Position numbers and translations under genes: made by a program. This document shows positions 1 to 64,000 of a DNA stretch of 64,000 bases, piece after piece (positions within the stretch are counted from its first letter, which is position 1; the number at the start of each line of letters is the position of its first letter). A model generated the notes under the pieces. That model was not told the origin of the DNA. It saw only the letters and a program-made list of their open reading frames with translations, and ran no database searches. The DNA is from Flavobacterium sp. N1994 (GTDB lineage Bacteria; Bacteroidota; Bacteroidia; Flavobacteriales; Flavobacteriaceae). Where the stretch lies: assembly GCF_025947145.1 (NCBI RefSeq), contig NZ_CP109999.1, positions 248,001-312,000 of the forward strand, read 5' to 3'.

Positions 1-975
1 TTTGTCTTTCTCAAAGTATTTTTGGTACTCGTCTAAAGTTGTAGCTCCAATAGCACGCAGTTCACCACGAGCTAAAGCAGGTTTTAAAATATTGGCAGCA
101 TCCATAGCGCCTTCGCCACCACCAGCTCCTACAAGTGTGTGAATTTCGTCAATAAAAAGTACGATATCGCCTTCTGCTGAAGTTACTTCTTTTACTACGG
201 ATTTTAATCGTTCTTCGAATTCTCCTTTGTATTTAGCCCCTGCAATTAGTGCACCCATATCTAGAGAGTAAACGATTTTGTCTTTTAGATTTTCGGGTAC
301 ATCGCCGTCAACGATTCTGTGAGCAAGACCTTCGGCAATGGCTGTTTTACCTACACCAGGTTCTCCAACCAACATGGGATTGTTTTTAGTACGTCTTGTT
401 AGAATTTGTAATACTCGTCTAATCTCTTCATCACGTCCAATTACAGGGTCGAGTTTACCGTTTTTGGCTAGCTCGTTGAGGTTTTTAGCATATTTATTTA
501 AAGCATTATACGTTTCTTCGGCAGAAGCAGAAGTAACACGTTCCCCTTTTCTGATTTCGTCAATGGCGGCTTGTACTCCTTTTTCGGTTACGCCTTGGTC
601 TTTTAGGATTTGAGCTACCTTGCTTTTGGATTTAAAGATGGCTAAGAGTAAATGCTCGATGGAAACATATTCATCGTTCATTTTCTTGGCAATGATGCTA
701 GCTTCGTTTAGCATAGTGTTAGCTTCACGAGATAGCATAATTTCACCTCCTGATACTTTTGGAAAACTTTGAATGGTGCTATCTAATATCTTTTTGAATA
801 GTTCTACATTCACATTGAGTTTTTTCAAAATGAAGGGTGTTACGTTTTCGTCTACTTCTAGAATACCTTTAAAGATGTGTTCGTTTTCTAGTTGTTGTTG
901 ACCAAAACTTTGTGCTATTTGCTGTGCTTGTTGCAGCGCTTCTTGCGATTTGATGGTTAAATTATTTAGATTCAT
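1..975 (-). CDS. clpB: ATP-dependent chaperone ClpB, N-terminal part (cut by window start)
   Basis: The first 325 residues of the disaggregase ClpB, an AAA+ hexamer that works with DnaK to resolubilise aggregated protein in the cytosol. I translated it from the ATG at 973-975; the frame stays open to base 1, so the C-terminal half, including the second AAA+ domain, lies outside the window. Visible are the N-terminal substrate domain (about residues 1-145), the first nucleotide-binding domain with Walker A GEPGVGKT at 204-211, Walker B LFIDEIH near 270, and the pore-loop segment [13 protein letters not shown]. The [11 protein letters not shown] at the window edge is also typical. The upstream region carries two identical palindromes, annotated separately. 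Identity is secure; only the length is unknown. Confidence 0.97.
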
Positions 976-1040
976 GGTTGTATGTTTTACTTGTTTAAAG
1001 TTGACAGGTTCTCTTCAAATTATGTTCCAATGTAAAATTA

Positions 1041-1097
1041 AAGACAAAATGTCTTTTATAATATGATTTTAATCACTTATGCAAGACAAAATGTCTT
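1041..1097 (-). promoter_or_regulatory. Twin 15-bp palindromes upstream of clpB
   Basis: The sequence AAGACAAAATGTCTT occurs twice, at 1041-1055 and 1083-1097, starting 42 bp apart, about four helical turns. Each copy is AAGACA-AAA-TGTCTT, a perfect inverted repeat. A third half site, AAGACA, lies just beyond at about 1103. The copies are 66 and 108 bp upstream of the clpB start, so a transcription factor dimer bound at both could control heat-shock expression. The motif is neither CIRCE nor the HspR box. The bound factor is unknown; the regulatory role is inference. Confidence 0.5.
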
Positions 1098-1168
1098 AAA
1101 ATAAGACAGTTAGGCTTACTTTTAGAAAGTAGATGCTATTAGAGTAACTAGGAAGAATTAGGTAACGA

Positions 1169-1888
1169 TTATTTCTGTTCCTGATATATTTTCAGGAGTG
1201 CCAATGCTAAATTGGGTTCTACATGGTTTATTTTTCCGGTATTGAAGCTTATCCCAATGCCATTATATCCTGGAGAGTAAGTCGTACCACCGCCATTAAT
1301 ACCAAAACCAGAAAAAGTCAGGTAGGAACTATAGCCATTTTCTTTGCGCTTGTACCATAAAGTCATACCAGTAAAGCCGCCTTTTGTAATATCAATTTCT
1401 TCTTTTTCACCTATAGTAAATACCTTGAATTGTCCGCCACTGATTTGGTACTTTTCGCCTTTGACTTTATATCCCTGCGTTTTTTGTTCGGTCATATCAT
1501 CGTTTCCAAAAATGAATATTTTATTTTTTGGGATGTGTTCAAAGTTGGCCTCAAAAAGAGAATCTTCGCAAAAGTAGGCAGACAATATTAACTCACCATT
1601 GATGTCATTATCCGTCTTGGTAAAACTTTCAAATCGATATGCATTGGCACCAAAACGCTGTGCTTCATTGCGAATGAAATAGTATAAGTTAGTAGTGTGT
1701 TTTAAACTGCCACGGGCTTTTATTTTGGCCACAAACTTGGCGCTCGAAATATCCGTACTATCACTTAGGTAGATGAATTGTTGGTAATTAGGTTTGCGTA
1801 TTGTATCCCCTTTTTCAAGAAAAGTAACGGTTTGCGCATAGAAACTATTGGCAAGAAAAAGAAGTACGAGTAATAGATTTTTTTTCAT
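1169..1888 (-). CDS. Secreted protein of unknown function
   Basis: A 239-residue protein that I do not recognise. It starts with a clear Sec signal peptide (a short basic start, then a leucine-rich core, with cleavage expected after the FYAQ at about residue 19). The mature part is mixed alpha/beta with a Gly/Tyr-rich C-terminal third (about residues 165-215), where GINGGG and SPGYNGIG suggest beta-hairpins. It is therefore probably periplasmic or surface exposed. It sits between clpB and a small lipoprotein gene, all on the minus strand, with gaps too large to argue for one operon. No catalytic motif was seen. Confidence 0.75.
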   Translation of the reverse strand: MKKNLLLVLLFLANSFYAQTVTFLEKGDTIRKPNYQQFIYLSDSTDISSAKFVAKIKARGSLKHTTNLYYFIRNEAQRFGANAYRFESFTKTDNDINGELILSAYFCEDSLFEANFEHIPKNKIFIFGNDDMTEQKTQGYKVKGEKYQISGGQFKVFTIGEKEEIDITKGGFTGMTLWYKRKENGYSSYLTFSGFGINGGGTTYSPGYNGIGISFNTGKINHVEPNLALALLKIYQEQK

Positions 1889-1960
1889 CTGATAAGGCTA
1901 GTTACACCGTAAAAATAATTAAATAATCTATATGTTCTTTACCTTGAAATTTAAATATTT

Positions 1961-2416
1961 CTACATCGGTTTCACAGGGATTTCTTGAGTAGCAATGGCT
2001 GATACTTTATTCTCAGCATTGATAGTTACTTTTAGTTCTTTTTTAAAGTATTTCTTTTCATAATCAATACTGTAGCGAAAAATATAGTCGTTCGTTGTTT
2101 TGTTCAGAGTAACATCAACAAGGGTAAGCCCTTTGTATCTTCCGTAGCGTTGGTTTATTTTTTTGCAAGTGTTTGATATCTTTTCTCTGGTAGCGTTTTG
2201 TCTCACTTTGTCTGTAGCTTCATTACTGCTGAAGTTTTTAAAGCGAGAAGTGTTACAAGCTTCGAGTAGTCTTGTTCCCAATTCGTAGGCTCTGTCTTTT
2301 TTTATCGTTTCTACTTCATCGGGTTTTACTAGCACTATTGTTTTTTCGGCAACCCCATTTTTACTTTTACAAGAAAGTAGCATTGTTAGGCAACAAAGTA
2401 TTATTAGTTGTTTCAT
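1961..2416 (-). CDS. Small lipoprotein of unknown function
   Basis: A 151-residue predicted lipoprotein. The N-terminus has a hydrophobic stretch ending in the lipobox LLSC, with the acylated cysteine at about residue 16. The mature domain has a helix with CKKINQRYGRYKGL, followed by beta strands (YIFRYSIDYEKKYF, KVTINAENKVSAI). That layout recalls small NTF2/DUF3887-like lipid-anchored domains, but I cannot assign a family. A TAAATTTG match to the Bacteroidota -7 element lies at 2467-2474 on the minus strand, about 50 bp upstream of the start, so it may have its own promoter. Function is not known. Confidence 0.75.
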   Translation of the reverse strand: MKQLIILCCLTMLLSCKSKNGVAEKTIVLVKPDEVETIKKDRAYELGTRLLEACNTSRFKNFSSNEATDKVRQNATREKISNTCKKINQRYGRYKGLTLVDVTLNKTTNDYIFRYSIDYEKKYFKKELKVTINAENKVSAIATQEIPVKPM

Positions 2417-2607
2417 AGATAGGAAGTTTACTAGTTGTGAATCACTATTTTATACTAAAGGTGTGCCAAATTTATTGTCTTTTGTTTGTTAGACTGTTAC
2501 AGCATTTTTTATACTATTTATATAATTCATAGCATCAAAACAATTTATTTTCCCGTATATGGTTTTCAGTATTGAATTTGTATTTTTGAACCACTAATTG
2601 TAATAAA

Positions 2608-3366
2608 ATGAAAATCGTTATATCGCCAGCCAAATCATTGAATTTTGAAAGCACTGTTCCTACTAGTGTTTTTACGGAACCTCAGTTTTTAAAGGAGGCC
2701 ATTACCATTCAAAAAACACTTAAAAAGAAAAAGCCAAAGGTTTTATCTGAGCTTATGGATATTTCGGAGAAGTTAGCTGAATTGAATTGGCAACGCAATC
2801 AGGAGTGGCAAACCCCTTTTACTTTGGAAAATGCGCGTCAGGCGGTTTATGCTTTTGATGGTGATGTTTATACTGGTTTGGATGCTTATAGTTTGACTTT
2901 GGATAAGTTAGAAGTTTTGCAAGATAAATTGAGAATCCTTTCGGGGTTGTATGGTTTGTTGAAACCCTTGGATTTAATGCAAGCTTATCGTTTAGAAATG
3001 GGAACTTCATTACCTATTGGGAAAAACAAAAACTTGTATGAGTTTTGGAAAAAGACGATTACTAAAACATTGAACAGTGAATTACAGCAAGGGGAGTTGT
3101 TTATCAATTTGGCTAGTAATGAATATTTTAGTGCTGTGGATGCTAAAGCTTTGAAAGTACCGGTGATTACTCCTGAGTTTAAAGATTACAAAGATGGGAA
3201 CTTGAAGATGATTAGTTTTTTTGCTAAGAAGGCGAGGGGGATGATGGTGCGTTATATTATTGATACGAATGCCGAAACGATTGATGACTTGAAAGGATTT
3301 AATTATGAAGGGTATGGTTTTGATGCTACTTTGAGCAAAGGAAATACATTGGTTTTTACTAGATAA
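2608..3366 (+). CDS. yaaA: YaaA family peroxide stress protein
   Basis: A 252-residue member of the YaaA/DUF328 (UPF0246) family. In Escherichia coli the OxyR-controlled YaaA lowers free intracellular iron during peroxide stress and so limits Fenton damage; a DNA-binding helix-hairpin-helix role has been proposed. The start MKIVISPAKSLNFE and the internal FDGDVYTGLDA, LSGLYGLLKPLD and YRLEMG segments are the hallmark blocks of the family, and the length is normal. It has a TATTTTTG -7 match at 2581-2588 just upstream and a strong terminator after the stop. Cytosolic. Its role in this organism is inferred by homology only. Confidence 0.95.
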   Translation: MKIVISPAKSLNFESTVPTSVFTEPQFLKEAITIQKTLKKKKPKVLSELMDISEKLAELNWQRNQEWQTPFTLENARQAVYAFDGDVYTGLDAYSLTLDKLEVLQDKLRILSGLYGLLKPLDLMQAYRLEMGTSLPIGKNKNLYEFWKKTITKTLNSELQQGELFINLASNEYFSAVDAKALKVPVITPEFKDYKDGNLKMISFFAKKARGMMVRYIIDTNAETIDDLKGFNYEGYGFDATLSKGNTLVFTR

Positions 3367-3370
3367 AAAA

Positions 3371-3390
3371 ATCCTCGATTTATCGAGGAT
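3371..3390. terminator. Bidirectional intrinsic terminator after yaaA
   Basis: Inverted repeat ATCCTCGA / TCGAGGAT with a 4-base loop, flanked by A-runs on the left and T-runs on the right. It can terminate yaaA on the plus strand and the convergent gene at 3394-3744 on the minus strand. Confidence 0.9.
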
Positions 3391-3393
3391 TTT

Positions 3394-3744
3394 TTATTTC
3401 ATATAGAAGTATTCTTCATACTCCATTATAGTTTCTCTTGTAACTTTTCGTTGGTCTCGAGCTAATTCTCTCATAGCTTCGACTCCTTTTTTGGCACATC
3501 GTTTTACTTTACTTAACCGTTTCGAAAAGTCTAAGAGTTTATTAGCATCTTCTGGACTCAGTTTTGTTTTTAGCTCGTCTACAAAAGAAGAAAACTCATT
3601 TACTACCTCACGATTTTGATCGTATTCAGATTTTAATTCATCTAACAACTCATCGATTTCTTTAGTGATTTCTTTGCAATGATCTTCGCTTTTCTTATGA
3701 AATTCCTCGATGATTTTCTTTTCTTTATTACCAAAAAGTCCCAT
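3394..3744 (-). CDS. Small helical coiled-coil protein, unknown function
   Basis: A 116-residue, highly charged, almost entirely helical protein. It starts MGLFGNKEKK and carries heptad-like Lys/Glu/Leu patterns through about residue 105. There is no signal peptide or membrane segment, so it is probably cytosolic. It is convergent with yaaA and shares its terminator. A good promoter match is seen upstream: TAAATTTG with a TTTG 23 bases before it (3787-3821). I do not recognise a family; the shape suggests a small structural or adaptor protein. Confidence 0.7.
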   Translation of the reverse strand: MGLFGNKEKKIIEEFHKKSEDHCKEITKEIDELLDELKSEYDQNREVVNEFSSFVDELKTKLSPEDANKLLDFSKRLSKVKRCAKKGVEAMRELARDQRKVTRETIMEYEEYFYMK

Positions 3745-3786
3745 GATGATTTGATTTAAAGTTGTTTTGTTGTGACAGTGTTAAAT

Positions 3787-3821
3787 CAAATTTAGGGAAT
3801 TGTTTTTAGAAATAAGACAAA
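3787..3821 (-). promoter_or_regulatory. Bacteroidota-type promoter for the 3394-3744 gene
   Basis: On the minus strand, TTTG (3818-3821), a 23-base spacer, then TAAATTTG (3787-3794), which fits the TTTG-N17-23-TAnnTTTG pattern of the primary sigma factor in this phylum. It lies 43 bases upstream of the start codon. Confidence 0.6.
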
Positions 3822-3847
3822 TTGTTAATAACTTGTAAATTAGTTAA

Positions 3848-5437
3848 TTAATGCATGGCTTCACTCATGTCAACTTTGTTTTTTCCTTTCTTAATTAATA
3901 GAATAAACGGAATACAAAATAGGAAAAGCAACCCTAAATAAAGGAAAATATCCATGTATGACAAGACTGTGCTTTGTTTGGTCACATTGAAGTCTAAGAC
4001 TTTATAAGCTTTATGTAAAGCTACTTCGGGACTAAATCCTTTTGACATGAAACCTCTTTGCAAAGCATTCAATCTGTTTTGTACATCCACTCTTGTAATG
4101 TCTAAATGAGCAATTAAATTAACTCTGTGTTCTTGACCAAAACGAGCTATAAAGGTTGTGATAATCGCAATTCCGAATGAACCGCCTAATTGACGCATCA
4201 TTCCTGTAAATGCAGCTCCTTCACCAATACTTTTTCCTTTTAAGGAAGAAAGAGAAAGGGTAGTAATGGGGACAAACAATAATCCCAAACCTAATCCACG
4301 AACAATTAGAGGCCAAAACATATGCTCTTCTCCGGTATCTGGAGTCATTACATCGTGCATCCAATAGGTAAAGACAAAAAAGGCTAAGAAACCCATTGCT
4401 ACCAAATAGGTTTGTGGCACTCCACGCTGAATCATTTTACCAATCATTGGCATCATAAACGCAACCGTTATTGAACTTGGCACTAATAATAATCCGGCAT
4501 CAGTAGCTGTCCATCCTAGAATAGATTGGGTGTAAATGGGAACGATAAATGTGGTTCCGTATAAACCAAATCCCATGATGAAACTCATGACAACACCTAC
4601 TTTAAGATTACTGTCTTTGAGTACATTTAAGTTTACAATTGGAAATTTATAAGTGAGTTCACGCCAAATGAAAAAGAATAACCCTAAAAAGCTAATTACT
4701 GCCAAAGTGCAAATGGTTGTATCATTAAACCAATCGTCTTGTTGGCCATGCTCTAAGATGTATTGTAACGAACCAATAAAGGCGGCTAATAATCCTATTC
4801 CTAACCAATCGACTTGGTTGGCTTTTAATTTTTCTCCGTATTTTGGACTTCTAACAAAAGTTAAGGTTAGTAGTGTGGCTACAATTCCGATAGGTAAATT
4901 GATGTAGAAGATATAAGGCCAAGAGAAATTATCGACCAAATAGCCTCCTAAAGGGGGGCCTAGAGTAGGTCCTACAATTACTCCCATACCATAAATAGCT
5001 TGGGCCATTCCTCTTTTTTCAATTGGGTAACTTTCGGTAATAATGGTTTGAGCTGTTACTAAAAGAGCACCTCCACCAAGTCCTTGTATGAATCTAAAAG
5101 CCACTAATTCCCATATATTATCGGCATTACCACACATGAATGAAGCTACGGTAAAGATGATAATTGAAGCAGCAAAATAGTTTCTACGACCAAATTGTTG
5201 TGATAACCAACTCGTCATTGGGATTACAATTACATTAGCAATGGCATAGGCTGTGATAACCCAGGCCACATCGGTTAGCGATGCTCCTAAACTACCACGC
5301 ATGTTGTTTAATGCCACGTTAACAATGGTAGTATCTACAATTTCGAGCAAAGCACAAAGCACTGCCGTAATGGTGATAATGGTTCGTCGGAACCCATATT
5401 CTACTAAATCATCTTGAACTACTGGTGCTGCTGCCAT
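3848..5437 (-). CDS. EmrB/QacA-type MFS drug efflux transporter (DHA2 family)
   Basis: A 529-residue inner-membrane proton antiporter of the 14-TM DHA2 family. The N-terminal loop motif WLSQQFGRRNYF (motif A), the DTTIVNVALNNM segment of TM1, and the GGALLVTAQTIITESYPIEKRGMAQAIYGMGVIVGPTLGP stretch, paraphrased here as motif C region near 130-160, are typical of EmrB. It is the last gene of a four-gene minus-strand operon after TetR, a TolC-like outer-membrane factor and an HlyD-like adaptor, so it should form a tripartite pump moving drugs or lipophilic anions across both membranes. Substrate cannot be read from sequence. Length is typical. Confidence 0.95.
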   Translation of the reverse strand: MAAAPVVQDDLVEYGFRRTIITITAVLCALLEIVDTTIVNVALNNMRGSLGASLTDVAWVITAYAIANVIVIPMTSWLSQQFGRRNYFAASIIIFTVASFMCGNADNIWELVAFRFIQGLGGGALLVTAQTIITESYPIEKRGMAQAIYGMGVIVGPTLGPPLGGYLVDNFSWPYIFYINLPIGIVATLLTLTFVRSPKYGEKLKANQVDWLGIGLLAAFIGSLQYILEHGQQDDWFNDTTICTLAVISFLGLFFFIWRELTYKFPIVNLNVLKDSNLKVGVVMSFIMGFGLYGTTFIVPIYTQSILGWTATDAGLLLVPSSITVAFMMPMIGKMIQRGVPQTYLVAMGFLAFFVFTYWMHDVMTPDTGEEHMFWPLIVRGLGLGLLFVPITTLSLSSLKGKSIGEGAAFTGMMRQLGGSFGIAIITTFIARFGQEHRVNLIAHLDITRVDVQNRLNALQRGFMSKGFSPEVALHKAYKVLDFNVTKQSTVLSYMDIFLYLGLLFLFCIPFILLIKKGKNKVDMSEAMH

Positions 5438-5474
5438 TTTTTAATTGTGAATTATGAATGGTAAATTGTGAATT

Positions 5475-6548
5475 TTACTTTAAGATTACATCTACGTCAA
5501 CATTCATTCCGGAACGTAGTAATTTTATTTTTTCTTTATCGTTGTTATCTGTAAAATTAATTCTAACGGGTAGTCTTTGAACCGTTTTTACAAAGTTTCC
5601 GCTGGCATTATCAGGAGGCAAAAGAGAAAATTTAGAGCCGGTAGCAGGTGAAAACGAACTAACTTCGCCTTCGAAATCGATACCTGGGAAAGCATCAATT
5701 TTCAGCTTTACCTTTTGACCTTGGCGCATTTTGTCTAATTGAGTTTCTTTGAAATTAGCGATCACCCAAGTTTCATTATTATTAACAATATAAAACAATG
5801 ACTGTCCTGGTTGTACTAATTGGCCAGGTTGAATGTCAACAGTAGAAACTTGCCCATCAATAGAGGCGGTAACCACAGTATAACTTAAATTTAAATTGGC
5901 GGCATCTAAAGCAGCTTGGGCCTTTTTAACATTGGCAGCAGCTACTAAAACTTGTTTGCTACTCACATTGGATTTTGATGCGGCCACTGATTTTTGAAAA
6001 GAGGATGCCTTTTGTTGGTCTTGTATGATTTGCAACTGACTTTGAGCTTCTTGTTTAGTGGCTTCCGCTTGTTCAAATTGTTGTTTGGTAATTGAATGAT
6101 TTTTGTATAGGTTGCTGTAGCGTTCAAAGTCGGCAGACGCTCTTCTTAGACGAATTTTAGCAGTTTCGATGCTTCCATTAGCCGATTGTACGTTGGCATT
6201 CGAGACAGAAACATTAGCTTCGGCAGAACCAATGTCGGCTTTGGCTACTTCTAAACTGTTTTCGGCTGCAGCCAAATTAGCTTTAGCTTCTTCTAATTTC
6301 ACTATGTACTCACTATTGTCAATTATAAAAAGCGTATCTCCTTTTTTGACCACATCATTGTCTTTTACCAAAACTTTTGTGATGTACCCGCCAACTCTTG
6401 GAATGATGGGGTTCATTTTTTTGGCTAATTGCGCATCATCAGTCGTTTCGTGCGAAAGAGAGTGAATGTATTTGTAACCTCCATATGATACTCCAATAAC
6501 GAGAAGAACAATGAATATTAGCGTGAATTTTTTATTGGTATTTGCCAT
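5475..6548 (-). CDS. HlyD/EmrA-type membrane fusion protein
   Basis: A 357-residue periplasmic adaptor of a tripartite efflux pump. It has one N-terminal membrane anchor (about residues 8-27), then a biotinyl-lipoyl-like half (PRVGGYITKVLVKDNDVVKKGD), a long alpha-hairpin rich in Ala/Gln/Lys (about 75-210), the second lipoyl half (ASIDGQVSTVDIQPGQLVQPGQ) and a beta-barrel with the DKMRQGQKVKLKIDAFPG segment. The DDAQ motif near residue 36 is characteristic of EmrA/VceA proteins. It lies 11 bases after the TolC-like gene and 37 bases before the transporter gene, in the same direction. Confidence 0.95.
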   Translation of the reverse strand: MANTNKKFTLIFIVLLVIGVSYGGYKYIHSLSHETTDDAQLAKKMNPIIPRVGGYITKVLVKDNDVVKKGDTLFIIDNSEYIVKLEEAKANLAAAENSLEVAKADIGSAEANVSVSNANVQSANGSIETAKIRLRRASADFERYSNLYKNHSITKQQFEQAEATKQEAQSQLQIIQDQQKASSFQKSVAASKSNVSSKQVLVAAANVKKAQAALDAANLNLSYTVVTASIDGQVSTVDIQPGQLVQPGQSLFYIVNNNETWVIANFKETQLDKMRQGQKVKLKIDAFPGIDFEGEVSSFSPATGSKFSLLPPDNASGNFVKTVQRLPVRINFTDNNDKEKIKLLRSGMNVDVDVILK

Positions 6549-6559
6549 GGTTTCTATTT

Positions 6560-7888
6560 TTAGTTTTGAGTGATGTTTAATGAATTGATTAATTTTCCGG
6601 AAGCGAATTGTAATTCGTAATATTTCTGTGCTATATCGGCTTTAGAAAGTGCTTGGTTGATTTTGGCTTGTAATTGTTGGTAATCGGCTTCTAATAAATC
6701 GTTAGTATCCGAAAGATTGTTATCGTATTTGTCTTTTACAATGCGATAGTTTTCAATAGCTTGTTCCACTGCTTTTTCGTAAACTAAACTTTGTTTCAAC
6801 GATAGGTTATAGTTTTGTTGCGATTGAAAAATTTCTTCTTTGATTTCGTTACTTAACGTTGTAACCGCTATCTCTGTTTCTTTAGCTTTACTTTGTGCTA
6901 ATTTTACTTGTTTGCCATTTTTGAAGATGTTTGATAAATCATAAGAAACACCAACTCCAACATTCATAGCATTGGTAACTGTTAACACATTATTTAAATC
7001 AAATGCAATATATCCACCGGTTAAAGAAAGAGAAGGGTAGTAATTTCCTTTGGCGATTTTGATGCCGTTTTCTGCTGCAGCTTTTTTCAGTTCCAACGAT
7101 TTTAAATCATTTCTTTCTCCATTTGACATATTGTCTTTGTTACTAGCCATATCTCTTTTTACAGCTTCGATATCAATTTCAACTTCGGTATTTTCTGGAA
7201 GTTTTAAAAGTGTTATCAATCTATAATTGGCAATGGCTGAGTTTTTCTTAGCATTATCCAAAGACAATTGCACATTGGATTGTTGTAACTGGGCTTTAAG
7301 CAAATCGTTTCGTGCAATCAAACCGTTTTCTTCCATAGCCGTAAAGTCTTTTACCCTTTGCTCTGCCGTTTTTAGATTGTCTTCAATTAAAGCAGTCATT
7401 TGTTGCGCTTTGTATAGTGTAGAAAATAAATTCACTACTTCTAATCCGATTTGCTCTTTAGAGTGCTTCTCAGAGAAGGTTTCGGCCTTATACATGTTAT
7501 CGGACTCGTTGATACTATTTTTTAATTTAAAGCCATTAAAAACAGGCATAGCGACATTGACTTGTCCTAACATGAGTTGATCAATTTTCAAAGGAGCCGA
7601 AGAACCTGAACTGCTTCCGCTATTTGATTGAATGTTAGAAACTACATTTGCACTTGATAGGCGTAGGTATTGTCCAGAAGCTTTTACACTTGGATAACGG
7701 TTGTTTTTTGCAATGTCTAACTCTAGTTTTGAAGTGGCTACTTTGGTTTTGGCAAGTGCAGCATCATCACTGTTGGTGACAGCCAATTCAACTGCTTCTT
7801 TTAGCGTAAGTAGTTTTTTTTCTTGTGCCTGATTTTTAGTCATAGTCAAAAGAAGAAAGGCGAGGAGAACCATTGGATTAATTTTCAT
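6560..7888 (-). CDS. TolC-family outer-membrane efflux protein
   Basis: A 442-residue outer-membrane channel of the TolC/OEP family with a Sec signal peptide (about residues 1-21, ending NQAQ). Two repeated OEP halves are visible: SLTLKEAVELAVTNSDD-like start near 24-40 and a second helical barrel half after about 245 (NDLKSLELKKAAAENGIKIAKG). Long Gln/Asn/Ala-rich helices form the periplasmic tunnel. Its first 11 bases overlap the end of the TetR gene, indicating translational coupling. It should provide the outer-membrane exit for the adaptor and transporter encoded downstream. Confidence 0.95.
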   Translation of the reverse strand: MKINPMVLLAFLLLTMTKNQAQEKKLLTLKEAVELAVTNSDDAALAKTKVATSKLELDIAKNNRYPSVKASGQYLRLSSANVVSNIQSNSGSSSGSSAPLKIDQLMLGQVNVAMPVFNGFKLKNSINESDNMYKAETFSEKHSKEQIGLEVVNLFSTLYKAQQMTALIEDNLKTAEQRVKDFTAMEENGLIARNDLLKAQLQQSNVQLSLDNAKKNSAIANYRLITLLKLPENTEVEIDIEAVKRDMASNKDNMSNGERNDLKSLELKKAAAENGIKIAKGNYYPSLSLTGGYIAFDLNNVLTVTNAMNVGVGVSYDLSNIFKNGKQVKLAQSKAKETEIAVTTLSNEIKEEIFQSQQNYNLSLKQSLVYEKAVEQAIENYRIVKDKYDNNLSDTNDLLEADYQQLQAKINQALSKADIAQKYYELQFASGKLINSLNITQN

Positions 7889-8501
7889 ATACTAAAAGTG
7901 CTTTTATGGTTTTTTGAATGTGTTGTGTTAATGTAGTTGCAACAAAATTGTTGTAATCTTCTTCTGTTTTCAAATTGAAAATCTCATCGTAAAAATGTTT
8001 GTTCATATGAAAATGAAAATAGGTCCCCATGATTGTAGGAGAGAGCAGGGCAACATTGATATTTTTCTGAAACATACCTAAATCTTGCCCTTCCTTGATA
8101 ATTCTTTCTAAAGCTTTTAGATTGTTGATCTTCATTTCGGTAAATTTTTCAAAGTTTAATTCTCTTTTTTTAGTGGAGAATTCGAAATGAATAATTTGAT
8201 ACATGCAACGGTTTTTGTTGATTCTACTGATATAAAGTTCAATCAGTTTATCAATCTTTTCCAAAGGGGTGATGTTTTCATTATACAAGCTTTCCAATTG
8301 CAAGCGCATATCAGCAATTCTGTATATGATAAGAGATTCCAACATCTTTTCTTTAGATCCAAAATAATAGGATATCATGGCGATATTAATGTTGGCTTTT
8401 TTGGCAATATCCCTAATCGAAGTACCGTCAAATCCTTCTTCGGCAAATAACTGCTCGGCTACTTGAAGAATCTCTAATTGTTTTTCGTTTAAGTCGGTCA
8501 T
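7878..8501 (-). CDS. TetR/AcrR-family transcriptional repressor
   Basis: A 207-residue one-component regulator. The N-terminal helix-turn-helix is clear: ILQVAEQLFAEEGFDGTSIRDIAKKANIN, paraphrased as residues 9-40, with ISYYFGSKEKMLE as the recognition-helix end. The C-terminal ligand-binding domain is less conserved. It is the first gene of the efflux operon and overlaps the TolC-like gene by 11 bases. Two palindromes over the operon promoter (8532-8565) are the obvious operators, so it most likely represses its own operon and releases DNA on binding a pump substrate. The family is certain; the ligand is unknown. Confidence 0.95.
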   Translation of the reverse strand: MTDLNEKQLEILQVAEQLFAEEGFDGTSIRDIAKKANINIAMISYYFGSKEKMLESLIIYRIADMRLQLESLYNENITPLEKIDKLIELYISRINKNRCMYQIIHFEFSTKKRELNFEKFTEMKINNLKALERIIKEGQDLGMFQKNINVALLSPTIMGTYFHFHMNKHFYDEIFNLKTEEDYNNFVATTLTQHIQKTIKALLVYEN

Positions 8502-8526
8502 GGTTTTATGATTTGTAAATCGATGA

Positions 8527-8565
8527 CAAAATTAAACACTTGTTTAAATTAAACGTTTGTTTAAT
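8527..8565 (-). promoter_or_regulatory. Efflux operon promoter with two operator palindromes
   Basis: Two adjacent palindromes lie just upstream of the TetR start: TTAAACA-CT-TGTTTAA (8532-8547) and ATTAAAC-GTTT-GTTTAAT (8548-8565). Both share the TTAAAC...GTTTAA half sites. On the minus strand a TAATTTTG -7 element (8527-8534) overlaps the first palindrome, so a bound repressor would block polymerase. The assignment to the adjacent TetR protein is inference from position. Confidence 0.75.
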
Positions 8566-8661
8566 TTTCTTTTAACATTAATTTAACTAAAATAAACATC
8601 ATAGATAAATTCTATATTGAATATTTATAAAATTAATTATCAATTATATAGTATATTCTAT

Positions 8662-9423
8662 CTAAATTATATTTTGGATAAAATTAGAAATAGAAGAAAC
8701 GGGGTTGTTAGTAATGAATTGAATAAAACTACTGCCAATAATGGCTCCTTTTTGATGTTTTATTGCTTGTTGAAACGTAGTTTTGTTGCTAATTCCGAAG
8801 CCAATTATTTGTGGGTTTTTTAATTTCATTGCTGCAATTCTTTCGAAATAAGCTAATTGATTATCGTCAAAACTATCTCTACTCCCCGTTACACTTGCAC
8901 TACTTACCATATAAATAAAAGCATTCGAATTGGCATCAATTAACCTAATTCTTTCTTCAGAAGTTTGAGATGTGATTAAGAAAATCATTGAAATGTTATG
9001 GCTTTCAAAGAGTTGTTTGTATTCGGAAAGATAAATTTCAAGTGGTAAATCGGGTATTATTAAGCCGTCAATGCCTGTTTCTTTGCACTTTTTTAGAAAA
9101 TCTTCAATGCCAAATTGCAAAATCGGATTGAAATAGCCCATGATTATGAGTGGAATACTAACTGTATTTCTAATGTCTTTTAACTGCTCAAAAAGAATTT
9201 CAGAAGTCATTCCGTTTTTTAAGGCTTGCGTTGAACTAGCTTGAATGGTTGGTCCATCGGCTAAAGGGTCGCTAAAAGGAAGCCCAATTTCTATCATATC
9301 AACTCCATTTTCGGCTAATTTTTCTATTAAACTTTTGGTGTCATTTAAATTAGGAAAACCTGCTGAAAAATAGATAGATAGTATTTTTTTATTTTCAGAT
9401 AATTTATGTTGAATTCGCTTCAT
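8662..9423 (-). CDS. trpA: Tryptophan synthase alpha chain
   Basis: A 253-residue TIM barrel that cleaves indole-3-glycerol phosphate to indole and glyceraldehyde 3-phosphate, passing indole to TrpB through the alpha2-beta2 tunnel. The two catalytic acids are visible in EIGLPFSDPLADGPTIQ (Glu near 48, Asp near 59), and the phosphate-binding end is seen in GFGISNK and GAIIGSSFI. It is the last gene of the operon, starting 2 bases after trpB ends. No clear terminator follows in the AT-rich DNA between 8570 and 8661. Confidence 0.97.
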   Translation of the reverse strand: MKRIQHKLSENKKILSIYFSAGFPNLNDTKSLIEKLAENGVDMIEIGLPFSDPLADGPTIQASSTQALKNGMTSEILFEQLKDIRNTVSIPLIIMGYFNPILQFGIEDFLKKCKETGIDGLIIPDLPLEIYLSEYKQLFESHNISMIFLITSQTSEERIRLIDANSNAFIYMVSSASVTGSRDSFDDNQLAYFERIAAMKLKNPQIIGFGISNKTTFQQAIKHQKGAIIGSSFIQFITNNPVSSISNFIQNII

Positions 9424-9425
9424 TA

Positions 9426-10613
9426 TTATAGTTTAAAATAATTGATATAAGTATTCAAATCCTTATCGCCACGACCTGATAAATTGATTACTACAATATC
9501 ATTTGGCTGGAACTTTTTGTACTTCAAAACGGCAAAGGCATGGGCGCTTTCTATAGCTGGAATGATGCCTTCTGTTTTAGCTAATTCAATTCCGGCTTGC
9601 ATGGCGTCATCATCTGTAATAGCTATAAATTCGGCTCTTTGGGTCTGGTATAAATTAGCATGCATGGGGCCAACACCAGGATAGTCTAATCCTGCTGAAA
9701 TCGAATAAGGTTCGGTGATTTGTCCATCATTTGTTTGCATTAGTAATGTTTTGCTTCCATGAATAACACCAATTTTACCTAAAACAGAAGTGGCGGCACT
9801 TTCTCCTGAATCAATTCCTTTTCCTGCCGCTTCTACAGCTATTAATTTTACATTTTCATTCTCTAAAAAATGATAAAATGCTCCGGCAGCATTACTTCCG
9901 CCACCAACACATGCAATCACATAATCAGGATTTTCTCGATTTTCTTTTTCAAGTAACTGACTTTTAATTTCTTCTGAAATTACACTTTGAAATCGGGCCA
10001 CCATATCAGGGTAAGGATGAGGTCCGACCACTGAACCAATAATGTAAAAAGTATCTAAAGGATTGCTAATCCAATCACGAATCGCTTCATTAGTAGCATC
10101 TTTAAGCGTTTTAGATCCAGAGCTTGCCGGGCGAACTTCGGCTCCAAGCATTTTCATTCGGGCTACATTTGGCGCCTGACGTTCAATATCAATTTCTCCC
10201 ATATAGACAATACATTGCAATCCCATTAAAGCACAAACCGTGGCGGTTGCTACTCCATGTTGTCCTGCGCCCGTTTCGGCTATTATGCGGGTTTTGTTTA
10301 AACGTTTGGCTAAAAGTATCTGTCCGATAGTGTTGTTGATTTTATGCGCTCCTGTATGGCATAAATCTTCTCTTTTTAAATAGATTTTAGCCTTAAATTG
10401 TTCCGATAATCGTTTAGCAAAATATAAAGGGGTTGGCCGACCAACATATTCTTTGAGAAGCGAATGAAATTCCTCTTGAAAGCTATTCTCTGCTGTGATA
10501 GAGAGATATTGTTGGCGTAACTCCTCTACATTTGGATAAAGCATTTCCGGAATGAAAGCACCTCCAAAGTCGCCATAGAAACCTTTTTCATTTACATTGT
10601 ATCTTGTGCTCAT
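9426..10613 (-). CDS. trpB: Tryptophan synthase beta chain
   Basis: A 395-residue PLP enzyme that condenses indole with L-serine to make tryptophan. The PLP lysine is in HTGAHKINN (residue about 85), and the phosphate-binding glycine loop is [10 protein letters not shown] near 232. [20 protein letters not shown] at the start and [14 protein letters not shown] are family hallmarks. The length is typical of the TrpB1 type. It overlaps trpF by 4 bases (ATGA-type overlap), consistent with coupled translation in the trp operon. Confidence 0.98.
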
Positions 10614-11242
10614 AGTTTTTGTTTTAGTTGTTCTATAAATTCGCTTACTATTTCAAGATTTTTCAATCCAGGCTCGATTTCAAACTTACTGTTGAGGTCG
10701 ATGGCGAGACAATATTTGGCTTGTTTTTTTTTAAAGAATAATTCGATGTCATTTGTGTTTTCTAATCCAATTCCGCCACTTAAGAAATAAGCTTTTTCAA
10801 AAGGATAGTTTTCTAAAACTGACCAATCAAATGCAAATCCGTTACCGCCGTATTTAGGACCTTTAGTGTCAAAAAGATAGTAAGAACAATGGTTTGTGTA
10901 TTTTTTTAAACTATTGAAATTAAAATTATTATCTATGCTAAAAGCTTTTATAACTTTAACTAAATTATTTTCTATTAAAGCACAAAATTCAGGGTTTTCA
11001 TCACCGTGTAATTGCACCAAATCCAAATCATATAACTTTACTTTTTCTTCAATTTCGTTATAGGAAGCATTTACAAAAACGCCGACTTTTTTTATTGATT
11101 TGTCTATGTTTGGAATTGTATTTTCAAAATATCTGGGTGATTTTTCATAGAAAATAAAGCCCAAATAGTCTGGTTGTAAAGCTGCTATTTCCGTGATGTT
11201 CTTTGGAAATTTCATGCCACATATTTTTATTTTAATTGCCAT
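10610..11242 (-). CDS. trpF: Phosphoribosylanthranilate isomerase
   Basis: A 210-residue TIM barrel performing the Amadori rearrangement of phosphoribosylanthranilate, the third tryptophan-pathway step. KICGMKFP holds the catalytic cysteine (about residue 8). DLVQLHGDE and [17 protein letters not shown] supply the second half of the active site with the general acid Asp. [10 protein letters not shown] is the phosphate loop. It is a separate gene rather than a TrpC-TrpF fusion. It overlaps trpB by 4 bases and touches trpC by 1 base. Confidence 0.96.
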
Positions 11243-12027
11243 TATCCTCTTAGTTGATTGATAAATTGTTCTAAACTTTTCCCTGGATTATCCGTTTTCA
11301 TAAAGTTTTCCCCTATTAGAAATCCCTGAAATCCATGATTTTTTAAAAGTTTGATATCATTGGATGAACTTAAACCACTTTCAGATATTTTGATAAAGTC
11401 ATTCGGAATTTGGGTGGCCAAATCAATACTGTTTTGCAAACTCACTTCAAACGTTTTGAGATTTCGGTTGTTTATACCAATGATATCAAGACTTGGCATG
11501 ATGCTTTTTTCAAGTTCTTCTTGATTGTGTACTTCTAATAAAACTTCTAGGGCAATTGATTGAGCAAACTCTGATAGTGTTTTGATTTCATTCCTAGTTA
11601 AAACTCCAGCAATCAATAGAATAGCATCGGCACCAAAAGCTTTTGCTTCTAGCAATTGATATTCATCTATAATAAATTCTTTCCGAAGTAATGGTGTATT
11701 TACTGTTGCTTTTGCGAATAGTAAATCCTCTAATGAACCGCCAAAATACTGACTGTCTGTTAAAACAGAAATTCCGCTAGCACCAGCATTTTCATATCCT
11801 TTGACAATTTCTTCCACGGATAAGTCATGATTTATAGTTGCTTTAGAAGGGGAGCGACGTTTGTGTTCTGCAATAATTCCGAAAGGTGAATTGAGGATTG
11901 ATTTACTTAATGAGTTAGTTTTGGAATTAAACAAATTAGTGTTTTCCAATTGTTGCAAAGAGACAATTGTTTTCTTTAGGGCAACTTCTCGTTTTTTACT
12001 GGCTATTATTTGATCTAAAATGGTCAT
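11242..12027 (-). CDS. trpC: Indole-3-glycerol phosphate synthase
   Basis: A 261-residue TIM barrel catalysing ring closure of the carboxyphenylamino-deoxyribulose phosphate to indole-3-glycerol phosphate. IIAEHKRRSPSK carries the catalytic lysine. LRKEFIIDEYQLLEA, IGINNRNLKTFEV and ISESGLSS are standard family blocks, and GFLIGENFMK is the phosphate-binding end. Its stop/start bases overlap trpD and trpF by 1 base each, so translation is tightly coupled through the operon. Confidence 0.97.
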   Translation of the reverse strand: MTILDQIIASKKREVALKKTIVSLQQLENTNLFNSKTNSLSKSILNSPFGIIAEHKRRSPSKATINHDLSVEEIVKGYENAGASGISVLTDSQYFGGSLEDLLFAKATVNTPLLRKEFIIDEYQLLEAKAFGADAILLIAGVLTRNEIKTLSEFAQSIALEVLLEVHNQEELEKSIMPSLDIIGINNRNLKTFEVSLQNSIDLATQIPNDFIKISESGLSSSNDIKLLKNHGFQGFLIGENFMKTDNPGKSLEQFINQLRG

Positions 12028-13022
12028 TAGGCTTTACTAATTTGTTGAAGTCTTTGCAATTTTTCTAGTGCTTTTCCTGATTGTAGGCTTTCTTTTGCTT
12101 TCTCGAATGCATTTAAAACGGTACAATTTTCTACTGTTGCAATCGCTAAAGCAGCATTGGCACAAACCACATTTTGTTGTGCTTCAGTACCCTTTCCAGA
12201 GATGATATTCATAAAAATAGTAGCAGATTCTTCAATGGTTTCTCCTCCTTTAATAGCTTCAAATTGCAATTTTGAAAGCTGAAAATCATATGGGTTAATT
12301 ATGGTTTCAGTATTTCTACTAATCAGTTTGGCATCACCAGTTAATGATATTTCATCATACCCATCCAAGGCATGTAGAATGGAATAATTTACTTCGGTAT
12401 TTTGATATAAATACGCATACATTCGAGCCAACTCTAAACTAAAAACACCCACTAATTGATTTTTTGGAAACGATGGATTTACCATTGGTCCAAGCATATT
12501 GAAGAAAGTTTTAACGCCTAATTCCTTTCGAATTGGCCCCACATTTTTCATAGCAGGATGGAAGAGTGGTGCATGAAGAATTGCAATATTAGCTTCTTCA
12601 ATGCACTGGGTTAAAAAATTCGAATCATTGCTGAATTTCACTCCCAAGGTTTCCATGACATTACTAGATCCAGAAATAGAAGACACCCCATAATTTCCAT
12701 GCTTAGCCACTTGGATTCCAGCTCCAGCAGTTACAAATGATGCTAAAGTTGAAATATTAAAAGTGTCTTTGCCATCACCGCCTGTCCCGCATAAATCAAT
12801 CGTGTTGTATGCCGAAAAATCTATTGGAATGCAAAGTTCTAACAAGGCTTCTCTAAATCCGGAAAGCTCCTCAATAGTTATATTTCGCATCATATAAACC
12901 GTTAGAAAAGAAGCAATCTGACTTTGATTATATAGCCCTGAGGAAATGTTGACCAAAACGGATTTGGCCTCTTCTTTCGATAAGCTTTCGTGATTAATTA
13001 ATCGGTTTAAAATGGTTTTCAT
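12027..13022 (-). CDS. trpD: Anthranilate phosphoribosyltransferase
   Basis: A 331-residue class IV phosphoribosyltransferase that joins PRPP to anthranilate. The PRPP loop is CGTGGDGKDTFNIST (about residues 79-93), followed by KHGNYGVSSISGSSNVMETLG, paraphrased here as the family KHGN...SGSAD region, in which the usual S(A)D is SSN. FNMLGPMVNP and the C-terminal helical domain are also present. Length and layout are normal. It overlaps trpG by 4 bases and trpC by 1 base. Confidence 0.97.
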   Translation of the reverse strand: MKTILNRLINHESLSKEEAKSVLVNISSGLYNQSQIASFLTVYMMRNITIEELSGFREALLELCIPIDFSAYNTIDLCGTGGDGKDTFNISTLASFVTAGAGIQVAKHGNYGVSSISGSSNVMETLGVKFSNDSNFLTQCIEEANIAILHAPLFHPAMKNVGPIRKELGVKTFFNMLGPMVNPSFPKNQLVGVFSLELARMYAYLYQNTEVNYSILHALDGYDEISLTGDAKLISRNTETIINPYDFQLSKLQFEAIKGGETIEESATIFMNIISGKGTEAQQNVVCANAALAIATVENCTVLNAFEKAKESLQSGKALEKLQRLQQISKA

Positions 13023-13588
13023 GAGTTAATCCAGTTTTCTAAAATTTGTTTTCCAAAAGGAGTTAGAACGCTTTCAGGGTGAAATTGTACTCCTTTCACA
13101 TCTAATGTTTTGTGACGCAATGACATAATTTCTCCATTTTGATCCGTTGAAGTGATTTCTAAAACCGTTGGAAAATCGGTATTAGCCACTACCCATGAAT
13201 GATAACGTCCAACTTCAAATTCATTGGGCAAACCGTTAAATAATGTTTCATCCGTTACAGATTGAGTTACTTTTGTAGCTACCCCGTGATATACTTTTTC
13301 CAAATTAATTAGGCTTCCGCCAAATACTTCTCCGATGGCTTGTTGCCCCAAACATACTCCCAGAATACTTTTAGTCTCAGCATATTTTGAAATTACAGCT
13401 TTCAGTAAACCAGCTTCATCAGGTATTCCGGGACCTGGAGATAACAAAATTTTATCAAACATTTCTAATTCATCTAATTCAAATTCATCGTTTCTGAACA
13501 CAGTAACTTTAGTATTTAAATCTTCTAAATAATGAACCAAATTATACGTGAAACTGTCGTAATTATCAATAACGGCTATTGTTTTCAT
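13019..13588 (-). CDS. trpG: Anthranilate synthase glutamine amidotransferase component
   Basis: A 189-residue class I glutamine amidotransferase that supplies ammonia to TrpE. The catalytic triad is visible: the nucleophile in GVCLGQQAIGE (Cys about 79) and His/Glu in VQFHPES near 168. LSPGPGIPDEAG is the oxyanion-region loop. It is a single-domain protein, not fused to TrpD. It starts 9 bases after trpE and overlaps trpD by 4 bases. The same subunit could also serve PabB, but the operon position favours TrpG. Confidence 0.96.
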   Translation of the reverse strand: MKTIAVIDNYDSFTYNLVHYLEDLNTKVTVFRNDEFELDELEMFDKILLSPGPGIPDEAGLLKAVISKYAETKSILGVCLGQQAIGEVFGGSLINLEKVYHGVATKVTQSVTDETLFNGLPNEFEVGRYHSWVVANTDFPTVLEITSTDQNGEIMSLRHKTLDVKGVQFHPESVLTPFGKQILENWINS

Positions 13589-13597
13589 GGTGTTATT

Positions 13598-14992
13598 TTA
13601 TATTGTTTCTGCTAATTCTAGTGCCTTGTTGAGCGCTCCTAGTTTATTGTATACCTCTTGCATTTCATTTTCTTCAGTTGAACTTTCTACGATTCCCGCA
13701 CCTGCTTGGTAATGTAATTGATGATTTTTTGATAGGAAAGTTCGAATCATAATGGCATGATTAAAATTCCCTTCAAAGTCCATAAAGCCTATGGCTCCTC
13801 CATAAAAAGTTCGATTTCTGTTTTCAATACTTTCTATCAATTGCATGGCTTTGTGTTTTGGAGTACCACTTAATGTGCCAGCAGGGAAAGTGTTGGCTAC
13901 TAATTTCATGGAACTTCCTTTTAATTTTCCGGTAACTTTTGACACCAAATGAATTACATGAGAAAAGAATTGGACTTCTTTGTATTTCTCGACTTTGACA
14001 TCGCTACAATTTCGACTCAAATCATTTCGAGCTAAATCTACAAGCATCACATGTTCGCTATTTTCTTTAGCATCCTCTGAAAGCTTTTTGGCTAATTCGG
14101 CATCTTGTTCGTCGTTTCCAGTTCGTTTGAAAGTCCCTGCTATTGGATGAATTTCAGCATGTTTGTTTTTGATAATCAATTGTGCTTCGGGAGATGAGCC
14201 AAATATTTTGAAATTGCCATAATCAAAAAAGAATAAATAGGGCGAAGGGTTAATATTGCGTAACGCTCTGTAAACATTGAACTCATCTCCTTTAAAAGCT
14301 TGTGAAAATCGTCGAGACAAAACTAGTTGAAAAACATCGCCACGATGACAGTGTTTTTTGGCTAAAGCCACATTGTTTTTAAATTCTTCATCCGTTAAAT
14401 TGGAAATGGTATCGCCTTCTTTAGTAAAACTATAACTAGCAAAAGTTTTAGTTTGTAGTAATTGTTCAATTTCTTTTATGTTATTATCGGTGTCAATATT
14501 ATGGCAAAAGATATAGGCTTCATTTTTGAAATGATTGATGGCAATAATATTTTTATAAACCGCATAGTAGAGTTCTGGAATAGCTATGTCTTGTTCTTTT
14601 TTAGTAATCTCTATTTTTTCAAAATAGTGAACGGCATCATAACTTGTATAGCCAAAAAGACCGTTGTTTATAAATTTGAAATTATTTTTCTCTAGTTTGA
14701 ATTGCTCTGCAAATTCTTCAATTATACTAGGAACATTTGTATTCGACAAAATAGTTACTAGTTCTGAAGTTCCGTTTGGAAAAGTCTTTACAATGGTATT
14801 ATTTTCTATTTTGATGGAAGCTATTGGATTGCAACAGATATAAGAAAAGCTATTGTCGGCGGTGTGATAGTCACTGCTTTCCAATAAAATACTATTGGGA
14901 AATTTGTCTCTAATTTTCAAATAAATGCTCACTGGCGTTATGGTGTCGGCCAGGATTTGCTTGTAACTAGTATATAAATTAAATTGTTGCAT
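13598..14992 (-). CDS. trpE: Anthranilate synthase component I
   Basis: A 464-residue chorismate-utilising enzyme converting chorismate and ammonia to anthranilate. The C-terminal half has SSPEAQL, PIAGTFKRTG, DLARNDLSRNC and AGTLSGTPKHKAM, all active-site blocks of the family. The N-terminal ILLESSDYH contains the LLES-type site at which tryptophan feeds back in other TrpE proteins, so allosteric inhibition is likely. It is first in the trpEGDCFBA operon and is preceded by the leader peptide and attenuator at 15011-15136. Confidence 0.97.
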   Translation of the reverse strand: MQQFNLYTSYKQILADTITPVSIYLKIRDKFPNSILLESSDYHTADNSFSYICCNPIASIKIENNTIVKTFPNGTSELVTILSNTNVPSIIEEFAEQFKLEKNNFKFINNGLFGYTSYDAVHYFEKIEITKKEQDIAIPELYYAVYKNIIAINHFKNEAYIFCHNIDTDNNIKEIEQLLQTKTFASYSFTKEGDTISNLTDEEFKNNVALAKKHCHRGDVFQLVLSRRFSQAFKGDEFNVYRALRNINPSPYLFFFDYGNFKIFGSSPEAQLIIKNKHAEIHPIAGTFKRTGNDEQDAELAKKLSEDAKENSEHVMLVDLARNDLSRNCSDVKVEKYKEVQFFSHVIHLVSKVTGKLKGSSMKLVANTFPAGTLSGTPKHKAMQLIESIENRNRTFYGGAIGFMDFEGNFNHAIMIRTFLSKNHQLHYQAGAGIVESSTEENEMQEVYNKLGALNKALELAETI

Positions 14993-15016
14993 GTTAAAAG
15001 TTGTTTAAATAAAAAA

Positions 15017-15040
15017 AGACTTGTCGTGAATGACAAGTCT
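15017..15040 (-). terminator. trp attenuator terminator hairpin
   Basis: Perfect 9-bp stem AGACTTGTC / GACAAGTCT with a 6-base loop, followed on the minus strand by seven U residues (15011-15017). It lies between the leader peptide and trpE, where only attenuation makes sense of a terminator. Bases 15023-15030 (loop plus three bases of the second arm) are complementary to 15079-15086 at the end of the leader peptide gene, giving an 8-bp alternative pairing that would break the terminator. Confidence 0.9.
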
Positions 15041-15079
15041 TTTTATTATTTGGGTTAATGATACCAATAATGGACTACT

Positions 15080-15136
15080 TCACGACGACTGACGTAAATT
15101 ATTCCACCACCAAGTATTATTTAAAATTGTGCTCAT
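15080..15136 (-). CDS. trpL: trp operon leader peptide with three consecutive Trp codons
   Basis: An 18-residue open frame, MSTILNNTWWWNNLRQSS, ending in TGA. Three tandem TGG codons (15104-15112) in an 18-codon frame just upstream of a terminator and trpE are diagnostic of ribosome-mediated attenuation. The segment GTCGTGAA (15079-15086), which spans the stop codon, can pair with TTCACGAC in the terminator. When charged tRNA-Trp is scarce the ribosome stalls on WWW and leaves that segment free to disrupt the terminator; when it is plentiful the ribosome reaches the stop, masks the segment, and transcription ends. Confidence 0.92.
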   Translation of the reverse strand: MSTILNNTWWWNNLRQSS

Positions 15137-15153
15137 AATGCTATTGATTGAAA

Positions 15154-15184
15154 CAAATGTAGTGATGTGTTTTTAATTTTCAAA
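15154..15184 (-). promoter_or_regulatory. trp operon promoter
   Basis: On the minus strand, TTTG (15181-15184), a 19-base spacer, then TACATTTG (15154-15161). This is a full match to the Bacteroidota TTTG-N17-23-TAnnTTTG consensus. Transcription should start near 15147-15150, about 12 bases before the leader peptide start. Confidence 0.8.
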
Positions 15185-15194
15185 CAAAAAATAA

Positions 15195-15226
15195 AAAAAC
15201 CTCGAAAATTTCTTCCCGAGGTTTTT
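15195..15226 (-). terminator. Terminator of the MarR-nitroreductase-YceI operon
   Basis: Stem AAAAACCTCG / CGAGGTTTTT with a 12-base loop, just after the YceI stop codon on the minus strand, ending in a T-run. It isolates this operon from the trp promoter about 10 bases further on. Confidence 0.8.
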
Positions 15227-15245
15227 CATAGCAATCATTCCCTAA

Positions 15246-15812
15246 TTAGAACTGTAGGTTAACAGTTAGAGTAAAATCATCGTAGATAGCTTTGTCTCCA
15301 ATGCTTTCAAAGAAATTTTTCGAATTGTATTTGATACCGTATTTTGTTCTGTCGATAGTTACTACAGTAGTTGCAGTATTTCCTTTAACTGTCAAATCAA
15401 AAGTTACAGGATTTGTTATTCCTTTGATTGTTAAATCAGCAGTTACAGTATAAACTCCGTTTGGTTTAGTAGCAATTTTTTTGAATACTAAAGTGGATGT
15501 TGGGTTTTTTTCAGTTCCAAAGAAATCTTCTGATTTCAAGTGACCTTCTAATTTTACTTTCCAGTCGCCTGATAAATCAGTAGCCACTAAAGAAGTCATA
15601 TCTACAGTAAAATTTCCACCAGCTAGTTTTCCACTTTTAAAGATTAAATTTCCTTCTTTAAAATTAACAGTTCCACTGTGTTCACCCGTTACTTTTTTGG
15701 CATTCCATGTAATAGTGCTTTTTTGAGTGTCAACTTTTTTAGTTTGTGCAGTAGCTAAAGTCGTTCCGAATGCTACTAATAATGCAATTGCAATAGTTTT
15801 TAAATTTTTCAT
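15246..15812 (-). CDS. YceI-family periplasmic lipid-binding protein
   Basis: A 188-residue secreted protein with a Sec signal peptide (residues 1-22, ending TLATAQ) and a lipocalin-like YceI domain. Family blocks include STITWNAKKVTGEHSGTV near the start, DLSGDWKVKLEGHLKSEDFF, and a C-terminal KTKYGI-like DRTKYGIKYNSKNF. Members bind polyisoprenoid or long-chain amphiphiles in the periplasm. It is the third gene of an operon after MarR and a nitroreductase, 25 bases from the second gene, followed by a terminator. Exact ligand is unknown. Confidence 0.95.
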   Translation of the reverse strand: MKNLKTIAIALLVAFGTTLATAQTKKVDTQKSTITWNAKKVTGEHSGTVNFKEGNLIFKSGKLAGGNFTVDMTSLVATDLSGDWKVKLEGHLKSEDFFGTEKNPTSTLVFKKIATKPNGVYTVTADLTIKGITNPVTFDLTVKGNTATTVVTIDRTKYGIKYNSKNFFESIGDKAIYDDFTLTVNLQF

Positions 15813-15837
15813 TTTTAAATTGTTTTTGAGTTATTGA

Positions 15838-16470
15838 TTATAATTTGATGAATAATTCTTCATTTGATTTACGCACTTTTGCGTAATGTTGCGTATCATC
15901 TTCAGCATGACGATAACCAACAGTTGCTACTAATGAAGCATTTAATCCTAATTGGTCTAAACCAAGAATTTCATTAAATTGAGCAGCGTCAAATCCTTCC
16001 ATCGGGGTAACATCAATATTTAATTCCGCAGCAGCATTTAATAAATTCCCTAATGCCAAATACGTTTGTTTTGATGTCCAAGTATTTCTAACTTCTAGAG
16101 GAAGAGTAGTAATTTTTGATTTCATGAAATCACTATACCCTTGAACGGCTTCCATTGGAATCCCTCTTGTTTCTATTAGGTTTTTGAAATAAGCGTCAAT
16201 TTCATTTTCTCCTATGTTTGTGATGTTTGCAAAAACAATTAGTTGTGAAGCATCAACAATTTGACCTTGTCCCCAAGCGGCTGGTTGTAATTGAGCTCTC
16301 AAATCTGGATTTTCAACAAAAATCACTTTGTAGGGTTGCAAACCATAAGAGGAAGCCGATAAACGGATAGCTTCTTTAAGTGTTGTTAAATCTTCTTCAG
16401 ATACTTTTTTGGAAGCATCAAATTTTTTGGTGGCATAACGCCAGTTGGCATTTTTAATAAAATTACTCAT
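15838..16470 (-). CDS. NAD(P)H-dependent nitroreductase (NfsB-like)
   Basis: A 210-residue FMN flavoprotein of the oxygen-insensitive nitroreductase superfamily. NWRYATKKFDASKKVSEED at the start is the FMN phosphate region, SASSYGLQPYKVIFVEN is the central flavin-binding block, and PMEGFD with the C-terminal VGYRHAEDDT complete the fold. It reduces quinones and nitroaromatics with NAD(P)H in the cytosol. It follows the MarR gene by 13 bases, so its expression is probably induced by an electrophile sensed by MarR. Confidence 0.93.
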   Translation of the reverse strand: MSNFIKNANWRYATKKFDASKKVSEEDLTTLKEAIRLSASSYGLQPYKVIFVENPDLRAQLQPAAWGQGQIVDASQLIVFANITNIGENEIDAYFKNLIETRGIPMEAVQGYSDFMKSKITTLPLEVRNTWTSKQTYLALGNLLNAAAELNIDVTPMEGFDAAQFNEILGLDQLGLNASLVATVGYRHAEDDTQHYAKVRKSNEELFIKL

Positions 16471-16483
16471 AGCTAGTTTTTAA

Positions 16484-16939
16484 TTAATTGTTTCTGTATT
16501 TTTCTAATAAATGATTTAATGTAACTAATTCTTCTGATGATAAATTGGCAGCAAAAACTTGTTCATGATTGTTTACTTTTGGATCTAAAGCAGTTAAAAC
16601 ATCCAATCCTTTTTGGGTAATCAATACTTCTATTTTTCTGCGATTTTCAGGACAAACTTCCCGGGTAACAAAATCTTTTAATAATAGTTTGTCAATCAGT
16701 CGGGTAGTGTTACTATTTTTGGCTAACATCCGTTCCTGAATGATACACATATTAGCAGGGCATCCTTTTTGTCCTCTTAAAATTCTCAAAACGTTGTATT
16801 GTTCACCAGACAAATCATAAGGCTTTAGTATTTCACTAAACTTATCATTTATCACATTTTGTGTGTACATAATATTCAGAATGACTTTTTTAGCATCATC
16901 CATAGCCACTGTCGATTTTATGATTTCTTCTATTTTCAT
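16484..16939 (-). CDS. MarR-family transcriptional regulator
   Basis: A 151-residue winged-helix dimer. LSGEQYNVLRILRGQKG is helix alpha-2/3, MCIIQERMLAKNSNTTRLIDKLLLKDFV, paraphrased as the recognition helix region at about 65-92, and REVCPENRRKIEVLITQKG is the wing. Two TTGTA-N2-TACAA palindromes lie exactly over its promoter, so it is most likely an autorepressor of the three-gene operon. A CPxNMC-like pair of cysteines (about residues 60-64) and another at the wing could serve as redox sensors, but this is inference. Confidence 0.94.
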   Translation of the reverse strand: MKIEEIIKSTVAMDDAKKVILNIMYTQNVINDKFSEILKPYDLSGEQYNVLRILRGQKGCPANMCIIQERMLAKNSNTTRLIDKLLLKDFVTREVCPENRRKIEVLITQKGLDVLTALDPKVNNHEQVFAANLSSEELVTLNHLLEKYRNN

Positions 16940-16954
16940 AATTACCCGTACAAT

Positions 16955-16999
16955 ATTTGTAGCTACAAATGTAAAATAATTATTAGTTGTATATACAAA
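16955..16999 (-). promoter_or_regulatory. MarR operon promoter and two operator palindromes
   Basis: Minus-strand promoter: TTTG (16996-16999), 22-base spacer, TACATTTG (16966-16973). The 16-bp perfect palindrome ATTTGTAGCTACAAAT (16955-16970) overlaps the -7 element, and TTGTATATACAA (16987-16998) overlaps the -33 element. Both share TTGTA-N2-TACAA, a MarR-type site, 32 bases apart or about three helical turns. Confidence 0.8.
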
Positions 17000-17088
17000 T
17001 GTTGTGTTATTTTTTTGTTAATTTTTTTTAACCAAGTAAAACCTAGTGTTACTCTAACTTTTATCTTTCATCTTTCCAGTAAAAGAAA

Positions 17089-17096
17089 TATATTTG
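17089..17096 (+). promoter_or_regulatory. Candidate -7 element for the rhodanese gene
   Basis: TATATTTG matches TAnnTTTG and lies 20 bases before the start codon. I found no convincing -33 TTTG at the expected distance, so the call is tentative. Confidence 0.4.
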
Positions 17097-17115
17097 TTTT
17101 GAAAAATTATAAACC

Positions 17116-17433
17116 ATGGATTTATCACAAAAAGATTGGCAATCACAATTAGAAGAGGACAGCAATGCGGTTATTTTAGATGTAAGAACTGCTGATGAAT
17201 GGAGCGAAGGAATTATTCCCAATGCAGTATTAAACGATATCTACAAAGGTCAGGCATTTATCTATAGATTGGAAGAGTTAGATCCTAGCAAAAATTATTA
17301 TGTCTATTGTAAAGCCGGAGGGAGAAGTGCGCAAGCTTGCGCTATCATGAATCAAATGGGTTTTGAAAACACTTATAATCTTGAAGGAGGTTTTATGAAT
17401 TGGAAAGGACCTGTTGTTTTTCCAGAAGAATAA
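17116..17433 (+). CDS. Single-domain rhodanese-like sulfurtransferase
   Basis: A 105-residue rhodanese-like domain. The active-site loop is YCKAGGRSAQA, with the persulfide cysteine at about residue 70. LDVRTADEWSEGIIPNAV is the CH2A-type start motif, and NLEGGFMNWKG the end motif. Such small cytosolic proteins shuttle sulfane sulfur. The gene is divergent from the MarR operon and 57 bases upstream of the NDH-2-like gene, so the two may be co-transcribed, although the latter has its own candidate -7 element. The physiological sulfur acceptor is unknown. Confidence 0.93.
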   Translation: MDLSQKDWQSQLEEDSNAVILDVRTADEWSEGIIPNAVLNDIYKGQAFIYRLEELDPSKNYYVYCKAGGRSAQACAIMNQMGFENTYNLEGGFMNWKGPVVFPEE

Positions 17434-17457
17434 ACCTGTTTATGAAGTAATGCTTCG

Positions 17458-17465
17458 TAACTTTG
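17458..17465 (+). promoter_or_regulatory. Candidate -7 element for the NDH-2-like gene
   Basis: TAACTTTG matches TAnnTTTG, 26 bases upstream of the start codon. No clear -33 partner was found, so this is tentative. Confidence 0.4.
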
Positions 17466-17490
17466 TTATTCACTCAGTTGAATTTCTAAA

Positions 17491-18795
17491 ATGAATATTC
17501 CTAATAGTTCTCTGAAAAGAGTAGTCATCATAGGTGGTGGATTTGCAGGCATCGCTTTAGCCAAAAAACTTAAAAATAAAAACCTTCAAGTAGTTTTACT
17601 TGACAAACACAACTATCATACTTTTCAACCCTTATTGTACCAAGTGGCTACAGGAGGGTTAGAAGCAGGATCGATTGCTTATCCTATTCGAAAAGTCATT
17701 CAGGAATATCCTAATTTTTATTTTAGATTAACTTCTGTCAAAGAAATTGACACACACAATCAAAAAATCATTTCTGAAATTGGCGATTTAAATTATGATT
17801 ACTTGGTCATTGCTACAGGTTCTAAAACCAATTATTTTGGCAATAAAGAAATAGAACGCAATGCCATGTCAATGAAGACCATTCCACAGTCACTAAATAT
17901 CCGTAGTTTGATTTTAGAAAACTTCGAACAGGCTGTTTTGATTAAAGATGAGGCTGAACGAAATGCTTTAATGAATTTTGTTCTTGTAGGTGCTGGTCCA
18001 ACTGGAGTAGAATTAGCTGGGGCTTTGGCCGAAATGAAAAAAGCCATTCTTCAAAAAGATTATCCTGATTTGGATATCTCCAAAATGCAAATCAATTTAA
18101 TTCAAAGCAACGATAGAGTTTTGAACACAATGAGTGAGAAATCCTCAAAAGCGGCTGAAGAATTTTTATTACAATTAGGAGTGAAAATTTGGAAAAACAT
18201 TCGCGTTACTAATTACGATGGAAGAATAATAACTACCAATACCGAATTGACATTTGATTCTGCCACCGTTATTTGGACAGCTGGAGTTCAAGGCGCTAAA
18301 GTGAATGGTTTGGATGCTAAATCATTGGTAGAAAAAGTTGAGAGAATAAGAGTAAATCAATACAATCAAGTGATAGGATACGACAATATCTTTGCTGTAG
18401 GTGATATCGCTTCAATGGAAACAGAAAAATATCCTCAAGGTCATCCCATGATGGCACAACCTGCAATACAACAAGGGGAGTTATTGGGAGAAAATTTAAT
18501 TCGATTACTGCGTATGCAAAAGATGGTAGCGTTTGAATACAATGATAAAGGTTCTATGGCTACAATTGGTAGAAACTTAGCTGTGGTTGATTTGCCTCAT
18601 TATCATTTTAGTGGTGTTTTTGCCTGGTTTGTGTGGATGTTTGTTCATTTGTTTTCTCTTATAGGTTTCAAAAATAAAGCAGTAGTTTTCTTGAATTGGG
18701 TTTACAATTACATTTGGTTTGACCGTGAAGGAAGATTAATTATTAGACCATACAAAAAGAAAAGTTTCACTACTTTTACTAATGATGAAGTTTAG
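17491..18795 (+). CDS. NDH-2-type NADH:quinone oxidoreductase
   Basis: A 434-residue FAD-dependent pyridine nucleotide-disulphide family protein. VVIIGGGFAGIALAKKL (about 11-27) is the FAD Rossmann site, VLVGAGPTGVELAGALAE (about 163-180) the NADH site, and FAVGDIASME the second FAD contact near 300. A hydrophobic C-terminal region (about 365-410, FAWFVWMFVHLFSLIGF) suits membrane association. It should pass electrons from NADH to menaquinone without pumping protons. Length matches bacterial type II dehydrogenases. It is followed after 3 bases by the dipeptidase gene, probably co-transcribed. Confidence 0.93.
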   Translation: MNIPNSSLKRVVIIGGGFAGIALAKKLKNKNLQVVLLDKHNYHTFQPLLYQVATGGLEAGSIAYPIRKVIQEYPNFYFRLTSVKEIDTHNQKIISEIGDLNYDYLVIATGSKTNYFGNKEIERNAMSMKTIPQSLNIRSLILENFEQAVLIKDEAERNALMNFVLVGAGPTGVELAGALAEMKKAILQKDYPDLDISKMQINLIQSNDRVLNTMSEKSSKAAEEFLLQLGVKIWKNIRVTNYDGRIITTNTELTFDSATVIWTAGVQGAKVNGLDAKSLVEKVERIRVNQYNQVIGYDNIFAVGDIASMETEKYPQGHPMMAQPAIQQGELLGENLIRLLRMQKMVAFEYNDKGSMATIGRNLAVVDLPHYHFSGVFAWFVWMFVHLFSLIGFKNKAVVFLNWVYNYIWFDREGRLIIRPYKKKSFTTFTNDEV

Positions 18796-18798
18796 TTT

Positions 18799-19461
18799 AT
18801 GAAACGAATAATTTATTTGACCCTAATAACAATGCTATTGTTCTCCTGCAAATCAAATTACCTTGATTCTAGGAAATCTCCAGTTTTACTTGATATAACT
18901 AAAGAAGTGGATAGTAATGCTTTTGTCAATTTAAGAAATTACAGTCGCGACTTTATTTTTGACATGAAATATGCCACTGCTGATAATTTTCTTAAAGATA
19001 AAGTATATCCTTGTGATGAATGTTTCCTCCGTGTAAAAACAGTAAAAGCATTATTGGCCGCTAATAAATCGTTTTTAAACAAAGGTTTCAGAATAAAATT
19101 GTATGACTGTTATCGCCCCAAATCGATTCAAAAGAAAATGTGGAAAATAGTACCTGATGCTAATTTTGTGGCTAATCCTAAAAAGGGATCAATTCACAAT
19201 CGAGGAGGAGCAGTAGATATTTCCTTAGTTGACTCACTTGGAATTGAAGTTAACATGGGTACAAAGTTTGACTTTTTTGGAAAAGAAGCCAGTCATAATT
19301 TTCAAAATCTTTCCCCAGAAATTCTGTCTAATAGAAAGTTTTTAAAAGAGATTATGCTTCAAAATAATTTTAAATCCTTCGATTCCGAATGGTGGCATTA
19401 TAACTTAACCGGAAGTAATAAAGACCAGGTTTCTAACTTAAAATGGCGTTGTCAAAATTAG
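18799..19461 (+). CDS. D-Ala-D-Ala dipeptidase, VanX/DdpX family, lipoprotein
   Basis: A 220-residue predicted lipoprotein (lipobox LFSC, cysteine about residue 17) with a zinc dipeptidase domain of the M15D family. Zinc and catalytic residues appear as SIHNRGGAVDIS (His and Asp, about 131-142) and a late SEWWHYN (Glu and His, about 195-201). The YDCYRP arginine near residue 100 is the family SxxxR region. In other bacteria it recycles D-Ala-D-Ala; the periplasmic lipid anchor here argues for cell-wall turnover rather than vancomycin resistance. It overlaps the next, convergent gene by 4 bases. Confidence 0.9.
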   Translation: MKRIIYLTLITMLLFSCKSNYLDSRKSPVLLDITKEVDSNAFVNLRNYSRDFIFDMKYATADNFLKDKVYPCDECFLRVKTVKALLAANKSFLNKGFRIKLYDCYRPKSIQKKMWKIVPDANFVANPKKGSIHNRGGAVDISLVDSLGIEVNMGTKFDFFGKEASHNFQNLSPEILSNRKFLKEIMLQNNFKSFDSEWWHYNLTGSNKDQVSNLKWRCQN

Positions 19462-20033
19462 TTTTCAATACACTTTAAGTAATCAATAAAATAATTTTCT
19501 GGATTATATGTTTTTTTATCCAATTCTGATGTGAGTTCTGTTTTTAAGGGATAATCAATAATCTCAGCTGCATATTTTACTCTCATAAAGGTAACTGGAG
19601 AAACTTTCAAGTCTTCATAATTTTCTTTTGAAAACACAAAAGAACCCGTCATAATTCTAATGTTGTTATTCTTTTCTTCATTATGAACTAAACTGCCACA
19701 AGTTTCGTTTCCTGCATATATTAAGTTGATGATTTTCCCATTGTTTAACTGAAAATAAATTCTAGAATTGGCATCAAAACAATACGCTTTGATAAAGTCG
19801 GAACTTCTTTGTAAAATTTGTGTTTCAAGACCTAAAATCCCATTGTTACTATATAACGAAAAGAAAATATCAGTCGAATTTCCAGCAAAACTTCTTTCAA
19901 AAATAATGGATTGCTTTAACAATTTATAAGTTCCTAAACTATCGGTAACATTGGTGTCGATTTCACATGGTTTTTGAGCAAAAGCTACTAAGTTTAATAG
20001 CAAGAATAACGATAAAACAAGATTTTTACTCAT
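19458..20033 (-). CDS. Secreted protein of unknown function
   Basis: A 191-residue secreted protein from the ATG at 20031-20033, which I prefer to an earlier in-frame ATG at 20078 because it places a clean Sec signal peptide (MSKNLVLSLFLLLNLVAFAQ) at the N-terminus. The mature part is beta-rich with two cysteine-containing segments (KPCEIDTN and NETCGSL). A periplasmic or surface location is likely. It lies 48 bases downstream of a methyltransferase gene on the same strand and converges on the dipeptidase gene. I do not recognise a family. Confidence 0.7.
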   Translation of the reverse strand: MSKNLVLSLFLLLNLVAFAQKPCEIDTNVTDSLGTYKLLKQSIIFERSFAGNSTDIFFSLYSNNGILGLETQILQRSSDFIKAYCFDANSRIYFQLNNGKIINLIYAGNETCGSLVHNEEKNNNIRIMTGSFVFSKENYEDLKVSPVTFMRVKYAAEIIDYPLKTELTSELDKKTYNPENYFIDYLKCIEN

Positions 20034-20081
20034 GACTTTAAAATTGATTTTTTGGTATTCGTGAACCTTTGGTTTCATGAT

Positions 20082-21263
20082 TTATTTTAATTTGCTGCAA
20101 AGTAAAACTATTTTATCATTATTCATATTGGTTGTAAAAAAACAATAGACATCACCACCTTCTTTAATTTTCCACTTTGTGCGTATGCTTTCTACAGATT
20201 CTGGAAAATTACGCGTAGTGACATTTGCTTTTTTATCCTTCAAAAATGATTTCATGTTTTGCTTGTTGTATTCCAAAATAGAATCAATTTTAAAAATCCT
20301 ACCAGGAAAATCTATCCTATTGTCGGAAGTATATATATGAGAATGTTGATGCAGTTTTTTGACTTCAAATTGTAATGCTATTTCATTAAATCCAGCCGCT
20401 TTCATAATGGCAGCATTAGGTTCATAAAGATATTTTTCTGGCAAAGAATAGACAACACTATCATTCTTTGTTTTTAAAACAAAAGAAAAGCTTTCGGTAT
20501 TGTTTTTTAGGAGATTAACAGTTGTTATGGAAACCGATTGATTATAGTTTTTTTCTAAAATCCACAGCAGTTCTTTTACTTCATTTTCTAAAGCAACAAC
20601 ATGAATTGCTTTTACGTTTTGTAATTCAGATAAGCCTGCAGTAATGTCGAGAATGGGTGCTGTTTTTACCATAATAGTAGAAGCGTATTCAAAGTAAAAA
20701 GTAAGCAAATCAGGAACATTCGGCAAGCAATCTTTAAGCATAAAAACCTTGCCTTTAGCATCATTTCTTCTAGAAGGATCAATATAAATCCAATCAAATT
20801 TTTGATTTAAGCTTTTCAAAATTTCTGAACTGTCTCCAGCCAAACATTGAATGTTTTTTATGTTCAATTGCTCAAAATTATGCTCTACTATTTCAGATAG
20901 TTCTATGTTGATTTCACAATGAGTAACTCGGTCTATTTTTTTTGAAAAGTAATAATCATCTACACCAAACCCTCCTGTTAAATCAATCAATGTTTCACCA
21001 GAAACTAGCTGTGATTTATATTCGGCTGTTTTTTCGGAGGAAGTTTGTTCAATCGATATTTTTACAGGATAAATAATGTTTTTGGCATTGAACCAAGTGG
21101 GTAGTTTGCTTTTTGATTTTTGTTTTCCAACAATCTGATTCAAAATAGAAGCCCAATCCTCATTAGAAAATTTGTTTTTTTGCAAAGCCAATTTGGTAAC
21201 ATCAACTTCTATGTTTGAATTGATGAACTCTTGAATATCGGCAGACAATAGTGATTTATTCAC
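20082..21263 (-). CDS. SAM-dependent methyltransferase with THUMP-like C-terminal domain
   Basis: A 393-residue class I methyltransferase of the Bacteroidota THUMP-like family. Motif I is LIDLTGGFGVDDYYFSKK (about 92-109), and FDWIYIDPSRRNDAKG (about 157-172) resembles the DPPY-type catalytic loop with DPSR in place. The C-terminal half (about 290-393) matches the THUMP-like domain position, suggesting an RNA substrate. It is the fourth gene of a minus-strand run with tsaD, rsmE and others, so it may belong to a translation-related operon. The substrate nucleoside is unknown. Confidence 0.85.
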   Translation of the reverse strand: MNKSLLSADIQEFINSNIEVDVTKLALQKNKFSNEDWASILNQIVGKQKSKSKLPTWFNAKNIIYPVKISIEQTSSEKTAEYKSQLVSGETLIDLTGGFGVDDYYFSKKIDRVTHCEINIELSEIVEHNFEQLNIKNIQCLAGDSSEILKSLNQKFDWIYIDPSRRNDAKGKVFMLKDCLPNVPDLLTFYFEYASTIMVKTAPILDITAGLSELQNVKAIHVVALENEVKELLWILEKNYNQSVSITTVNLLKNNTESFSFVLKTKNDSVVYSLPEKYLYEPNAAIMKAAGFNEIALQFEVKKLHQHSHIYTSDNRIDFPGRIFKIDSILEYNKQNMKSFLKDKKANVTTRNFPESVESIRTKWKIKEGGDVYCFFTTNMNNDKIVLLCSKLK

Positions 21264-21274
21264 TCAGTATATTT

Positions 21275-21916
21275 TTAATTATTAAAAATATAGTTTAAAA
21301 TATTCGCTCCCATTTTTAAGGCTTTTTCACGAACTTCTTTGGGATCACTGTGTACTTCAGGATCTTCCCAACCATCTCCCAAATCACATTCGAACGTATA
21401 GAGAAAAACTAATCGGTTATCGATGAAAATCCCAAAGGCTTGCGCTCTTTTTCCATCATGTTCATGAATTTTGGGCAACCCGTTAGCAAACAAATTTGGT
21501 TTTTGAAAAATAGGATGATTAGCAGGAATTTCTACCAAATCATTATTCGGAAATATTCGTTTGATTTCTCTTCGAATGTATTGATCCATGCCATAATTAT
21601 CGTCGGCATGAAGAAACCCTCCAGAAAGCATATAGTTTCTTAGATTGATCACTTCAGTATCACTAAAGACCACATTACCATGCCCAGTCATATGAACATA
21701 GGGATAGGAAAAAAGATCTGGACTTCCTGGTTCTACAGTAGCTGGCTTTGATTTTAAATTGGTATTTAGTGTTTGATTGGCATATTTTACCAAATTGGAT
21801 AATGAAGTTGGATTAGCATACCAATCGCCACCACCATTATATTTTAGCAATGCAATTTCTTGGGAATAAGACCAACTTGAAATTAAAAGAAGAAGAAGAA
21901 GTATTATTTTTTTCAT
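21275..21916 (-). CDS. DUF4159 family secreted protein
   Basis: A 213-residue protein with a Sec signal peptide (about 1-18, WSYSQE end) and a DUF4159 domain. LLKYNGGGDWYANPTSL at the mature N-terminus, the DLFSYPYVHMTGHGNVVFSD block and the LRNYMLSGGFLHADDNYG block are typical, and the fold resembles a glutamine-amidotransferase-like Rossmann. The family is often found with gliding or envelope genes in Bacteroidota, but no enzymatic role is established. It overlaps the upstream thioredoxin-fold gene by 4 bases. Confidence 0.9.
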   Translation of the reverse strand: MKKIILLLLLLISSWSYSQEIALLKYNGGGDWYANPTSLSNLVKYANQTLNTNLKSKPATVEPGSPDLFSYPYVHMTGHGNVVFSDTEVINLRNYMLSGGFLHADDNYGMDQYIRREIKRIFPNNDLVEIPANHPIFQKPNLFANGLPKIHEHDGKRAQAFGIFIDNRLVFLYTFECDLGDGWEDPEVHSDPKEVREKALKMGANILNYIFNN

Positions 21917-23118
21917 TTGATATGCTTTTTGACTTCTAACAGAAGAGGATCTAGTGCGTCACTTTTTAGGTTTAAATTATCGGCAAAGATTTTACCTTTT
22001 TGGGCATAATCAAAAGCTTGCTTATAGTCTTTTACTTTTAAACATAATTTAGTCATAAGTACATATTTATCCATCGACTCACCGAAATCCATTAAATGTT
22101 TCCCCCAGTTTATGGCTAACAATAATCCTTTTTTATCAGGTACAGTTTCGAGGTAGGTGTTGCAGATGTCACTGAGCATAACGGGATCTTTCCATGAATA
22201 TTTCTCCACATTTTCAGAAGTTACTTTTTGATATTTTTTCCAATTAGGAGTCCCAGATAGAATTTGAACATCAAATCGATATAATAATGAATCTATTTTT
22301 TGAAAGTGAAAAGCTTCCGCTACCAACCGTTTTTTATCATAATTGATTGTGTCGATAGCCTCTACAAAAGGTCTTAATGTTTGAGATACAGTATAGACTA
22401 TTTTTTTATCTACTCTTGTGGGTGAGATCACTTTGTAAAAGGCTTCTTTGTTTTGAACTACAAATTTAAATTCATCGGTATCAAAATTATTGATTCCATT
22501 AGAGAAGACTTTCCAGTTAGGCTCTGTAAATCGCTCCTCTACCGTTTTTGTACTAAAGTATTTTTGCGTAATTGGCGTAGCATCAAAACCCGCTTTCCGA
22601 ATCGTTGTTATGTATTTCAAACACTTATCTATATTTGATGGATCATTGATAAAGGCATTCTTTATATTGGGCAACTGATTTTCAGGTAATAAAACATCAT
22701 TTCCTTCAGAGAGAAAAGCTTCTTTTTTTAATTCACCTGAAACACAATAGAGTAAATTTTCATTAGAATCTAAAAAGGCAAATGTTGGAAAATTAAGGAC
22801 TTTGAATTGATTTCGAAACTTGGTTTTTAGTTCTAGCCCATAAGTTGTTGTGCCGTCAACTGCCATACGGACATAGTTTTTTCTATAAAATGCGGTGACA
22901 GTACTATCTGTGAAAATCTCATTCTTCATTTTGTTACAATGTGGACACCAGCTAGCATAAAAGAAGATGATTAGAGGTTTTTTTTCAACCTTTGATAAAG
23001 CCAATGTTTCATTATAATTTTTATCCATAAAAAGCGTTTGCTTTTGGCTCAAAAGGATAGTCGAATTTAGCAGTAACAATAAAAATAAAATAAATCTTTT
23101 AAGCATTGTATTATTCAT
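21913..23118 (-). CDS. Thioredoxin-fold protein, periplasmic
   Basis: A 401-residue exported protein with an N-terminal hydrophobic signal (about 8-25). A thioredoxin-like domain follows, with the active site YASWCPHCNKMK (CPHC, about residues 57-60) and the cis-proline segment NFPTFAFLD. The C-terminal 250 residues are helical, TPR-like (KAGFDA, LLAINWGKHLMDFG, DYKQAFDYAQKGKIFAD). It probably acts as a periplasmic thiol oxidoreductase or partner of an envelope assembly step. It overlaps rsmE by 8 bases and the DUF4159 gene by 4 bases. Confidence 0.85.
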   Translation of the reverse strand: MNNTMLKRFILFLLLLLNSTILLSQKQTLFMDKNYNETLALSKVEKKPLIIFFYASWCPHCNKMKNEIFTDSTVTAFYRKNYVRMAVDGTTTYGLELKTKFRNQFKVLNFPTFAFLDSNENLLYCVSGELKKEAFLSEGNDVLLPENQLPNIKNAFINDPSNIDKCLKYITTIRKAGFDATPITQKYFSTKTVEERFTEPNWKVFSNGINNFDTDEFKFVVQNKEAFYKVISPTRVDKKIVYTVSQTLRPFVEAIDTINYDKKRLVAEAFHFQKIDSLLYRFDVQILSGTPNWKKYQKVTSENVEKYSWKDPVMLSDICNTYLETVPDKKGLLLAINWGKHLMDFGESMDKYVLMTKLCLKVKDYKQAFDYAQKGKIFADNLNLKSDALDPLLLEVKKHIK

Positions 23119-23815
23119 TTGTAAAAACTACGCTATGACAGGCCACAATTGCCGCTGTTTCAGTTCGTAAACGGGTGGCTCCCAAAGATACAGGAATAAA
23201 ATTATTTTCAAGGGCTAGTTGGATTTCTTTAACAGAAAAATCGCCTTCAGGACCAATTAAAATGGTAACATCTTCATTGTTTTTTAATTCATTTTTCAGC
23301 GATTTTTTATCGGTTTCTTCACAATGTGCCATAAATAATTGTCCCGATTTCTTGGTTTTGATGAAATCTTTGAAAAGAATAGGTTCGTTTAATTTGGGCA
23401 AATAATAATGTAAAGATTGCTTCATGGCACTTTCCAAAATCTTCTGAAATCGATCGGTTTTAATGACTTTTCGTTCGGAATGCTCACAGATAATAGGGGT
23501 GATTTCTTGTATACCAATTTCCGTCGCTTTTTCTAAAAACCATTCGTAGCGTTCGTTCATTTTGGTTGGAGCAACGGCAAGATGCAAATGAAATTTAGGA
23601 GTTTCTTGCTTTTCAGTGGCATTAATCTTAACGGTGCATTTATTATCTGAAGCAATTGTAATTTCGGTTGTAAACAAAAAACCTAAACCATTGGTAACAT
23701 GCAAAACATCGCCTTCTTTTTTGCGCAAGACTTTAATAATGTGTTTGCTTTCTTCTTTGTCAAAAACAAACGAAGTGTCGCTTTCAGTTATGTTTGGATT
23801 GTAGAATAATTGCAT
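23111..23815 (-). CDS. rsmE: 16S rRNA (uracil-1498-N3)-methyltransferase
   Basis: A 234-residue SPOUT (trefoil knot) methyltransferase acting on U1498 of 16S rRNA in the 30S subunit. ILIGPEGDFSVKE and SLGATRLRTETAAI form the knotted SAM pocket, and ERYEWFLEKATEIGIQEITP, shortened here, is the central block. The N-terminal PUA-like domain (residues 1-70) includes HIIKVLRKKEGD. It starts 2 bases after tsaD and overlaps the thioredoxin-fold gene by 8 bases, so expression is coupled to tsaD. Confidence 0.96.
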   Translation of the reverse strand: MQLFYNPNITESDTSFVFDKEESKHIIKVLRKKEGDVLHVTNGLGFLFTTEITIASDNKCTVKINATEKQETPKFHLHLAVAPTKMNERYEWFLEKATEIGIQEITPIICEHSERKVIKTDRFQKILESAMKQSLHYYLPKLNEPILFKDFIKTKKSGQLFMAHCEETDKKSLKNELKNNEDVTILIGPEGDFSVKEIQLALENNFIPVSLGATRLRTETAAIVACHSVVFTNE

Positions 23816-23817
23816 AG

Positions 23818-24840
23818 TTAAAATTCAATTCGGGCTTTAGAAACCACATTAGCATCTGAAAAACGTTGATGCAAAAACTTCTGATAGCCCACAATACCAA
23901 TCATGGCAGCGTTATCTGTAGTGTATTCAAATTTTGGGATAAAGGTTTTCCAGCCGTATTTACTTTCAGCTTCTTTTAAGGTATTTCGAATACCTGAATT
24001 AGCAGAAACTCCTCCACCAATAGCAATTTGCGTAATACCCGTTTCGGCTACAGCCAATTTTAATTTATCCATCAAAATTTCAATAATGATGTGTTGCACC
24101 GAAGCACAAATATCGGCTTTGTTTTCTTCGACAAAGTTGGGATTCTCCAATACATTTTTTTGAACAAAATATAATATCTGAGTCTTTAATCCAGAAAAGC
24201 TAAAGTTCAAGCCTTCCACTTTTGGTTTCGTGAAAAGATATTTGTTAGGATTGCCCTCTTTAGCAAATTGATCAATTAATGGACCACCTGGGTAGGGAAG
24301 TCCTAATATTTTAGCGGTTTTATCAAACGCTTCTCCAACAGCATCATCAGTAGTTTCTCCGATAATTTCCATATGGAAAAAATCAATAACCTTCACAATT
24401 TGAGTGTGTCCTCCCGAAATAGTCAAGGCTAAAAAAGGGAAGGTTGGTTTATCATACCCTTCTTCATCAATAAAATGAGCCAAAATATGAGCATGCATGT
24501 GATTCACGGCAAGCAAAGGAATATCCAATGCCATCGCCATCGATTTAGCAAAAGAAGAACCCACTAAAAGCGACCCCATCAATCCAGGACCTTGAGTAAA
24601 AGCTATTGCTGACAGTTGATTTTTGGTGATGTTTGCTTTTTTCAAAGCAACATCAATTACAGGAACTATGTTTTGTTGGTGGGCTCTTGAAGCCAATTCG
24701 GGAACGACACCACCATACTCTTCATGGATACTTTGCCTAGCTACTACATTCGATAGAACTTTGTCATTTCTTAAAACAGCAGCAGCAGTATCATCGCATG
24801 AACTTTCGATGGCTAATATAAAAACTTCTTCGGGATGCAT
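23818..24840 (-). CDS. tsaD: tRNA N6-adenosine threonylcarbamoyltransferase
   Basis: A 340-residue ASKHA-fold protein of the TsaD/Kae1/Qri7 family. With TsaB and TsaE it transfers the threonylcarbamoyl group from TC-AMP to A37 of ANN-decoding tRNAs. The metal ligands are in VNHMHAHILAHF, shown as NHMHAHI near residue 111. ESSCDDTAAAVL is the N-terminal phosphate loop and ISGGHTQIV with GEAFDKTAKILGLPYPGGP the rest of the nucleotide site. Length is typical. It heads a minus-strand run (tsaD, rsmE, thioredoxin-fold gene, DUF4159) and is divergent from tamB. Confidence 0.98.
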   Translation of the reverse strand: MHPEEVFILAIESSCDDTAAAVLRNDKVLSNVVARQSIHEEYGGVVPELASRAHQQNIVPVIDVALKKANITKNQLSAIAFTQGPGLMGSLLVGSSFAKSMAMALDIPLLAVNHMHAHILAHFIDEEGYDKPTFPFLALTISGGHTQIVKVIDFFHMEIIGETTDDAVGEAFDKTAKILGLPYPGGPLIDQFAKEGNPNKYLFTKPKVEGLNFSFSGLKTQILYFVQKNVLENPNFVEENKADICASVQHIIIEILMDKLKLAVAETGITQIAIGGGVSANSGIRNTLKEAESKYGWKTFIPKFEYTTDNAAMIGIVGYQKFLHQRFSDANVVSKARIEF

Positions 24841-24939
24841 AAAAGGCGCGATTTTTGATTTATATTTGACAATCTAAAGAAAAATCAAATGTAAAGATTT
24901 TTTACAAAGGTAAATTTCTTTCGTAAGCCATGATAATAA

Positions 24940-27900
24940 TTGGAAAAAATTAAAACAAATAGCGGTTTTAAAAAATTTCGGAAAATACTTTTTCGAACGA
25001 TTGTTGGGCTAATCCTACTCTTATTATTAGTCAGCATTACCTTGTCTTTGCCAGTGGTGCAAAGTAAAATTGCTCATTATGCTACTGAAAAAATCAACAA
25101 AAGCTATGGCACTCATATCAATATTGATGCGGTTGCCATAACCTTTTTTGGAGGGATAAAGCTAAAGCAAGTCTTAATTCTAGACCATCATCAAGATACT
25201 TTAATTTATTCACAAAGAATCAAAACTACGGTTTTAGATTTCAAAAAATTAATGGATGGCAAGTTGATTTTTGGAGACCTAAGGTTAGATAACTTTTATC
25301 TTCAAATTAAGAATTACAAAGGAGAAAAAGAAACGAACCTCGATTTGTTCATCGCCGCTTTTGACGACGGAAAGCCAAGTAGCGGAAAGTTTTTAATGAC
25401 TTCAGATAATATATATCTAACCAAGAGCCGCTTTGTGATGTTAGATGAAAACAGAGCAGATCCAAAAGATGTCGACTTTACGCAACTCGATGCGCATTTA
25501 AAGAAATTCAAAATAAAAGGACCAAATGTTACTGCCAACATTGCAGCAATGACTTTTCATGATCATCGTGGGGTTACCGTTGATAATTTGCTTGCGGATT
25601 TCACCTATACTAAAAAGAATATTAGATTAGAAAACCTTGAAGTGAGAACCCCAGAGTCTTATTTGAACGGAATGGTAATTCTTAATTACAATAAGGACAA
25701 CCATGACTTCAGTAATTTCAACAATAGAGTTAAATTTGATGTTGCGATTGACAGTTCTACCTTGTCAACAAACGATATTCGCCACTTCTATAGTGAATTA
25801 GCTCCCAACCAAAAGTTCTATCTGAACTCCAAAATCAAAGGAACCTTAAATGATTTCTATGCTACGGATATGTATTTGCAGGATAGAAAGAATTCAATCA
25901 TCAAAGGAGACGTTAACTTCAAAAATCTTTTTCCAAGAGCTCCTGGTGCTTTTTACATGAAGGGTAAGTTTAATAAAATAGCTTCCAATTATAAAGATTT
26001 GACAAAACTATTGCCTAATATTCTCGGGAAGAAATTGCCTTCTTCTTTAGACAAATTGGGACAGTTTTATTATGCTGGAGATGCCGAAGTAACCCAAACT
26101 TACATCAATACCAATTTCATTATGAATACGGCACTTGGTATTGTTGAGTCTGATTTGCACATGTCTAATCTCAATACTATTGACAATGCGAAATACCAAG
26201 GAAATGTCATCTTAGACGGATTTGATATTGGTGCTTTGATAAACGAAAAAAGTCTAGGAAAAGTGTCTCTTAATTTGGATGTCGACGGAAAAGGATTTAC
26301 CCGAAAATATTTAAACACCACTTTTGTTGGCGATATTTTTCAATTGAAATATAACGGTTATAATTATACCAAGGTTATCGTTGACGGAAGCTTTAAAGAA
26401 CCCATATTTAAAGGTAAATTCTATGTAAACGACCCTAATTTATTCATGGATTTCAACGGAGTGTTAGATTTGTCCAAAAGAGAAAACATTTATGATTTCC
26501 ATACCAAAATAGATTATGCTAATCTGCAAAAACTGAACTTTATAAAAGATTCAATTGCTGTTTTTAAAGGGGATATTGTGATTAAAGCCACAGGGAATTC
26601 GTTGGATAATTTGAAAGGGGATTTCTTATTAACCAATGCTTCTTACCAAAACAGAAAAGATCTTTATTTTATCGATTACCTGAATGTCAATTCTAGTTTT
26701 GATGCTACTGGAGAACGAGCGGTGGTTGTCAATTCTCCCGATGCCATCGAAGGTACCGTTGTTGGAAAATATAAGCTGGCCGAAGTACAAAAAATAGTAG
26801 AGAATTCAATGGGAAGTTTGTACCGAAATTACAGACCCAATAAAGTCACTCCCAACCAATACCTGAAGTTTGATTTTTCATTGCATAGTAAAATCATTGA
26901 GATTTTTAATCCTAATATTTCTTTGGCTAAAAACACCACATTAAAAGGAAATATCAGCTCAGACACCAAAAACTTTAAGCTCGATTTTATATCACCACAA
27001 ATTGTAGCGTACAACAATACGTTTGATAAGTTAGTCTTTCAAGTAGATAATAAAAATCCGTTATACAGTTCTTATGTGCAGCTTGATTCCATCAAGACCA
27101 AGTACTATAAAATAAGAGATTTTAGTATGATTAACACGATAGTTAACGATAGCTTGTACTTTAGATCGGAGTTTAAAGGGGGTAAAGAAGGCAAGGATTT
27201 TTACAACTTGAATTTCTACCATACCATTAATAAGGAGAATAAAAACGTAATCGGATTTAATAAATCAGAGCTTCAGTTCAAAGACTTTTTATGGAATTTA
27301 AATGAAAAAGAAAGCAAGGAGAATAATAAAATTGTTTTTGATAAAAAGCTGAATAACTTTTCTTTTGAAAACATAATACTGTCCCATGAAAATCAAAGTA
27401 TGAGTTTTGTAGGATTGCTGCAAGGCAAGCAGAATAAGGACTTAGAGCTCAACTTTACTAATGTCGATTTAAACAAAATTACCCCCGATGTAGAGAAGTT
27501 TAAGTTTGATGGAAATCTGAATGGTAAAGTTAATTTCAAGCAAAACAATACGGTTTTCCAACCTACTTCGACACTTAAGATAGATAGTTTGAAAGTGAAC
27601 GACATCGCTTTAGGAGATTTAAATTTGGACATCAGAGGAGACGAATCGCTCCGAACGTTTCATTTAAAATCAACTTTAGAAAACAAAAATGTTGAATCTT
27701 TTAGTGCTGAAGGAAATATTTCGGTCTTTGATAATAAAACAGCTTTGGATGTTGACCTCAGTTTTGACAAATTTAATCTAGGCGTTTTAGGCAAAATTGG
27801 AGGCGATGTGATTACTAACATAAGAGGATTTGCTTCAGGAAATGCTAGGATTAATGGGGATGTTGATAATTTAGATTATAATGGAAGATTGTTTGTTAAT

Positions 27901-29496
27901 GAGGCTGGGCTAAACATTCCGTATCTTAATACCGATTATAAATTTGATGATAATTCAGTGATAGATGTCACGGAAAATAAATTCATCATCCGTGAAACGA
28001 ACATTACGGATACTAAATTTGATACCAAAGGAACCATCAACGGATTTATAAAACACAAACAATTTGGGGATTGGCAATTGGATTTGAGTATTAATTCTAA
28101 ACGATTGTTAGCTCTAAATACGGTTGATCAAGAAGATGCCGCTTATTATGGTACGGCCTTTATGAATGGTTCGGCGACTATAAAAGGACCTACTGGTAAC
28201 TTGATGATCAAAGTAGATGCAGAGTCGGCGAAAGGAACCGATATTAAAATCCCTATAAATGATGCTGAAGCCGTAGACGAAAACAAATACATTCACTTTT
28301 TAACTCCAGAAGAGAAAAAGAATAAGAAAGGGGACAAGAGTAATGTGGTTCAAAATAGAAATTATAGCGGACTTGAATTAGACTTTAATTTTAATATTAC
28401 TGAAATCGCCAATATCGAAGTCATTCTGAATAGAGAAAGTGGTCATGGTATGAAAGGAAAAGGCAATGGTACTCTTTTATTCCGAATTAATACGTTTGGT
28501 AAATTTGAAATGTTTGGTGATTTTTCCGTGGTCTCGGGTTCCTATAACTTTAAATACGGAGGATTAATAGGAAAAGATTTTACTGTAAAAAAAGGAGGTT
28601 CTATTGTGTGGGCAGGAGATCCATTGGCAGCCACTTTAAATTTGGAAGCCGTATATAAAGTTCCAGGTGGAGCTAATCCAGCAATTCTGATTGATAATCC
28701 ATCTTTTAATAAGAAAGTAGATGTGGAAGTGGTGATTGGAGTTAGAGGGAATTTAACCAATCCGGAACCTGATTTTAATATCAATTTCCCTAATGTGAGC
28801 AGTTCTTTAAAATCAGAAATACAATATAAATTAGATGATAGAGATGCTCGTCAAACACAAGCTTTGTATTTGCTTTCTTCAGGGAGTTTTCTGAGTCAAG
28901 ATGGGGTTAATCAAAACCAGTTGTCTAATAATCTTTATGAAAAAGCGAGTAGCCTATTTGGAGATATTTTCTCCAATAACAATGATAAAATTTCTATTGC
29001 ACCAGAATATGTCGTGGCCGATAAATTGGCTACAGGGCAACAAACAGATGCTCGTTTTAGTGTAAATGTTTCTTCTAAAATTAATGACCGAATTACCGTT
29101 AACGGAAAAGTAGGGGTGCCAGTGGGTGGTATTACCCAAACCTCTATAGTTGGAAATCTTGAAGTGCAATACCGCGTAAATGAAGATGGTACCTTGAACC
29201 TAAGAGTCTTTAATCGGGAAAATGACATTACCTATATTGGTCAAGGCGTTGGTTATACGCAAGGGTTAGGAATGTCTTATGAAGTTGATTTTGATACCTT
29301 TAGTGAATTGGTCAATAAGATATTTAAAAACGCCAAATTAGGTAAAGCAGAGACCAACAAAAATTCAAGTACTGAAATCCATGACTCTAGTTTGCTTCCT
29401 GATAATATGACCATCAAGGAAAAAAAAGCGGCGGATAAAGAGAAGAAAAAACCAGAACCTACTCCAAATAAAGAAGCAATTCCGACAGACGATTAA
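24940..29496 (+). CDS. tamB: TamB/AsmA-like translocation and assembly protein
   Basis: A 1518-residue inner-membrane-anchored periplasmic protein with a TamB-type C-terminal domain. An anchor lies at about residues 15-36, then a very long beta-taco built from repeated short strands, and a conserved C-terminal block (about 1220-1480) with FGDFSVVSGSYNFKYGG and the RDARQTQALYLLSSGSF signature. It probably bridges both membranes for lipid transport or outer-membrane protein insertion. The start is a TTG at 24940 right after an in-frame stop; no ATG gives the anchor, so a non-ATG start is needed. A Lys/Pro tail ends the protein. Confidence 0.93.
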   Translation: MEKIKTNSGFKKFRKILFRTIVGLILLLLLVSITLSLPVVQSKIAHYATEKINKSYGTHINIDAVAITFFGGIKLKQVLILDHHQDTLIYSQRIKTTVLDFKKLMDGKLIFGDLRLDNFYLQIKNYKGEKETNLDLFIAAFDDGKPSSGKFLMTSDNIYLTKSRFVMLDENRADPKDVDFTQLDAHLKKFKIKGPNVTANIAAMTFHDHRGVTVDNLLADFTYTKKNIRLENLEVRTPESYLNGMVILNYNKDNHDFSNFNNRVKFDVAIDSSTLSTNDIRHFYSELAPNQKFYLNSKIKGTLNDFYATDMYLQDRKNSIIKGDVNFKNLFPRAPGAFYMKGKFNKIASNYKDLTKLLPNILGKKLPSSLDKLGQFYYAGDAEVTQTYINTNFIMNTALGIVESDLHMSNLNTIDNAKYQGNVILDGFDIGALINEKSLGKVSLNLDVDGKGFTRKYLNTTFVGDIFQLKYNGYNYTKVIVDGSFKEPIFKGKFYVNDPNLFMDFNGVLDLSKRENIYDFHTKIDYANLQKLNFIKDSIAVFKGDIVIKATGNSLDNLKGDFLLTNASYQNRKDLYFIDYLNVNSSFDATGERAVVVNSPDAIEGTVVGKYKLAEVQKIVENSMGSLYRNYRPNKVTPNQYLKFDFSLHSKIIEIFNPNISLAKNTTLKGNISSDTKNFKLDFISPQIVAYNNTFDKLVFQVDNKNPLYSSYVQLDSIKTKYYKIRDFSMINTIVNDSLYFRSEFKGGKEGKDFYNLNFYHTINKENKNVIGFNKSELQFKDFLWNLNEKESKENNKIVFDKKLNNFSFENIILSHENQSMSFVGLLQGKQNKDLELNFTNVDLNKITPDVEKFKFDGNLNGKVNFKQNNTVFQPTSTLKIDSLKVNDIALGDLNLDIRGDESLRTFHLKSTLENKNVESFSAEGNISVFDNKTALDVDLSFDKFNLGVLGKIGGDVITNIRGFASGNARINGDVDNLDYNGRLFVNEAGLNIPYLNTDYKFDDNSVIDVTENKFIIRETNITDTKFDTKGTINGFIKHKQFGDWQLDLSINSKRLLALNTVDQEDAAYYGTAFMNGSATIKGPTGNLMIKVDAESAKGTDIKIPINDAEAVDENKYIHFLTPEEKKNKKGDKSNVVQNRNYSGLELDFNFNITEIANIEVILNRESGHGMKGKGNGTLLFRINTFGKFEMFGDFSVVSGSYNFKYGGLIGKDFTVKKGGSIVWAGDPLAATLNLEAVYKVPGGANPAILIDNPSFNKKVDVEVVIGVRGNLTNPEPDFNINFPNVSSSLKSEIQYKLDDRDARQTQALYLLSSGSFLSQDGVNQNQLSNNLYEKASSLFGDIFSNNNDKISIAPEYVVADKLATGQQTDARFSVNVSSKINDRITVNGKVGVPVGGITQTSIVGNLEVQYRVNEDGTLNLRVFNRENDITYIGQGVGYTQGLGMSYEVDFDTFSELVNKIFKNAKLGKAETNKNSSTEIHDSSLLPDNMTIKEKKAADKEKKKPEPTPNKEAIPTDD

Positions 29497-29638
29497 GGCG
29501 GAAATCCTCTTCTTAAAATGAATAACTCAAAAACTTATCAACGAAAACGATTGAATTTACTCTAGATTGTTATTATGGCAATAAATGGGGTGAATTAATA
29601 GCAGTTGTTTGCTAATTTTACATTTTAATACTGAAAAA

Positions 29639-30625
29639 ATGCCAAATACTATAAAAAAAATAGGTGTTCTAACTTCGGGAGGTGATTCTCCTGGAATGAA
29701 TGCTGCCATCCGTTCTGTTGTTAGGACATGTGCCTTTCACGATATTGAATGTGTTGGTATTTACAGAGGATATCAAGGTATGATTGAAGGCGATTTTAAA
29801 GAAATGGGACCACGAAGCGTAAACAACATCGTGAACAAAGGAGGAACCATTTTGAAATCGGCTAGATCAAAAGAATTCATGACCGCAGAAGGAAGACTTA
29901 AAGCGCATCAAAATTTAGTTAATGCTAAAATTGATGCTCTTGTTGTTATTGGAGGAGATGGTTCTTTTACAGGAGCTGAAGTTTTCAATAATGAATTTGG
30001 GTACCCTGTAATGGGAATTCCAGGCACTATTGATAATGATATTTTTGGAACCAGTCATACTTTAGGTTTTGATACCGCTTTGAATACTGTGGTAGAATGT
30101 ATCGATAAAATTAGAGATACAGCCAGTTCGCACAACCGTTTATTTCTTGTGGAAGTAATGGGGCGTGATGCTGGACATATTGCTTTGAATGCTGGAATTG
30201 GTGCTGGAGCAGAAGAAATCCTTATCCCAGAACAAGACTTAGGACTAGAACGATTGTTAGAGTCTTTAAAGAGAAGTAAAGCCTCAGGAAAATCATCGAG
30301 TATTGTGGTGATTGCCGAAGGGGATAAAATCGGGAAAAGTGTATTCGAACTAAAAGATTATATCGAAGAAAATCTACCAGAATATGATATCCGTGTTTCT
30401 GTATTAGGGCACATGCAACGTGGGGGAGCACCGTCTTGTTACGACAGGGTTTTGGCTTCACGTTTGGGTGTAAAAGCAGTGGAATCGTTACTAGAAGGAA
30501 AATCCAATTATATGGTAGGTATCCTAAACGATAAAGTAGCCTTGACTCCATTGGAAAACGCTATCAAAGGTCATTCAGAAATTGATCAAGAATTATTGAG
30601 AGTGTCTGATATCATGACTACATAA
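29639..30625 (+). CDS. pfkA: ATP-dependent 6-phosphofructokinase
   Basis: A 328-residue bacterial PfkA. I chose the ATG at 29639 (MPNTIKKIGVLTSGGDSPGM) because the ten residues ahead of it at the first possible start are not family-like. GGDSPGMNAAIRS is the ATP site, VIGGDGSFTGA the second, and GIPGTIDNDIFG holds the catalytic Asp in TIDND. EVMGRDAGHIAL and GHMQRGGAP are substrate blocks. It makes fructose 1,6-bisphosphate and commits sugar to glycolysis. It is followed by gap, with 68 bases between. Confidence 0.97.
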   Translation: MPNTIKKIGVLTSGGDSPGMNAAIRSVVRTCAFHDIECVGIYRGYQGMIEGDFKEMGPRSVNNIVNKGGTILKSARSKEFMTAEGRLKAHQNLVNAKIDALVVIGGDGSFTGAEVFNNEFGYPVMGIPGTIDNDIFGTSHTLGFDTALNTVVECIDKIRDTASSHNRLFLVEVMGRDAGHIALNAGIGAGAEEILIPEQDLGLERLLESLKRSKASGKSSSIVVIAEGDKIGKSVFELKDYIEENLPEYDIRVSVLGHMQRGGAPSCYDRVLASRLGVKAVESLLEGKSNYMVGILNDKVALTPLENAIKGHSEIDQELLRVSDIMTT

Positions 30626-30672
30626 TTAATTACGAATTAGAAATTACGAATAACAAAAATTAATCGGCATAA

Positions 30673-31704
<1,032 letters not shown>

Positions 31705-31712
31705 GAAAATTT

Positions 31713-31760
31713 AAAAAAGAGTAAAGAGAATAGCCTAAACTAATATCTTTACTCTTTTTT
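31713..31760 (+). terminator. Strong intrinsic terminator after gap
   Basis: A 15-bp perfect stem (AAAAAAGAGTAAAGA with its reverse complement) and an 18-base loop, ending in six T residues. It lies between gap and the BadF-type kinase gene. Confidence 0.85.
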
Positions 31761-31791
31761 ATGCTATACAACCAAACCAAAACGAAACCAA

Positions 31792-32643
31792 ATGAAATTA
31801 TTAGTTGATAGTGGATCTACCAAAGCCGATTGGATTGCCATTGATGATAACGGAAAAGTATTGTTCACTACACAAACACTAGGGTTGAATCCGGAAGTGT
31901 TGGATAAGGAAGAAATCATCAACCGTTTAGAAGATAAGTTTGATATTTCTCATAACAAAGACAAAGCCTCTCATCTTTATTTTTATGGTGCTGGTTGCGG
32001 AACGGATAGAATGAAAGACTTTTTGACTAAAGTGTTTCAAGAGTATTTTACTAAAGCTAAGATTTCGGTACATGAAGATACTTATGCTGCGGTGTATGCT
32101 ACTACTCCAAAAGGCGAGCAAGCGATAGTTTGCATCTTAGGAACGGGTTCTAACTGTAGTTTCTTTGATGGAAATGTGTTGCACCAAAAAGTACAATCCT
32201 TAGGGTATATTGCTATGGATGACTGTTCTGGAAATCGTTTTGGACGTCATTTGTTACGTGGCTACTTTTTCAACCAAATGCCTAAGGAATTAGCGCAAGA
32301 ATTTCAAGAGGAATATAATGTAGATCCTGATTACATCAAACATAATTTATACAAAGAACCGAATCCGAATGCGTATTTGGCTACTTTTGCTAAGTTCTTG
32401 ATAAAGCACAAAGACGAACCTTTCTGTAAAAATATCATCCAAGCGGAGATGAAAGACTTTGCTCAAAATTATATCATGCAGTTTGATAATTGTAGAGATG
32501 TCTTAGTACATTTTGTAGGCTCTATCGCTTTTTATTTAAGAGAAGAACTAGAGAAAGCCCTAGAAGAATACGATATTAAAGTGGGTAACGTGCTAAGAAG
32601 ACCTATTGATGGTTTGATTGCCTACCATGCTTTGAATAAATAA
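31792..32643 (+). CDS. BadF/BadG/BcrA-type ATPase, likely N-acetylglucosamine kinase
   Basis: A 283-residue ASKHA kinase. The N-terminal phosphate-1 motif is LLVDSGSTKADWIAID and ILGTGSNCSFFDG is the phosphate-2/adenosine region, with MDDCSGNRFGRHLLRGYF as the connector. Bacteroidota homologues are annotated as N-acetylglucosamine or N-acetylmuramic kinases. It lies within a glycolysis cluster after gap, which suits a sugar kinase feeding hexose or amino-sugar phosphates inward. The substrate is inference. A hairpin terminator follows it. Confidence 0.85.
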   Translation: MKLLVDSGSTKADWIAIDDNGKVLFTTQTLGLNPEVLDKEEIINRLEDKFDISHNKDKASHLYFYGAGCGTDRMKDFLTKVFQEYFTKAKISVHEDTYAAVYATTPKGEQAIVCILGTGSNCSFFDGNVLHQKVQSLGYIAMDDCSGNRFGRHLLRGYFFNQMPKELAQEFQEEYNVDPDYIKHNLYKEPNPNAYLATFAKFLIKHKDEPFCKNIIQAEMKDFAQNYIMQFDNCRDVLVHFVGSIAFYLREELEKALEEYDIKVGNVLRRPIDGLIAYHALNK

Positions 32644-32652
32644 TTCAATAGA

Positions 32653-32674
32653 AGGTCTACTTAACAGTAGGCCT
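32653..32674 (+). terminator. Intrinsic terminator before mgsA
   Basis: Stem AGGTCTAC / GTAGGCCT (one G-T pair) with a 6-base loop, followed by a T-run; it closes the kinase gene. Confidence 0.8.
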
Positions 32675-32727
32675 TTTTTATTTGCTCCCTTTAGAGGAAT
32701 ATTTTACCTTGCATTAAAATACGACTT

Positions 32728-33102
32728 ATGGAAATCGCTATAATTGCACATGATGGCAAAAAAGCCGACATGGTTCAGTTTATCAATAAAAACAAACACC
32801 TTTTAGAAAAAGAGAACATCAAACTTATTGCTACGGGAACTACGGGAAGTAAAGTAGAAGCTGTTGGGATTAAAGTAAAAAAAATGCTCTCAGGACCGAT
32901 GGGAGGGGACGCCCAAATAGCAGCTCGAGTAGCGGAAGGCAAAACCAAAATGGTCCTATTCTTCAAAGACCCTAACTCGAGTCATCCTCACGAACCTGAT
33001 ATTAATATGCTGATTCGTATATGCGATGTGCATAATGTACCCGTTGCTACTAATGAAGCTACTGCGCAGTTGTTGTTGCTGGGATTGGATGAATTAAAAT
33101 AA
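32728..33102 (+). CDS. mgsA: Methylglyoxal synthase
   Basis: A 124-residue enzyme that eliminates phosphate from dihydroxyacetone phosphate to make methylglyoxal, a bypass of lower glycolysis when phosphate is scarce or sugar phosphates accumulate. SGPMGGDAQIAARV holds the catalytic Asp and FFKDPNSSHPHEPDI is the family signature. IAHDGKKADM and TGTTG are the phosphate-binding ends. It is the last gene of the pfkA-gap-kinase cluster before the accessory region. Length is somewhat short but normal for this family. Confidence 0.96.
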   Translation: MEIAIIAHDGKKADMVQFINKNKHLLEKENIKLIATGTTGSKVEAVGIKVKKMLSGPMGGDAQIAARVAEGKTKMVLFFKDPNSSHPHEPDINMLIRICDVHNVPVATNEATAQLLLLGLDELK

Positions 33103-33182
33103 TTACGACACCAGAGCTTTTCTCGACTGTAAGGAGCGCAACGGAATAAATTAATAATTACGAACTACCAATTGGGATACCC
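33103..33182. other. Non-coding stretch before the tandem repeat
   Basis: From 33103 the DNA holds no supported gene. It has short AATTACGA-type intergenic motifs seen elsewhere in the window (for example 30626-30660), then the tandem array. I saw no promoter or terminator here. Confidence 0.6.
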
Positions 33183-33476
33183 CATTTATGTATGGGGATG
33201 CTCTCTTGAGAAACGGGGGTGCTCCATTTAGCTATGGGGGTGCTTCATTTAGCTATGGGGGTACTTCATTTAGCTACGGGGATGCTCTATTTAGCTGTGG
33301 GGGTACTTCATTTAGCTTTGGGGATGCTTTATTTAGCTATGGGGGTACTTCATTTAGCTGTGGGGGTACTCCATTTAGCTTTGGGGATGCTCTATTTAGC
33401 TATGGGGGTACTTCATTTAGCTATGGGGGTACTTCATTTAGCTGTGGGGATGCTCCATTTAGCTACGGCGATGCAT
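33183..33476. repeat. Tandem 21-bp repeat, twelve regular units plus two degenerate edge units
   Basis: Twelve 21-bp units run without gaps from 33225 to 33476, consensus CATTTAGCTATGGGGGTACTT; two degenerate units precede them. Variation is confined to a few positions: TAT/TAC/TGT/TTT in the middle, and GGTACT versus GATGCT at the end, the latter two varying together. A period of 7 codons leaves two plus-strand frames open (33188-33478 and 33219-33557), but no motif or codon evidence supports a protein. It looks like a recently expanded minisatellite. Confidence 0.9.
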
Positions 33477-33567
33477 GATTACTATTTTTACAGCGCCTTT
33501 TTTTGCTACAAAATGGGATTGAAATTTGCGGTTGAGGATATAGTTAGGGAAGGATAGAAATAAAAAA

Positions 33568-33587
33568 AGTCCTAGTGAGGTAGGACT
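33568..33587 (-). terminator. Terminator for the minus-strand accessory unit
   Basis: On the minus strand, AGTCCTA / TAGGACT with a 6-base loop, then seven T residues. It lies about 70 bases beyond the stop codon of the 33656-34195 gene and ends that unit. Confidence 0.75.
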
Positions 33588-33655
33588 GAGGGTTTTTAGT
33601 TATAGACAAGAAAAAAGTACACGAAGGGATTCGTGCGGGAGCGTAGTGGTAGTTT

Positions 33656-34195
33656 TTATATACTTAAACTTTTATAATAAGATTTAATAAATTCAGAATC
33701 AACCCACTCTAATTCTTTTACAAAGTCATTAAGATTTGTATGTTCATATTCTTTATTCATTAAATCACTTTCTGTCATTAAATTAGCAACTTCAAGTCGT
33801 GAGATTACGATGCTTTTAAGTTTAGCTTGATTTGTATTTCTTGGCTCAAAATCTTTTACATATTTTATTATCAAATCTATTTCGGTTCCTTCAAATATAT
33901 TTTGATTTCCACTTTCAGTGTCTGTATAGTCTATTGTCATGCAAAGAATTATTATCAAAACCCCTTGCATGTAAAAATCTTTAACATCTTCATAAAGAAA
34001 TTTGTCACCATTCAATGATAGATATTCCCAATATTTACTTTGAAAAGATACCTTTGGTATAAAAACATTAAAAAGATCATTAGTATTTTCATCATATATC
34101 CAAAGAATATCCTTCTTTAGTTGATTAAGTTCAACCCAATTAATTTCTTTCTGTTTTCCATCAGAAGTTATCCTAAATATTGGTAACTCTTTCAT
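33656..34195 (-). CDS. Hypothetical protein, cytosolic
   Basis: A 179-residue protein I do not recognise. It has no signal peptide. KKDILWIYDENTNDLFNVFIPK near the N-terminus and the acidic TDTESGNQNIFEGTEIDLIIKYVKDF region, shortened here as NIFEGTEIDLIIKYVK, suggest an alpha/beta fold. A possible secondary role as an immunity or toxin-antitoxin-linked protein cannot be judged. It is preceded by junction element 34233-34374 and followed by a terminator, like a separate cassette. Composition is AT-rich, unlike codon-optimised core genes. Confidence 0.6.
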   Translation of the reverse strand: MKELPIFRITSDGKQKEINWVELNQLKKDILWIYDENTNDLFNVFIPKVSFQSKYWEYLSLNGDKFLYEDVKDFYMQGVLIIILCMTIDYTDTESGNQNIFEGTEIDLIIKYVKDFEPRNTNQAKLKSIVISRLEVANLMTESDLMNKEYEHTNLNDFVKELEWVDSEFIKSYYKSLSI

Positions 34196-34232
34196 GTTGT
34201 CTTTATTTAAGATTTAGTACTCAAAAATTGCC

Positions 34233-34374
34233 GCTAACGTTCCGCGGCTTCTCGCAGTGGCGACAACTTTCCGCTTTGTTGTAAAGATATGTAAATTTCC
34301 TTTTGAGTAATTTCCGGCTAAAGAAAAATAAACCAGCCATTGTGCGAAACCGCTGTTAGCGGCTGTGCGTTAGC
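34233..34374 (-). repeat. Junction element A: 142-bp imperfect palindrome between accessory genes
   Basis: The element starts just after the 34376-34612 stop codon and ends 37 bases before the next start codon. Its ends are perfect 7-bp inverted repeats (minus strand GCTAACG at 34368-34374, CGTTAGC at 34233-34239). Inner arms also pair with bulges: GCCA/TGGC, TGCGA/TCGCA and CCGC/GCGG (34336-34353 with 34244-34261). It shares CAGCCATTG with element F and a GTTGTAAA-led AT segment with elements D and E. This resembles an attC-like folding site but lacks the canonical attC core. Confidence 0.65.
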
Positions 34375-34375
34375 A

Positions 34376-34612
34376 TTAAAATACCAATCTCAAAAAACAT
34401 ACTAATGCACCAAAAATTAAGCAAACTATGAACATCCAATTTCGGATTATATTTCCTTTAGTAATTATTTCACTAAAATTCTTTTCTCTTCTTATTTTCA
34501 CATTCCACTTCATTATTCTATACATAAAAAAAGCCATTCCAAGAAAAAGAAGCATATAAGAGAAATTCTCCCAATTTTCAGATTTAAAAATTATTCTAAA
34601 AGATAAGTTCAT
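34376..34612 (-). CDS. Small two-helix membrane protein, unknown
   Basis: A 78-residue protein with two probable membrane segments (about 18-32 and 58-76) and a basic loop KWNVKIRREKNF between them. No family is recognised. It is the first gene of a two-gene unit headed by the promoter-bearing element at 34640-34714 and followed directly by junction element A. Its size and lack of homologues are typical of accessory cassette genes. Confidence 0.55.
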   Translation of the reverse strand: MNLSFRIIFKSENWENFSYMLLFLGMAFFMYRIMKWNVKIRREKNFSEIITKGNIIRNWMFIVCLIFGALVCFLRLVF

Positions 34613-34639
34613 TTTTTGTGCACAGTTTTGAGCATTGAA

Positions 34640-34714
34640 GCTAACTTATAAATACCCGCTATTTTGTAACAGTATTATACCAAATATACTATCTTTTTTA
34701 TATAAACCGTCAAA
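34640..34714 (-). promoter_or_regulatory. Promoter-bearing head element B
   Basis: Minus-strand promoter TTTG (34711-34714), 22-base spacer, TATATTTG (34681-34688). It is followed by a conserved tail that includes GTTACAAAATAGCGGGTAT and ends with GTTAGC (34640-34645), 28 bases before the 34376-34612 gene. Related copies head the genes at 36799-37362 and 40308-40955 and a degenerate copy lies at 36506-36590. Confidence 0.7.
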
Positions 34715-34734
34715 AGGCATTCTAAAAGCAATTA

Positions 34735-34812
34735 AGTTGATGAGATACTTCCTTCGTCAGCATGACAAAGTGTGATACATCCAAACAAAAAACTCCGAGT
34801 GGCCTCGGAGTT
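34735..34812 (-). repeat. Dispersed intergenic repeat with terminator (copy 1)
   Basis: Bases 34735-34775 (a GATGAGATACTTCCTTCGTC segment, then a CATGACAAAGTGTGAT segment) recur at 36653-36692 with one central change. The adjoining hairpin AACTCCGAG / CTCGGAGTT (34791-34812) has a T-run on the minus strand and terminates the VOC gene. Together with element B it forms a repeat of about 175 bases; a second copy lies at 36506-36731 with an extra insert of about 50 bases. Confidence 0.8.
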
Positions 34813-34881
34813 CTTGTCTATAAACTTAGTAATGATAACACTGCTATCAGCTATTTTACTAAGATGCAGGAGCACGCTGTT

Positions 34882-35256
34882 TTATCCTATGGAATGGAAT
34901 CCCACTTTGTTTCCTTCTGTGTCGATGAAAAGTGCAATAAAGCCCCTGTTTTCGCCGATATCCGTTTTCGGAAGAATAATGGTTCCCCCCGCACTTTCTA
35001 CTCTGCTTAACGGAACCGAAAGGTCGTTGCCGCCATCTAAGTATACCGTTGTGCCCGTCGTTGCAGGAACAAAGTTTTCACCACTAGCAATGGCTCCGCC
35101 AAATCCGCCTTTTTGAGGATCAGACGGTAAATAGGCATATTGCATATGAGGATTAGGGTCTTCTTGAATTTGAGCATCTAAGACTGTAGCATAAAATGCT
35201 TTTGCTCTGGCGAAATCTGTTGCTGGGATTTCAAACCAATTTAAAGTATTTACCAT
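34882..35256 (-). CDS. VOC-superfamily (glyoxalase-like) protein
   Basis: A 124-residue vicinal-oxygen-chelate domain protein. VNTLNWFEIPATDFARAKAFYATVL is the N-terminal strand-helix block, shown in shorter form as NWFEIPATDFARAKAFY, and DTEGNKVGFHS is the C-terminal Glu-bearing strand. Two paired beta-alpha-beta-beta-beta halves are complete. These small proteins bind metal or act as lyases, isomerases or drug-binding proteins; without partner data the function is open. It lies 44 bases after the azoreductase gene on the same strand, possibly co-expressed. Confidence 0.85.
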   Translation of the reverse strand: MVNTLNWFEIPATDFARAKAFYATVLDAQIQEDPNPHMQYAYLPSDPQKGGFGGAIASGENFVPATTGTTVYLDGGNDLSVPLSRVESAGGTIILPKTDIGENRGFIALFIDTEGNKVGFHSIG

Positions 35257-35300
35257 GTTTATTAATTTTAAGTTGTTTTTATTATTTAGTTGTTAAGCCA

Positions 35301-35927
35301 TCAAGCAAACACAGGTAACACCAACTGATCTATCTGGGTCTTGGCATTTTGTGTTATCTCCTCAGCGTTGAACAAAAGTCCGGAAGCATCAATAATCTGC
35401 ACGTCTTGAATACCCAAGGTTTGCCACAAATACGTCGCATACGGAGTCGCAAAATCATTCTCGCTGCCTATAGCGGTGCCTCCGCTGGTAAAGAGGATGT
35501 AAATGCTACGGGCCTTGAGTAAGCCTTGCCTAACTCCGTTGATGTATCCAAAGGTCACGCCAAGACGGCTGATATGGTCAACGTACGCCTTAAAAGTGGA
35601 GGGAATGGTCCAGTTGTAGACCGGCAAGCCGAGCACCACTATATCAGCAGCGAGGAGTTCGGCCACCATTTCGTTAGAAAGTTGTATGGCGGCTTGCATG
35701 GTTGGGGTTGGGTTTTGCATGGCGTACAAACTCCCCTCAACGAACGCCTCTGTTGGGAGCGGTATACCTGCTGCTAAATCTCGAGTCGTGACGTTAGCCT
35801 CGGGATATTCCTGCAACAGACGAGCCACCATGTGGTCGGTTAGGTGTCGGGACACGGAATCGGCATAACGCGAGCTGCTGTCTATTCGCAGAATTTCAAG
35901 AGGGCGGGAGGGAGCGTTGTTACTCAT
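35301..35927 (-). CDS. azoR: FMN-dependent NADH-azoreductase (AzoR-like)
   Basis: A 208-residue flavodoxin-like FMN enzyme reducing azo bonds and quinones with NADH. ILRIDSSSRYADSVSRHLTDH at the N-terminus holds the FMN phosphate loop, shown as DSSSRYADSVSRHL. VYNWTIPSTFKAYVDHISR is the substrate/flavin block, and FTSGGTAIGSENDFATPY the central loop. The composition stands out: one 60-base line I counted (35521-35580) has 30 G or C, against roughly a third nearby, and Gly/Ala/Arg codons look unlike neighbours. Recent transfer is therefore possible. The HxlR gene is divergent from it. Confidence 0.9.
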   Translation of the reverse strand: MSNNAPSRPLEILRIDSSSRYADSVSRHLTDHMVARLLQEYPEANVTTRDLAAGIPLPTEAFVEGSLYAMQNPTPTMQAAIQLSNEMVAELLAADIVVLGLPVYNWTIPSTFKAYVDHISRLGVTFGYINGVRQGLLKARSIYILFTSGGTAIGSENDFATPYATYLWQTLGIQDVQIIDASGLLFNAEEITQNAKTQIDQLVLPVFA

Positions 35928-35952
35928 GATAAAAAGAAATTAAATGAAGTGA

Positions 35953-35990
35953 TTGATTTTTTATTATTTCAATAGTTTTGTTTACTATTG
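35953..35990. promoter_or_regulatory. HxlR promoter and palindrome in the azoR-hxlR intergenic region
   Basis: Inverted repeat CAATAGT-TTTGTTT-ACTATTG (35970-35990) lies between the divergent azoR and HxlR genes. A TAGTTTTG -7 element with TTG 17 bases earlier (35953-35980) reads toward HxlR and overlaps the palindrome. It is a good candidate binding site for the HxlR regulator controlling both genes. Confidence 0.55.
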
Positions 35991-36050
35991 TAGTGCAAAT
36001 ATTGAGAGTTATATTTATTCTCACAAGTAGGACATTTTAAATGTGTAAGT

Positions 36051-36434
36051 ATGAATAACAATACTAATATTGATAATCAAGAAGTTGAAAACGAAAAAAA
36101 AATTGTTTTTGATGAAAAATCTTGCCCAGTAACGGCAACCATGCAAGTTTTGGGTGGGAAATGGAAAGCCATTTTAATTAATGCTATCTATCATACCTCT
36201 CCAGCAAGGTTTGGAGAATTGAAGCGAAGTGTCAAGGGAATTACGCAATCTATGCTTACTCAGCAGTTGCGAGAATTAGAAGATGATGGGTTAATAAGCC
36301 GGAAAATTTATGCTGAAATCCCACCCAGGGTTGAATACACTTTAACCGAGTTTGGGCTTACCTTATCGCCCATCATGATATCTATGGCCGAGTGGGGAAA
36401 AGAATACCGAATGAAAAAACAAAAGGTGGAATAG
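36051..36434 (+). CDS. HxlR-family transcriptional regulator
   Basis: A 127-residue winged-helix protein. CPVTATMQVLGGKWKAILI (about 24-42) is the signature start with the conserved cysteine, RFGELKRSVKGITQSMLTQQLRELEDDGL, given here as the RFGELKR and MLTQQLRELE parts, is the recognition region, and PPRVEYTLTEFG the wing. Many HxlR proteins sense quinones or aldehydes through the cysteine and regulate adjacent reductases, so control of the divergent azoR gene is likely. The gene is one of the few plus-strand genes in this region. Confidence 0.93.
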   Translation: MNNNTNIDNQEVENEKKIVFDEKSCPVTATMQVLGGKWKAILINAIYHTSPARFGELKRSVKGITQSMLTQQLRELEDDGLISRKIYAEIPPRVEYTLTEFGLTLSPIMISMAEWGKEYRMKKQKVE

Positions 36435-36505
36435 GCAAATTGCTTGCTCTTTAGTTTTTGCGAAGTGTTGGCATTTTGTTCCTTGTTTTTCTGAAGTATG
36501 TTTAC

Positions 36506-36731
36506 CTAATTTGTATATCCTCGCTATTTTGGAGTGGTAGTAACTGGAATTTACTCTCTTTTTATATAATCCGCCAAAGGCATGCTAAAAACAATGAAAA
36601 TGGGGTAAAAACCAACAGGGGTTTCCCTGCTGCCAAACTATTAGGACTAAAGTTGATGAGATACTTCCTTCGTCAGTATGACAAAGTGTGATGACATTTA
36701 AACAAAAAACTCCGATTTGCCTTGGAGGCTT
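36506..36731 (-). repeat. Dispersed intergenic repeat (copy 2) with degenerate head element
   Basis: A gene-free stretch that aligns with 34640-34812. At 36506-36590 lies a head element whose -33 (CAAA at 36575-36578) is intact but whose -7 is TAAATTCC on the minus strand, probably inactive. At about 36598-36650 it carries an extra insert with a CAGGG/CCCTG hairpin. At 36653-36692 lies the GATGAGATAC...GTGTGAT segment, and at 36708-36731 a decayed terminator hairpin. No supported gene occurs between 36435 and 36798. Confidence 0.7.
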
Positions 36732-36798
36732 TAATTATAAATTTACTAAAACTAAAACGTGAACTCACTGCAAAATTTACAATTGTTTGAGACGGTTG

Positions 36799-37362
36799 TT
36801 AACTTTTGCCATGGCTATCTAGTACTAATTTCTTTAAATCATATTTTAATATAATATGCGTAGTCAAAACTGGAGGATTCCCTGCAAAATTATCTCGTAT
36901 TGTAGTAAAATATATAGTTTGTTTATCAAATATGAAAATTCGGCAAGTTTTATCAGTAGGCCTCATACTTATAAAACCAGAGGCATCAAATATGTATAAA
37001 TCCTTAGTGCTTTTAGAATTTTGAGACATTACATAGCCAAGCTTTTCACAATATTCTTTGACCAACTTCTTATTTTTAGCCTTTTCATTTTGCGTTATAA
37101 TTTTCGAGAGACATTTTTCTGTTGCTTTTCTGTAAATTCCATATATACTAATTAAACTAACAATGAAAAGCAAATAATATTCACTTCCTGTTTTTATTTT
37201 ATTTCTATATGGATCAAAATAAACTAAAAATGGCATGATGAATACAATACAGAAAAAAAAATAAACACACAATGAATCAAATTTCTCAAACCACTTTTCT
37301 GGATAGATTAATTTCTTTTGCTCAAGGCTTTTATTAATATCGATGTCTTTTAAATTTCGCAT
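36799..37362 (-). CDS. Two-TM membrane protein, unknown function
   Basis: A 187-residue protein with two adjacent hydrophobic segments (about 31-48 and 64-78), then a cytosolic or periplasmic tail. The tail has DKTCRIFIFDKQTIYFTTIRDN, shortened as CRIFIFDKQTIYFTTI, and ends LILDSHGKS-like. I do not recognise a family. It is preceded by head element C and followed by the degenerate terminator of repeat copy 2, so it forms a single-gene unit. AT-rich composition and lack of known relatives fit an accessory gene. Confidence 0.55.
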   Translation of the reverse strand: MRNLKDIDINKSLEQKKLIYPEKWFEKFDSLCVYFFFCIVFIMPFLVYFDPYRNKIKTGSEYYLLFIVSLISIYGIYRKATEKCLSKIITQNEKAKNKKLVKEYCEKLGYVMSQNSKSTKDLYIFDASGFISMRPTDKTCRIFIFDKQTIYFTTIRDNFAGNPPVLTTHIILKYDLKKLVLDSHGKS

Positions 37363-37382
37363 GTAATGGTTGCATTAATCTT

Positions 37383-37450
37383 ACATAACCCCGTCATTTT
37401 GTAGCGGTATTACCTCAAATATACCCTCTTTTATATATAAGCTGTCACTT
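37383..37450 (-). promoter_or_regulatory. Head element C, promoter-bearing
   Basis: Minus-strand TATATTTG (37416-37423), then a tail with AATACCGCTACAAAATGACG related to element B. The -33 position holds GTGAC instead of TTTG, so this copy may be weak. It lies 21 bases upstream of the 36799-37362 gene. Confidence 0.5.
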
Positions 37451-37513
37451 ACTACCTAGAACATACAACCTACAACCTACAACTAAGGAATTATAGAGGA
37501 GTAGCGGTATAAA

Positions 37514-38071
37514 TTATTCTGACTGTTCTTGTTCTGCTTGGATTCTTTTTAGTTCTTCCAATTCATCTTGACTCACTACCCAAGTTTTGGACCATTTATC
37601 ATGCCATCCGTAGCTGTATTTATTGCCAGTACAGGAAAAAGGTTCAAAGGGTACCACTCGAATTAAAGATCTTAAAAGTATGGTCATTGAATCGGGGGCA
37701 TTGCCATATTCGTCAATTACCCTGCATTTAGTAATAAATTTTCCTGGTGTTCTTTGCCAAATGGATTCAAAGATGGCATAATAAAACACGTAGAGAAAAG
37801 CATTAAAAGCCAAATTGAAGGCACTTGCTTGAAGATCCGTATCAAATGTTATGCTAACATTGGCATTTTCTAGCAGATGACCTATAGCTATGAGTAAAAG
37901 GCGAAATAAAATTATATCAATAATATAATGTCCTATTCGTTTAGTCACCTCAACGCTTTTGACTTGACGTTGCAATATATATTCTTCAGCATCGCGTTCC
38001 CGATTGCCGTATTCATCCATAACATATACTGTTCCTAATCTTGTTTCTGTTAACTCTGTGATTTTTTTCAT
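37514..38071 (-). CDS. RDD-family membrane protein
   Basis: A 185-residue protein with an RDD domain. Two or three membrane segments lie at about 45-65, 85-105 and possibly 138-150, with the arginine/aspartate-rich start ATKRIGHYIIDI-like (KRIGHYIIDIILF) and WQRTPGKFITKCRVIDEYG after the second helix. Function in this family is unknown, with transport suggested. It lies between element D and head element C as part of the larger minus-strand accessory unit. The C-terminal Glu/Gln-rich tail is probably cytosolic. Confidence 0.8.
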   Translation of the reverse strand: MKKITELTETRLGTVYVMDEYGNRERDAEEYILQRQVKSVEVTKRIGHYIIDIILFRLLLIAIGHLLENANVSITFDTDLQASAFNLAFNAFLYVFYYAIFESIWQRTPGKFITKCRVIDEYGNAPDSMTILLRSLIRVVPFEPFSCTGNKYSYGWHDKWSKTWVVSQDELEELKRIQAEQEQSE

Positions 38072-38093
38072 ATAGATGATTAAGCTTGCTTAC

Positions 38094-38145
38094 AACGTGC
38101 TGACGCCTTTCCTCTTTGGTTGTAAATATTTAGAAATATCTTTTT
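38094..38145 (-). repeat. Junction element D
   Basis: The element runs from the shared AACGT end (38094-38098, 23 bases upstream of the RDD start) to an AT-rich segment at 38119-38145 that matches element E at 25 of 27 bases (GTTGTAAATAT, then TAGAAATATC). In the direction of transcription it lies just before the next start codon, like the other junctions. No 5' half with CAGCCATTG is visible here. Confidence 0.6.
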
Positions 38146-38203
38146 AGAGGGTTATGGTTTATAAAGTATATGAGGTGGTGCTTGAAAGGGGTTTTATTAG
38201 AAG

Positions 38204-38683
38204 TTATTCTATTTGCTTTTCAATTTCAATTAGTGCTTCTTGAAATCCAATTGGATAGTTACCTTTTATAAATTCAGATACCATACAGTCTTTAATTATT
38301 AAATTAGTTTCCTTACTTGTTAATTTTTTCGATACAAAATCACAATTCTTAATTTGAATTTGTCCTTTACTTCTATAAACAACTATGAAAATACACCCAT
38401 TTTTTGATTGTTTAACCAATGCTGACGTGTAATCTGAAATATTTTTATATGGTAAAATCGAATTGATTGTAACGATTATAATTGTTACGCCTGTTTTGTC
38501 CTTAATTGATTTTAATGTAGATGTTAAGCTTTCTTCTTGCCATGGGTATAATATTTCGTCAACATCATTAACAAATTTTTCTATTTCAGGTAACTTGTTT
38601 GTTTCATCAAAGTTTTTAATTTCGTTTTGACTAAAACTGAAACTAAAAAAGAATAGTATAATAATTGTAAGTGTTCTTTTCAA
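38204..38683 (-). CDS. TPM-domain secreted protein
   Basis: A 159-residue protein with a Sec signal peptide (about 1-18, SFSFSQ end) and a TPM domain (formerly DUF477). YPWQEESLTSTLKSIKDKTGVTI, shortened as SLTSTLKSIKDKTGVTIIIV, is the first helix-strand, followed by GCIFIVVYRSKGQIQIKN. No C-terminal membrane helix is present, unlike many TPM proteins. In plants and cyanobacteria the domain is linked to photosystem repair; in bacteria its role is unclear. It lies between junction elements D and E. Confidence 0.8.
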   Translation of the reverse strand: MKRTLTIIILFFFSFSFSQNEIKNFDETNKLPEIEKFVNDVDEILYPWQEESLTSTLKSIKDKTGVTIIIVTINSILPYKNISDYTSALVKQSKNGCIFIVVYRSKGQIQIKNCDFVSKKLTSKETNLIIKDCMVSEFIKGNYPIGFQEALIEIEKQIE

Positions 38684-38707
38684 AAGTATTGAGGTTTAAT
38701 TGTTTAT

Positions 38708-38776
38708 AACGTTACATGTGTTCAGGCAATGAAGTCTTTATTGTTTAGTTGTAAATATATAGAAATATCCTTTTTT
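38708..38776 (-). repeat. Junction element E
   Basis: It runs from the shared AACGT end (38708-38712, 25 bases before the TPM start) to an AT-rich segment starting GTTGTAAA at 38748. That segment matches element D at 25 of 27 bases and element A at about 23 of 27. In minus orientation it follows the stop codon of the hydrolase gene. Confidence 0.6.
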
Positions 38777-38792
38777 ATTTTCATTCTGTATC

Positions 38793-40100
38793 TTAGTTGA
38801 AAATGTCATAAAACCTCCAATAGGCAAATAGTCCAATTAGTATAAGGTAAATAAGATTGTTTAGGGTAAATAGTCCTGTGGCAAAGAAACTCCAACTTTT
38901 CTCTTTTATTAGTTTGTAATTCATCACACCAAAAGGGATTATCAGCAGTAGTACTAGGAATGGTAGGTATGAAGTTACACTTATAAAAATATTTTTTGGG
39001 TCTTTATAGGGTGCTGGAAAGTAAAAAACGGAAATGGGTCCGCTTAACACATACATATAATAGCATAGCATTAGGCCAATAGGAAACAGCATTAGTTGTA
39101 GATAAGCATACTTTTTAGGCTCCCTTCTTCTGAAATACTGGATTAGAAAGAATAGGGAAGTCAGTAAAAAAAATCCGGCACAAGCTATTATAAATAGGCC
39201 TATTACCATGCTGTCTTTTGGGGTTTTGTAATGGCGTAGTTTTTCGAATTCAGGGTTATGCGGGAATAGTGTTTCTATTGGAATTATGTGGTCGCCCTTT
39301 TTTAATTCCTCGCTTAGGTTGAATTGAACGGTGGTCTTATAGTTGTGGTAAAAATATAAGTTTACCGTTCCGTTCTTTAAGTCCCATATAGACGAAAGTA
39401 AAGTTCCATCTCCAATTTTTTGTCTGCAAACGTGCATCGTATCCGATAATGCGGTGCAGAACTGTAGTGTGGTGTCGATGCCGTTCTTTAAAAACGCTAC
39501 TCCTTTACGGTATCGGTCTACTTTATTGGCATTTTGTTCTGGCGTTATGGAAGGGCAGAAGTTGGATATCACATAAGTCGGTTTGTTTCCGATAGTCAAT
39601 ATATAAGGCTCAACCACAAGATATTTCCCAGATTTATCTACATAAATAAAAACATCTTCCATGAAATAGCTGTGATCATACTGGCTAATATATTTTTGGA
39701 CCTCTTCTACTGTTTTGCAAGTGTGTAAAATGTCTTTCAAATATTGGGTGGGGTTGGCTATAGTTTTTTTGTTGGCAAAGGGTTCTTGCTGGGGGTGGTA
39801 GGAAACCAATCTTTCAAAGGCGAGCCCCATTTCATTCATTCCGGATTGGGGTGCGTATCCGTTGGCTCCGTCAAATCTTGAACCTGTAAATGCAGCTCCG
39901 TATTTACCGTTACCTCTTCCTTTTTCAAACCAAATATGAGGTGTTACTCTCCAAGCATCTTCGTTGCTTCCTAATATGGTCTTATTCCCAATGGTAATTT
40001 TATATCCACTACAGGCCATACTGTCTTGTGAAACGGCAAAGGTTATAACCATCAATAAGATAAGTTTCACCGTTTGTAATTTTTTTATTGTCGTCATCAT
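38793..40100 (-). CDS. Choloylglycine-hydrolase-like protein with C-terminal membrane domain
   Basis: A 435-residue protein fusing an Ntn-type linear-amide hydrolase (C45/choloylglycine fold) to about 130 residues of membrane helices. The signal peptide ends at about residue 29 in SMACSGYKITIG, so cleavage would expose Cys30 as the N-terminal nucleophile; GSNEDAW and the later RLVSYHPQ follow. The C-terminal region has about four helices (about 305-325, 345-360, 375-395, 410-430). It may degrade an amide-containing envelope or host-derived compound at the membrane; substrate is not evident. It lies between junction elements F and E. Confidence 0.75.
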   Translation of the reverse strand: MMTTIKKLQTVKLILLMVITFAVSQDSMACSGYKITIGNKTILGSNEDAWRVTPHIWFEKGRGNGKYGAAFTGSRFDGANGYAPQSGMNEMGLAFERLVSYHPQQEPFANKKTIANPTQYLKDILHTCKTVEEVQKYISQYDHSYFMEDVFIYVDKSGKYLVVEPYILTIGNKPTYVISNFCPSITPEQNANKVDRYRKGVAFLKNGIDTTLQFCTALSDTMHVCRQKIGDGTLLSSIWDLKNGTVNLYFYHNYKTTVQFNLSEELKKGDHIIPIETLFPHNPEFEKLRHYKTPKDSMVIGLFIIACAGFFLLTSLFFLIQYFRRREPKKYAYLQLMLFPIGLMLCYYMYVLSGPISVFYFPAPYKDPKNIFISVTSYLPFLVLLLIIPFGVMNYKLIKEKSWSFFATGLFTLNNLIYLILIGLFAYWRFYDIFN

Positions 40101-40109
40101 AATTGGTAT

Positions 40110-40303
40110 AACGTGTGATTTGATTTTTTATTGTTTGATTTTGTGGTTGAAGGGTGGTTGTAAAAAGTAGTTAACGAATCGTCCGTTTGCTGAGAGTAGC
40201 GTTATTCTATCGCGGAACATTTAAATATATTAAAAATTTCCCGTAGCCGTGAACTTTCCAAAAAAAACCGAAATCAGCCATTGCTACACGGTTGTTACAA
40301 GAC
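40110..40303 (-). repeat. Junction element F
   Basis: The element fills the gap between the 40308-40955 stop codon and the hydrolase start (40100). It has CAGCCATTG at 40275-40283, shared with element A. GTTGTAAA at 40157-40164 and AACGT at 40110-40114 are also shared. Minus-strand CCGTGTAGC and GGCTACGGG can fold with a 2-base bulge, giving an inner stem. Its AACGT end lies 9 bases before the hydrolase start codon. Confidence 0.6.
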
Positions 40304-40307
40304 GTTT

Positions 40308-40955
40308 TTATTCTGAAGCGACTTTAAATTTAATGTTTATATTTTCACTGCTTTTTAATTTCTCTTTGGTTATCATCTCGCCTTTAAAATTGTAAAAATA
40401 CTTTTCTATAATAAGCCCATTTGGGATATTTTTTCTGCTTTTCCATACTTCATATGCAGTGCAAAAGGTCAACAAAGGTTTGATGTTTGCAGAGGTATCA
40501 ATTACATAGATTTCTCTACCAAGTTTTTTCTTCTTTTCATTTTTTATTACATTGTTTCTCAACATAAAACGTTTGCAAGTTCTATTGTTTAAAACGGTAT
40601 CTTTTAATTCTTCAAAATCATAATTGTCAACTTGAAATTTATATGGGTTTTGATATGGTAATAACGTTCCATTTTTCAATAGAATTTCAGATTTTGTTAA
40701 ATCTTCATGTTTTATTTGGCCTTTCCAGTAAATTCCATTTTGATCCAAAAGTGTAACATCTTCTCTATTATTATCAAAAGTATTGTTAGTAGAAAAGTAG
40801 CTGTTGTCTTGCTCATTTAAAAAATAAGAAACAAGATGGTTTTTCTTTTGGTTTTTTAAATCGGTAATTTCATAAGTCAATTTTCGATTGAAATTGTACT
40901 CATAAGTTTGAGATAAAAAGAATAAACAAAACCCTATTTTTAGCAGTGTCGTCAT
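40308..40955 (-). CDS. Secreted protein, unknown function
   Basis: A 215-residue protein with a probable signal peptide (about 1-20, FLSQTYEY end). The mature part is beta-rich, with repeated charged segments (NNNTFDNNREDVTLLDQNG and TCKRFMLRNNVIKNEKKKKLG, both shortened). I do not recognise a family; the content of Asn and Lys suggests a small surface or periplasmic protein. It is the first gene of the longest minus-strand accessory unit and is headed by element G with a TACATTTG -7. Confidence 0.6.
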   Translation of the reverse strand: MTTLLKIGFCLFFLSQTYEYNFNRKLTYEITDLKNQKKNHLVSYFLNEQDNSYFSTNNTFDNNREDVTLLDQNGIYWKGQIKHEDLTKSEILLKNGTLLPYQNPYKFQVDNYDFEELKDTVLNNRTCKRFMLRNNVIKNEKKKKLGREIYVIDTSANIKPLLTFCTAYEVWKSRKNIPNGLIIEKYFYNFKGEMITKEKLKSSENINIKFKVASE

Positions 40956-40964
40956 AAAATGGCT

Positions 40965-41079
40965 TGTAACTTGTATACCCCCGTTACTTTATCCACTGTA
41001 TACAACCCTTTTTTGGTTGACAGTTCCTATTTTGTAACTGTATTCAATCAAATGTACTATTATTTTTAAAACTGCTAAA
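40965..41079 (-). promoter_or_regulatory. Head element G, promoter-bearing with an insert
   Basis: Minus-strand TACATTTG (41049-41056) then GTTACAAAATA as in element B, but with about 46 extra bases before the conserved end GTATACAAGTTACAAGCC near the 40308-40955 start. The -33 has TTTAG. It is the first promoter of the longest accessory unit. Confidence 0.55.
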
Positions 41080-41096
41080 TGTATAAAAGGATTTTT

Positions 41097-41395
41097 ATTA
41101 GATTTTCCATCTTCTTTTTATGTTGTTCTATATTGGTTTGATATTCGTTCGGTAAAAGGTCCATTTTGCCAAAACGCTACCGAACGAATATCGAACATGT
41201 ATCGAACAAACTACACTTAATGATCGAACAAAGAGACAATATAGGACAAAACCGGACATTATCGGACATGCTAATGGCACTATGGGTTGTCTAATAGAAA
41301 AGGGATTTGCTATATAACAGTTAGAAAAGTTTACAAAAAAACTCCGAGTTCCCTCGAAGTTGTTATATAAAATAGATGAGAGATCTAGAGTTAAA
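41097..41395. other. Gene-free boundary region with 15-bp inverted repeat and short phased repeats
   Basis: No supported gene occurs between 40956 and 41395. A perfect 15-bp inverted repeat GATATTCGTTCGGTA / TACCGAACGAATATC lies at 41140-41154 and 41178-41192 with a 23-base loop. Further short copies of TCGAACA and GGACA follow at roughly helical intervals to about 41272. The terminator of ridA lies at 41340-41361. Confidence 0.6.
41340..41361 (-). terminator. Terminator of ridA
   Basis: Stem AACTCCGAG / CTCGAAGTT (one mismatch) with a 4-base loop and a T-run on the minus strand, 35 bases after the ridA stop. The stem resembles the hairpins in the dispersed repeats. Confidence 0.7.
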
Positions 41396-41782
41396 CTACT
41401 TCACTGCAATCATCGAAATCTCCACATTCACGCCTTTAGGTAAGCCTGCAACTTGAACGGTTTCACGGGCAGGGGCAGCAGCTTCGTCAAAGTATTGAGA
41501 GTAAACGGCATTTATTCGGGCAAAGTCGCCCATGTTCATGATGAAGATGGTTGTTTTTATTACGTGGTCAAAAGTCATCTCGGCAGCGGCTAAAACGGCT
41601 TTCATGTTTTCCATGACTTGCTTAGTTTCGGTTTCAATGTCATCCAAAATTAACTCCATCGTAACAGGGTCCAAGGCAATTTGCCCCGAAGTATACAAAG
41701 TATTCCCCACTAAAACGGCTTGGTTATAAGGGCCAATAGGAGCTGGAGCCTTATCTGTAAAAATTATCTTTTTATCACTCAT
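41396..41782 (-). CDS. ridA: RidA-family reactive enamine/imine deaminase
   Basis: A 128-residue RidA (YjgF/YER057c/UK114) trimer subunit. Start MSDKKIIFTDKAPAPIGPYNQAV, shortened as APAPIGPYNQAV, with the family SGQIALDP block and PARETVQVAGLP holding the catalytic Arg (about 107). It hydrolyses 2-aminoacrylate and similar enamines that would damage PLP enzymes. It follows lptD by 16 bases on the same strand, possibly co-transcribed; the main role is housekeeping. Confidence 0.96.
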   Translation of the reverse strand: MSDKKIIFTDKAPAPIGPYNQAVLVGNTLYTSGQIALDPVTMELILDDIETETKQVMENMKAVLAAAEMTFDHVIKTTIFIMNMGDFARINAVYSQYFDEAAAPARETVQVAGLPKGVNVEISMIAVK

Positions 41783-41798
41783 AATTCAAAACTTAAAA

Positions 41799-44531
41799 CT
41801 ATCTAATAACTCTATCCGCTTGGTTACGTTTATCCCACTTAATATCACTCAAGACGCCCGCTTTAATTCCGATAAAGAAGCCCCAATACGGGTTATCTCC
41901 GAAAGGAACCCAATTGAAATCCATACGCCAACTCAGCAAATCTCTTTCAAAACGAAGCTGAGTAAAAGTCACTCCTTTTTGTACAAAGTCATATCCACTG
42001 GAAACTCCAATCTTCCATTTTGGTGTTAAATCGGTATTCATAGAAACCATCAAGGAATTTCCGGTTATTTTCTTCTCCCGATTGCTGTTCGAATACGTCA
42101 AGGAGTAGGCGAGGTTCATGTCCCAGGGTAATTTGTATTTAAAAAACTCGGAAGGCGTTTCCTCCTTGTTTTTATTATCTTCCCCAAACTGACTCTGTCG
42201 CCGGTCGCTCAAATCTACACTGCTACCAAATAAATCATCTTTACGACCTCCGTTTTTTTCGGTTTGACTGTCTTTCTTTTTCTTTTCATCATCCACATCG
42301 CTACTAGAGAAGGCGTAGTTCAAAGTCATATTGGCACTAGTCATTCTGAACAAACTTCCACCATTATCAATGTTCCATGTATTGATACGTTTTCCAGTGT
42401 TGTTTATGGCATAAGGGTCGAGTGTAGCGGCAAAGTTCACGTTCATTTTCTTATTTAACAATTGTGTTCCACCACTAACACGCATAGGCGACCACTTAAG
42501 GGAATCGGCAGAAATATCGTAATTGGTGGAGAAATTTAAATTGTTCAACAGCATGATTTTCTTAGGCTCCGTTTTCGTCGAATCTTTATCGGTTACCTTA
42601 GCTTCAAAAGTATTACTCAAGCTGAATCCCACATTGTTTGACATTACTCTTCCTGGGGCACCAAAAATACCACCATCAAATCGGGTATAATCTTTTCTAA
42701 TGGTTCCGGTTCCATCAGGATCATAGGTGTCGTAATATTTAGAGAAACTTGGCGTGTAACTATAAGAAACATTCGGACGCATGACATGTCGAATAGCCTG
42801 AATCCTTTTATTTTCGCCAAAGTTGAAGGTTCCATAAATAGTAGTTCCCAATCCAAAGGAAAGCGAATACGTTCTAAAAGCATCAAAACCTTGTACGATA
42901 TCATCTACTACTTTGTTTTGGGCAGGGTCATAGCGTTTTCTTATGGTTTTTAAATACCACACTTCGTTATAATTCATAGCCGTAGTAGCACTAAAATGTT
43001 TGAATACTTTGAAATTAGTACTTAAAGGAATGCTGTGTTGGAAACCGACTTTAGCATCTTGAAACATCTTAGGTTTAAAGAACAGTGAATCGGTAGTGGT
43101 GATTTGGTTTTCCGCTCTTAGGTTGTATTGTAAATTGATGTTTTTGAAGAAGCCTTTCTTTACGCCATCTTTTGGTGCAAAAGGATACATACGGTCGACA
43201 CTAAGTTGAAGGGTTGGCAGCGTCATATTAATTTGTTCCGTATTCGTATTCTGCGAATGCGTAGCCGTTAAAGACAAATTGACTTGCGGAATAGAATTAA
43301 AAGTCTTGGAATAGGAAATGGAAGAGCTTAAGGTGTTGTTTAATCTCCCTCCGATATTACTTTGATTGATGGAATTCACAAAATACTTACTACTACCCAA
43401 ATTCACCGAAGCTGAAAAACGAGAGTTCGGATTTGACTTCGAGTCTTTAGAATGCGTCCACTGAATATTGTAGATATTGGTTCTGGAATAATCAGGATAG
43501 CCTCTTTCGCTATTGATTAGGTTTTCAATTCTTAGATTCAAATTCCCCAAAAACCGATACTTCTTGGCATAAGAGGATTGAAACCTTAAAGCATAACTTC
43601 CGTTGGTGTAATAATCGCCCAATATGGCTAAATCATAATTGTCACTCAAGGCAAAATAATACCCTCCATTTTGCAAAGAGAATCCTCTGGTATTACTGTC
43701 GCTATAAGTTGGGATAATCAAACCCGAACGACTTTTTTCTGTCATTGGAAAGAAGGCAAACGGCAGGGCTAGAGGAGTAGGGACATCGGCAATCACCATG
43801 TGCGTTAAGCCTACCACTACTTTTTTACCGGGTACCATTTTTACTTTACTGGTTTGGAAATAATATTCAGGATTATCGATGTCTTTGGCCGTTGTAAATC
43901 GAGCACTTTTCATAAAGTACACCGAGTCATTTTCTTTTTTGGTTACTTGAGCCTTTACATTAAACTCCCCTTGGTTAGTTCTTGAATTCCAAACCAATGC
44001 CTTTTTCGTCTTGTAATTAAAACGAATAGAATCGGGTTCCACAATATTGTTTCCTTGTTTGAAAACAGGTCTTTGCGTTAAAGCACCCGTAGAATCTTTT
44101 ATTCGGCCTGCGTAGACTTCATTTTTTTGGTAATCAAAAATAATAATCCCCGATTTTAATTCGATATCCTGATAATACAATTCGGCTTTATCGTATAAGG
44201 TCACCAGCTTTTTCTTTTGGTCAATCTTGGCCGACTTCAGGGCTTTGTATTTTACTTTACCTTCTAGAATAGGCTTTTTCTTTTTGATGCTATCTAGTTT
44301 GATAGTATCTGTGGATTTTGGGTTGGTTACAACCTCTTTTTTAGGGGTATCTTTTTGATTTTTAGAGGCAAAAGATTTCTTTTTTTTGGGTAGCTCTTGT
44401 GGGTATGTTTTTAGGTTTCCTAATGTTAGGAAAATTGTTAAAAAAACGATATAAAATAAGTTTCTTTGCAACGGTTTAATGCTATTTTTGTAGAAATATG
44501 GCTTGATTTTTGACGAGGCAAACTTAAACAA
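41799..44531 (-). CDS. lptD: LptD-like LPS transport outer-membrane protein
   Basis: A 910-residue outer-membrane protein of the Bacteroidota LptD/OstA type. An N-terminal signal or anchor (about 20-45) is followed by an OstA-like jellyroll (about 80-230, KYKALKSAKIDQKKKLVTLYDKAELYYQD as part) that stacks with LptA/C, and then a large C-terminal beta-barrel with alternating hydrophobic strands. LALPFAFFPMTEKSRSGLIIPTY marks the barrel start (shortened). It inserts lipooligosaccharide into the outer leaflet. It is convergent with the accessory region and divergent from the amidase genes. Confidence 0.85.
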   Translation of the reverse strand: MFKFASSKIKPYFYKNSIKPLQRNLFYIVFLTIFLTLGNLKTYPQELPKKKKSFASKNQKDTPKKEVVTNPKSTDTIKLDSIKKKKPILEGKVKYKALKSAKIDQKKKLVTLYDKAELYYQDIELKSGIIIFDYQKNEVYAGRIKDSTGALTQRPVFKQGNNIVEPDSIRFNYKTKKALVWNSRTNQGEFNVKAQVTKKENDSVYFMKSARFTTAKDIDNPEYYFQTSKVKMVPGKKVVVGLTHMVIADVPTPLALPFAFFPMTEKSRSGLIIPTYSDSNTRGFSLQNGGYYFALSDNYDLAILGDYYTNGSYALRFQSSYAKKYRFLGNLNLRIENLINSERGYPDYSRTNIYNIQWTHSKDSKSNPNSRFSASVNLGSSKYFVNSINQSNIGGRLNNTLSSSISYSKTFNSIPQVNLSLTATHSQNTNTEQINMTLPTLQLSVDRMYPFAPKDGVKKGFFKNINLQYNLRAENQITTTDSLFFKPKMFQDAKVGFQHSIPLSTNFKVFKHFSATTAMNYNEVWYLKTIRKRYDPAQNKVVDDIVQGFDAFRTYSLSFGLGTTIYGTFNFGENKRIQAIRHVMRPNVSYSYTPSFSKYYDTYDPDGTGTIRKDYTRFDGGIFGAPGRVMSNNVGFSLSNTFEAKVTDKDSTKTEPKKIMLLNNLNFSTNYDISADSLKWSPMRVSGGTQLLNKKMNVNFAATLDPYAINNTGKRINTWNIDNGGSLFRMTSANMTLNYAFSSSDVDDEKKKKDSQTEKNGGRKDDLFGSSVDLSDRRQSQFGEDNKNKEETPSEFFKYKLPWDMNLAYSLTYSNSNREKKITGNSLMVSMNTDLTPKWKIGVSSGYDFVQKGVTFTQLRFERDLLSWRMDFNWVPFGDNPYWGFFIGIKAGVLSDIKWDKRNQADRVIR

Positions 44532-44602
44532 TATTTTCGGTCAAAAATAAGGAAATATAAGTTTTATAGCCTTTGTGTTTTAATTAAAATTAACTTTTGG
44601 AG

Positions 44603-45778
44603 ATGATATTCAAAAATAAAAATACTTCTATACTGCTAGTTTTGGTATTGTTGCTTTGTGAATCGGTATTTTCTCAAAAGATTCCAACGTTCACTATTGT
44701 ATTAGATGCTGGTCACGGAGGTAAGGATCCTGGGAATTCTTATCATGGGTATGTTGAAAAGGATATAGCCTTAGCTACCACTTTGAAAGTGGGGAAATTG
44801 CTAGAAGGTGAAAAGGGGTTTAAAGTTATTTATACTAGAACTTCAGATGTTTTTATAGAATTGGTAGAGCGACCAAAGATTGCTAACAAGGCGAATGCTC
44901 ATTTATTTGTGGCTATTCATTGCAACTCGGTTAAGAATTTTGAACCTTCGGGAACAGAGACTTTTGTGATGGGGTTGACTAGAAGTAATATGAATTTAGA
45001 AGTATCTAAACGAGAGAATTCGGTAATCCTTTTAGAAGATAATTACAAAGAAACGTATCAAGGATTTGACCCTAAAAAGCCAGAAACACTAATTGGATTA
45101 GCTATAAAACAAGAAGACAACTTGAACAATAGCATTCAATTAGCCACAAAAATTCAAGATAATTTTTCTAATAACTTAAACCGAAAAACAAGAGGTGTAA
45201 AGCAAGAGCCACTATGGGTGTTAGATGCCGCTGGTATGCCAGGAGTTCTGATTGAGTTAGGGTTTTTATCCAATGCAGAGGAAGGAGAATTTTTGAATTC
45301 AGAGGAGGGACAAAGTAAAATGGCACATCAAATTGCTAATGCTATTGTAAGTTATAGAAAAGATTACTTTGGAGAATCTTCTGCTGCTTCTGAAAGAGAG
45401 GAGACACCTACTGTTAATCCGACCAAAAAAGACACCGTTGAAAAAAGAAAAGAAGATACTATAGAAAAAAGAAAAGAAGATACTGTAAAAGCTAAAGAAA
45501 TAATTGAAAAAAAACTACCTGTTGTGGAAGCATCGGCTCCAGTCTATAAAGTGCAATTATCAGCAGGTTCAAAAAAAATAGCTACAAGCCCTTCTAATTT
45601 TAAAGGATTAAAAAAGGTTTCTGTTCATTACTATGAAAGTATCTATAAGTATATGTATGGAGAAACCACAGATTTAGAGGAAGCCAAACAATTACAGTCG
45701 GAAGCCCGAAATAAAGGATTTAAAGATGCCTTTATTGTGATGATAAAAGAGGACAAAATTGTTAAGGTTACCATCTAG
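44603..45778 (+). CDS. N-acetylmuramoyl-L-alanine amidase 1, SPOR-like tail
   Basis: A 391-residue AmiA/B/C-type zinc amidase that cleaves the MurNAc-L-Ala bond of peptidoglycan. I chose the ATG at 44603 over a TTG two codons earlier. A signal peptide (about 1-24) precedes the catalytic domain: VLDAGHGGKDPG (zinc His), VEKDIAL (zinc Glu), AIHCNS (zinc His), VLIELGFLSN (catalytic Glu). A linker with two copies of EKRKEDT precedes a SPOR-like C-terminal domain (about 310-391) that would target septal glycan. It is divergent from lptD and followed by a paralogue. Confidence 0.94.
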   Translation: MIFKNKNTSILLVLVLLLCESVFSQKIPTFTIVLDAGHGGKDPGNSYHGYVEKDIALATTLKVGKLLEGEKGFKVIYTRTSDVFIELVERPKIANKANAHLFVAIHCNSVKNFEPSGTETFVMGLTRSNMNLEVSKRENSVILLEDNYKETYQGFDPKKPETLIGLAIKQEDNLNNSIQLATKIQDNFSNNLNRKTRGVKQEPLWVLDAAGMPGVLIELGFLSNAEEGEFLNSEEGQSKMAHQIANAIVSYRKDYFGESSAASEREETPTVNPTKKDTVEKRKEDTIEKRKEDTVKAKEIIEKKLPVVEASAPVYKVQLSAGSKKIATSPSNFKGLKKVSVHYYESIYKYMYGETTDLEEAKQLQSEARNKGFKDAFIVMIKEDKIVKVTI

Positions 45779-45812
45779 TAGGAAATAATAATTAACTTCG
45801 CAAAAAAATATT

Positions 45813-47012
45813 TTGAAAGGAATAAGTAAATATAATAATACGCTAAAAATACTGTCTTTATTGACAGTATTATTTTGTAGTACGGTCTATTCACAAAACA
45901 AAGATAAGTTCAAAGTTACCCTTGACGCTGGACACGGAGATCATGATTATGGTGCTGTGTATCATGGTCATATAGAAAAGAATATTGCCTTGGCGGTAGT
46001 CTTAAAGGTGGGGAAACTATTAGAAAAAAACTCTAGTATAGATGTGGTTTACACCCGAAAAACCGATCAGTTTATTGATTTGGTGGAGCGCGCAAACATT
46101 GCTAATCGAGCGGATGCTAACATCTTTGTATCTATTCACTGTAATGCTAATCCCAATAATGCGGCAGATGGTTGTGAGACTTATGTAATGGGTATGTCTA
46201 AAAATGCTTCCAATCTTGAAGCGGCAAAACGAGAGAACTCGGTAATTACCTTAGAGAAAGATTATAAGCAAAAGTATGAAGGGTACGATCCAAAGTCGCC
46301 AGAATCTTTGATAGGCATGACCATCATGCAAGAAGAGTATTTGGATAATAGTATTGCCCTAGCCGGAAAAGTACAAGCGCAATTCATTCAAGTAGGTAAA
46401 AAAAGCAGAGGAGTTAAACAAGCGCCTTATATGGTATTACACAAAGCTTATATGCCTAGAGTATTGATAGAGATGGGTTTTATTTCAAATCAAGCAGAGG
46501 GCGCCAAGTTAGATTCAGAAGAAGGGCAACAAGAAATAGCCGAATCGATTGCTAATGCTATTATCAGTTACAAAAAAGAATACTTTGGTTCCAATGATAG
46601 TGACACTATGATTAAACCATCACAGAGAATTGACCCTGTAAAATCTATTGACTCTACCGCTAGTAAACCAGTAGTTAAGACTCCGACTGAAATTAAAAAA
46701 CCAGAGAAAAAGCCAGAAACCAAACCGGAGGTAAAACCAGAAGTGGTTTCAACAGGAGTAGCTTCCTTCAAAGTACAACTTTCGGCTAGTGGCAAGAAAT
46801 TAGAACTTGTTCCGAGCAATTTCAACGGATTGGGCAATATCTCTATGGCTTCAGAAGGGACTTTGTATAAATACATGTATGGAGAAACTTCTAATTATGA
46901 AGAAGCCAAACGTTTGTTAGCAGAAGCTAAAGCGAAAGGATATAGTTCTGCCTTTTTAATTGCTTTTAAAAATGGTAAAAAAGTTTCAGTTCAAGAAGCA
47001 TTAAAACAATAA
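45813..47012 (+). CDS. N-acetylmuramoyl-L-alanine amidase 2, paralogue of the preceding gene
   Basis: A 399-residue amidase clearly related to its upstream neighbour, with the same order of signal peptide, catalytic domain, linker and SPOR-like tail. Zinc ligands are kept: TLDAGHGDHDYG, HIEKNIAL, SIHCNAN, and VLIEMGFISN for the catalytic Glu. The linker is Pro/Lys-rich (KKPEKKPETKPEVKPE). The start is a TTG at 45813, since no ATG precedes the signal peptide. The tandem pair may divide septal and general roles. A gap of 34 bases follows the first gene, suggesting one transcript. Confidence 0.93.
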   Translation: MKGISKYNNTLKILSLLTVLFCSTVYSQNKDKFKVTLDAGHGDHDYGAVYHGHIEKNIALAVVLKVGKLLEKNSSIDVVYTRKTDQFIDLVERANIANRADANIFVSIHCNANPNNAADGCETYVMGMSKNASNLEAAKRENSVITLEKDYKQKYEGYDPKSPESLIGMTIMQEEYLDNSIALAGKVQAQFIQVGKKSRGVKQAPYMVLHKAYMPRVLIEMGFISNQAEGAKLDSEEGQQEIAESIANAIISYKKEYFGSNDSDTMIKPSQRIDPVKSIDSTASKPVVKTPTEIKKPEKKPETKPEVKPEVVSTGVASFKVQLSASGKKLELVPSNFNGLGNISMASEGTLYKYMYGETSNYEEAKRLLAEAKAKGYSSAFLIAFKNGKKVSVQEALKQ

Positions 47013-47063
47013 TAACAAGGAGTTATAGGATTTTATTTTAACTTTGCCAAAAAAATAACAGCA

Positions 47064-48023
47064 TTGAAAATTACTAGAGAAATTAAGACCGCGATATTAG
47101 TTATTATCTCGATTGCATTGTTCATTTGGGGATACAGTTTCTTAAAAGGAAAGGACTTATTAGCCAATTATAAAACATTTTATGTACAGTATGATAATGT
47201 GGAAGGTTTGATGAAATCGGCTCCAGTTACTATTAACGGACTCAATGTTGGTAAAGTGAGCAAGGTAGAATTCCTTACCGATAACTCAGGAAAAATCAGA
47301 GTGGAACTTCAAATCAAATCCGATTTTCCAATTTCAAAATCAAGTATAGCTTCTATTTATGAGCCAGGATTGATAGGTGGAAAGCAAATTATGATTACTC
47401 CCAATTTTGAGGATAAAGAAATTGCAGAATCTGGTATAACTTTAAAAGGAGACATCAAACCCGGTTTAACTACCTTAGTGGCGCAACGTTTGACACCATT
47501 ACAAGAAAAAGTAGAAAAGATGGTTGTTTCAGCGGATGGTCTGCTTAAAAATGTGAACTCCATTTTAGATTCTAAAACCAAAGAAAATTTAAAAAGCAGT
47601 ATTGCCAATTTAGATGCCACGTTAGCGGAATTCAAAGTAGCTTCTGAGAATGTCAATGTAATGTTGGCTGAAAATAAAGGAAAAATTAATTCTACGATTA
47701 CCAACTTTGACAAAGCATCCGGTAATTTTGCTAAGATATCTGATTCGTTAGCTAAAATTAACATTGGTAAAACGGTTAAAAACTTAGAAAAAACATTAGC
47801 TAGCGTTGATAAAATCATGGCCGATGTACAATCGGGTAAAGGAACTTTGGGCAAATTAGCCAAAGATGAAACGTTGTACAACAACTTCGCCAAAACTTCT
47901 AAAGAGTTGGAATTATTGTTACAAGACTTGCGTTTAAATCCTACTCGTTATGTGAATGTATCGCTGTTTGGAAAGAAAAACAAACCTTATAAAGCACCCG
48001 TAAACGACACTATTAAGAAGTAA
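47064..48023 (+). CDS. MlaD/MCE-domain lipid transport protein
   Basis: A 319-residue protein with one N-terminal membrane anchor (about 8-25) and a single MCE domain (about 38-115; NVEGLMKSAPVTINGLNVGKV, shortened). The rest is helical with amphipathic, coiled-coil-like repeats (about 140-290). MCE proteins form hexameric rings that move phospholipids between membranes; here it would be the periplasmic substrate-binding part of an ABC system whose other genes are not in the window. Start is a TTG at 47064, with TAACTTTG (-7 like) at 47039-47046. Confidence 0.9.
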   Translation: MKITREIKTAILVIISIALFIWGYSFLKGKDLLANYKTFYVQYDNVEGLMKSAPVTINGLNVGKVSKVEFLTDNSGKIRVELQIKSDFPISKSSIASIYEPGLIGGKQIMITPNFEDKEIAESGITLKGDIKPGLTTLVAQRLTPLQEKVEKMVVSADGLLKNVNSILDSKTKENLKSSIANLDATLAEFKVASENVNVMLAENKGKINSTITNFDKASGNFAKISDSLAKINIGKTVKNLEKTLASVDKIMADVQSGKGTLGKLAKDETLYNNFAKTSKELELLLQDLRLNPTRYVNVSLFGKKNKPYKAPVNDTIKK

Positions 48024-48034
48024 AAACTCTTGCT

Positions 48035-49342
48035 ATGATGTATATCGACAACATACTGTTTGCTATTATTCTCGTTGTGGGAATTGGTTTTTTTGCTAAA
48101 AATGTAAAAAAGCTAAAGCGCAATATCAATTTGGGACATGATGTGAATCGCAATGACAATCCATCTGCGCGTTGGAAAAACATGGCTATGATTGCTTTAG
48201 GACAATCCAAAATGGTAAAAAGACCCGTTGCTGGATTTTTACACATCATTGTTTATGCCGGATTTATCATCATCAACATTGAAGTACTTGAAATTATTAT
48301 CGATGGTCTTTTCGGAACTCACCGCGTATTCTCATTCTTAGGTGGATTTTACGGTTTCTTAATTGGTTCTTTCGAAATATTAGCGGTATTAGTTTTAGTG
48401 GCAGTAATCGTTTTTTGGATTCGAAGAAATGTGATCAAATTAAAACGTTTTGCAAGCTCTGATTTGAATGGTTCTCCAAAAAGAGATGCCGATACTATCT
48501 TGTATTTCGAAATCGTATTGATGTCGTTGTTCTTGATTATGAATGCCACCGATTTGCATTTCCAAGCGATGAACTCTGGGAATGTGATTTCACAATTTAT
48601 TACTCCATGGTTTTCTTCATTTGATATAATGCAAGTAGAAGCCATTGAAATGACCGCTTGGTGGATTCATATTATTGGAATATTAGTATTCTTAAACTAC
48701 TTGTACTATTCGAAACACTTGCATATTTTATTGGCTTTCCCTAATACTTATTTTGCTGATTTGAATCCGAAAGGACAATTCGATAATTTAGAAAGTGTTA
48801 CTAATGAAGTAAAACTGATGATGGACCCTAATGCTGATCCGTTTGCTGCACCACCTGCTGATGCAACTGCTGTACCTAGCAAATTTGGAGCTTCGGATGT
48901 ACAAGATTTGAATTGGGTACAACTATTGAACGCCTACACTTGTACTGAATGTGGTCGTTGTACTTCTTCTTGTCCGGCTAATCAAACAGGAAAGAAATTG
49001 TCACCTCGTAAAATCATGATGGATACTCGTGACAGAATGGAAGAAGTAGGTAGAAATATAGATGCCAACAAAGGGGTGTTTGTTCCTGATAACAAATCGT
49101 TGTTGAATGATTATATCACTCCTGAAGAGCTATGGGCTTGTACTTCTTGTAATGCTTGTGTGGAAGAATGCCCAGTGAATATTAGTCCGTTATCCATTAT
49201 TATGGATATGAGACGCTATTTAGTTATGGAGCAAAGTGCAGCACCACAATCTTTAAATGCTATGATGACCAATATAGAAAATAACGGTGCACCATGGCAG
49301 TACAACCAACAAGATCGATTAAACTGGAAAAACGAAAATTAA
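48035..49342 (+). CDS. Membrane-bound 4Fe-4S oxidoreductase (HdrDE/GlpC-like N part)
   Basis: A 435-residue protein. The N-terminal half has about five membrane helices with several His residues (GLFGTHRVFSFLGG, WWIHIIGI, YSKHLHIL), a likely haem- or quinone-interacting domain. The C-terminal half has two 4Fe-4S motifs: CTECGRCTSSCPAN (about 302) and CTSCNACVEECPVN (about 368). It resembles the respiratory nitrate-reductase-gamma or HdrE fused to an HdrC-like ferredoxin. The partner CCG-domain protein is encoded at 49881-50672. It probably transfers electrons between an unknown donor and menaquinone. Confidence 0.85.
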   Translation: MMYIDNILFAIILVVGIGFFAKNVKKLKRNINLGHDVNRNDNPSARWKNMAMIALGQSKMVKRPVAGFLHIIVYAGFIIINIEVLEIIIDGLFGTHRVFSFLGGFYGFLIGSFEILAVLVLVAVIVFWIRRNVIKLKRFASSDLNGSPKRDADTILYFEIVLMSLFLIMNATDLHFQAMNSGNVISQFITPWFSSFDIMQVEAIEMTAWWIHIIGILVFLNYLYYSKHLHILLAFPNTYFADLNPKGQFDNLESVTNEVKLMMDPNADPFAAPPADATAVPSKFGASDVQDLNWVQLLNAYTCTECGRCTSSCPANQTGKKLSPRKIMMDTRDRMEEVGRNIDANKGVFVPDNKSLLNDYITPEELWACTSCNACVEECPVNISPLSIIMDMRRYLVMEQSAAPQSLNAMMTNIENNGAPWQYNQQDRLNWKNEN

Positions 49343-49423
49343 TATAATAACCAGATGAATTCTCATATTTGTGAGGCTTGAGGATTTGTCGAATGAATTT
49401 GATAAACTATAAAAAGTAACAAA

Positions 49424-49870
49424 ATGAAAGCGGAAGACATTGAAAAAAAACTGCAAAGCATCACGCAAAACGGACAGCATTTAAGTCCAATTTTACCTGA
49501 AGGGGTAAAGAATTATTTAATTGATATTGACGGAACCGTTTGTGATGATATTCCAAACGAAGAGCCAGAAAGAATGTTGACCGCAGAGGTGTATCCAGAT
49601 GCTTTGGTAACGTTGAACAAATGGTATGATGAAGGTCATATTATATTTTTCTTTACTTCAAGAACCGAAGCTCACAGAGAGTATACAGAGATTTGGTTGA
49701 AAAAACACGGATTCAAATACCACGGTATTCTTTTCGGAAAACCAAGAGGAGGCAACTACCACTGGATAGATAATCACTTGGTAAAAGCGACTCGTTACAG
49801 AGGAAAGTTCACTGATTTAGTAGAAAAAGAAGTAACCATTCAGGTGTTCGATGACGAGCATCATGAATAA
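49424..49870 (+). CDS. HAD-like phosphatase-fold protein
   Basis: A 148-residue protein with an HAD-like core. YLIDIDGTVCDDIPNEEPER holds the DxDGT nucleophile motif (about residues 31-35), and FFFTSRTEAHREY the motif II serine/threonine region. The C-terminal GNYHWIDNHLVKA may be the substrate end. Bacteroidota homologues are often labelled phosphoheptose isomerase, but I see no SIS domain; HAD phosphatase is a better reading. It lies between the two iron-sulfur genes, so it may be linked to that oxidoreductase or simply co-transcribed. Confidence 0.75.
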   Translation: MKAEDIEKKLQSITQNGQHLSPILPEGVKNYLIDIDGTVCDDIPNEEPERMLTAEVYPDALVTLNKWYDEGHIIFFFTSRTEAHREYTEIWLKKHGFKYHGILFGKPRGGNYHWIDNHLVKATRYRGKFTDLVEKEVTIQVFDDEHHE

Positions 49871-49880
49871 ATAATAAATT

Positions 49881-50672
49881 ATGTCAGAAGTATTAAATGT
49901 GCCAACGATGGCAGAAATGATGGCTCAAGGCAAGCAACCCGAAGTTTTGTTTTGGGTAGGTTGTGCGGGTAGCTTTGATGACAGAGCCAAAAAAATTACT
50001 AAGGCATTTGTGCGTATTTTAAATCGTGCCAATGTTGCCTTTGCTGTATTGGGAACGGAAGAAAGTTGTACTGGTGATCCGGCCAAAAGAGCAGGTAATG
50101 AATTTTTGTTCCAGATGCAAGCTATGATGAACATTGAGGTTTTGAATGCTTATGAAGCCAAAAAAATCGTTACCGCTTGTCCACATTGTTTTAATACACT
50201 GAAAAACGAATACCCTGAATTAGGAGGGAAGTATGAAGTAGTTCACCACACCGAATTCTTGAAATCTTTATTAGATAGTGGAAGATTAACCATTGAAGGC
50301 GGACAGTTCAAAGGAAAAAGAATCACTTTTCATGACCCTTGTTATCTAGGGAGAGCTAACAATATCTATGAAGCTCCAAGAGATTTAATTCAGAAGTTAG
50401 ATGCAGAATTAGTGGAAATGAAACGCTCGCGTGCCAATGGTTTATGCTGTGGTGCTGGTGGCGCTCAGATGTTTAAAGATGCTGAAAAAGGGGATAAAGA
50501 GATTAATGTAGAAAGAACCGAAGACGCTTTAGCCACTAAACCAGAAATCATTGCAGCGGGTTGTCCGTTTTGCAATACCATGATGACTGACGGAGTAAAA
50601 GCCAAAGAACAAGAAGCCAATATCAAAGTGATGGATATTGCAGAACTGATTGCAAACGCTCAAGATTTGTAA
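49881..50672 (+). CDS. CCG-domain Fe-S oxidoreductase subunit (HdrB/GlpC-like)
   Basis: A 263-residue protein with two CCG (cysteine-rich) domains. The first set is VGCAGSFDDRAKKITKAF with CTGDPAKR and TACPHCFNTLKNEYP; the second is FHDPCYLGRANNIYEAPRD, LCCGAGGAQMFKD and AAGCPFCNTMM. Such domains hold the catalytic or electron-transfer clusters of heterodisulfide reductase and glycerol-3-phosphate or lactate dehydrogenases. It should work with the membrane ferredoxin-like protein at 48035-49342. The physiological substrate is unknown. Confidence 0.9.
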   Translation: MSEVLNVPTMAEMMAQGKQPEVLFWVGCAGSFDDRAKKITKAFVRILNRANVAFAVLGTEESCTGDPAKRAGNEFLFQMQAMMNIEVLNAYEAKKIVTACPHCFNTLKNEYPELGGKYEVVHHTEFLKSLLDSGRLTIEGGQFKGKRITFHDPCYLGRANNIYEAPRDLIQKLDAELVEMKRSRANGLCCGAGGAQMFKDAEKGDKEINVERTEDALATKPEIIAAGCPFCNTMMTDGVKAKEQEANIKVMDIAELIANAQDL

Positions 50673-50703
50673 TACACAATTCACAATTTAAAATAATAAT
50701 TAC

Positions 50704-51186
50704 ATGTACGTTCCCTTTGAAAATTTACCCGAAGATTCCAAAATTTGGATTTACCCATCCAATCGCAAATTTTCAGACGACGAGATGACCGAAATCGAAA
50801 ATGATTTGAAAGCTTTTATTGAAAACTGGTCGGCACACGGAACCGGTTTAGAGGCTTCTTATCTTTTAAAATACAATCGCTTTATCATTTTGGCAGTCAA
50901 TCAGGAAGTGCAACAAGCAACGGGTTGTTCTATCGATTCTTCAGTGGCTTTTATTCAAAATTTAGAGCAAAAATACCAAGTCGATTTGTTAGATAAAATG
51001 AATGTGACTTTCAAAAACGGAGAACACATAGCTCATAAATCATTACTTGATTTTAAACGGATGGCTAAAGAAAAAGCAGTAACTGCCAATACCATCGTTT
51101 TTAATAATTTAGTGAATAGTATCGAAGAGTTTAACGAAAGTTGGGAAGTTCCTGCAGGCGAAAGCTGGCACAGTCGTTTCTTTTAA
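50704..51186 (+). CDS. Conserved Bacteroidota protein, unknown function
   Basis: A 160-residue cytosolic protein. Family relatives in Flavobacteria are sometimes labelled ABC transporter ATPase, but no Walker A, Walker B or signature motif is visible, so that label is not supported. EDSKIWIYPSNRKFSDDE and GCSIDSSVAFIQNLEQKYQ are the most conserved-looking stretches, and a single C-terminal Trp-rich block ends the protein. It follows the CCG subunit by 31 bases and precedes the GH3 lipoprotein by 10 bases. It may share an operon with both. Confidence 0.8.
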   Translation: MYVPFENLPEDSKIWIYPSNRKFSDDEMTEIENDLKAFIENWSAHGTGLEASYLLKYNRFIILAVNQEVQQATGCSIDSSVAFIQNLEQKYQVDLLDKMNVTFKNGEHIAHKSLLDFKRMAKEKAVTANTIVFNNLVNSIEEFNESWEVPAGESWHSRFF

Positions 51187-51196
51187 TTCCTTTTAC

Positions 51197-54100
51197 ATGA
51201 AGAGTCTTTGGTTCAAAATAAGCGCATTGGCGATGGTGTCGTTTTTGGTTACGAATTGTTCGTCTACCAAAGCATTACCTAACAATACCCATTTAGCCAA
51301 AGCCGGAATTGCCGAAGACGAAGAAATCTATATCCCACACTTAAAATCAGAACGAAAAAACTTTTTTCCTGAAACTGATGCAGAAATTCATTGGGTGGAT
51401 AGTGTTTATAATCAACTTTCCTTTGATGAAAAAGTAGGGCAATTATTTATGGTGGCGGCTTATTCTAATAGAGATGCCTCTCATGAAGCCGACATCGACA
51501 AACTCATTACTGAAAATAAAATAGGCGGATTAATATTTTTTCAAGGCGGTCCTTTTCGTCAAGCCAAATTAACGAATCATTTTCAGTCGAAATCAAAAGT
51601 GCCCTTATTCATAGGAATTGATGCTGAATGGGGAATGAGCATGCGTTTGGATTCTACCTTCCGTTATCCTTTCAATATGACTTTAGGTGCTATCAAAGAT
51701 TTGAAATTGATAGAGAAAGTAGGCACTAGCATGGCCAAAGAAAGTAAAAGAATGGGAGTCCATTTCAACTTTGCTCCGGTTTTAGATATCAATACCAATC
51801 CTAAGAATCCTATTATTGGTTATCGTTCTTTTGGCGAGAATAAAGTCAATGTCACGGAACACGCCATCGCTTTGATGACAGGAGCTCAAAATCAAGGGAT
51901 ATTTTCTACTGGAAAACACTTCCCAGGTCACGGAGATACTGCCACTGATTCTCATGCTTCCTTGCCAACAGTTAACGCAACATTAGATCATTTAGAAAAA
52001 GTAGAATTGTACCCCTACAAAAGAATGTTTGATGAAGGTTTGGTTTCTGTAATGGTAGCTCATTTGAATGTGCCGAGTATCGAACCAAGAGAAGGCTATC
52101 CTACTTCTATTTCTTATAATGTGGTAACCAACATCCTAAAAAACGAGTTGGGTTTTGACGGGCTTATTTTTACCGATGCCTTGAATATGAAAGGGGCTAG
52201 TAATTTCAGAAAGCCAGGTGATATTGATTTAGAAGCCTTTCAAGCTGGAAACGACATCTTGCTTTTTGCTGAAAATGTGCCCCTAGCTTCTGAAAAAATT
52301 TGTATGGCGTATCAAGACAGTCTAATTTCAGAAAGTCGATTAGCCGAATCCGTAAAAAAGATTTTGCATTATAAATACAAAGCGGGACTTAATCAATATA
52401 AGCCAGTAGAACCCATTAATCTATTCCATGATATTAATCCTAGTAGCAATGAACAGTTGCAATATGAGTTGTATGAAAATGCGGTTACCGTTGTAAAAAA
52501 TGATGAGGGAATATTACCGATAAAAGATTTAAATCAAAAAATTGCCTATGTAAAATTGGGTGATGACACTAACAGTTCGTTTGTAACTACTTTAAAAAAA
52601 TATACTGAAGTAACTGAAGTTTCGGATGCCAATGTGGATTCGTTACTAGTAAAATTAAAGGATTACACTACCGTAATTATTGGCTATCATAAGTCAGATA
52701 AATCATGGTGGAAAGTCCCAGCTTTTACGGATACAGAATTACAAATTATAAGTAAAGTTGGTGCGCAAAACAAAGTTATTTTAGATTGTTTTTCCAAGCC
52801 TTATGTATTATCCCAAATTCAAAATTTTGATGTTATTAAAGGATTGGTAGTCTCCTATCAAAATCAAGATATCGCTCAATTAGTTTCGGCTGAAGTCCTT
52901 TTCGGAGCAATAGAATCAAAAGGGAAATTATCAGTTTCTATAAACGAAACCTATAAAGCAGGAGATGGTTTAACTACTGAGAAACTAAACCGATTAAGTT
53001 TTGGTGTTCCTGAAAGTGTCAATATGAGTTCTGAAAAACTGAAACAAATTGAGACTATTGCTCAAAAAGCTATTGATGGCAAAATGGCACCAGGTATGCA
53101 GATTTTAGTCGCTCGTAAAGGGAAAGTCATTTATCAAAAGTCTTTTGGGAAACAAACGTATGAGGGTAATGTTAAAGTTAAAAACACCGACTTATATGAT
53201 GTAGCTTCGATGACCAAAATGGTGGCAACATTGCCTAATGTGATGCAGTTGTATGATCAAAAGAAAGTTACTTTAGCGACTACTTTGGGGGAAATGTTAC
53301 CTATCTTCAAAGGTTCAAATAAACAGCAAATAACCTTCAAGGAATTGCTTTCTCATTATGGCAGATTGCAAGCTTGGATTCCGTTTTATAAAGCTACTTT
53401 AGATTCGGCTAAAATGCCTTTAGACAAATACTATAAAAAAGTATATACCGAAGGATTTACCAAAAGAGTTTCCGATAGTTTGTTTTTACGGGATGATTAT
53501 CATGATACTATTATGAAAAAAATTGTTAATAGTCCGTTGATAGAAAAAAAGGAATACCGATATAGTGATTTTACGTTCATTATCCTGAAACAATATTTAG
53601 AAAAAACTACAGGGAAGCATTTGGAGGATTTGGCTTATGATAATTTTTATAAATCGCTTGGGATGAATAATACATTATATAATCCTTTAAAGAGATTTGA
53701 CAAAAGTGTTATTGCACCCACTGAAATCGATACTTATTTCCGTCATACTTTAGTACAAGGCTATGTTCATGATATGGAAGCTGCTATGGAAGATGGAGTA
53801 GGTGGTCATGCTGGTATTTTTTCGAATGCGATGGATATTGCCAAAATGATGCAGTTGTATCTTCAAAAAGGAAATTATGGGGGACAGCAGTATTTCTCTG
53901 AAGCTACTTTTAATGATTTTAATACTTGCTGGTTTTGTGCTGAAGGAAATCGACGTGGCTTAGGATTTGACAAACCACAACTTAGTGGAGGTGGCCCAAC
54001 TTGTGGTTGCGTTTCGATGTCGAGTTTTGGTCACACTGGTTTTACTGGAACTATAGCTTGGGTTGACCCAAAAACAGATATTGTCTATATTTTTCTTTCC

Positions 54101-54202
54101 AATAGAACCTATCCTGATTCTAACTTACCCAATACGCTTTCCAAGCAAAATATCCGTGAAGACATTCAAAAAGTGATTCAGGATGCGATTATGGATAAAT
54201 AA
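51197..54202 (+). CDS. Lipoprotein fusion: GH3 beta-N-acetylhexosaminidase plus beta-lactamase-like serine hydrolase
   Basis: A 1001-residue predicted lipoprotein (lipobox VTNC, cysteine about residue 21). Residues about 55-385 are a GH3 domain with KHFPGHGDT (about 240) and the FTDALNMKG nucleophile Asp (about 325), close to NagZ enzymes that split GlcNAc-1,6-anhydroMurNAc. Residues about 615-990 are a class C beta-lactamase-like fold with SxxK as SMTK (about 670), YSDF in place of YxN, and GHTGFTG as the third motif. The whole probably recycles peptidoglycan in the periplasm. The central linker holds a GH3 C-terminal region. Confidence 0.9.
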   Translation: MKSLWFKISALAMVSFLVTNCSSTKALPNNTHLAKAGIAEDEEIYIPHLKSERKNFFPETDAEIHWVDSVYNQLSFDEKVGQLFMVAAYSNRDASHEADIDKLITENKIGGLIFFQGGPFRQAKLTNHFQSKSKVPLFIGIDAEWGMSMRLDSTFRYPFNMTLGAIKDLKLIEKVGTSMAKESKRMGVHFNFAPVLDINTNPKNPIIGYRSFGENKVNVTEHAIALMTGAQNQGIFSTGKHFPGHGDTATDSHASLPTVNATLDHLEKVELYPYKRMFDEGLVSVMVAHLNVPSIEPREGYPTSISYNVVTNILKNELGFDGLIFTDALNMKGASNFRKPGDIDLEAFQAGNDILLFAENVPLASEKICMAYQDSLISESRLAESVKKILHYKYKAGLNQYKPVEPINLFHDINPSSNEQLQYELYENAVTVVKNDEGILPIKDLNQKIAYVKLGDDTNSSFVTTLKKYTEVTEVSDANVDSLLVKLKDYTTVIIGYHKSDKSWWKVPAFTDTELQIISKVGAQNKVILDCFSKPYVLSQIQNFDVIKGLVVSYQNQDIAQLVSAEVLFGAIESKGKLSVSINETYKAGDGLTTEKLNRLSFGVPESVNMSSEKLKQIETIAQKAIDGKMAPGMQILVARKGKVIYQKSFGKQTYEGNVKVKNTDLYDVASMTKMVATLPNVMQLYDQKKVTLATTLGEMLPIFKGSNKQQITFKELLSHYGRLQAWIPFYKATLDSAKMPLDKYYKKVYTEGFTKRVSDSLFLRDDYHDTIMKKIVNSPLIEKKEYRYSDFTFIILKQYLEKTTGKHLEDLAYDNFYKSLGMNNTLYNPLKRFDKSVIAPTEIDTYFRHTLVQGYVHDMEAAMEDGVGGHAGIFSNAMDIAKMMQLYLQKGNYGGQQYFSEATFNDFNTCWFCAEGNRRGLGFDKPQLSGGGPTCGCVSMSSFGHTGFTGTIAWVDPKTDIVYIFLSNRTYPDSNLPNTLSKQNIREDIQKVIQDAIMDK

Positions 54203-54268
54203 TCTTTAACTCTTTTTTAGTCATATTCAATCCTAATTTTCTTAAATTCGTATCCACAAAATCAATTT

Positions 54269-55408
54269 ATGAAAATAGCCATTGTTTGCTATCCAACGTT
54301 TGGAGGAAGCGGCGTAGTTGCCACAGAGTTAGGACTGGAGCTCGCTCACCGAGGACACGAGATACATTTCATTACCTATAGACAACCTGTACGGTTAGCG
54401 TTATTAAATTCGAACGTACATTATCATGAGGTCAATGTTCCTGAATATCCCTTGTTTCATTACCAACCTTATGAGTTAGCCTTGTCTAGTAAACTGGTGG
54501 ATACGGTTAAACTTTATAAAATTGAATTATTACATGTGCATTATGCGATTCCCCATGCCTATGCGGGTTATATGGCCAAGCAAATGTTGAAAAGTGAAGG
54601 CATACATATTCCGATGGTTACCACGCTTCACGGTACTGATATCACATTGGTAGGAAACCATCCCGTATACAAAACGGCTGTAACTTTTAGTATCAATAAA
54701 TCGGATGTGGTGACTTCGGTTTCTCAAAGTTTGAAAGACGATACTTATAATCATTTCAAAATCAAAAAGGACATTCATGTAATCCCTAATTTTATTGAAT
54801 TGGACAAGATTCGAAATGAGACACTGATTTCTTGTCAGCGTTCCGTTATGGCAAAAAAGGAAGAGCGTATTGTCACACATATTAGTAACTTCCGAAAAGT
54901 AAAACGCATTCCAGATATTATTAAAATATTTTATAAGATTCAGGAAAAGATTCCAGCCAAGTTGATGATGGTAGGCGATGGACCTGAAAAATCCAAAGCA
55001 GAAGAATTGTGTCAAGAATTGGGTATTGAAGACAAGGTAATTTTCTTTGGCAACAGTCACGAAATAGACCAAATATTATCGTATTCCGATTTGTTCTTAT
55101 TACCTTCAGAAACGGAAAGTTTTGGATTGGCAGCTTTAGAAGCCATGGCTTGGAGTGTTCCTGTTATTTCTAGTAACTCGGGTGGTTTACCCGAAGTGAA
55201 TTTTGATGGAATATCGGGATATTTGAGTAATGTTGGAGATATTGATAGCATGGCAGCCAATGCTTTGACTATTTTATCCGATGATGTTACTTTAAAAACA
55301 TTTAAACAGAATGCATTAAGCACTGCTAAACAATTTGATATTAAAAACATATTGCCACTTTATGAAGAATTGTATCATAAGGCGCTTCAAAAAAGTAAAT
55401 CAAAATGA
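54269..55408 (+). CDS. bshA: N-acetyl-alpha-D-glucosaminyl L-malate synthase
   Basis: A 379-residue GT4-family glycosyltransferase that joins UDP-GlcNAc and L-malate, the first step of bacillithiol, the low-molecular-weight thiol of Bacteroidota and Firmicutes. CYPTFGGSGVVATELGLELA at the start is the UDP-sugar/glycine loop, TTLHGTDITLVG the second block, and PSETESFGLAALEAMAWSVP the C-terminal nucleotide-binding ExxxxE region. Length matches BshA. BshB and BshC are not in the window. It is preceded by a TTAAATTCG -7-like sequence. Confidence 0.93.
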   Translation: MKIAIVCYPTFGGSGVVATELGLELAHRGHEIHFITYRQPVRLALLNSNVHYHEVNVPEYPLFHYQPYELALSSKLVDTVKLYKIELLHVHYAIPHAYAGYMAKQMLKSEGIHIPMVTTLHGTDITLVGNHPVYKTAVTFSINKSDVVTSVSQSLKDDTYNHFKIKKDIHVIPNFIELDKIRNETLISCQRSVMAKKEERIVTHISNFRKVKRIPDIIKIFYKIQEKIPAKLMMVGDGPEKSKAEELCQELGIEDKVIFFGNSHEIDQILSYSDLFLLPSETESFGLAALEAMAWSVPVISSNSGGLPEVNFDGISGYLSNVGDIDSMAANALTILSDDVTLKTFKQNALSTAKQFDIKNILPLYEELYHKALQKSKSK

Positions 55409-55830
55409 AAAAAGGAATTGCCGCACTACTAGTTTTGTTTTTAGTTTCATGTTCGTCAACGAAAAGCACCGTTACTAAACCTTTGTATGAAGTACTAATG
55501 GTTAATAACGATGGTGGTGCTAATATTAAGTTTTACGAAATATTGACAGAGTCGAAAGAAATCAAAATGCTTTTGGGAGATGAATCATTACGTAAACTGA
55601 TAAAACCTCAAGATGTTGACAATAGCAGTTTTGTTATTTTTAATACAGGACCAACAAAGGAAAGTTATAATAGAATGAAGATTGAAAAAGTGATAGAAAC
55701 TCCATCGCAAATTGAATTCTATATTAAAGATACTCAAAAGAATATTGATGCTACTCTTACGGATGATGAAACGCTTTACCCTTATACTATTGTAAAAGTC
55801 AATTCGAAGAAACCGATTGTTATTAAATAA
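55405..55830 (+). CDS. Small lipoprotein, unknown function
   Basis: A 141-residue predicted lipoprotein (lipobox VSC, cysteine about residue 16). The mature part is mixed alpha/beta with EILTESKEIKMLLGDESLRKL and PYTIVKVNSKKP. No known family. It overlaps bshA by 4 bases, so translation is coupled, though a link to bacillithiol is only positional. A strong terminator follows immediately. Confidence 0.7.
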   Translation: MKKGIAALLVLFLVSCSSTKSTVTKPLYEVLMVNNDGGANIKFYEILTESKEIKMLLGDESLRKLIKPQDVDNSSFVIFNTGPTKESYNRMKIEKVIETPSQIEFYIKDTQKNIDATLTDDETLYPYTIVKVNSKKPIVIK

Positions 55831-55861
55831 AAAAATCCCGTCTGTTTAAGACGGGATTTTT
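55831..55861. terminator. Bidirectional intrinsic terminator
   Basis: Perfect 13-bp stem (AAAAATCCCGTCT with its reverse complement) and a 5-base loop. It serves the lipoprotein gene on the plus strand and the outer-membrane protein gene on the minus strand. Confidence 0.9.
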
Positions 55862-55876
55862 TTTATAATGATAGGA

Positions 55877-56377
55877 TTAAAATCGGTAACGAATTCCTAA
55901 AGCAATGTCTGGACCGAAACTATTTTCTCTAAATTGATTACTACCAGTATTGTTTAAATAAAATTCTGGTCTAAAATCTAAAGATAATTGAATTGGAGCT
56001 TCTTGAAAGTTATATTCAATACCAAGATCTCCAGCAGCAAGAAGAATAGTACCATTTTGGCTTATTCCACCTTTGTCATATCTCCAACTTCCAACTCCAG
56101 CACCAACTCCAGCATACCAATTAAAACCTTTATCAATATCCCAAACCCATTGGTATAAACCAACTAGTTTGAAAGCATCAACGTCTTTACTGTTTCTCCA
56201 ACCTAAATCTAATTCTAAACGATTGTTTTTAGACAATCCTCTTTGGTAAGAAACCTCTCCACCAAAACCATCGTTGTTACCTAAACGTAAACCCAATGCG
56301 TTCTTTGAAATGTCTTGAGCCTGTGCGCTAAATGCTAATCCCACTAGCATGAAAGCAGATAAAATGATTTTTTTCAT
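55877..56377 (-). CDS. Outer-membrane beta-barrel protein
   Basis: A 166-residue small barrel of the OmpA/OmpX-like type. A Sec signal peptide (about 1-20, SAQAQD) is followed by about eight alternating amphipathic strands (NALGLRLGNNDGFGGEVSYQ, shortened, ALGIRYRF end with terminal Phe). The C-terminal Phe is the usual barrel-assembly signal. It may be an adhesin, a surface sensor or a scaffold; no specific role is visible. It is minus strand, convergent with the bshA operon. Confidence 0.85.
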   Translation of the reverse strand: MKKIILSAFMLVGLAFSAQAQDISKNALGLRLGNNDGFGGEVSYQRGLSKNNRLELDLGWRNSKDVDAFKLVGLYQWVWDIDKGFNWYAGVGAGVGSWRYDKGGISQNGTILLAAGDLGIEYNFQEAPIQLSLDFRPEFYLNNTGSNQFRENSFGPDIALGIRYRF

Positions 56378-56671
56378 TGTTTAATTTTTTAAATTAGTTT
56401 TTGCAAAGTTGCCAAAAATCATGCCAACTTCCTTACATAATTCTGCAAATCTCTTATATAATTGTGAATTACACTAAACAGTTGAAATTATTTTTTCTTT
56501 ATAAAACTATGTTTAAGTATTTAAAATATTGATTTACAGCATATTTTATGAAAAATAAATTATATTCTTCTCGCTTTGCTTGCTGTTTTTTGTTGTAAAC
56601 TTTTATTTATCTCAACAATTAGTTAGGGTTAACTTTTAAATAATAAACTTTTACATTTTTAAACTTTACGC
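56378..56671. other. Intergenic region between the divergent barrel and aroC genes
   Basis: About 300 AT-rich bases with no supported gene. Near the barrel gene on the minus strand a CAACTTTG at about 56398-56405 is a near match to the -7 element. I saw no strong repeat or RNA structure. Confidence 0.6.
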
Positions 56672-56679
56672 TATATTTG
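56672..56679 (+). promoter_or_regulatory. Candidate -7 element for aroC
   Basis: TATATTTG matches TAnnTTTG, 15 bases before the ATG at 56695. A possible TTG start at 56677 lies within this element, so the ATG is the better start. Confidence 0.5.
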
Positions 56680-56694
56680 TTTAAAACAATAGAT

Positions 56695-57759
56695 ATGGCT
56701 GGTAATAGCTACGGAACACTTTTTAAACTTACCACTTTTGGAGAATCACACGGCGAAGCTTTAGGTGGAATTATTGATGGATGTCCAGCAGGAATAACAT
56801 TGGATTTAAGTGCTATTCAAAATGAAATGCAACGTAGAAAACCAGGTCAATCTTCCATTGTTACCCAAAGGAAAGAAGAAGATGAAGTGCAATTTCTTTC
56901 AGGATTGTTTGAAGGCAAAACGACAGGAACTCCAATAGGATTTATTATTCCCAATACCAATCAGAAGTCGGATGATTATTCCCATATCAAAGAGAGTTAT
57001 CGTCCAAGTCATGCTGATTTTGTGTATGAAAAAAAATATGGAATTCGGGATTATCGTGGTGGCGGAAGAAGTTCAGCTCGTGAGACGGCTTGTAGAGTTG
57101 TTGCTGGTGCTATTGCAAAACAAGTAGTATCAACTATTAAAATCAATGCTTTTGTTTCCTCTGTGGGTACTATTTTTATTGATAAACCCTATCAAGATTT
57201 AGATTTTTCTCTAATTGAATCTAATGCAGTCCGCTGTCCCGATTTGGCTACAGCCGAAAAAATGGAAAACTACATTAAAGAAATTCGCAAAGAAGGGGAT
57301 ACCGTTGGAGGGACCATAACTTGTGTAATTCAGAATGTTCCCATTGGTCTAGGAGAACCTGTTTTTGATAAATTGCATGCCGAATTAGGGAAAGCTATGC
57401 TTTCTATCAATGCAGTCAAGGGATTTGAATATGGTAGTGGATTTTGCGGAGCCCAAATGAAAGGCAGTGAACACAATGATTTATATAATGAAGATGGTAC
57501 AACAAAAACTAATCTTTCAGGGGGCATTCAAGGAGGAATATCAAACGGAATGGATATCTATTTCAGAGTGGCCTTTAAACCAGTAGCTACTTTGATTCAG
57601 AAACAAGAAGTACTAACTACTCAAAATATTTTGGTTGAACAGCAAGGAAAAGGAAGACATGATCCGTGTGTAGTTCCACGTGCTGTGCCAATAGTGGAAG
57701 CCATGGCTGCGCTAGTTTTAGCCGATTTTTATTTACTAAACAAAACATACCAAAAATAA
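56695..57759 (+). CDS. aroC: Chorismate synthase
   Basis: A 354-residue FMN-dependent enzyme catalysing the last shikimate-pathway step, making chorismate for TrpE and other branches. I chose ATG 56695 ([20 protein letters not shown]), because an upstream TTG falls inside the -7 element. [48 protein letters not shown] (shortened as [13 protein letters not shown]) and [20 protein letters not shown] are diagnostic blocks. Its stop directly abuts the symporter start. Activity also needs reduced flavin supplied elsewhere. Confidence 0.97.
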
Positions 57760-59016
57760 ATGAGCACTATCGAAACTCCAAAGAAATCCCTTTTTTCTAA
57801 TCTTACCGTTCAAATACTTATAGCCATGTTTCTGGGAGCAATTCTAGGAATTTTTGTGCATAATAATTATTCAGAAGACGTAGCCAGTGATTTTAGCGGT
57901 TACATCAAAATGTTAGCCACTATTTTCATCCGATTGGTTCAAATGATTATTTCTCCATTGGTATTTACTACTTTGGTAGTAGGTATTGCTAAACTTGGTG
58001 ACATCAAAGCTGTTGGAAGAATAGGAGGTAAGGCATTAGGATGGTTCTTTACGGCCTCTTTTATTTCTCTTTTGATAGGAATGTTTTGGGTCAATACTTT
58101 AAAGCCAGGAGTTGGATTAGCATTAGGAAATGTGGACATGTCAACCGCAACAGAAGTTGTTGAAAAGACCGATGGGTTCTCGGCTCAAAATTTTGTTGAA
58201 CACATTATCCCAAAAAGTATAGTGGAAGCTATGGCTAATAATGAAATATTGCAAATTGTAATTTTCTCTATCTTCTTTGGATTAGCAGCTGCTTCTATAG
58301 GTTCCAATGCCAAACCTGTTGTAAATGCTTTAGACAAAACTTCACATATCATTTTAAAGATGGTAAATTATGTGATGAAGTTTGCTCCAATTGGAGTTTT
58401 CGGAGCCATAGCAGGTGTGTTTGCTATTCGTGATTTGAATGATTTGTTACTTACTTATGCGAAGTTTTTCGGTTCTTTTTTAGTTGGAATTTCAACTTTA
58501 TGGATAGTATTGTTGTTAATCGGTTATATTTTTCTAAAGAACAATATGTCTAAATTACTAAAACATATTGTTAGTCCATTAATAATTGCATTTGGCACTA
58601 CTAGTTCTGAAGCAGTCTTCCCAAAATTGACAGAAGAATTGGAACGTTTTGGTGTGAAAGATAAAATAGTATCTTTCATGTTGCCTTTAGGCTATTCTTT
58701 TAATCTTGATGGGAGTATGATGTACATGACTTTTGCCAGTATTTTTATTGCTCAAGCTTATGGAGTTCCTTTAGATTTTGGTACTCAAATGACTATGCTT
58801 TTGGTTCTAATGCTTACTAGCAAAGGAATAGCAGGTGTTCCAAGAGCTAGTTTGGTAGTGGTCGCAGCGACTTGTGGGATGTTCAAAATACCTATAGAAG
58901 GTATTGCTTTAATACTTCCAATTGACCATTTTTGCGATATGTTTAGAAGTGCAACCAACGTTTTAGGAAATGCTTTGGCAACATCTGTAGTTGGAAAATA
59001 TGAAAAAGAGAGTTAA
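57760..59016 (+). CDS. Dicarboxylate/amino acid:cation symporter (DAACS family)
   Basis: A 418-residue inner-membrane symporter related to GltP/DctA. About eight membrane segments and two re-entrant hairpins are visible. AFGTTSSEAVFPKLTEEL is the serine-rich HP1 region, GYSFNLDGSMMYMTFAS is TM7 with the cation-binding Asn/Asp, and SKGIAGVPRASLVV the HP2 tip. IDHFCDMFRSATNVLGN ends TM8. It should import glutamate, aspartate or C4 dicarboxylates with protons or sodium. Immediate adjacency to aroC suggests one transcript, though the functions are unrelated. Confidence 0.95.
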   Translation: MSTIETPKKSLFSNLTVQILIAMFLGAILGIFVHNNYSEDVASDFSGYIKMLATIFIRLVQMIISPLVFTTLVVGIAKLGDIKAVGRIGGKALGWFFTASFISLLIGMFWVNTLKPGVGLALGNVDMSTATEVVEKTDGFSAQNFVEHIIPKSIVEAMANNEILQIVIFSIFFGLAAASIGSNAKPVVNALDKTSHIILKMVNYVMKFAPIGVFGAIAGVFAIRDLNDLLLTYAKFFGSFLVGISTLWIVLLLIGYIFLKNNMSKLLKHIVSPLIIAFGTTSSEAVFPKLTEELERFGVKDKIVSFMLPLGYSFNLDGSMMYMTFASIFIAQAYGVPLDFGTQMTMLLVLMLTSKGIAGVPRASLVVVAATCGMFKIPIEGIALILPIDHFCDMFRSATNVLGNALATSVVGKYEKES

Positions 59017-59080
59017 AATTTTATTTATATCAAAATACTTTCTTAAATTCGCTTCTTATAACTAAAAAAATAAACATTTT

Positions 59081-60607
59081 ATGAAAAAATTATTACTTTT
59101 ATTCTCAATTGTTATTGGTTTTTCTTACACTGGTAACTCTCAAGTTGTTTTTAGCGAAAATTGGGATGGTCAAGGGCCTGGAATTGCTGGTTGGACATTG
59201 TACAATGTTGATGGGCTAACTCCAAACGCAGGTGTGTCTTTTGTTAACAATGCTTGGATAAGTACTGCTCAGGAGTTTGACAATAATGTTGCTATGAGTA
59301 CTTCTTGGTATACCCCAGCAGGTGATTCTAATGACTGGTTAGTTTCTCCATCTATTGTTTTGCCAGCAGGAACTAACACTCTGTATTGGGATGGTCTAGC
59401 TTTTGATCCAACTTATCCTGATTCTTATAAAGTTTATGTATCAACTGCAGGAAATGCTGTTACTGATTTTACTTTAGAGGAAATAGATATTAACCCTGAA
59501 AGCGCTACAGGATGGGTAAGACATTCTATTGATTTGAGTGCTTATTCTGGTCAAACAATTTATCTTGCTTTCCAAAACTATTCTAGTGATATGTTTTTAT
59601 TGGCATTGGATAATATTAGTATTGTAAACAATAATACATGTACGGCTCCAACAAGAGACGTAACTAATGGAGTAACTTTAACCTCAGCTCTTGTATCTTG
59701 GTCTGATGAAGGAGCTTCAAGTTATGATTTAGCCATAGGAACTGCTGGATTTACACCATCAACTCCTACAAACACTTCTACTACAAATTCATATACTTTT
59801 ACAGGTTTAACGCCTAATACACGTTATCAGGTTTATGTAAGAAGTGGATGTGGTTCTGCATGGGTAGGTCCTTATTCAGTATTTACAGCTAAAGCATTAC
59901 CATATGCTTATGGATTTGATACAACTGGTGGTTATGCTCAAGATGGATGGGAAGGTACATGGTCTACATCTACAACAGCCGCTAATGCTCAAGCAGGTCC
60001 TCAATATGTTTTTTCTAATAGTTCAACAACTGCAGCTACAAACAGATCGGTTTTCGTAAGACCTATTTCTTTGTCAGCTGGTGAGCAAGTAACTGTAAGT
60101 TTTTACCACAGAGAAAGTACTGCAACTGCAAACCGTTCATTGAGATTAAGAGTTTATCCTCCAGGGGCAACAACACCAACAGTAATTTGGACAGGAACTG
60201 CTTTACAAACAACAGCTTATACACAAGTTACGGCTCCTACTTATACAGCTACCACTGCAGGAACTTATTATTTTGAGTTTAATGATTTTACTGGTATTTC
60301 AACTGCGGCTACTACAATGAGATTGGATACAGTTAATATGACTTCAGTTTTAGGAACGAATGATTTCTTATCATCTAAATTCTCTGTTTTCCCTAACCCT
60401 ACAACTAATGTTATCAACTTCTCTAACGATCAGAATGCTGTAGTTAGTTCTGTTGAAATGACTGACTTGAATGGAAGAGTAGTTAAATCTTTAAAAGTTA
60501 ATGCTACTGAAGGTCAAATTTCAGTTGGTGATTTAGCAACTGGAATGTACATGATGAAAATCACTACTGACCAAGGAGTTGCTGTTAAGAAAATTGTTAG
60601 ACAATAA
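59081..60607 (+). CDS. T9SS-secreted protein, choice-of-anchor J and fibronectin III domains
   Basis: A 508-residue secreted protein. After the signal peptide (about 1-20, GNSQ), an anchor-J-like jellyroll (about 22-180, SENWDGQGPGIAGWTLYN start) is followed by a fibronectin type III domain (about 190-275, CTAPTRDVTNGVTLTSALVSW, shortened), another jellyroll (about 280-425) and a C-terminal type A sorting domain (about 435-508, KFSVFPNPTTNVINF, ending KKIVRQ). The sorting domain marks export through PorSS and attachment at the surface. It probably binds or acts on an extracellular polymer. Confidence 0.93.
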   Translation: MKKLLLLFSIVIGFSYTGNSQVVFSENWDGQGPGIAGWTLYNVDGLTPNAGVSFVNNAWISTAQEFDNNVAMSTSWYTPAGDSNDWLVSPSIVLPAGTNTLYWDGLAFDPTYPDSYKVYVSTAGNAVTDFTLEEIDINPESATGWVRHSIDLSAYSGQTIYLAFQNYSSDMFLLALDNISIVNNNTCTAPTRDVTNGVTLTSALVSWSDEGASSYDLAIGTAGFTPSTPTNTSTTNSYTFTGLTPNTRYQVYVRSGCGSAWVGPYSVFTAKALPYAYGFDTTGGYAQDGWEGTWSTSTTAANAQAGPQYVFSNSSTTAATNRSVFVRPISLSAGEQVTVSFYHRESTATANRSLRLRVYPPGATTPTVIWTGTALQTTAYTQVTAPTYTATTAGTYYFEFNDFTGISTAATTMRLDTVNMTSVLGTNDFLSSKFSVFPNPTTNVINFSNDQNAVVSSVEMTDLNGRVVKSLKVNATEGQISVGDLATGMYMMKITTDQGVAVKKIVRQ

Positions 60608-60626
60608 TTTCTTCAATCATATAAAG

Positions 60627-60648
60627 AAGCCATCAGAAATGATGGCTT
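60627..60648 (+). terminator. Intrinsic terminator after the T9SS cargo gene
   Basis: Stem AAGCCATCA / TGATGGCTT with a GAAA tetraloop, then a T-run. It closes the plus-strand gene just before the convergent DCC-family gene. Confidence 0.9.
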
Positions 60649-60651
60649 TTT

Positions 60652-61074
60652 TTATTGCAAAAATTTAGATTTTAGTTCTAGGGTTGGTATCATACAACTT
60701 TCTTTTTTACCAAACCATTTATAGCGGTTTTTGGCAACAATATCATAAATATAGTTTAGGGTAGATTTTGGTAAAATTGAAAAAACAGATAAATAGTTAT
60801 AAAAGCCATTTAATTCTTTAATAATTTTAAAAGCAGCCTCTGATTTATAGTAATACTCACTTTTTGGAATGTACAAAATAATACTGTCAATGTTTACATC
60901 TGAAATCCCTAAGTGATTTATAATCTTCTGACCTAATTCAGATTGAAGAGACACAAATCGGAAAGTATCTTTTTTGTCGTGTTTAATGACTAATTGAACA
61001 GAAGAGTTGCAAAGATTACATACCCCATCAAATAGGATAATCTTTTTGTCTATTGGTAAGTCAATGATTTCCAT
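60652..61074 (-). CDS. DCC-family thiol-disulfide oxidoreductase-like protein (DUF393)
   Basis: A 140-residue DUF393/DCC protein. The signature FDGVCNLCNSSVQ (about residues 15-27) has the DxxCxxC cysteine pair near the N-terminus, and the rest (KDTFRFVSLQSELGQKI, YNYLSVFSILPKS) follows the family. It is predicted to be cytosolic or membrane-associated, acting on thiols, but biochemistry is scarce. It lies 8 bases downstream of the MutS2-like gene on the same strand and is likely co-transcribed with it. Confidence 0.88.
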   Translation of the reverse strand: MEIIDLPIDKKIILFDGVCNLCNSSVQLVIKHDKKDTFRFVSLQSELGQKIINHLGISDVNIDSIILYIPKSEYYYKSEAAFKIIKELNGFYNYLSVFSILPKSTLNYIYDIVAKNRYKWFGKKESCMIPTLELKSKFLQ

Positions 61075-61082
61075 AATTGGGA

Positions 61083-63251
61083 TTATTTCGCTTGAACGTA
61101 TTCAAGCTCTTCAATGCTTACTTTTGAAGTGAATACACCGTAATTTACTATAGCCTTATTCTTTTCAATTTTATCAATAGTTCCTATTGATTTTCCATCA
61201 ATCATTCGAACTCGATCACCAGCTTTTAAAGTCACTTTTGGTTTTTCTGCTTCTAGCTTTAGCGCTTTGATTTTCTTTTCTTTTTTGGCTACACGAATTT
61301 CTTCTACTTTGGCTTCTACTTCTTGAGTTACTATTTTCTTAATAATTTCTTTGGCTACTTTTTCTTTTACCGTAGCTTTTTTGCGTTTGGAATTTTCTAT
61401 TTCCACCATCTTTAAGAATTCACCAATTAGTACTTTTTTGTCTTTATTGTTAAAGTACTTCTCTGCAATATCATCTACTTTTTGTCCCATGTAAATAAGA
61501 CGTTGGTTGGCATCATACAATTCTTGATAGCGTTCTAGCTTCTCTTGAATTTTCGAATTGATGCTTTCCATTTTTTTGCCTTCTTCCCGTGCTTTAGTTT
61601 CTTCTTCTTTTAGATTTAGAGAAGTTTTTTCTAGTTTGGAACGCTCTTTTTGAAGTGTGGCGATGGTTTTGTCAAAACGTACTTTGCCGCCTTCTATTTT
61701 CTTTTTGGCCCTGTTGATTAATCCGAAGGGAATGCCATTTTTCTGAGCCACTTCAAAAGTGAAGGAACTTCCTGCTTGCCCTAGAATTAATTTATACATT
61801 GGTTCCAAAGACTTTTCATCAAAAAGCATATTGGCATTACTAGCAAACGGCAATTCGTTAGCTAAGATTTTTAAATTGGAATAATGGGTGGTAATGATCC
61901 CGAAGGCTTCTCTGTGGTAGAATTCTTCTAAGAATATCTCGGCTAAAGCACCTCCTAATTCGGGGTCAGAACCTGTTCCAAATTCATCAATTAAGAATAA
62001 GGTCTTAGCATTGCATTTTTTGAGGAAGTAATTCATGTTCTTCAAGCGATAACTATATGTGCTTAAGTGATTTTCTATCGATTGGTTATCACCAATATCT
62101 GTTAAGATTCTATCAAATAAGAACGTTTTGCTTCGTTCGTGAACGGGGATTAATATGCCACATTGTAGCATTAATTGAAGTAAACCTACTGTTTTTAAGG
62201 ATATGGTTTTCCCTCCAGCATTTGGACCAGAAATTACAATAATTCGGCTTTCAGGATTGAGTTCTATGGTTTGTGGAAAGGTGGTTTCCTTTTTCTCTAA
62301 ATTGTTTAAATATAAAATAGGATGGAAAGCTTCCCTGAAATACAATTGTTTCTCGGTAGTTATAGTTGGTAAAACGCCATTTATTTTTCTAGCATATTTT
62401 GCTTTAGCGGCAACAACATCAATGTCACTTAAGAAATCTTGGTATTGTCTTAAAAGCTCTAAAAAAGGGCGAATATCATTGGATAACTTCTTTAATATTC
62501 GTGTTATTTCTTCTCTTTCTTCGTATTCTAGATTACTTAGTTCTCTTGAATACCGTAGGGTTGCTTCGGGTTCAATATAAGCAATGCTTCCTGTTTTGGA
62601 ACTACCTAAAATTGAACCTTTTACTTTACGACGGTACATCGCCATAACAGCTAATACTCTTCGATTATCAACGATACTTTCTTTGATTTCATCTAGATAT
62701 CCTAAACCATTATACTGACTTAATGCTTGTCCGAAACTTTGATTGACTTTACCACGAACCAAGTTCATATCTCTACGAATATTGATTAAATCTGGGGACG
62801 CATTGTCTTTTATTTCTCCGTATTTATCAACTACCTCGTCAATTTTCTGAATGATGTATTTGGTGTATTCTACTTGAAGGGCTTTCTCGTTTAGTTTTGG
62901 GTAATAGTCATGGAATTTTTTAAAGAAAAGCAACAGCACATTTACCGTTTCAGAGAGCGTAGCTATTTTTCTGAAACTACTTACTTCAAGAAAGCTATCT
63001 TCGATGGCTAAGAACTTTAAATCATTCGTAAGATTATCAAAACCGTGGTTGGGAATGGCATTGTTATTAGAAAAAGAGGAGAGGTATTCCGATGTTTGCA
63101 GCAAGGCATCCATCAGAGCTTCCTTGTCTTTGAAGGGAACTATCTCAAGCCCTTTTTGTTTGCCTATTTCAGTATTGCATCGGTCTGAAATGGTTTGCAA
63201 AACGGTGTTGAATTCTAAGTCTTGTAATGTTTTATCGGTAATGGATATCAT
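61083..63251 (-). CDS. mutS2: MutS2-family ATPase lacking the Smr domain
   Basis: A 722-residue MutS2-like protein. The N-terminal core and lever helices (about 1-290) precede the ATPase: Walker A ISGPNAGGKTISLKT (about 345), Walker B LFLIDEFGTGSDPE (about 422), and the TTHYSNLK switch. A coiled coil (about 520-600) and a basic Lys-rich segment follow, ending in a KOW-like region (AGDRVRMIDGKSIGTIDKI). No Smr nuclease domain is present, whereas typical MutS2 proteins of about 780 residues end in one. It may therefore bind branched DNA or collided ribosomes without cleaving. Confidence 0.93.
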   Translation of the reverse strand: MISITDKTLQDLEFNTVLQTISDRCNTEIGKQKGLEIVPFKDKEALMDALLQTSEYLSSFSNNNAIPNHGFDNLTNDLKFLAIEDSFLEVSSFRKIATLSETVNVLLLFFKKFHDYYPKLNEKALQVEYTKYIIQKIDEVVDKYGEIKDNASPDLINIRRDMNLVRGKVNQSFGQALSQYNGLGYLDEIKESIVDNRRVLAVMAMYRRKVKGSILGSSKTGSIAYIEPEATLRYSRELSNLEYEEREEITRILKKLSNDIRPFLELLRQYQDFLSDIDVVAAKAKYARKINGVLPTITTEKQLYFREAFHPILYLNNLEKKETTFPQTIELNPESRIIVISGPNAGGKTISLKTVGLLQLMLQCGILIPVHERSKTFLFDRILTDIGDNQSIENHLSTYSYRLKNMNYFLKKCNAKTLFLIDEFGTGSDPELGGALAEIFLEEFYHREAFGIITTHYSNLKILANELPFASNANMLFDEKSLEPMYKLILGQAGSSFTFEVAQKNGIPFGLINRAKKKIEGGKVRFDKTIATLQKERSKLEKTSLNLKEEETKAREEGKKMESINSKIQEKLERYQELYDANQRLIYMGQKVDDIAEKYFNNKDKKVLIGEFLKMVEIENSKRKKATVKEKVAKEIIKKIVTQEVEAKVEEIRVAKKEKKIKALKLEAEKPKVTLKAGDRVRMIDGKSIGTIDKIEKNKAIVNYGVFTSKVSIEELEYVQAK

Positions 63252-63312
63252 TCAATTGCGGTCTTTGGTTCAAAGTTACAAAGGATGCGACGCATATTGC
63301 AACTGAAAATAC

Positions 63313-63320
63313 TATTTTTG
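63313..63320 (+). promoter_or_regulatory. Candidate -7 element for ung
   Basis: TATTTTTG matches TAnnTTTG 15 bases before the ung start. The nearest TTG is only 13 bases upstream of it, closer than usual, so the -33 part is uncertain. Confidence 0.4.
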
Positions 63321-63335
63321 ATAAAATTTTAAGAG

Positions 63336-64000
63336 ATGTTTATCAAAATAAATCCTTCTTGGCAAAAGGTACTTTCTACTGAGTTTGAAAAGCCCTACTT
63401 TGAATCGTTGATTTCCTTTGTTAAAAACGAATATGCTACTAAACGATGCTTTCCAAAGGGAAGTGAAATCTTTGCGGCTTTCGACCATTGTCCGTTTGAT
63501 AAGGTTAAGGTAGTCATTATTGGTCAAGACCCTTATCATGGTTTAGGACAGGCTAATGGATTGTGTTTTTCTGTTAATGATGGTATTGCTTTTCCTCCTT
63601 CGCTTATTAATATTTTCAAAGAGATTCAATCGGATTTGATGATTCCGTTTCTGCTATCAGGAAATTTGGAGCGTTGGGCTGACCAAGGCGTTTTGTTGCT
63701 CAATGCTACTTTGACGGTTAGAGAAAGTGAAGCAGGGAGTCATCAAAATAAGGGATGGGAAACGTTTACAGATGCTGTTATTCAGAAGCTATCGGATGAG
63801 AAGGAACACGTTGTGTTTTTGCTTTGGGGAGGTTTCGCTAAAAAGAAAGGCGCCAAAATTGACCGAAATAAACATTATGTCTTAGAGACTGGACATCCCT
63901 CTCCATTGAGTGCCAATAGAGGATTGTGGTTTGGAAATAAACATTTTAGTAAAACTAATTTTTACTTAGAAGGTTTAGGAAAAGAAGCTATAAAATGGTA
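63336..64000 (+). CDS. ung: Uracil-DNA glycosylase (cut by window end)
   Basis: The first 221 residues of a family 1 uracil-DNA glycosylase; I translated it from ATG 63336 and the frame is open to the window end, so only a few residues should be missing. The catalytic GQDPYHG motif (about residues 66-72), the FPPSLINIFKEI segment and LLLNATLTVRE follow the fold, and the DNA-intercalating loop GHPSPLS is near residue 189. It removes uracil from DNA to start base excision repair. It is divergent from the MutS2-like gene. Confidence 0.95.
   Translation, partial: MFIKINPSWQKVLSTEFEKPYFESLISFVKNEYATKRCFPKGSEIFAAFDHCPFDKVKVVIIGQDPYHGLGQANGLCFSVNDGIAFPPSLINIFKEIQSDLMIPFLLSGNLERWADQGVLLLNATLTVRESEAGSHQNKGWETFTDAVIQKLSDEKEHVVFLLWGGFAKKKGAKIDRNKHYVLETGHPSPLSANRGLWFGNKHFSKTNFYLEGLGKEAIKW

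Follow-up and report, generated by a model that had tools for sequence, protein, structure and literature searches.

The closest described systems are integrons, in which the recombinase IntI works with attC sites, sedentary chromosomal integrons and integrase-less clusters (CALIN) included. The R boxes of a canonical attC site read RYYYAAC and GTTRRRY. In the portions of two papers that deal with the enzyme (PMC9668308; PMC2426708), integron integrases are defined by an IntI-specific additional domain around patch III, and the early survey chose its integrases, as far as its relevant sections state, by this domain or by the intI patch (PMC2426708). The corresponding part of the IntegronFinder 2.0 report lists one complete integron for Bacteroidetes proper, that of Salinibacter ruber M1 (PMC9024848). 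Smyshlyaev et al. (2021; PMC8138268) mention, in the portions consulted, that conservation of the insert is incomplete within an integron-like subgroup. A search of the open-access PMC literature, preprints not included, found no description of the system presented here.

The window, a stretch of 64,000 nucleotides from Flavobacterium sp. N1994, had been read from its letters as an array of small genes split by four related junctions, A, D, E, and F. All these letters were confirmed: AACGT lies at 34236, 38094, 38708, and 40110, respectively, GTTGTAAA is shared by the four (34278, 38119, 38748, and 40157; 11 copies on the plus and 1 on the minus strand of the 64-kb window), A and F share CAGCCATTG (34334 and 40275), and D and E are identical at 25 of 27 aligned bases, their AT segment including TAnnTTTAC, which resembles the promoter-like loop motif of true elements. 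Read on the gene strand, AACGT corresponds to the crossover core AC|GTT; taken by itself the string is frequent, with 42 + 49 occurrences in the window. That the four junctions make up one family was borne out for A and F, whereas D looks like a half element and E lies within noise, as judged by two models. The covariance model R1 was derived from 11 elements that include A and F; the right-arm weight matrix was trained without the window and used to rank all window positions on both strands.

34232..34364, minus strand: element A, a complete attC-like site with putative crossover C|GTT at 34238; 116 bits and E 3e-23 under R1
38084..38143, minus strand: D, probably the right half of an element that has decayed, with a promoter-like motif and, at 38096, an AC|GTT crossover; the RDD gene lies just downstream
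38698..38774, minus strand: E, possible remnant of an element's right half, crossover 38710, not above noise
40169..40303, minus strand: element F, attC-like with degenerate arms, crossover 40175; 68 bits and E 1e-12 under R1

With filters off, R1 places only A and F above chance in the whole window. Element A is also first in the right-arm ranking (35.3 bits) and folds with paired arms, as had been read from its letters. Element F turned out shorter than first drawn (40110-40303); its extension to 40110, where AACGT scores −11.9 in the right-arm matrix, was rejected, the first alignment being wrong at one end. The single strand of F folds no better than shuffled sequence. A whole-element R1 match is absent at both D and E, and both were dropped as whole elements. 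D is probably at most the right half of an element, since it takes rank 2 in the right-arm matrix (18.5 bits; best unrelated site, 13.1), which also weakens the idea of D as a promoter alone. Ranks 3 to 7 (13.1 to 9.7 bits) belong to other sites of the window, so that E, at rank 8 with 9.0 bits and outscored by five unrelated sites, is within noise; its 12 bits under R1 are at chance level. At gathering thresholds, Rfam gave no family at the junctions.

The genes and candidate cassettes between mgsA and RidA are as follows.

33103..41395, no strand assigned: 8.3-kb interval between mgsA and RidA, missing from most relatives
33656..34195, minus strand: 179-aa gene, starting 43 bp past the A crossover; no closing element found by R1, no Pfam family
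34238..34645, minus strand: possible cassette with A as its closing element, its start GTTAGCTTCAATGC at 34645 and its gene at 34376-34612 (78 aa)
37514..38071, minus strand: RDD-family membrane protein gene after D (Pfam RDD, 2e-12)
38204..38683, minus strand: TPM-domain gene after E (Pfam TPM_phosphatase, 9e-15)
38793..40100, minus strand: 435-aa open reading frame, first gene after F; no Pfam family
40175..40970, minus strand: cassette with F as its closing element, its start GTTACAAGCCATTTT at 40970 and its gene at 40308-40955 (215 aa)
40970..40990, minus strand: half-attI-like GGGGGTATACAA|GTT, where the F cassette starts

The two ends of the F cassette are reverse complements at 10 of 11 positions, the next best candidate reaching 7 of 11, and form the one strong boundary pair in the window; the A cassette matches at 7 of 11 positions and ties with a candidate 5.9 kb away. 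A generic cassette-signature scan detected nothing in the window, and its cassette-like genes have no homologue in the fetched loci. The proposed cassette reading is retained for A and F; the glyoxalase, flavodoxin-like, and HxlR genes of the interval show no cassette features. Of 14 relatives, 11 lack the interval and have its flanking genes together: RidA adjoins mgsA (7) or BadF (4), with 7-709 bp between alignment ends, and the 10 interval genes gave no match at E<=1e-4 in the corresponding stretches of the 14. Similar copies of the half-attI-like motif also lie at 37380-37400, 36510-36530, and 34645-34665. With 3 mismatches allowed, four of its five matches in the genome are inside the 8.3-kb interval, so the motif may be a local duplication, and its interpretation as a genome-wide second attI, a docking motif, was given up. 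A and F are 5.8 kb apart, their sites are not canonical attC, and tblastn finds no relative of the recombinase described below in the window, which had already been read as integrase-free; a CALIN is counted from at least two attC sites with no integrase nearby. The window has the look of a decayed offshoot of the system that lacks an integrase, within which cassettes would once have moved.

The sequence-only reading had left two questions to the genome, whether the junctions recur and whether a tyrosine recombinase is linked to similar arrays, and both received a positive answer. R1 detects 18 elements at E<1e-4 in the same genome, some as scattered single copies. Seven stand in tandem, with genes between them (array G000:C1:1652208-1658568), directly after a 581-aa tyrosine recombinase gene outside the window (G000:C1:1649077-1650819), and an attI-like site precedes them 48 bp past the recombinase stop codon. 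This platform is 1.37 Mb away from the window.

A and F are members of one attC-like element family of ~130 bp. The arms covary (paired cells make up 89.5%, against 76.9 for shuffles, and double changes number 24, against 9.1), which is how a hairpin behaves whose structure is conserved while its sequence varies, as in attC. AAC is kept in 119 and GTT in 118 of 120 cases, and 58 of 127 elements carry a promoter-like motif in the loop, which may function as a promoter. The canonical attC core, noted early as missing from A, is rare throughout: GTTRRRY occurs in 2/124 right arms and RYYYAAC in 6/124 left arms. The 127 elements are 122 hits from related loci minus one on the minus strand and one gapped, plus seven from this genome, 124 of them having enough flank for the arm test. 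If cassettes circularize and reopen at C|GTT, the putative crossover, the two ends of a cassette are expected to be complementary, and 80 of 89 pairs are reverse complementary at six or more of 7 positions, one own-genome pair being counted as a miss through a wrongly picked AAC. The two arms of one element reach this level in 7 of 124 cases (shuffled mean, 2.9 of 7). In the phylum set, 59 of 80 pairs do so versus 5 of 108 same-element arms (108 of 113 hits used); four of the 21 pairs below six are in locus L202, which has repeating start letters and whose elements may be a repeat of another kind. Rejoined cassette ends, sampled for 60 of the 89 cassettes, fold at z −4.1 and −5.5, the bottom strand better in 59 of 60, which suggests one folded strand as the recombination substrate. 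Moreover, a 1.5-kb cassette is common to two Flavobacterium species, ends included, at 99.2% over 1563 bp, their recombinase genes being 68% identical. The end signature and this shared cassette support cassettes that would be mobile as a gene plus one site and circular when free.

The recombinase is related to the integron integrases. TIGR02249, the integron integrase model, is the best NCBIfam match of the 581-aa enzyme, at 219 bits against a curated cut-off of 265 (200-238 bits for four relatives of the array group); the XerC and XerD models give 167 and 165 bits against cut-offs of 335 and 330. For the three 340-350-aa enzymes tested, a XerA-type model outscores IntI. The best sequence match in the PDB is IntI4, in an alignment that leaves out, between two stretches, 63 residues of the chain versus 21 of the query. 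The recombinase parts of the predicted folds (pTM 0.36 for the 581-aa and 0.62 for the short type) are nearest to the integron integrase-attC complex and to XerA. The catalytic Lys-to-His spacing is 64-65 residues in 18/18 array enzymes versus 106 in 10/10 IntI, the IntI set having 2 of 12 loci without a usable frame, and 70-72 residues in two Xer of this genome; the insert of ~41 residues that marks the additional domain is absent in all 18. In a tree, the array enzymes, three of which (L087, L100, and L101) belong to loci in which no element was detected, group apart (90/92) from IntI (100/99) and also from Xer. Extra N-terminal modules number one in the ~345-aa type and three in the 581-aa type. 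In-frame stops suspected in six short-type genes are ordinary terminators.

Among loci of the recombinase family, 34 of the 80 fetched hold the 122 element hits, as arrays or single elements; 121 are on the recombinase strand, all downstream of it. Of 35 loci that have an element downstream, 31 show an attI-like site past the stop codon when searched by script, as expected of attI beside an integrase; one of the other four (L099) has it by eye, and none was found in the remaining three. Next to the short-type enzymes of L174 and L202, the array is on the opposite strand. Of 198 genomes sampled from the phylum, 60 contain elements. The insert-less recombinase accompanies them in 38/60, versus 31/138 genomes lacking elements (Fisher p 9e-8), and canonical IntI is present in 9/60 versus 48/138, both systems sharing nine genomes. 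No recombinase match appeared in 22 of the 60 at the cut-off used, and the 31 genomes have the match and no element. One of the genome screens applied tighter filters and took no more than 16 candidates per genome into scoring, so that its counts are lower bounds; 20 stretches from 11 of its genomes were inspected. Outside Bacteroidota, a signature scan of 16 loci gave one pair each in L105, L107, L108, and L119, of which those in L105 and L108 only look convincing; R1 at E<=1e-3 returned nothing from the 16 genomes, an empty answer that alone shows nothing. Spread beyond the phylum is a lead, with candidates in Treponema and Alkaliphilus.

Very probably, then, the junctions are attC-type sites of an integron-like gene-capture system present in this bacterium and many relatives; for A and F the cassette reading holds because of the covarying arms, the arrays beside the recombinase, the circle signature, and the shared cassette. 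An IntI-related tyrosine recombinase, here presumably the 581-aa enzyme, would join circular cassettes, each a gene with one element, into the attI just past its own gene. Occasional cassettes might land at secondary half-attI sites, e.g., beside RidA in the window, where they would no longer be renewed and would decay. If the elements were instead dispersed intergenic repeats, REP-/MITE-like or promoter-bearing, that spread by themselves and separate genes by chance, single copies scattered over the genome and promoter-like motifs in many of them would be natural. However, complementarity belongs to the ends of the gene-plus-element unit and not to the element arms, which already contradicts such an origin; with nearly all hits in one orientation relative to the recombinase and a gene and its element common to two species as a unit, we consider it highly improbable. 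A better, still doubtful, case can be made for D and E as look-alike promoters (TAnnTTTAC) only, two stray elements lying in what is then a plain genomic island. Their match is centered on the promoter-like motif, R1 rejects both, and the right arm of E is within noise, whereas the right arm and cassette-start letters of D rank second under a matrix trained elsewhere and a gene follows both D and E at a cassette-like distance.

An ordinary IntI/attC integron missed by surveys, its integrase having lost the insert, would account for the common design of recombinase, attI, tandem cassettes, and hairpin sites, and for TIGR02249 as the top model of the 581-aa enzyme. This is unlikely, given the score below the IntI cut-off, the higher XerA-type scores of the short enzymes, the consistent absence of the insert, the scarcity of the canonical core, the separate grouping in the tree, and the coexistence of both systems in nine genomes. 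By a narrow preference, we take the system to be a second integron lineage, widespread in Bacteroidota with candidates in Treponema and Alkaliphilus, that either split from IntI before the insert appeared or arose in parallel from a XerA-like enzyme; it would recombine folded single-stranded sites without the domain held necessary, and many sites would bring their own promoters, making cassettes far from attI expressible. Surveys selecting on the additional domain or intI patch, as their consulted portions describe, would filter out such a lineage by design, in keeping with the IntegronFinder 2.0 count of one. If true, a large environmental bacterial group has an uncounted cassette economy, cassette capture in general can do without the additional domain, and a comparison of the two enzyme types can test how folded-site recombination evolved.

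Compared with known systems, the likeness to integrons lies in a recombinase gene with adjacent attI and tandem one-way cassettes, in hairpin sites with outer arms complementary within the cassette and AAC/GTT at the putative crossover, and apparently in integrase-less clusters. The differences are a recombinase without the IntI-specific insert, outer arms that extend to ~14 bp and bear a constant mismatch at position 10, in contrast to the 7-bp RYYYAAC/GTTRRRY box, the promoter-like loop motif of 58 of 127 elements, and, in loci of the 581-aa type, an attI on the 3′ side of the recombinase gene with cassettes reading on in the same direction. XerA, XerC, and XerD share the fold and the absence of the insert; however, the enzymes described here go with cassette arrays, carry extra N-terminal modules, and separate from Xer in the tree. 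The integron-like subgroup of Smyshlyaev et al. (PMC8138268) has insert-less members too, according to the portions consulted, in which neither cassette arrays nor attC-like sites are described for them, whereas here arrays of attC-like elements accompany the insert-less enzyme.

When junction A, one of four junctions (A, D, E and F) between minus-strand genes singled out by the sequence-only reading, was used as a DNA query against the organism's own genome (one contig of 3.35 Mb, in which the window is G000:C1:248001-312000), four additional places were found, one of them about 3 kb from a gene whose product, a 581-aa tyrosine recombinase, scores against the integron integrase model. Reading of the sequence near this recombinase gave seven tandem attC-like elements of about 130 bp with genes in between. 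In an alignment of eleven elements, A and F included, the arms pair: 24 double changes were counted, compared to 9.1 in shuffles, and 89.5% of cells were paired, compared to 23-42% when the arms were slid. The covariance model built from these elements (R1) identified 23 places in the own genome at E<=1 and 18 at E<1e-4, the latter comprising the seven tandem elements, A, F and nine others. In the window searched without filters, only A and F, both in the training set of R1, rose above chance. One element elsewhere in the genome (L018:7377-7511, at G000:C1:3197377) has a close attI copy, GAAGTTGTATAACTTGAGTACATTTACTA|GTT, preceding its cassette start; no recombinase relative was found within the 15-kb stretch around it.

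Relatives of the recombinase that bear an isolate name are mostly from Flavobacterium. In 80 loci fetched through the recombinase family alignment, R1 at E<=0.01 detected 122 elements in 34 loci, and among the other loci several contigs stop just behind the recombinase. All but one of the elements (121/122) lie on the recombinase strand, and all 121 are downstream of it; F. silvisoli has 14 and F. celericrescens 12. Shorter relatives of the 345-aa type also have arrays, with 13 elements in L175, nine in L170 and 22 over 36.6 kb behind the gene in a one-contig genome (G130). In L174 and L202, the array strand is opposite to that of the recombinase.

Evidence for circular cassettes comes from the cassettes between neighbouring elements, in each of which the first letters after the crossover (C|GTT) were compared to the last letters in reverse complement. 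The two ends agree at >=6/7 positions in 80/89 pairs (one miss is a script artefact), compared to 7/124 for the two arms of one element and a shuffled mean of 2.9. The complementarity covers positions 0-9, is broken at position 10 in 89/89 pairs, resumes at 11-14 and stops at 15. A second set, from the phylum, gave 59/80 cassette pairs against 5/108 same-element arms. This circle signature is not forced by R1, since the model pairs just AAC and GTT of the outer arm. When the first cassette was compared in this way, an attI-like site, AAAAAAGTTGTATATATTTGATGATATTTACTA|GTT or close variants, was located in 31/35 loci having a downstream element; it lies 31-48 bp past the recombinase stop codon in 29/31 and 87 and 201 bp past it in the remaining two. 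Rejoined cassette ends (60 of the 89) fold with z of -4.1 for the top strand and -5.5 for the bottom strand, which is the more stable in 59/60; the same elements in array form fold worse. The loop motif TAnnTTTR occurs on the gene strand in 58/127 elements, compared to 14 in shuffles and 15 on the opposite strand, mostly 45-50 nt upstream of the crossover. A -7 promoter consensus is known for Bacteroidetes, and from the likeness to it we infer that the motif may be promoter-active.

A probable case of cassette transfer is a 1.5-kb cassette common to F. piscinae and F. celericrescens, whose 445-aa gene matches no Pfam family. The copies are 99.2% identical over 1563 bp and have different neighbours; identity drops within ~20 bp of both ends, where the flanking letters are conserved element letters. 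Recombinase identity between the two loci is 68% at the DNA level and 64% at the protein level. Among the 89 cassettes compared across loci, four pairs have a body in common, and none keeps a comparable neighbour.

The features of the window interval are as follows.

33.1-41.4 kb: interval between mgsA and RidA
Minus strand, in order: half-attI-like GGGGGTATACAA, 215-aa gene cassette, F, 435-aa gene, possibly E
Minus strand, following: TPM gene, D, RDD gene
Minus strand, further down: 187-aa gene behind another half-attI-like copy; 78-aa gene, A, 179-aa gene
34645-34665, minus: AAAATARCGGGGGTATAYAAG
36510-36530, minus: AAAATARCGGGGGTATAYAAG
37380-37400, minus: AAAATARCGGGGGTATAYAAG
40970-40990, minus: AAAATARCGGGGGTATAYAAG

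The boundaries of the F cassette agree at 10/11 positions. For A, the best nearby cassette start agrees at 7/11, and a site 5.9 kb away scores equally. Scored with a matrix derived from other loci, the right arm of D ranks second in the window, and D is probably a right half; that of E ranks eighth, below five unrelated sites. The earlier grouping of all four junctions is kept for A and F, and E falls within noise. Two of the four AAAATARCGGGGGTATAYAAG copies lie at proposed cassette starts, and the rest of the genome holds one weak match. No cassette features were seen for the glyoxalase, flavodoxin-like and HxlR genes of the interval, which are flanked on both sides by an intergenic direct repeat of ~200 bp (34641-34841 and 36506-36758), in pieces of 71-89% identity.

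The block GAPDH-BadF-(mgsA)-RidA-OstA is present in 11/14 relatives, with 7 to 709 bp between alignment ends from RidA to mgsA (seven relatives) or BadF (four); in the stretch taken from the other three it was not seen. The stretches from the 14 relatives contained no match to any of the ten interval genes. In G013, one of the three without the block, two other genes and then two elements come after RidA; the first element closes a cassette, the ends of which agree by eye. In G012 a small gene and, by eye, an apparent half element lie between RidA and mgsA. Because of these elements near RidA, the site seems to have taken in cassettes more than once. At the insertion edge, directly 3' of mgsA, there is a tandem array of 21-bp units (33188-33478; TTTAGCT at 21-bp intervals, 12 copies between 33227 and 33458), and between the F cassette and RidA lies a 32-bp inverted repeat (41123-41209; arms 84% complementary, 23-nt spacer). 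Elsewhere in the window, a Bacteroidete trp leader RNA (RF01692, 63 bits) was located at 15032-15156, minus strand.

In the phylum, R1 matched 60/198 genomes and 35/102 genera, which are lower bounds owing to stricter filters; it matched none of 16 genomes not labelled Bacteroidota. Canonical IntI was above cut-off in 57/198 genomes; the window's class accounts for just one of these, and none of its 25 element-bearing genomes has IntI above cut-off. An insert-less recombinase, i.e., one without the IntI-specific insert, occurs in 38/60 element genomes vs 31/138 others (Fisher p 9e-8), whereas canonical IntI occurs in 9/60 vs 48/138 (p 0.006, opposite direction). The elements accompany the insert-less recombinase, not IntI. 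The nine genomes with both the elements and canonical IntI (G076, G081, G090, G099, G111, G128, G165, G171 and G230) are natural cases of two integron-type systems per cell. Cassette-like end signatures near insert-less recombinases were also observed in a Treponema MAG (L108:14844-15438) and in Alkaliphilus peptidifermentans (L105:4345-4834), and the system may reach outside Bacteroidota.

No account of these arrays was found in the open-access papers searched (PMC). Relatives of the recombinase were already suspected, as the title of NCBI model NF040815 reads "site-specific tyrosine recombinase/integron integrase". In published work, the IntI-specific additional domain is a defining trait (PMC9668308), integrases were selected by the additional domain or intI patch (PMC2426708), one complete integron is given for Bacteroidetes proper (PMC9024848), and an integron-like subgroup is described in which the insert is not fully conserved (PMC8138268). 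A missing insert alone is no marker of the array group, since insert-less enzymes outside Bacteroidota (10 rows) likewise have a short Lys-to-His spacing of 56-71. A tree of 40 rows placed the array recombinases together with moderate support (90/92) and IntI in a separate group (100/99); the long Xer rows make the root of this tree uncertain. The two also differ in Lys-to-His spacing, which is 64-65 in 18/18 array recombinases and 106 in 10/10 IntI.
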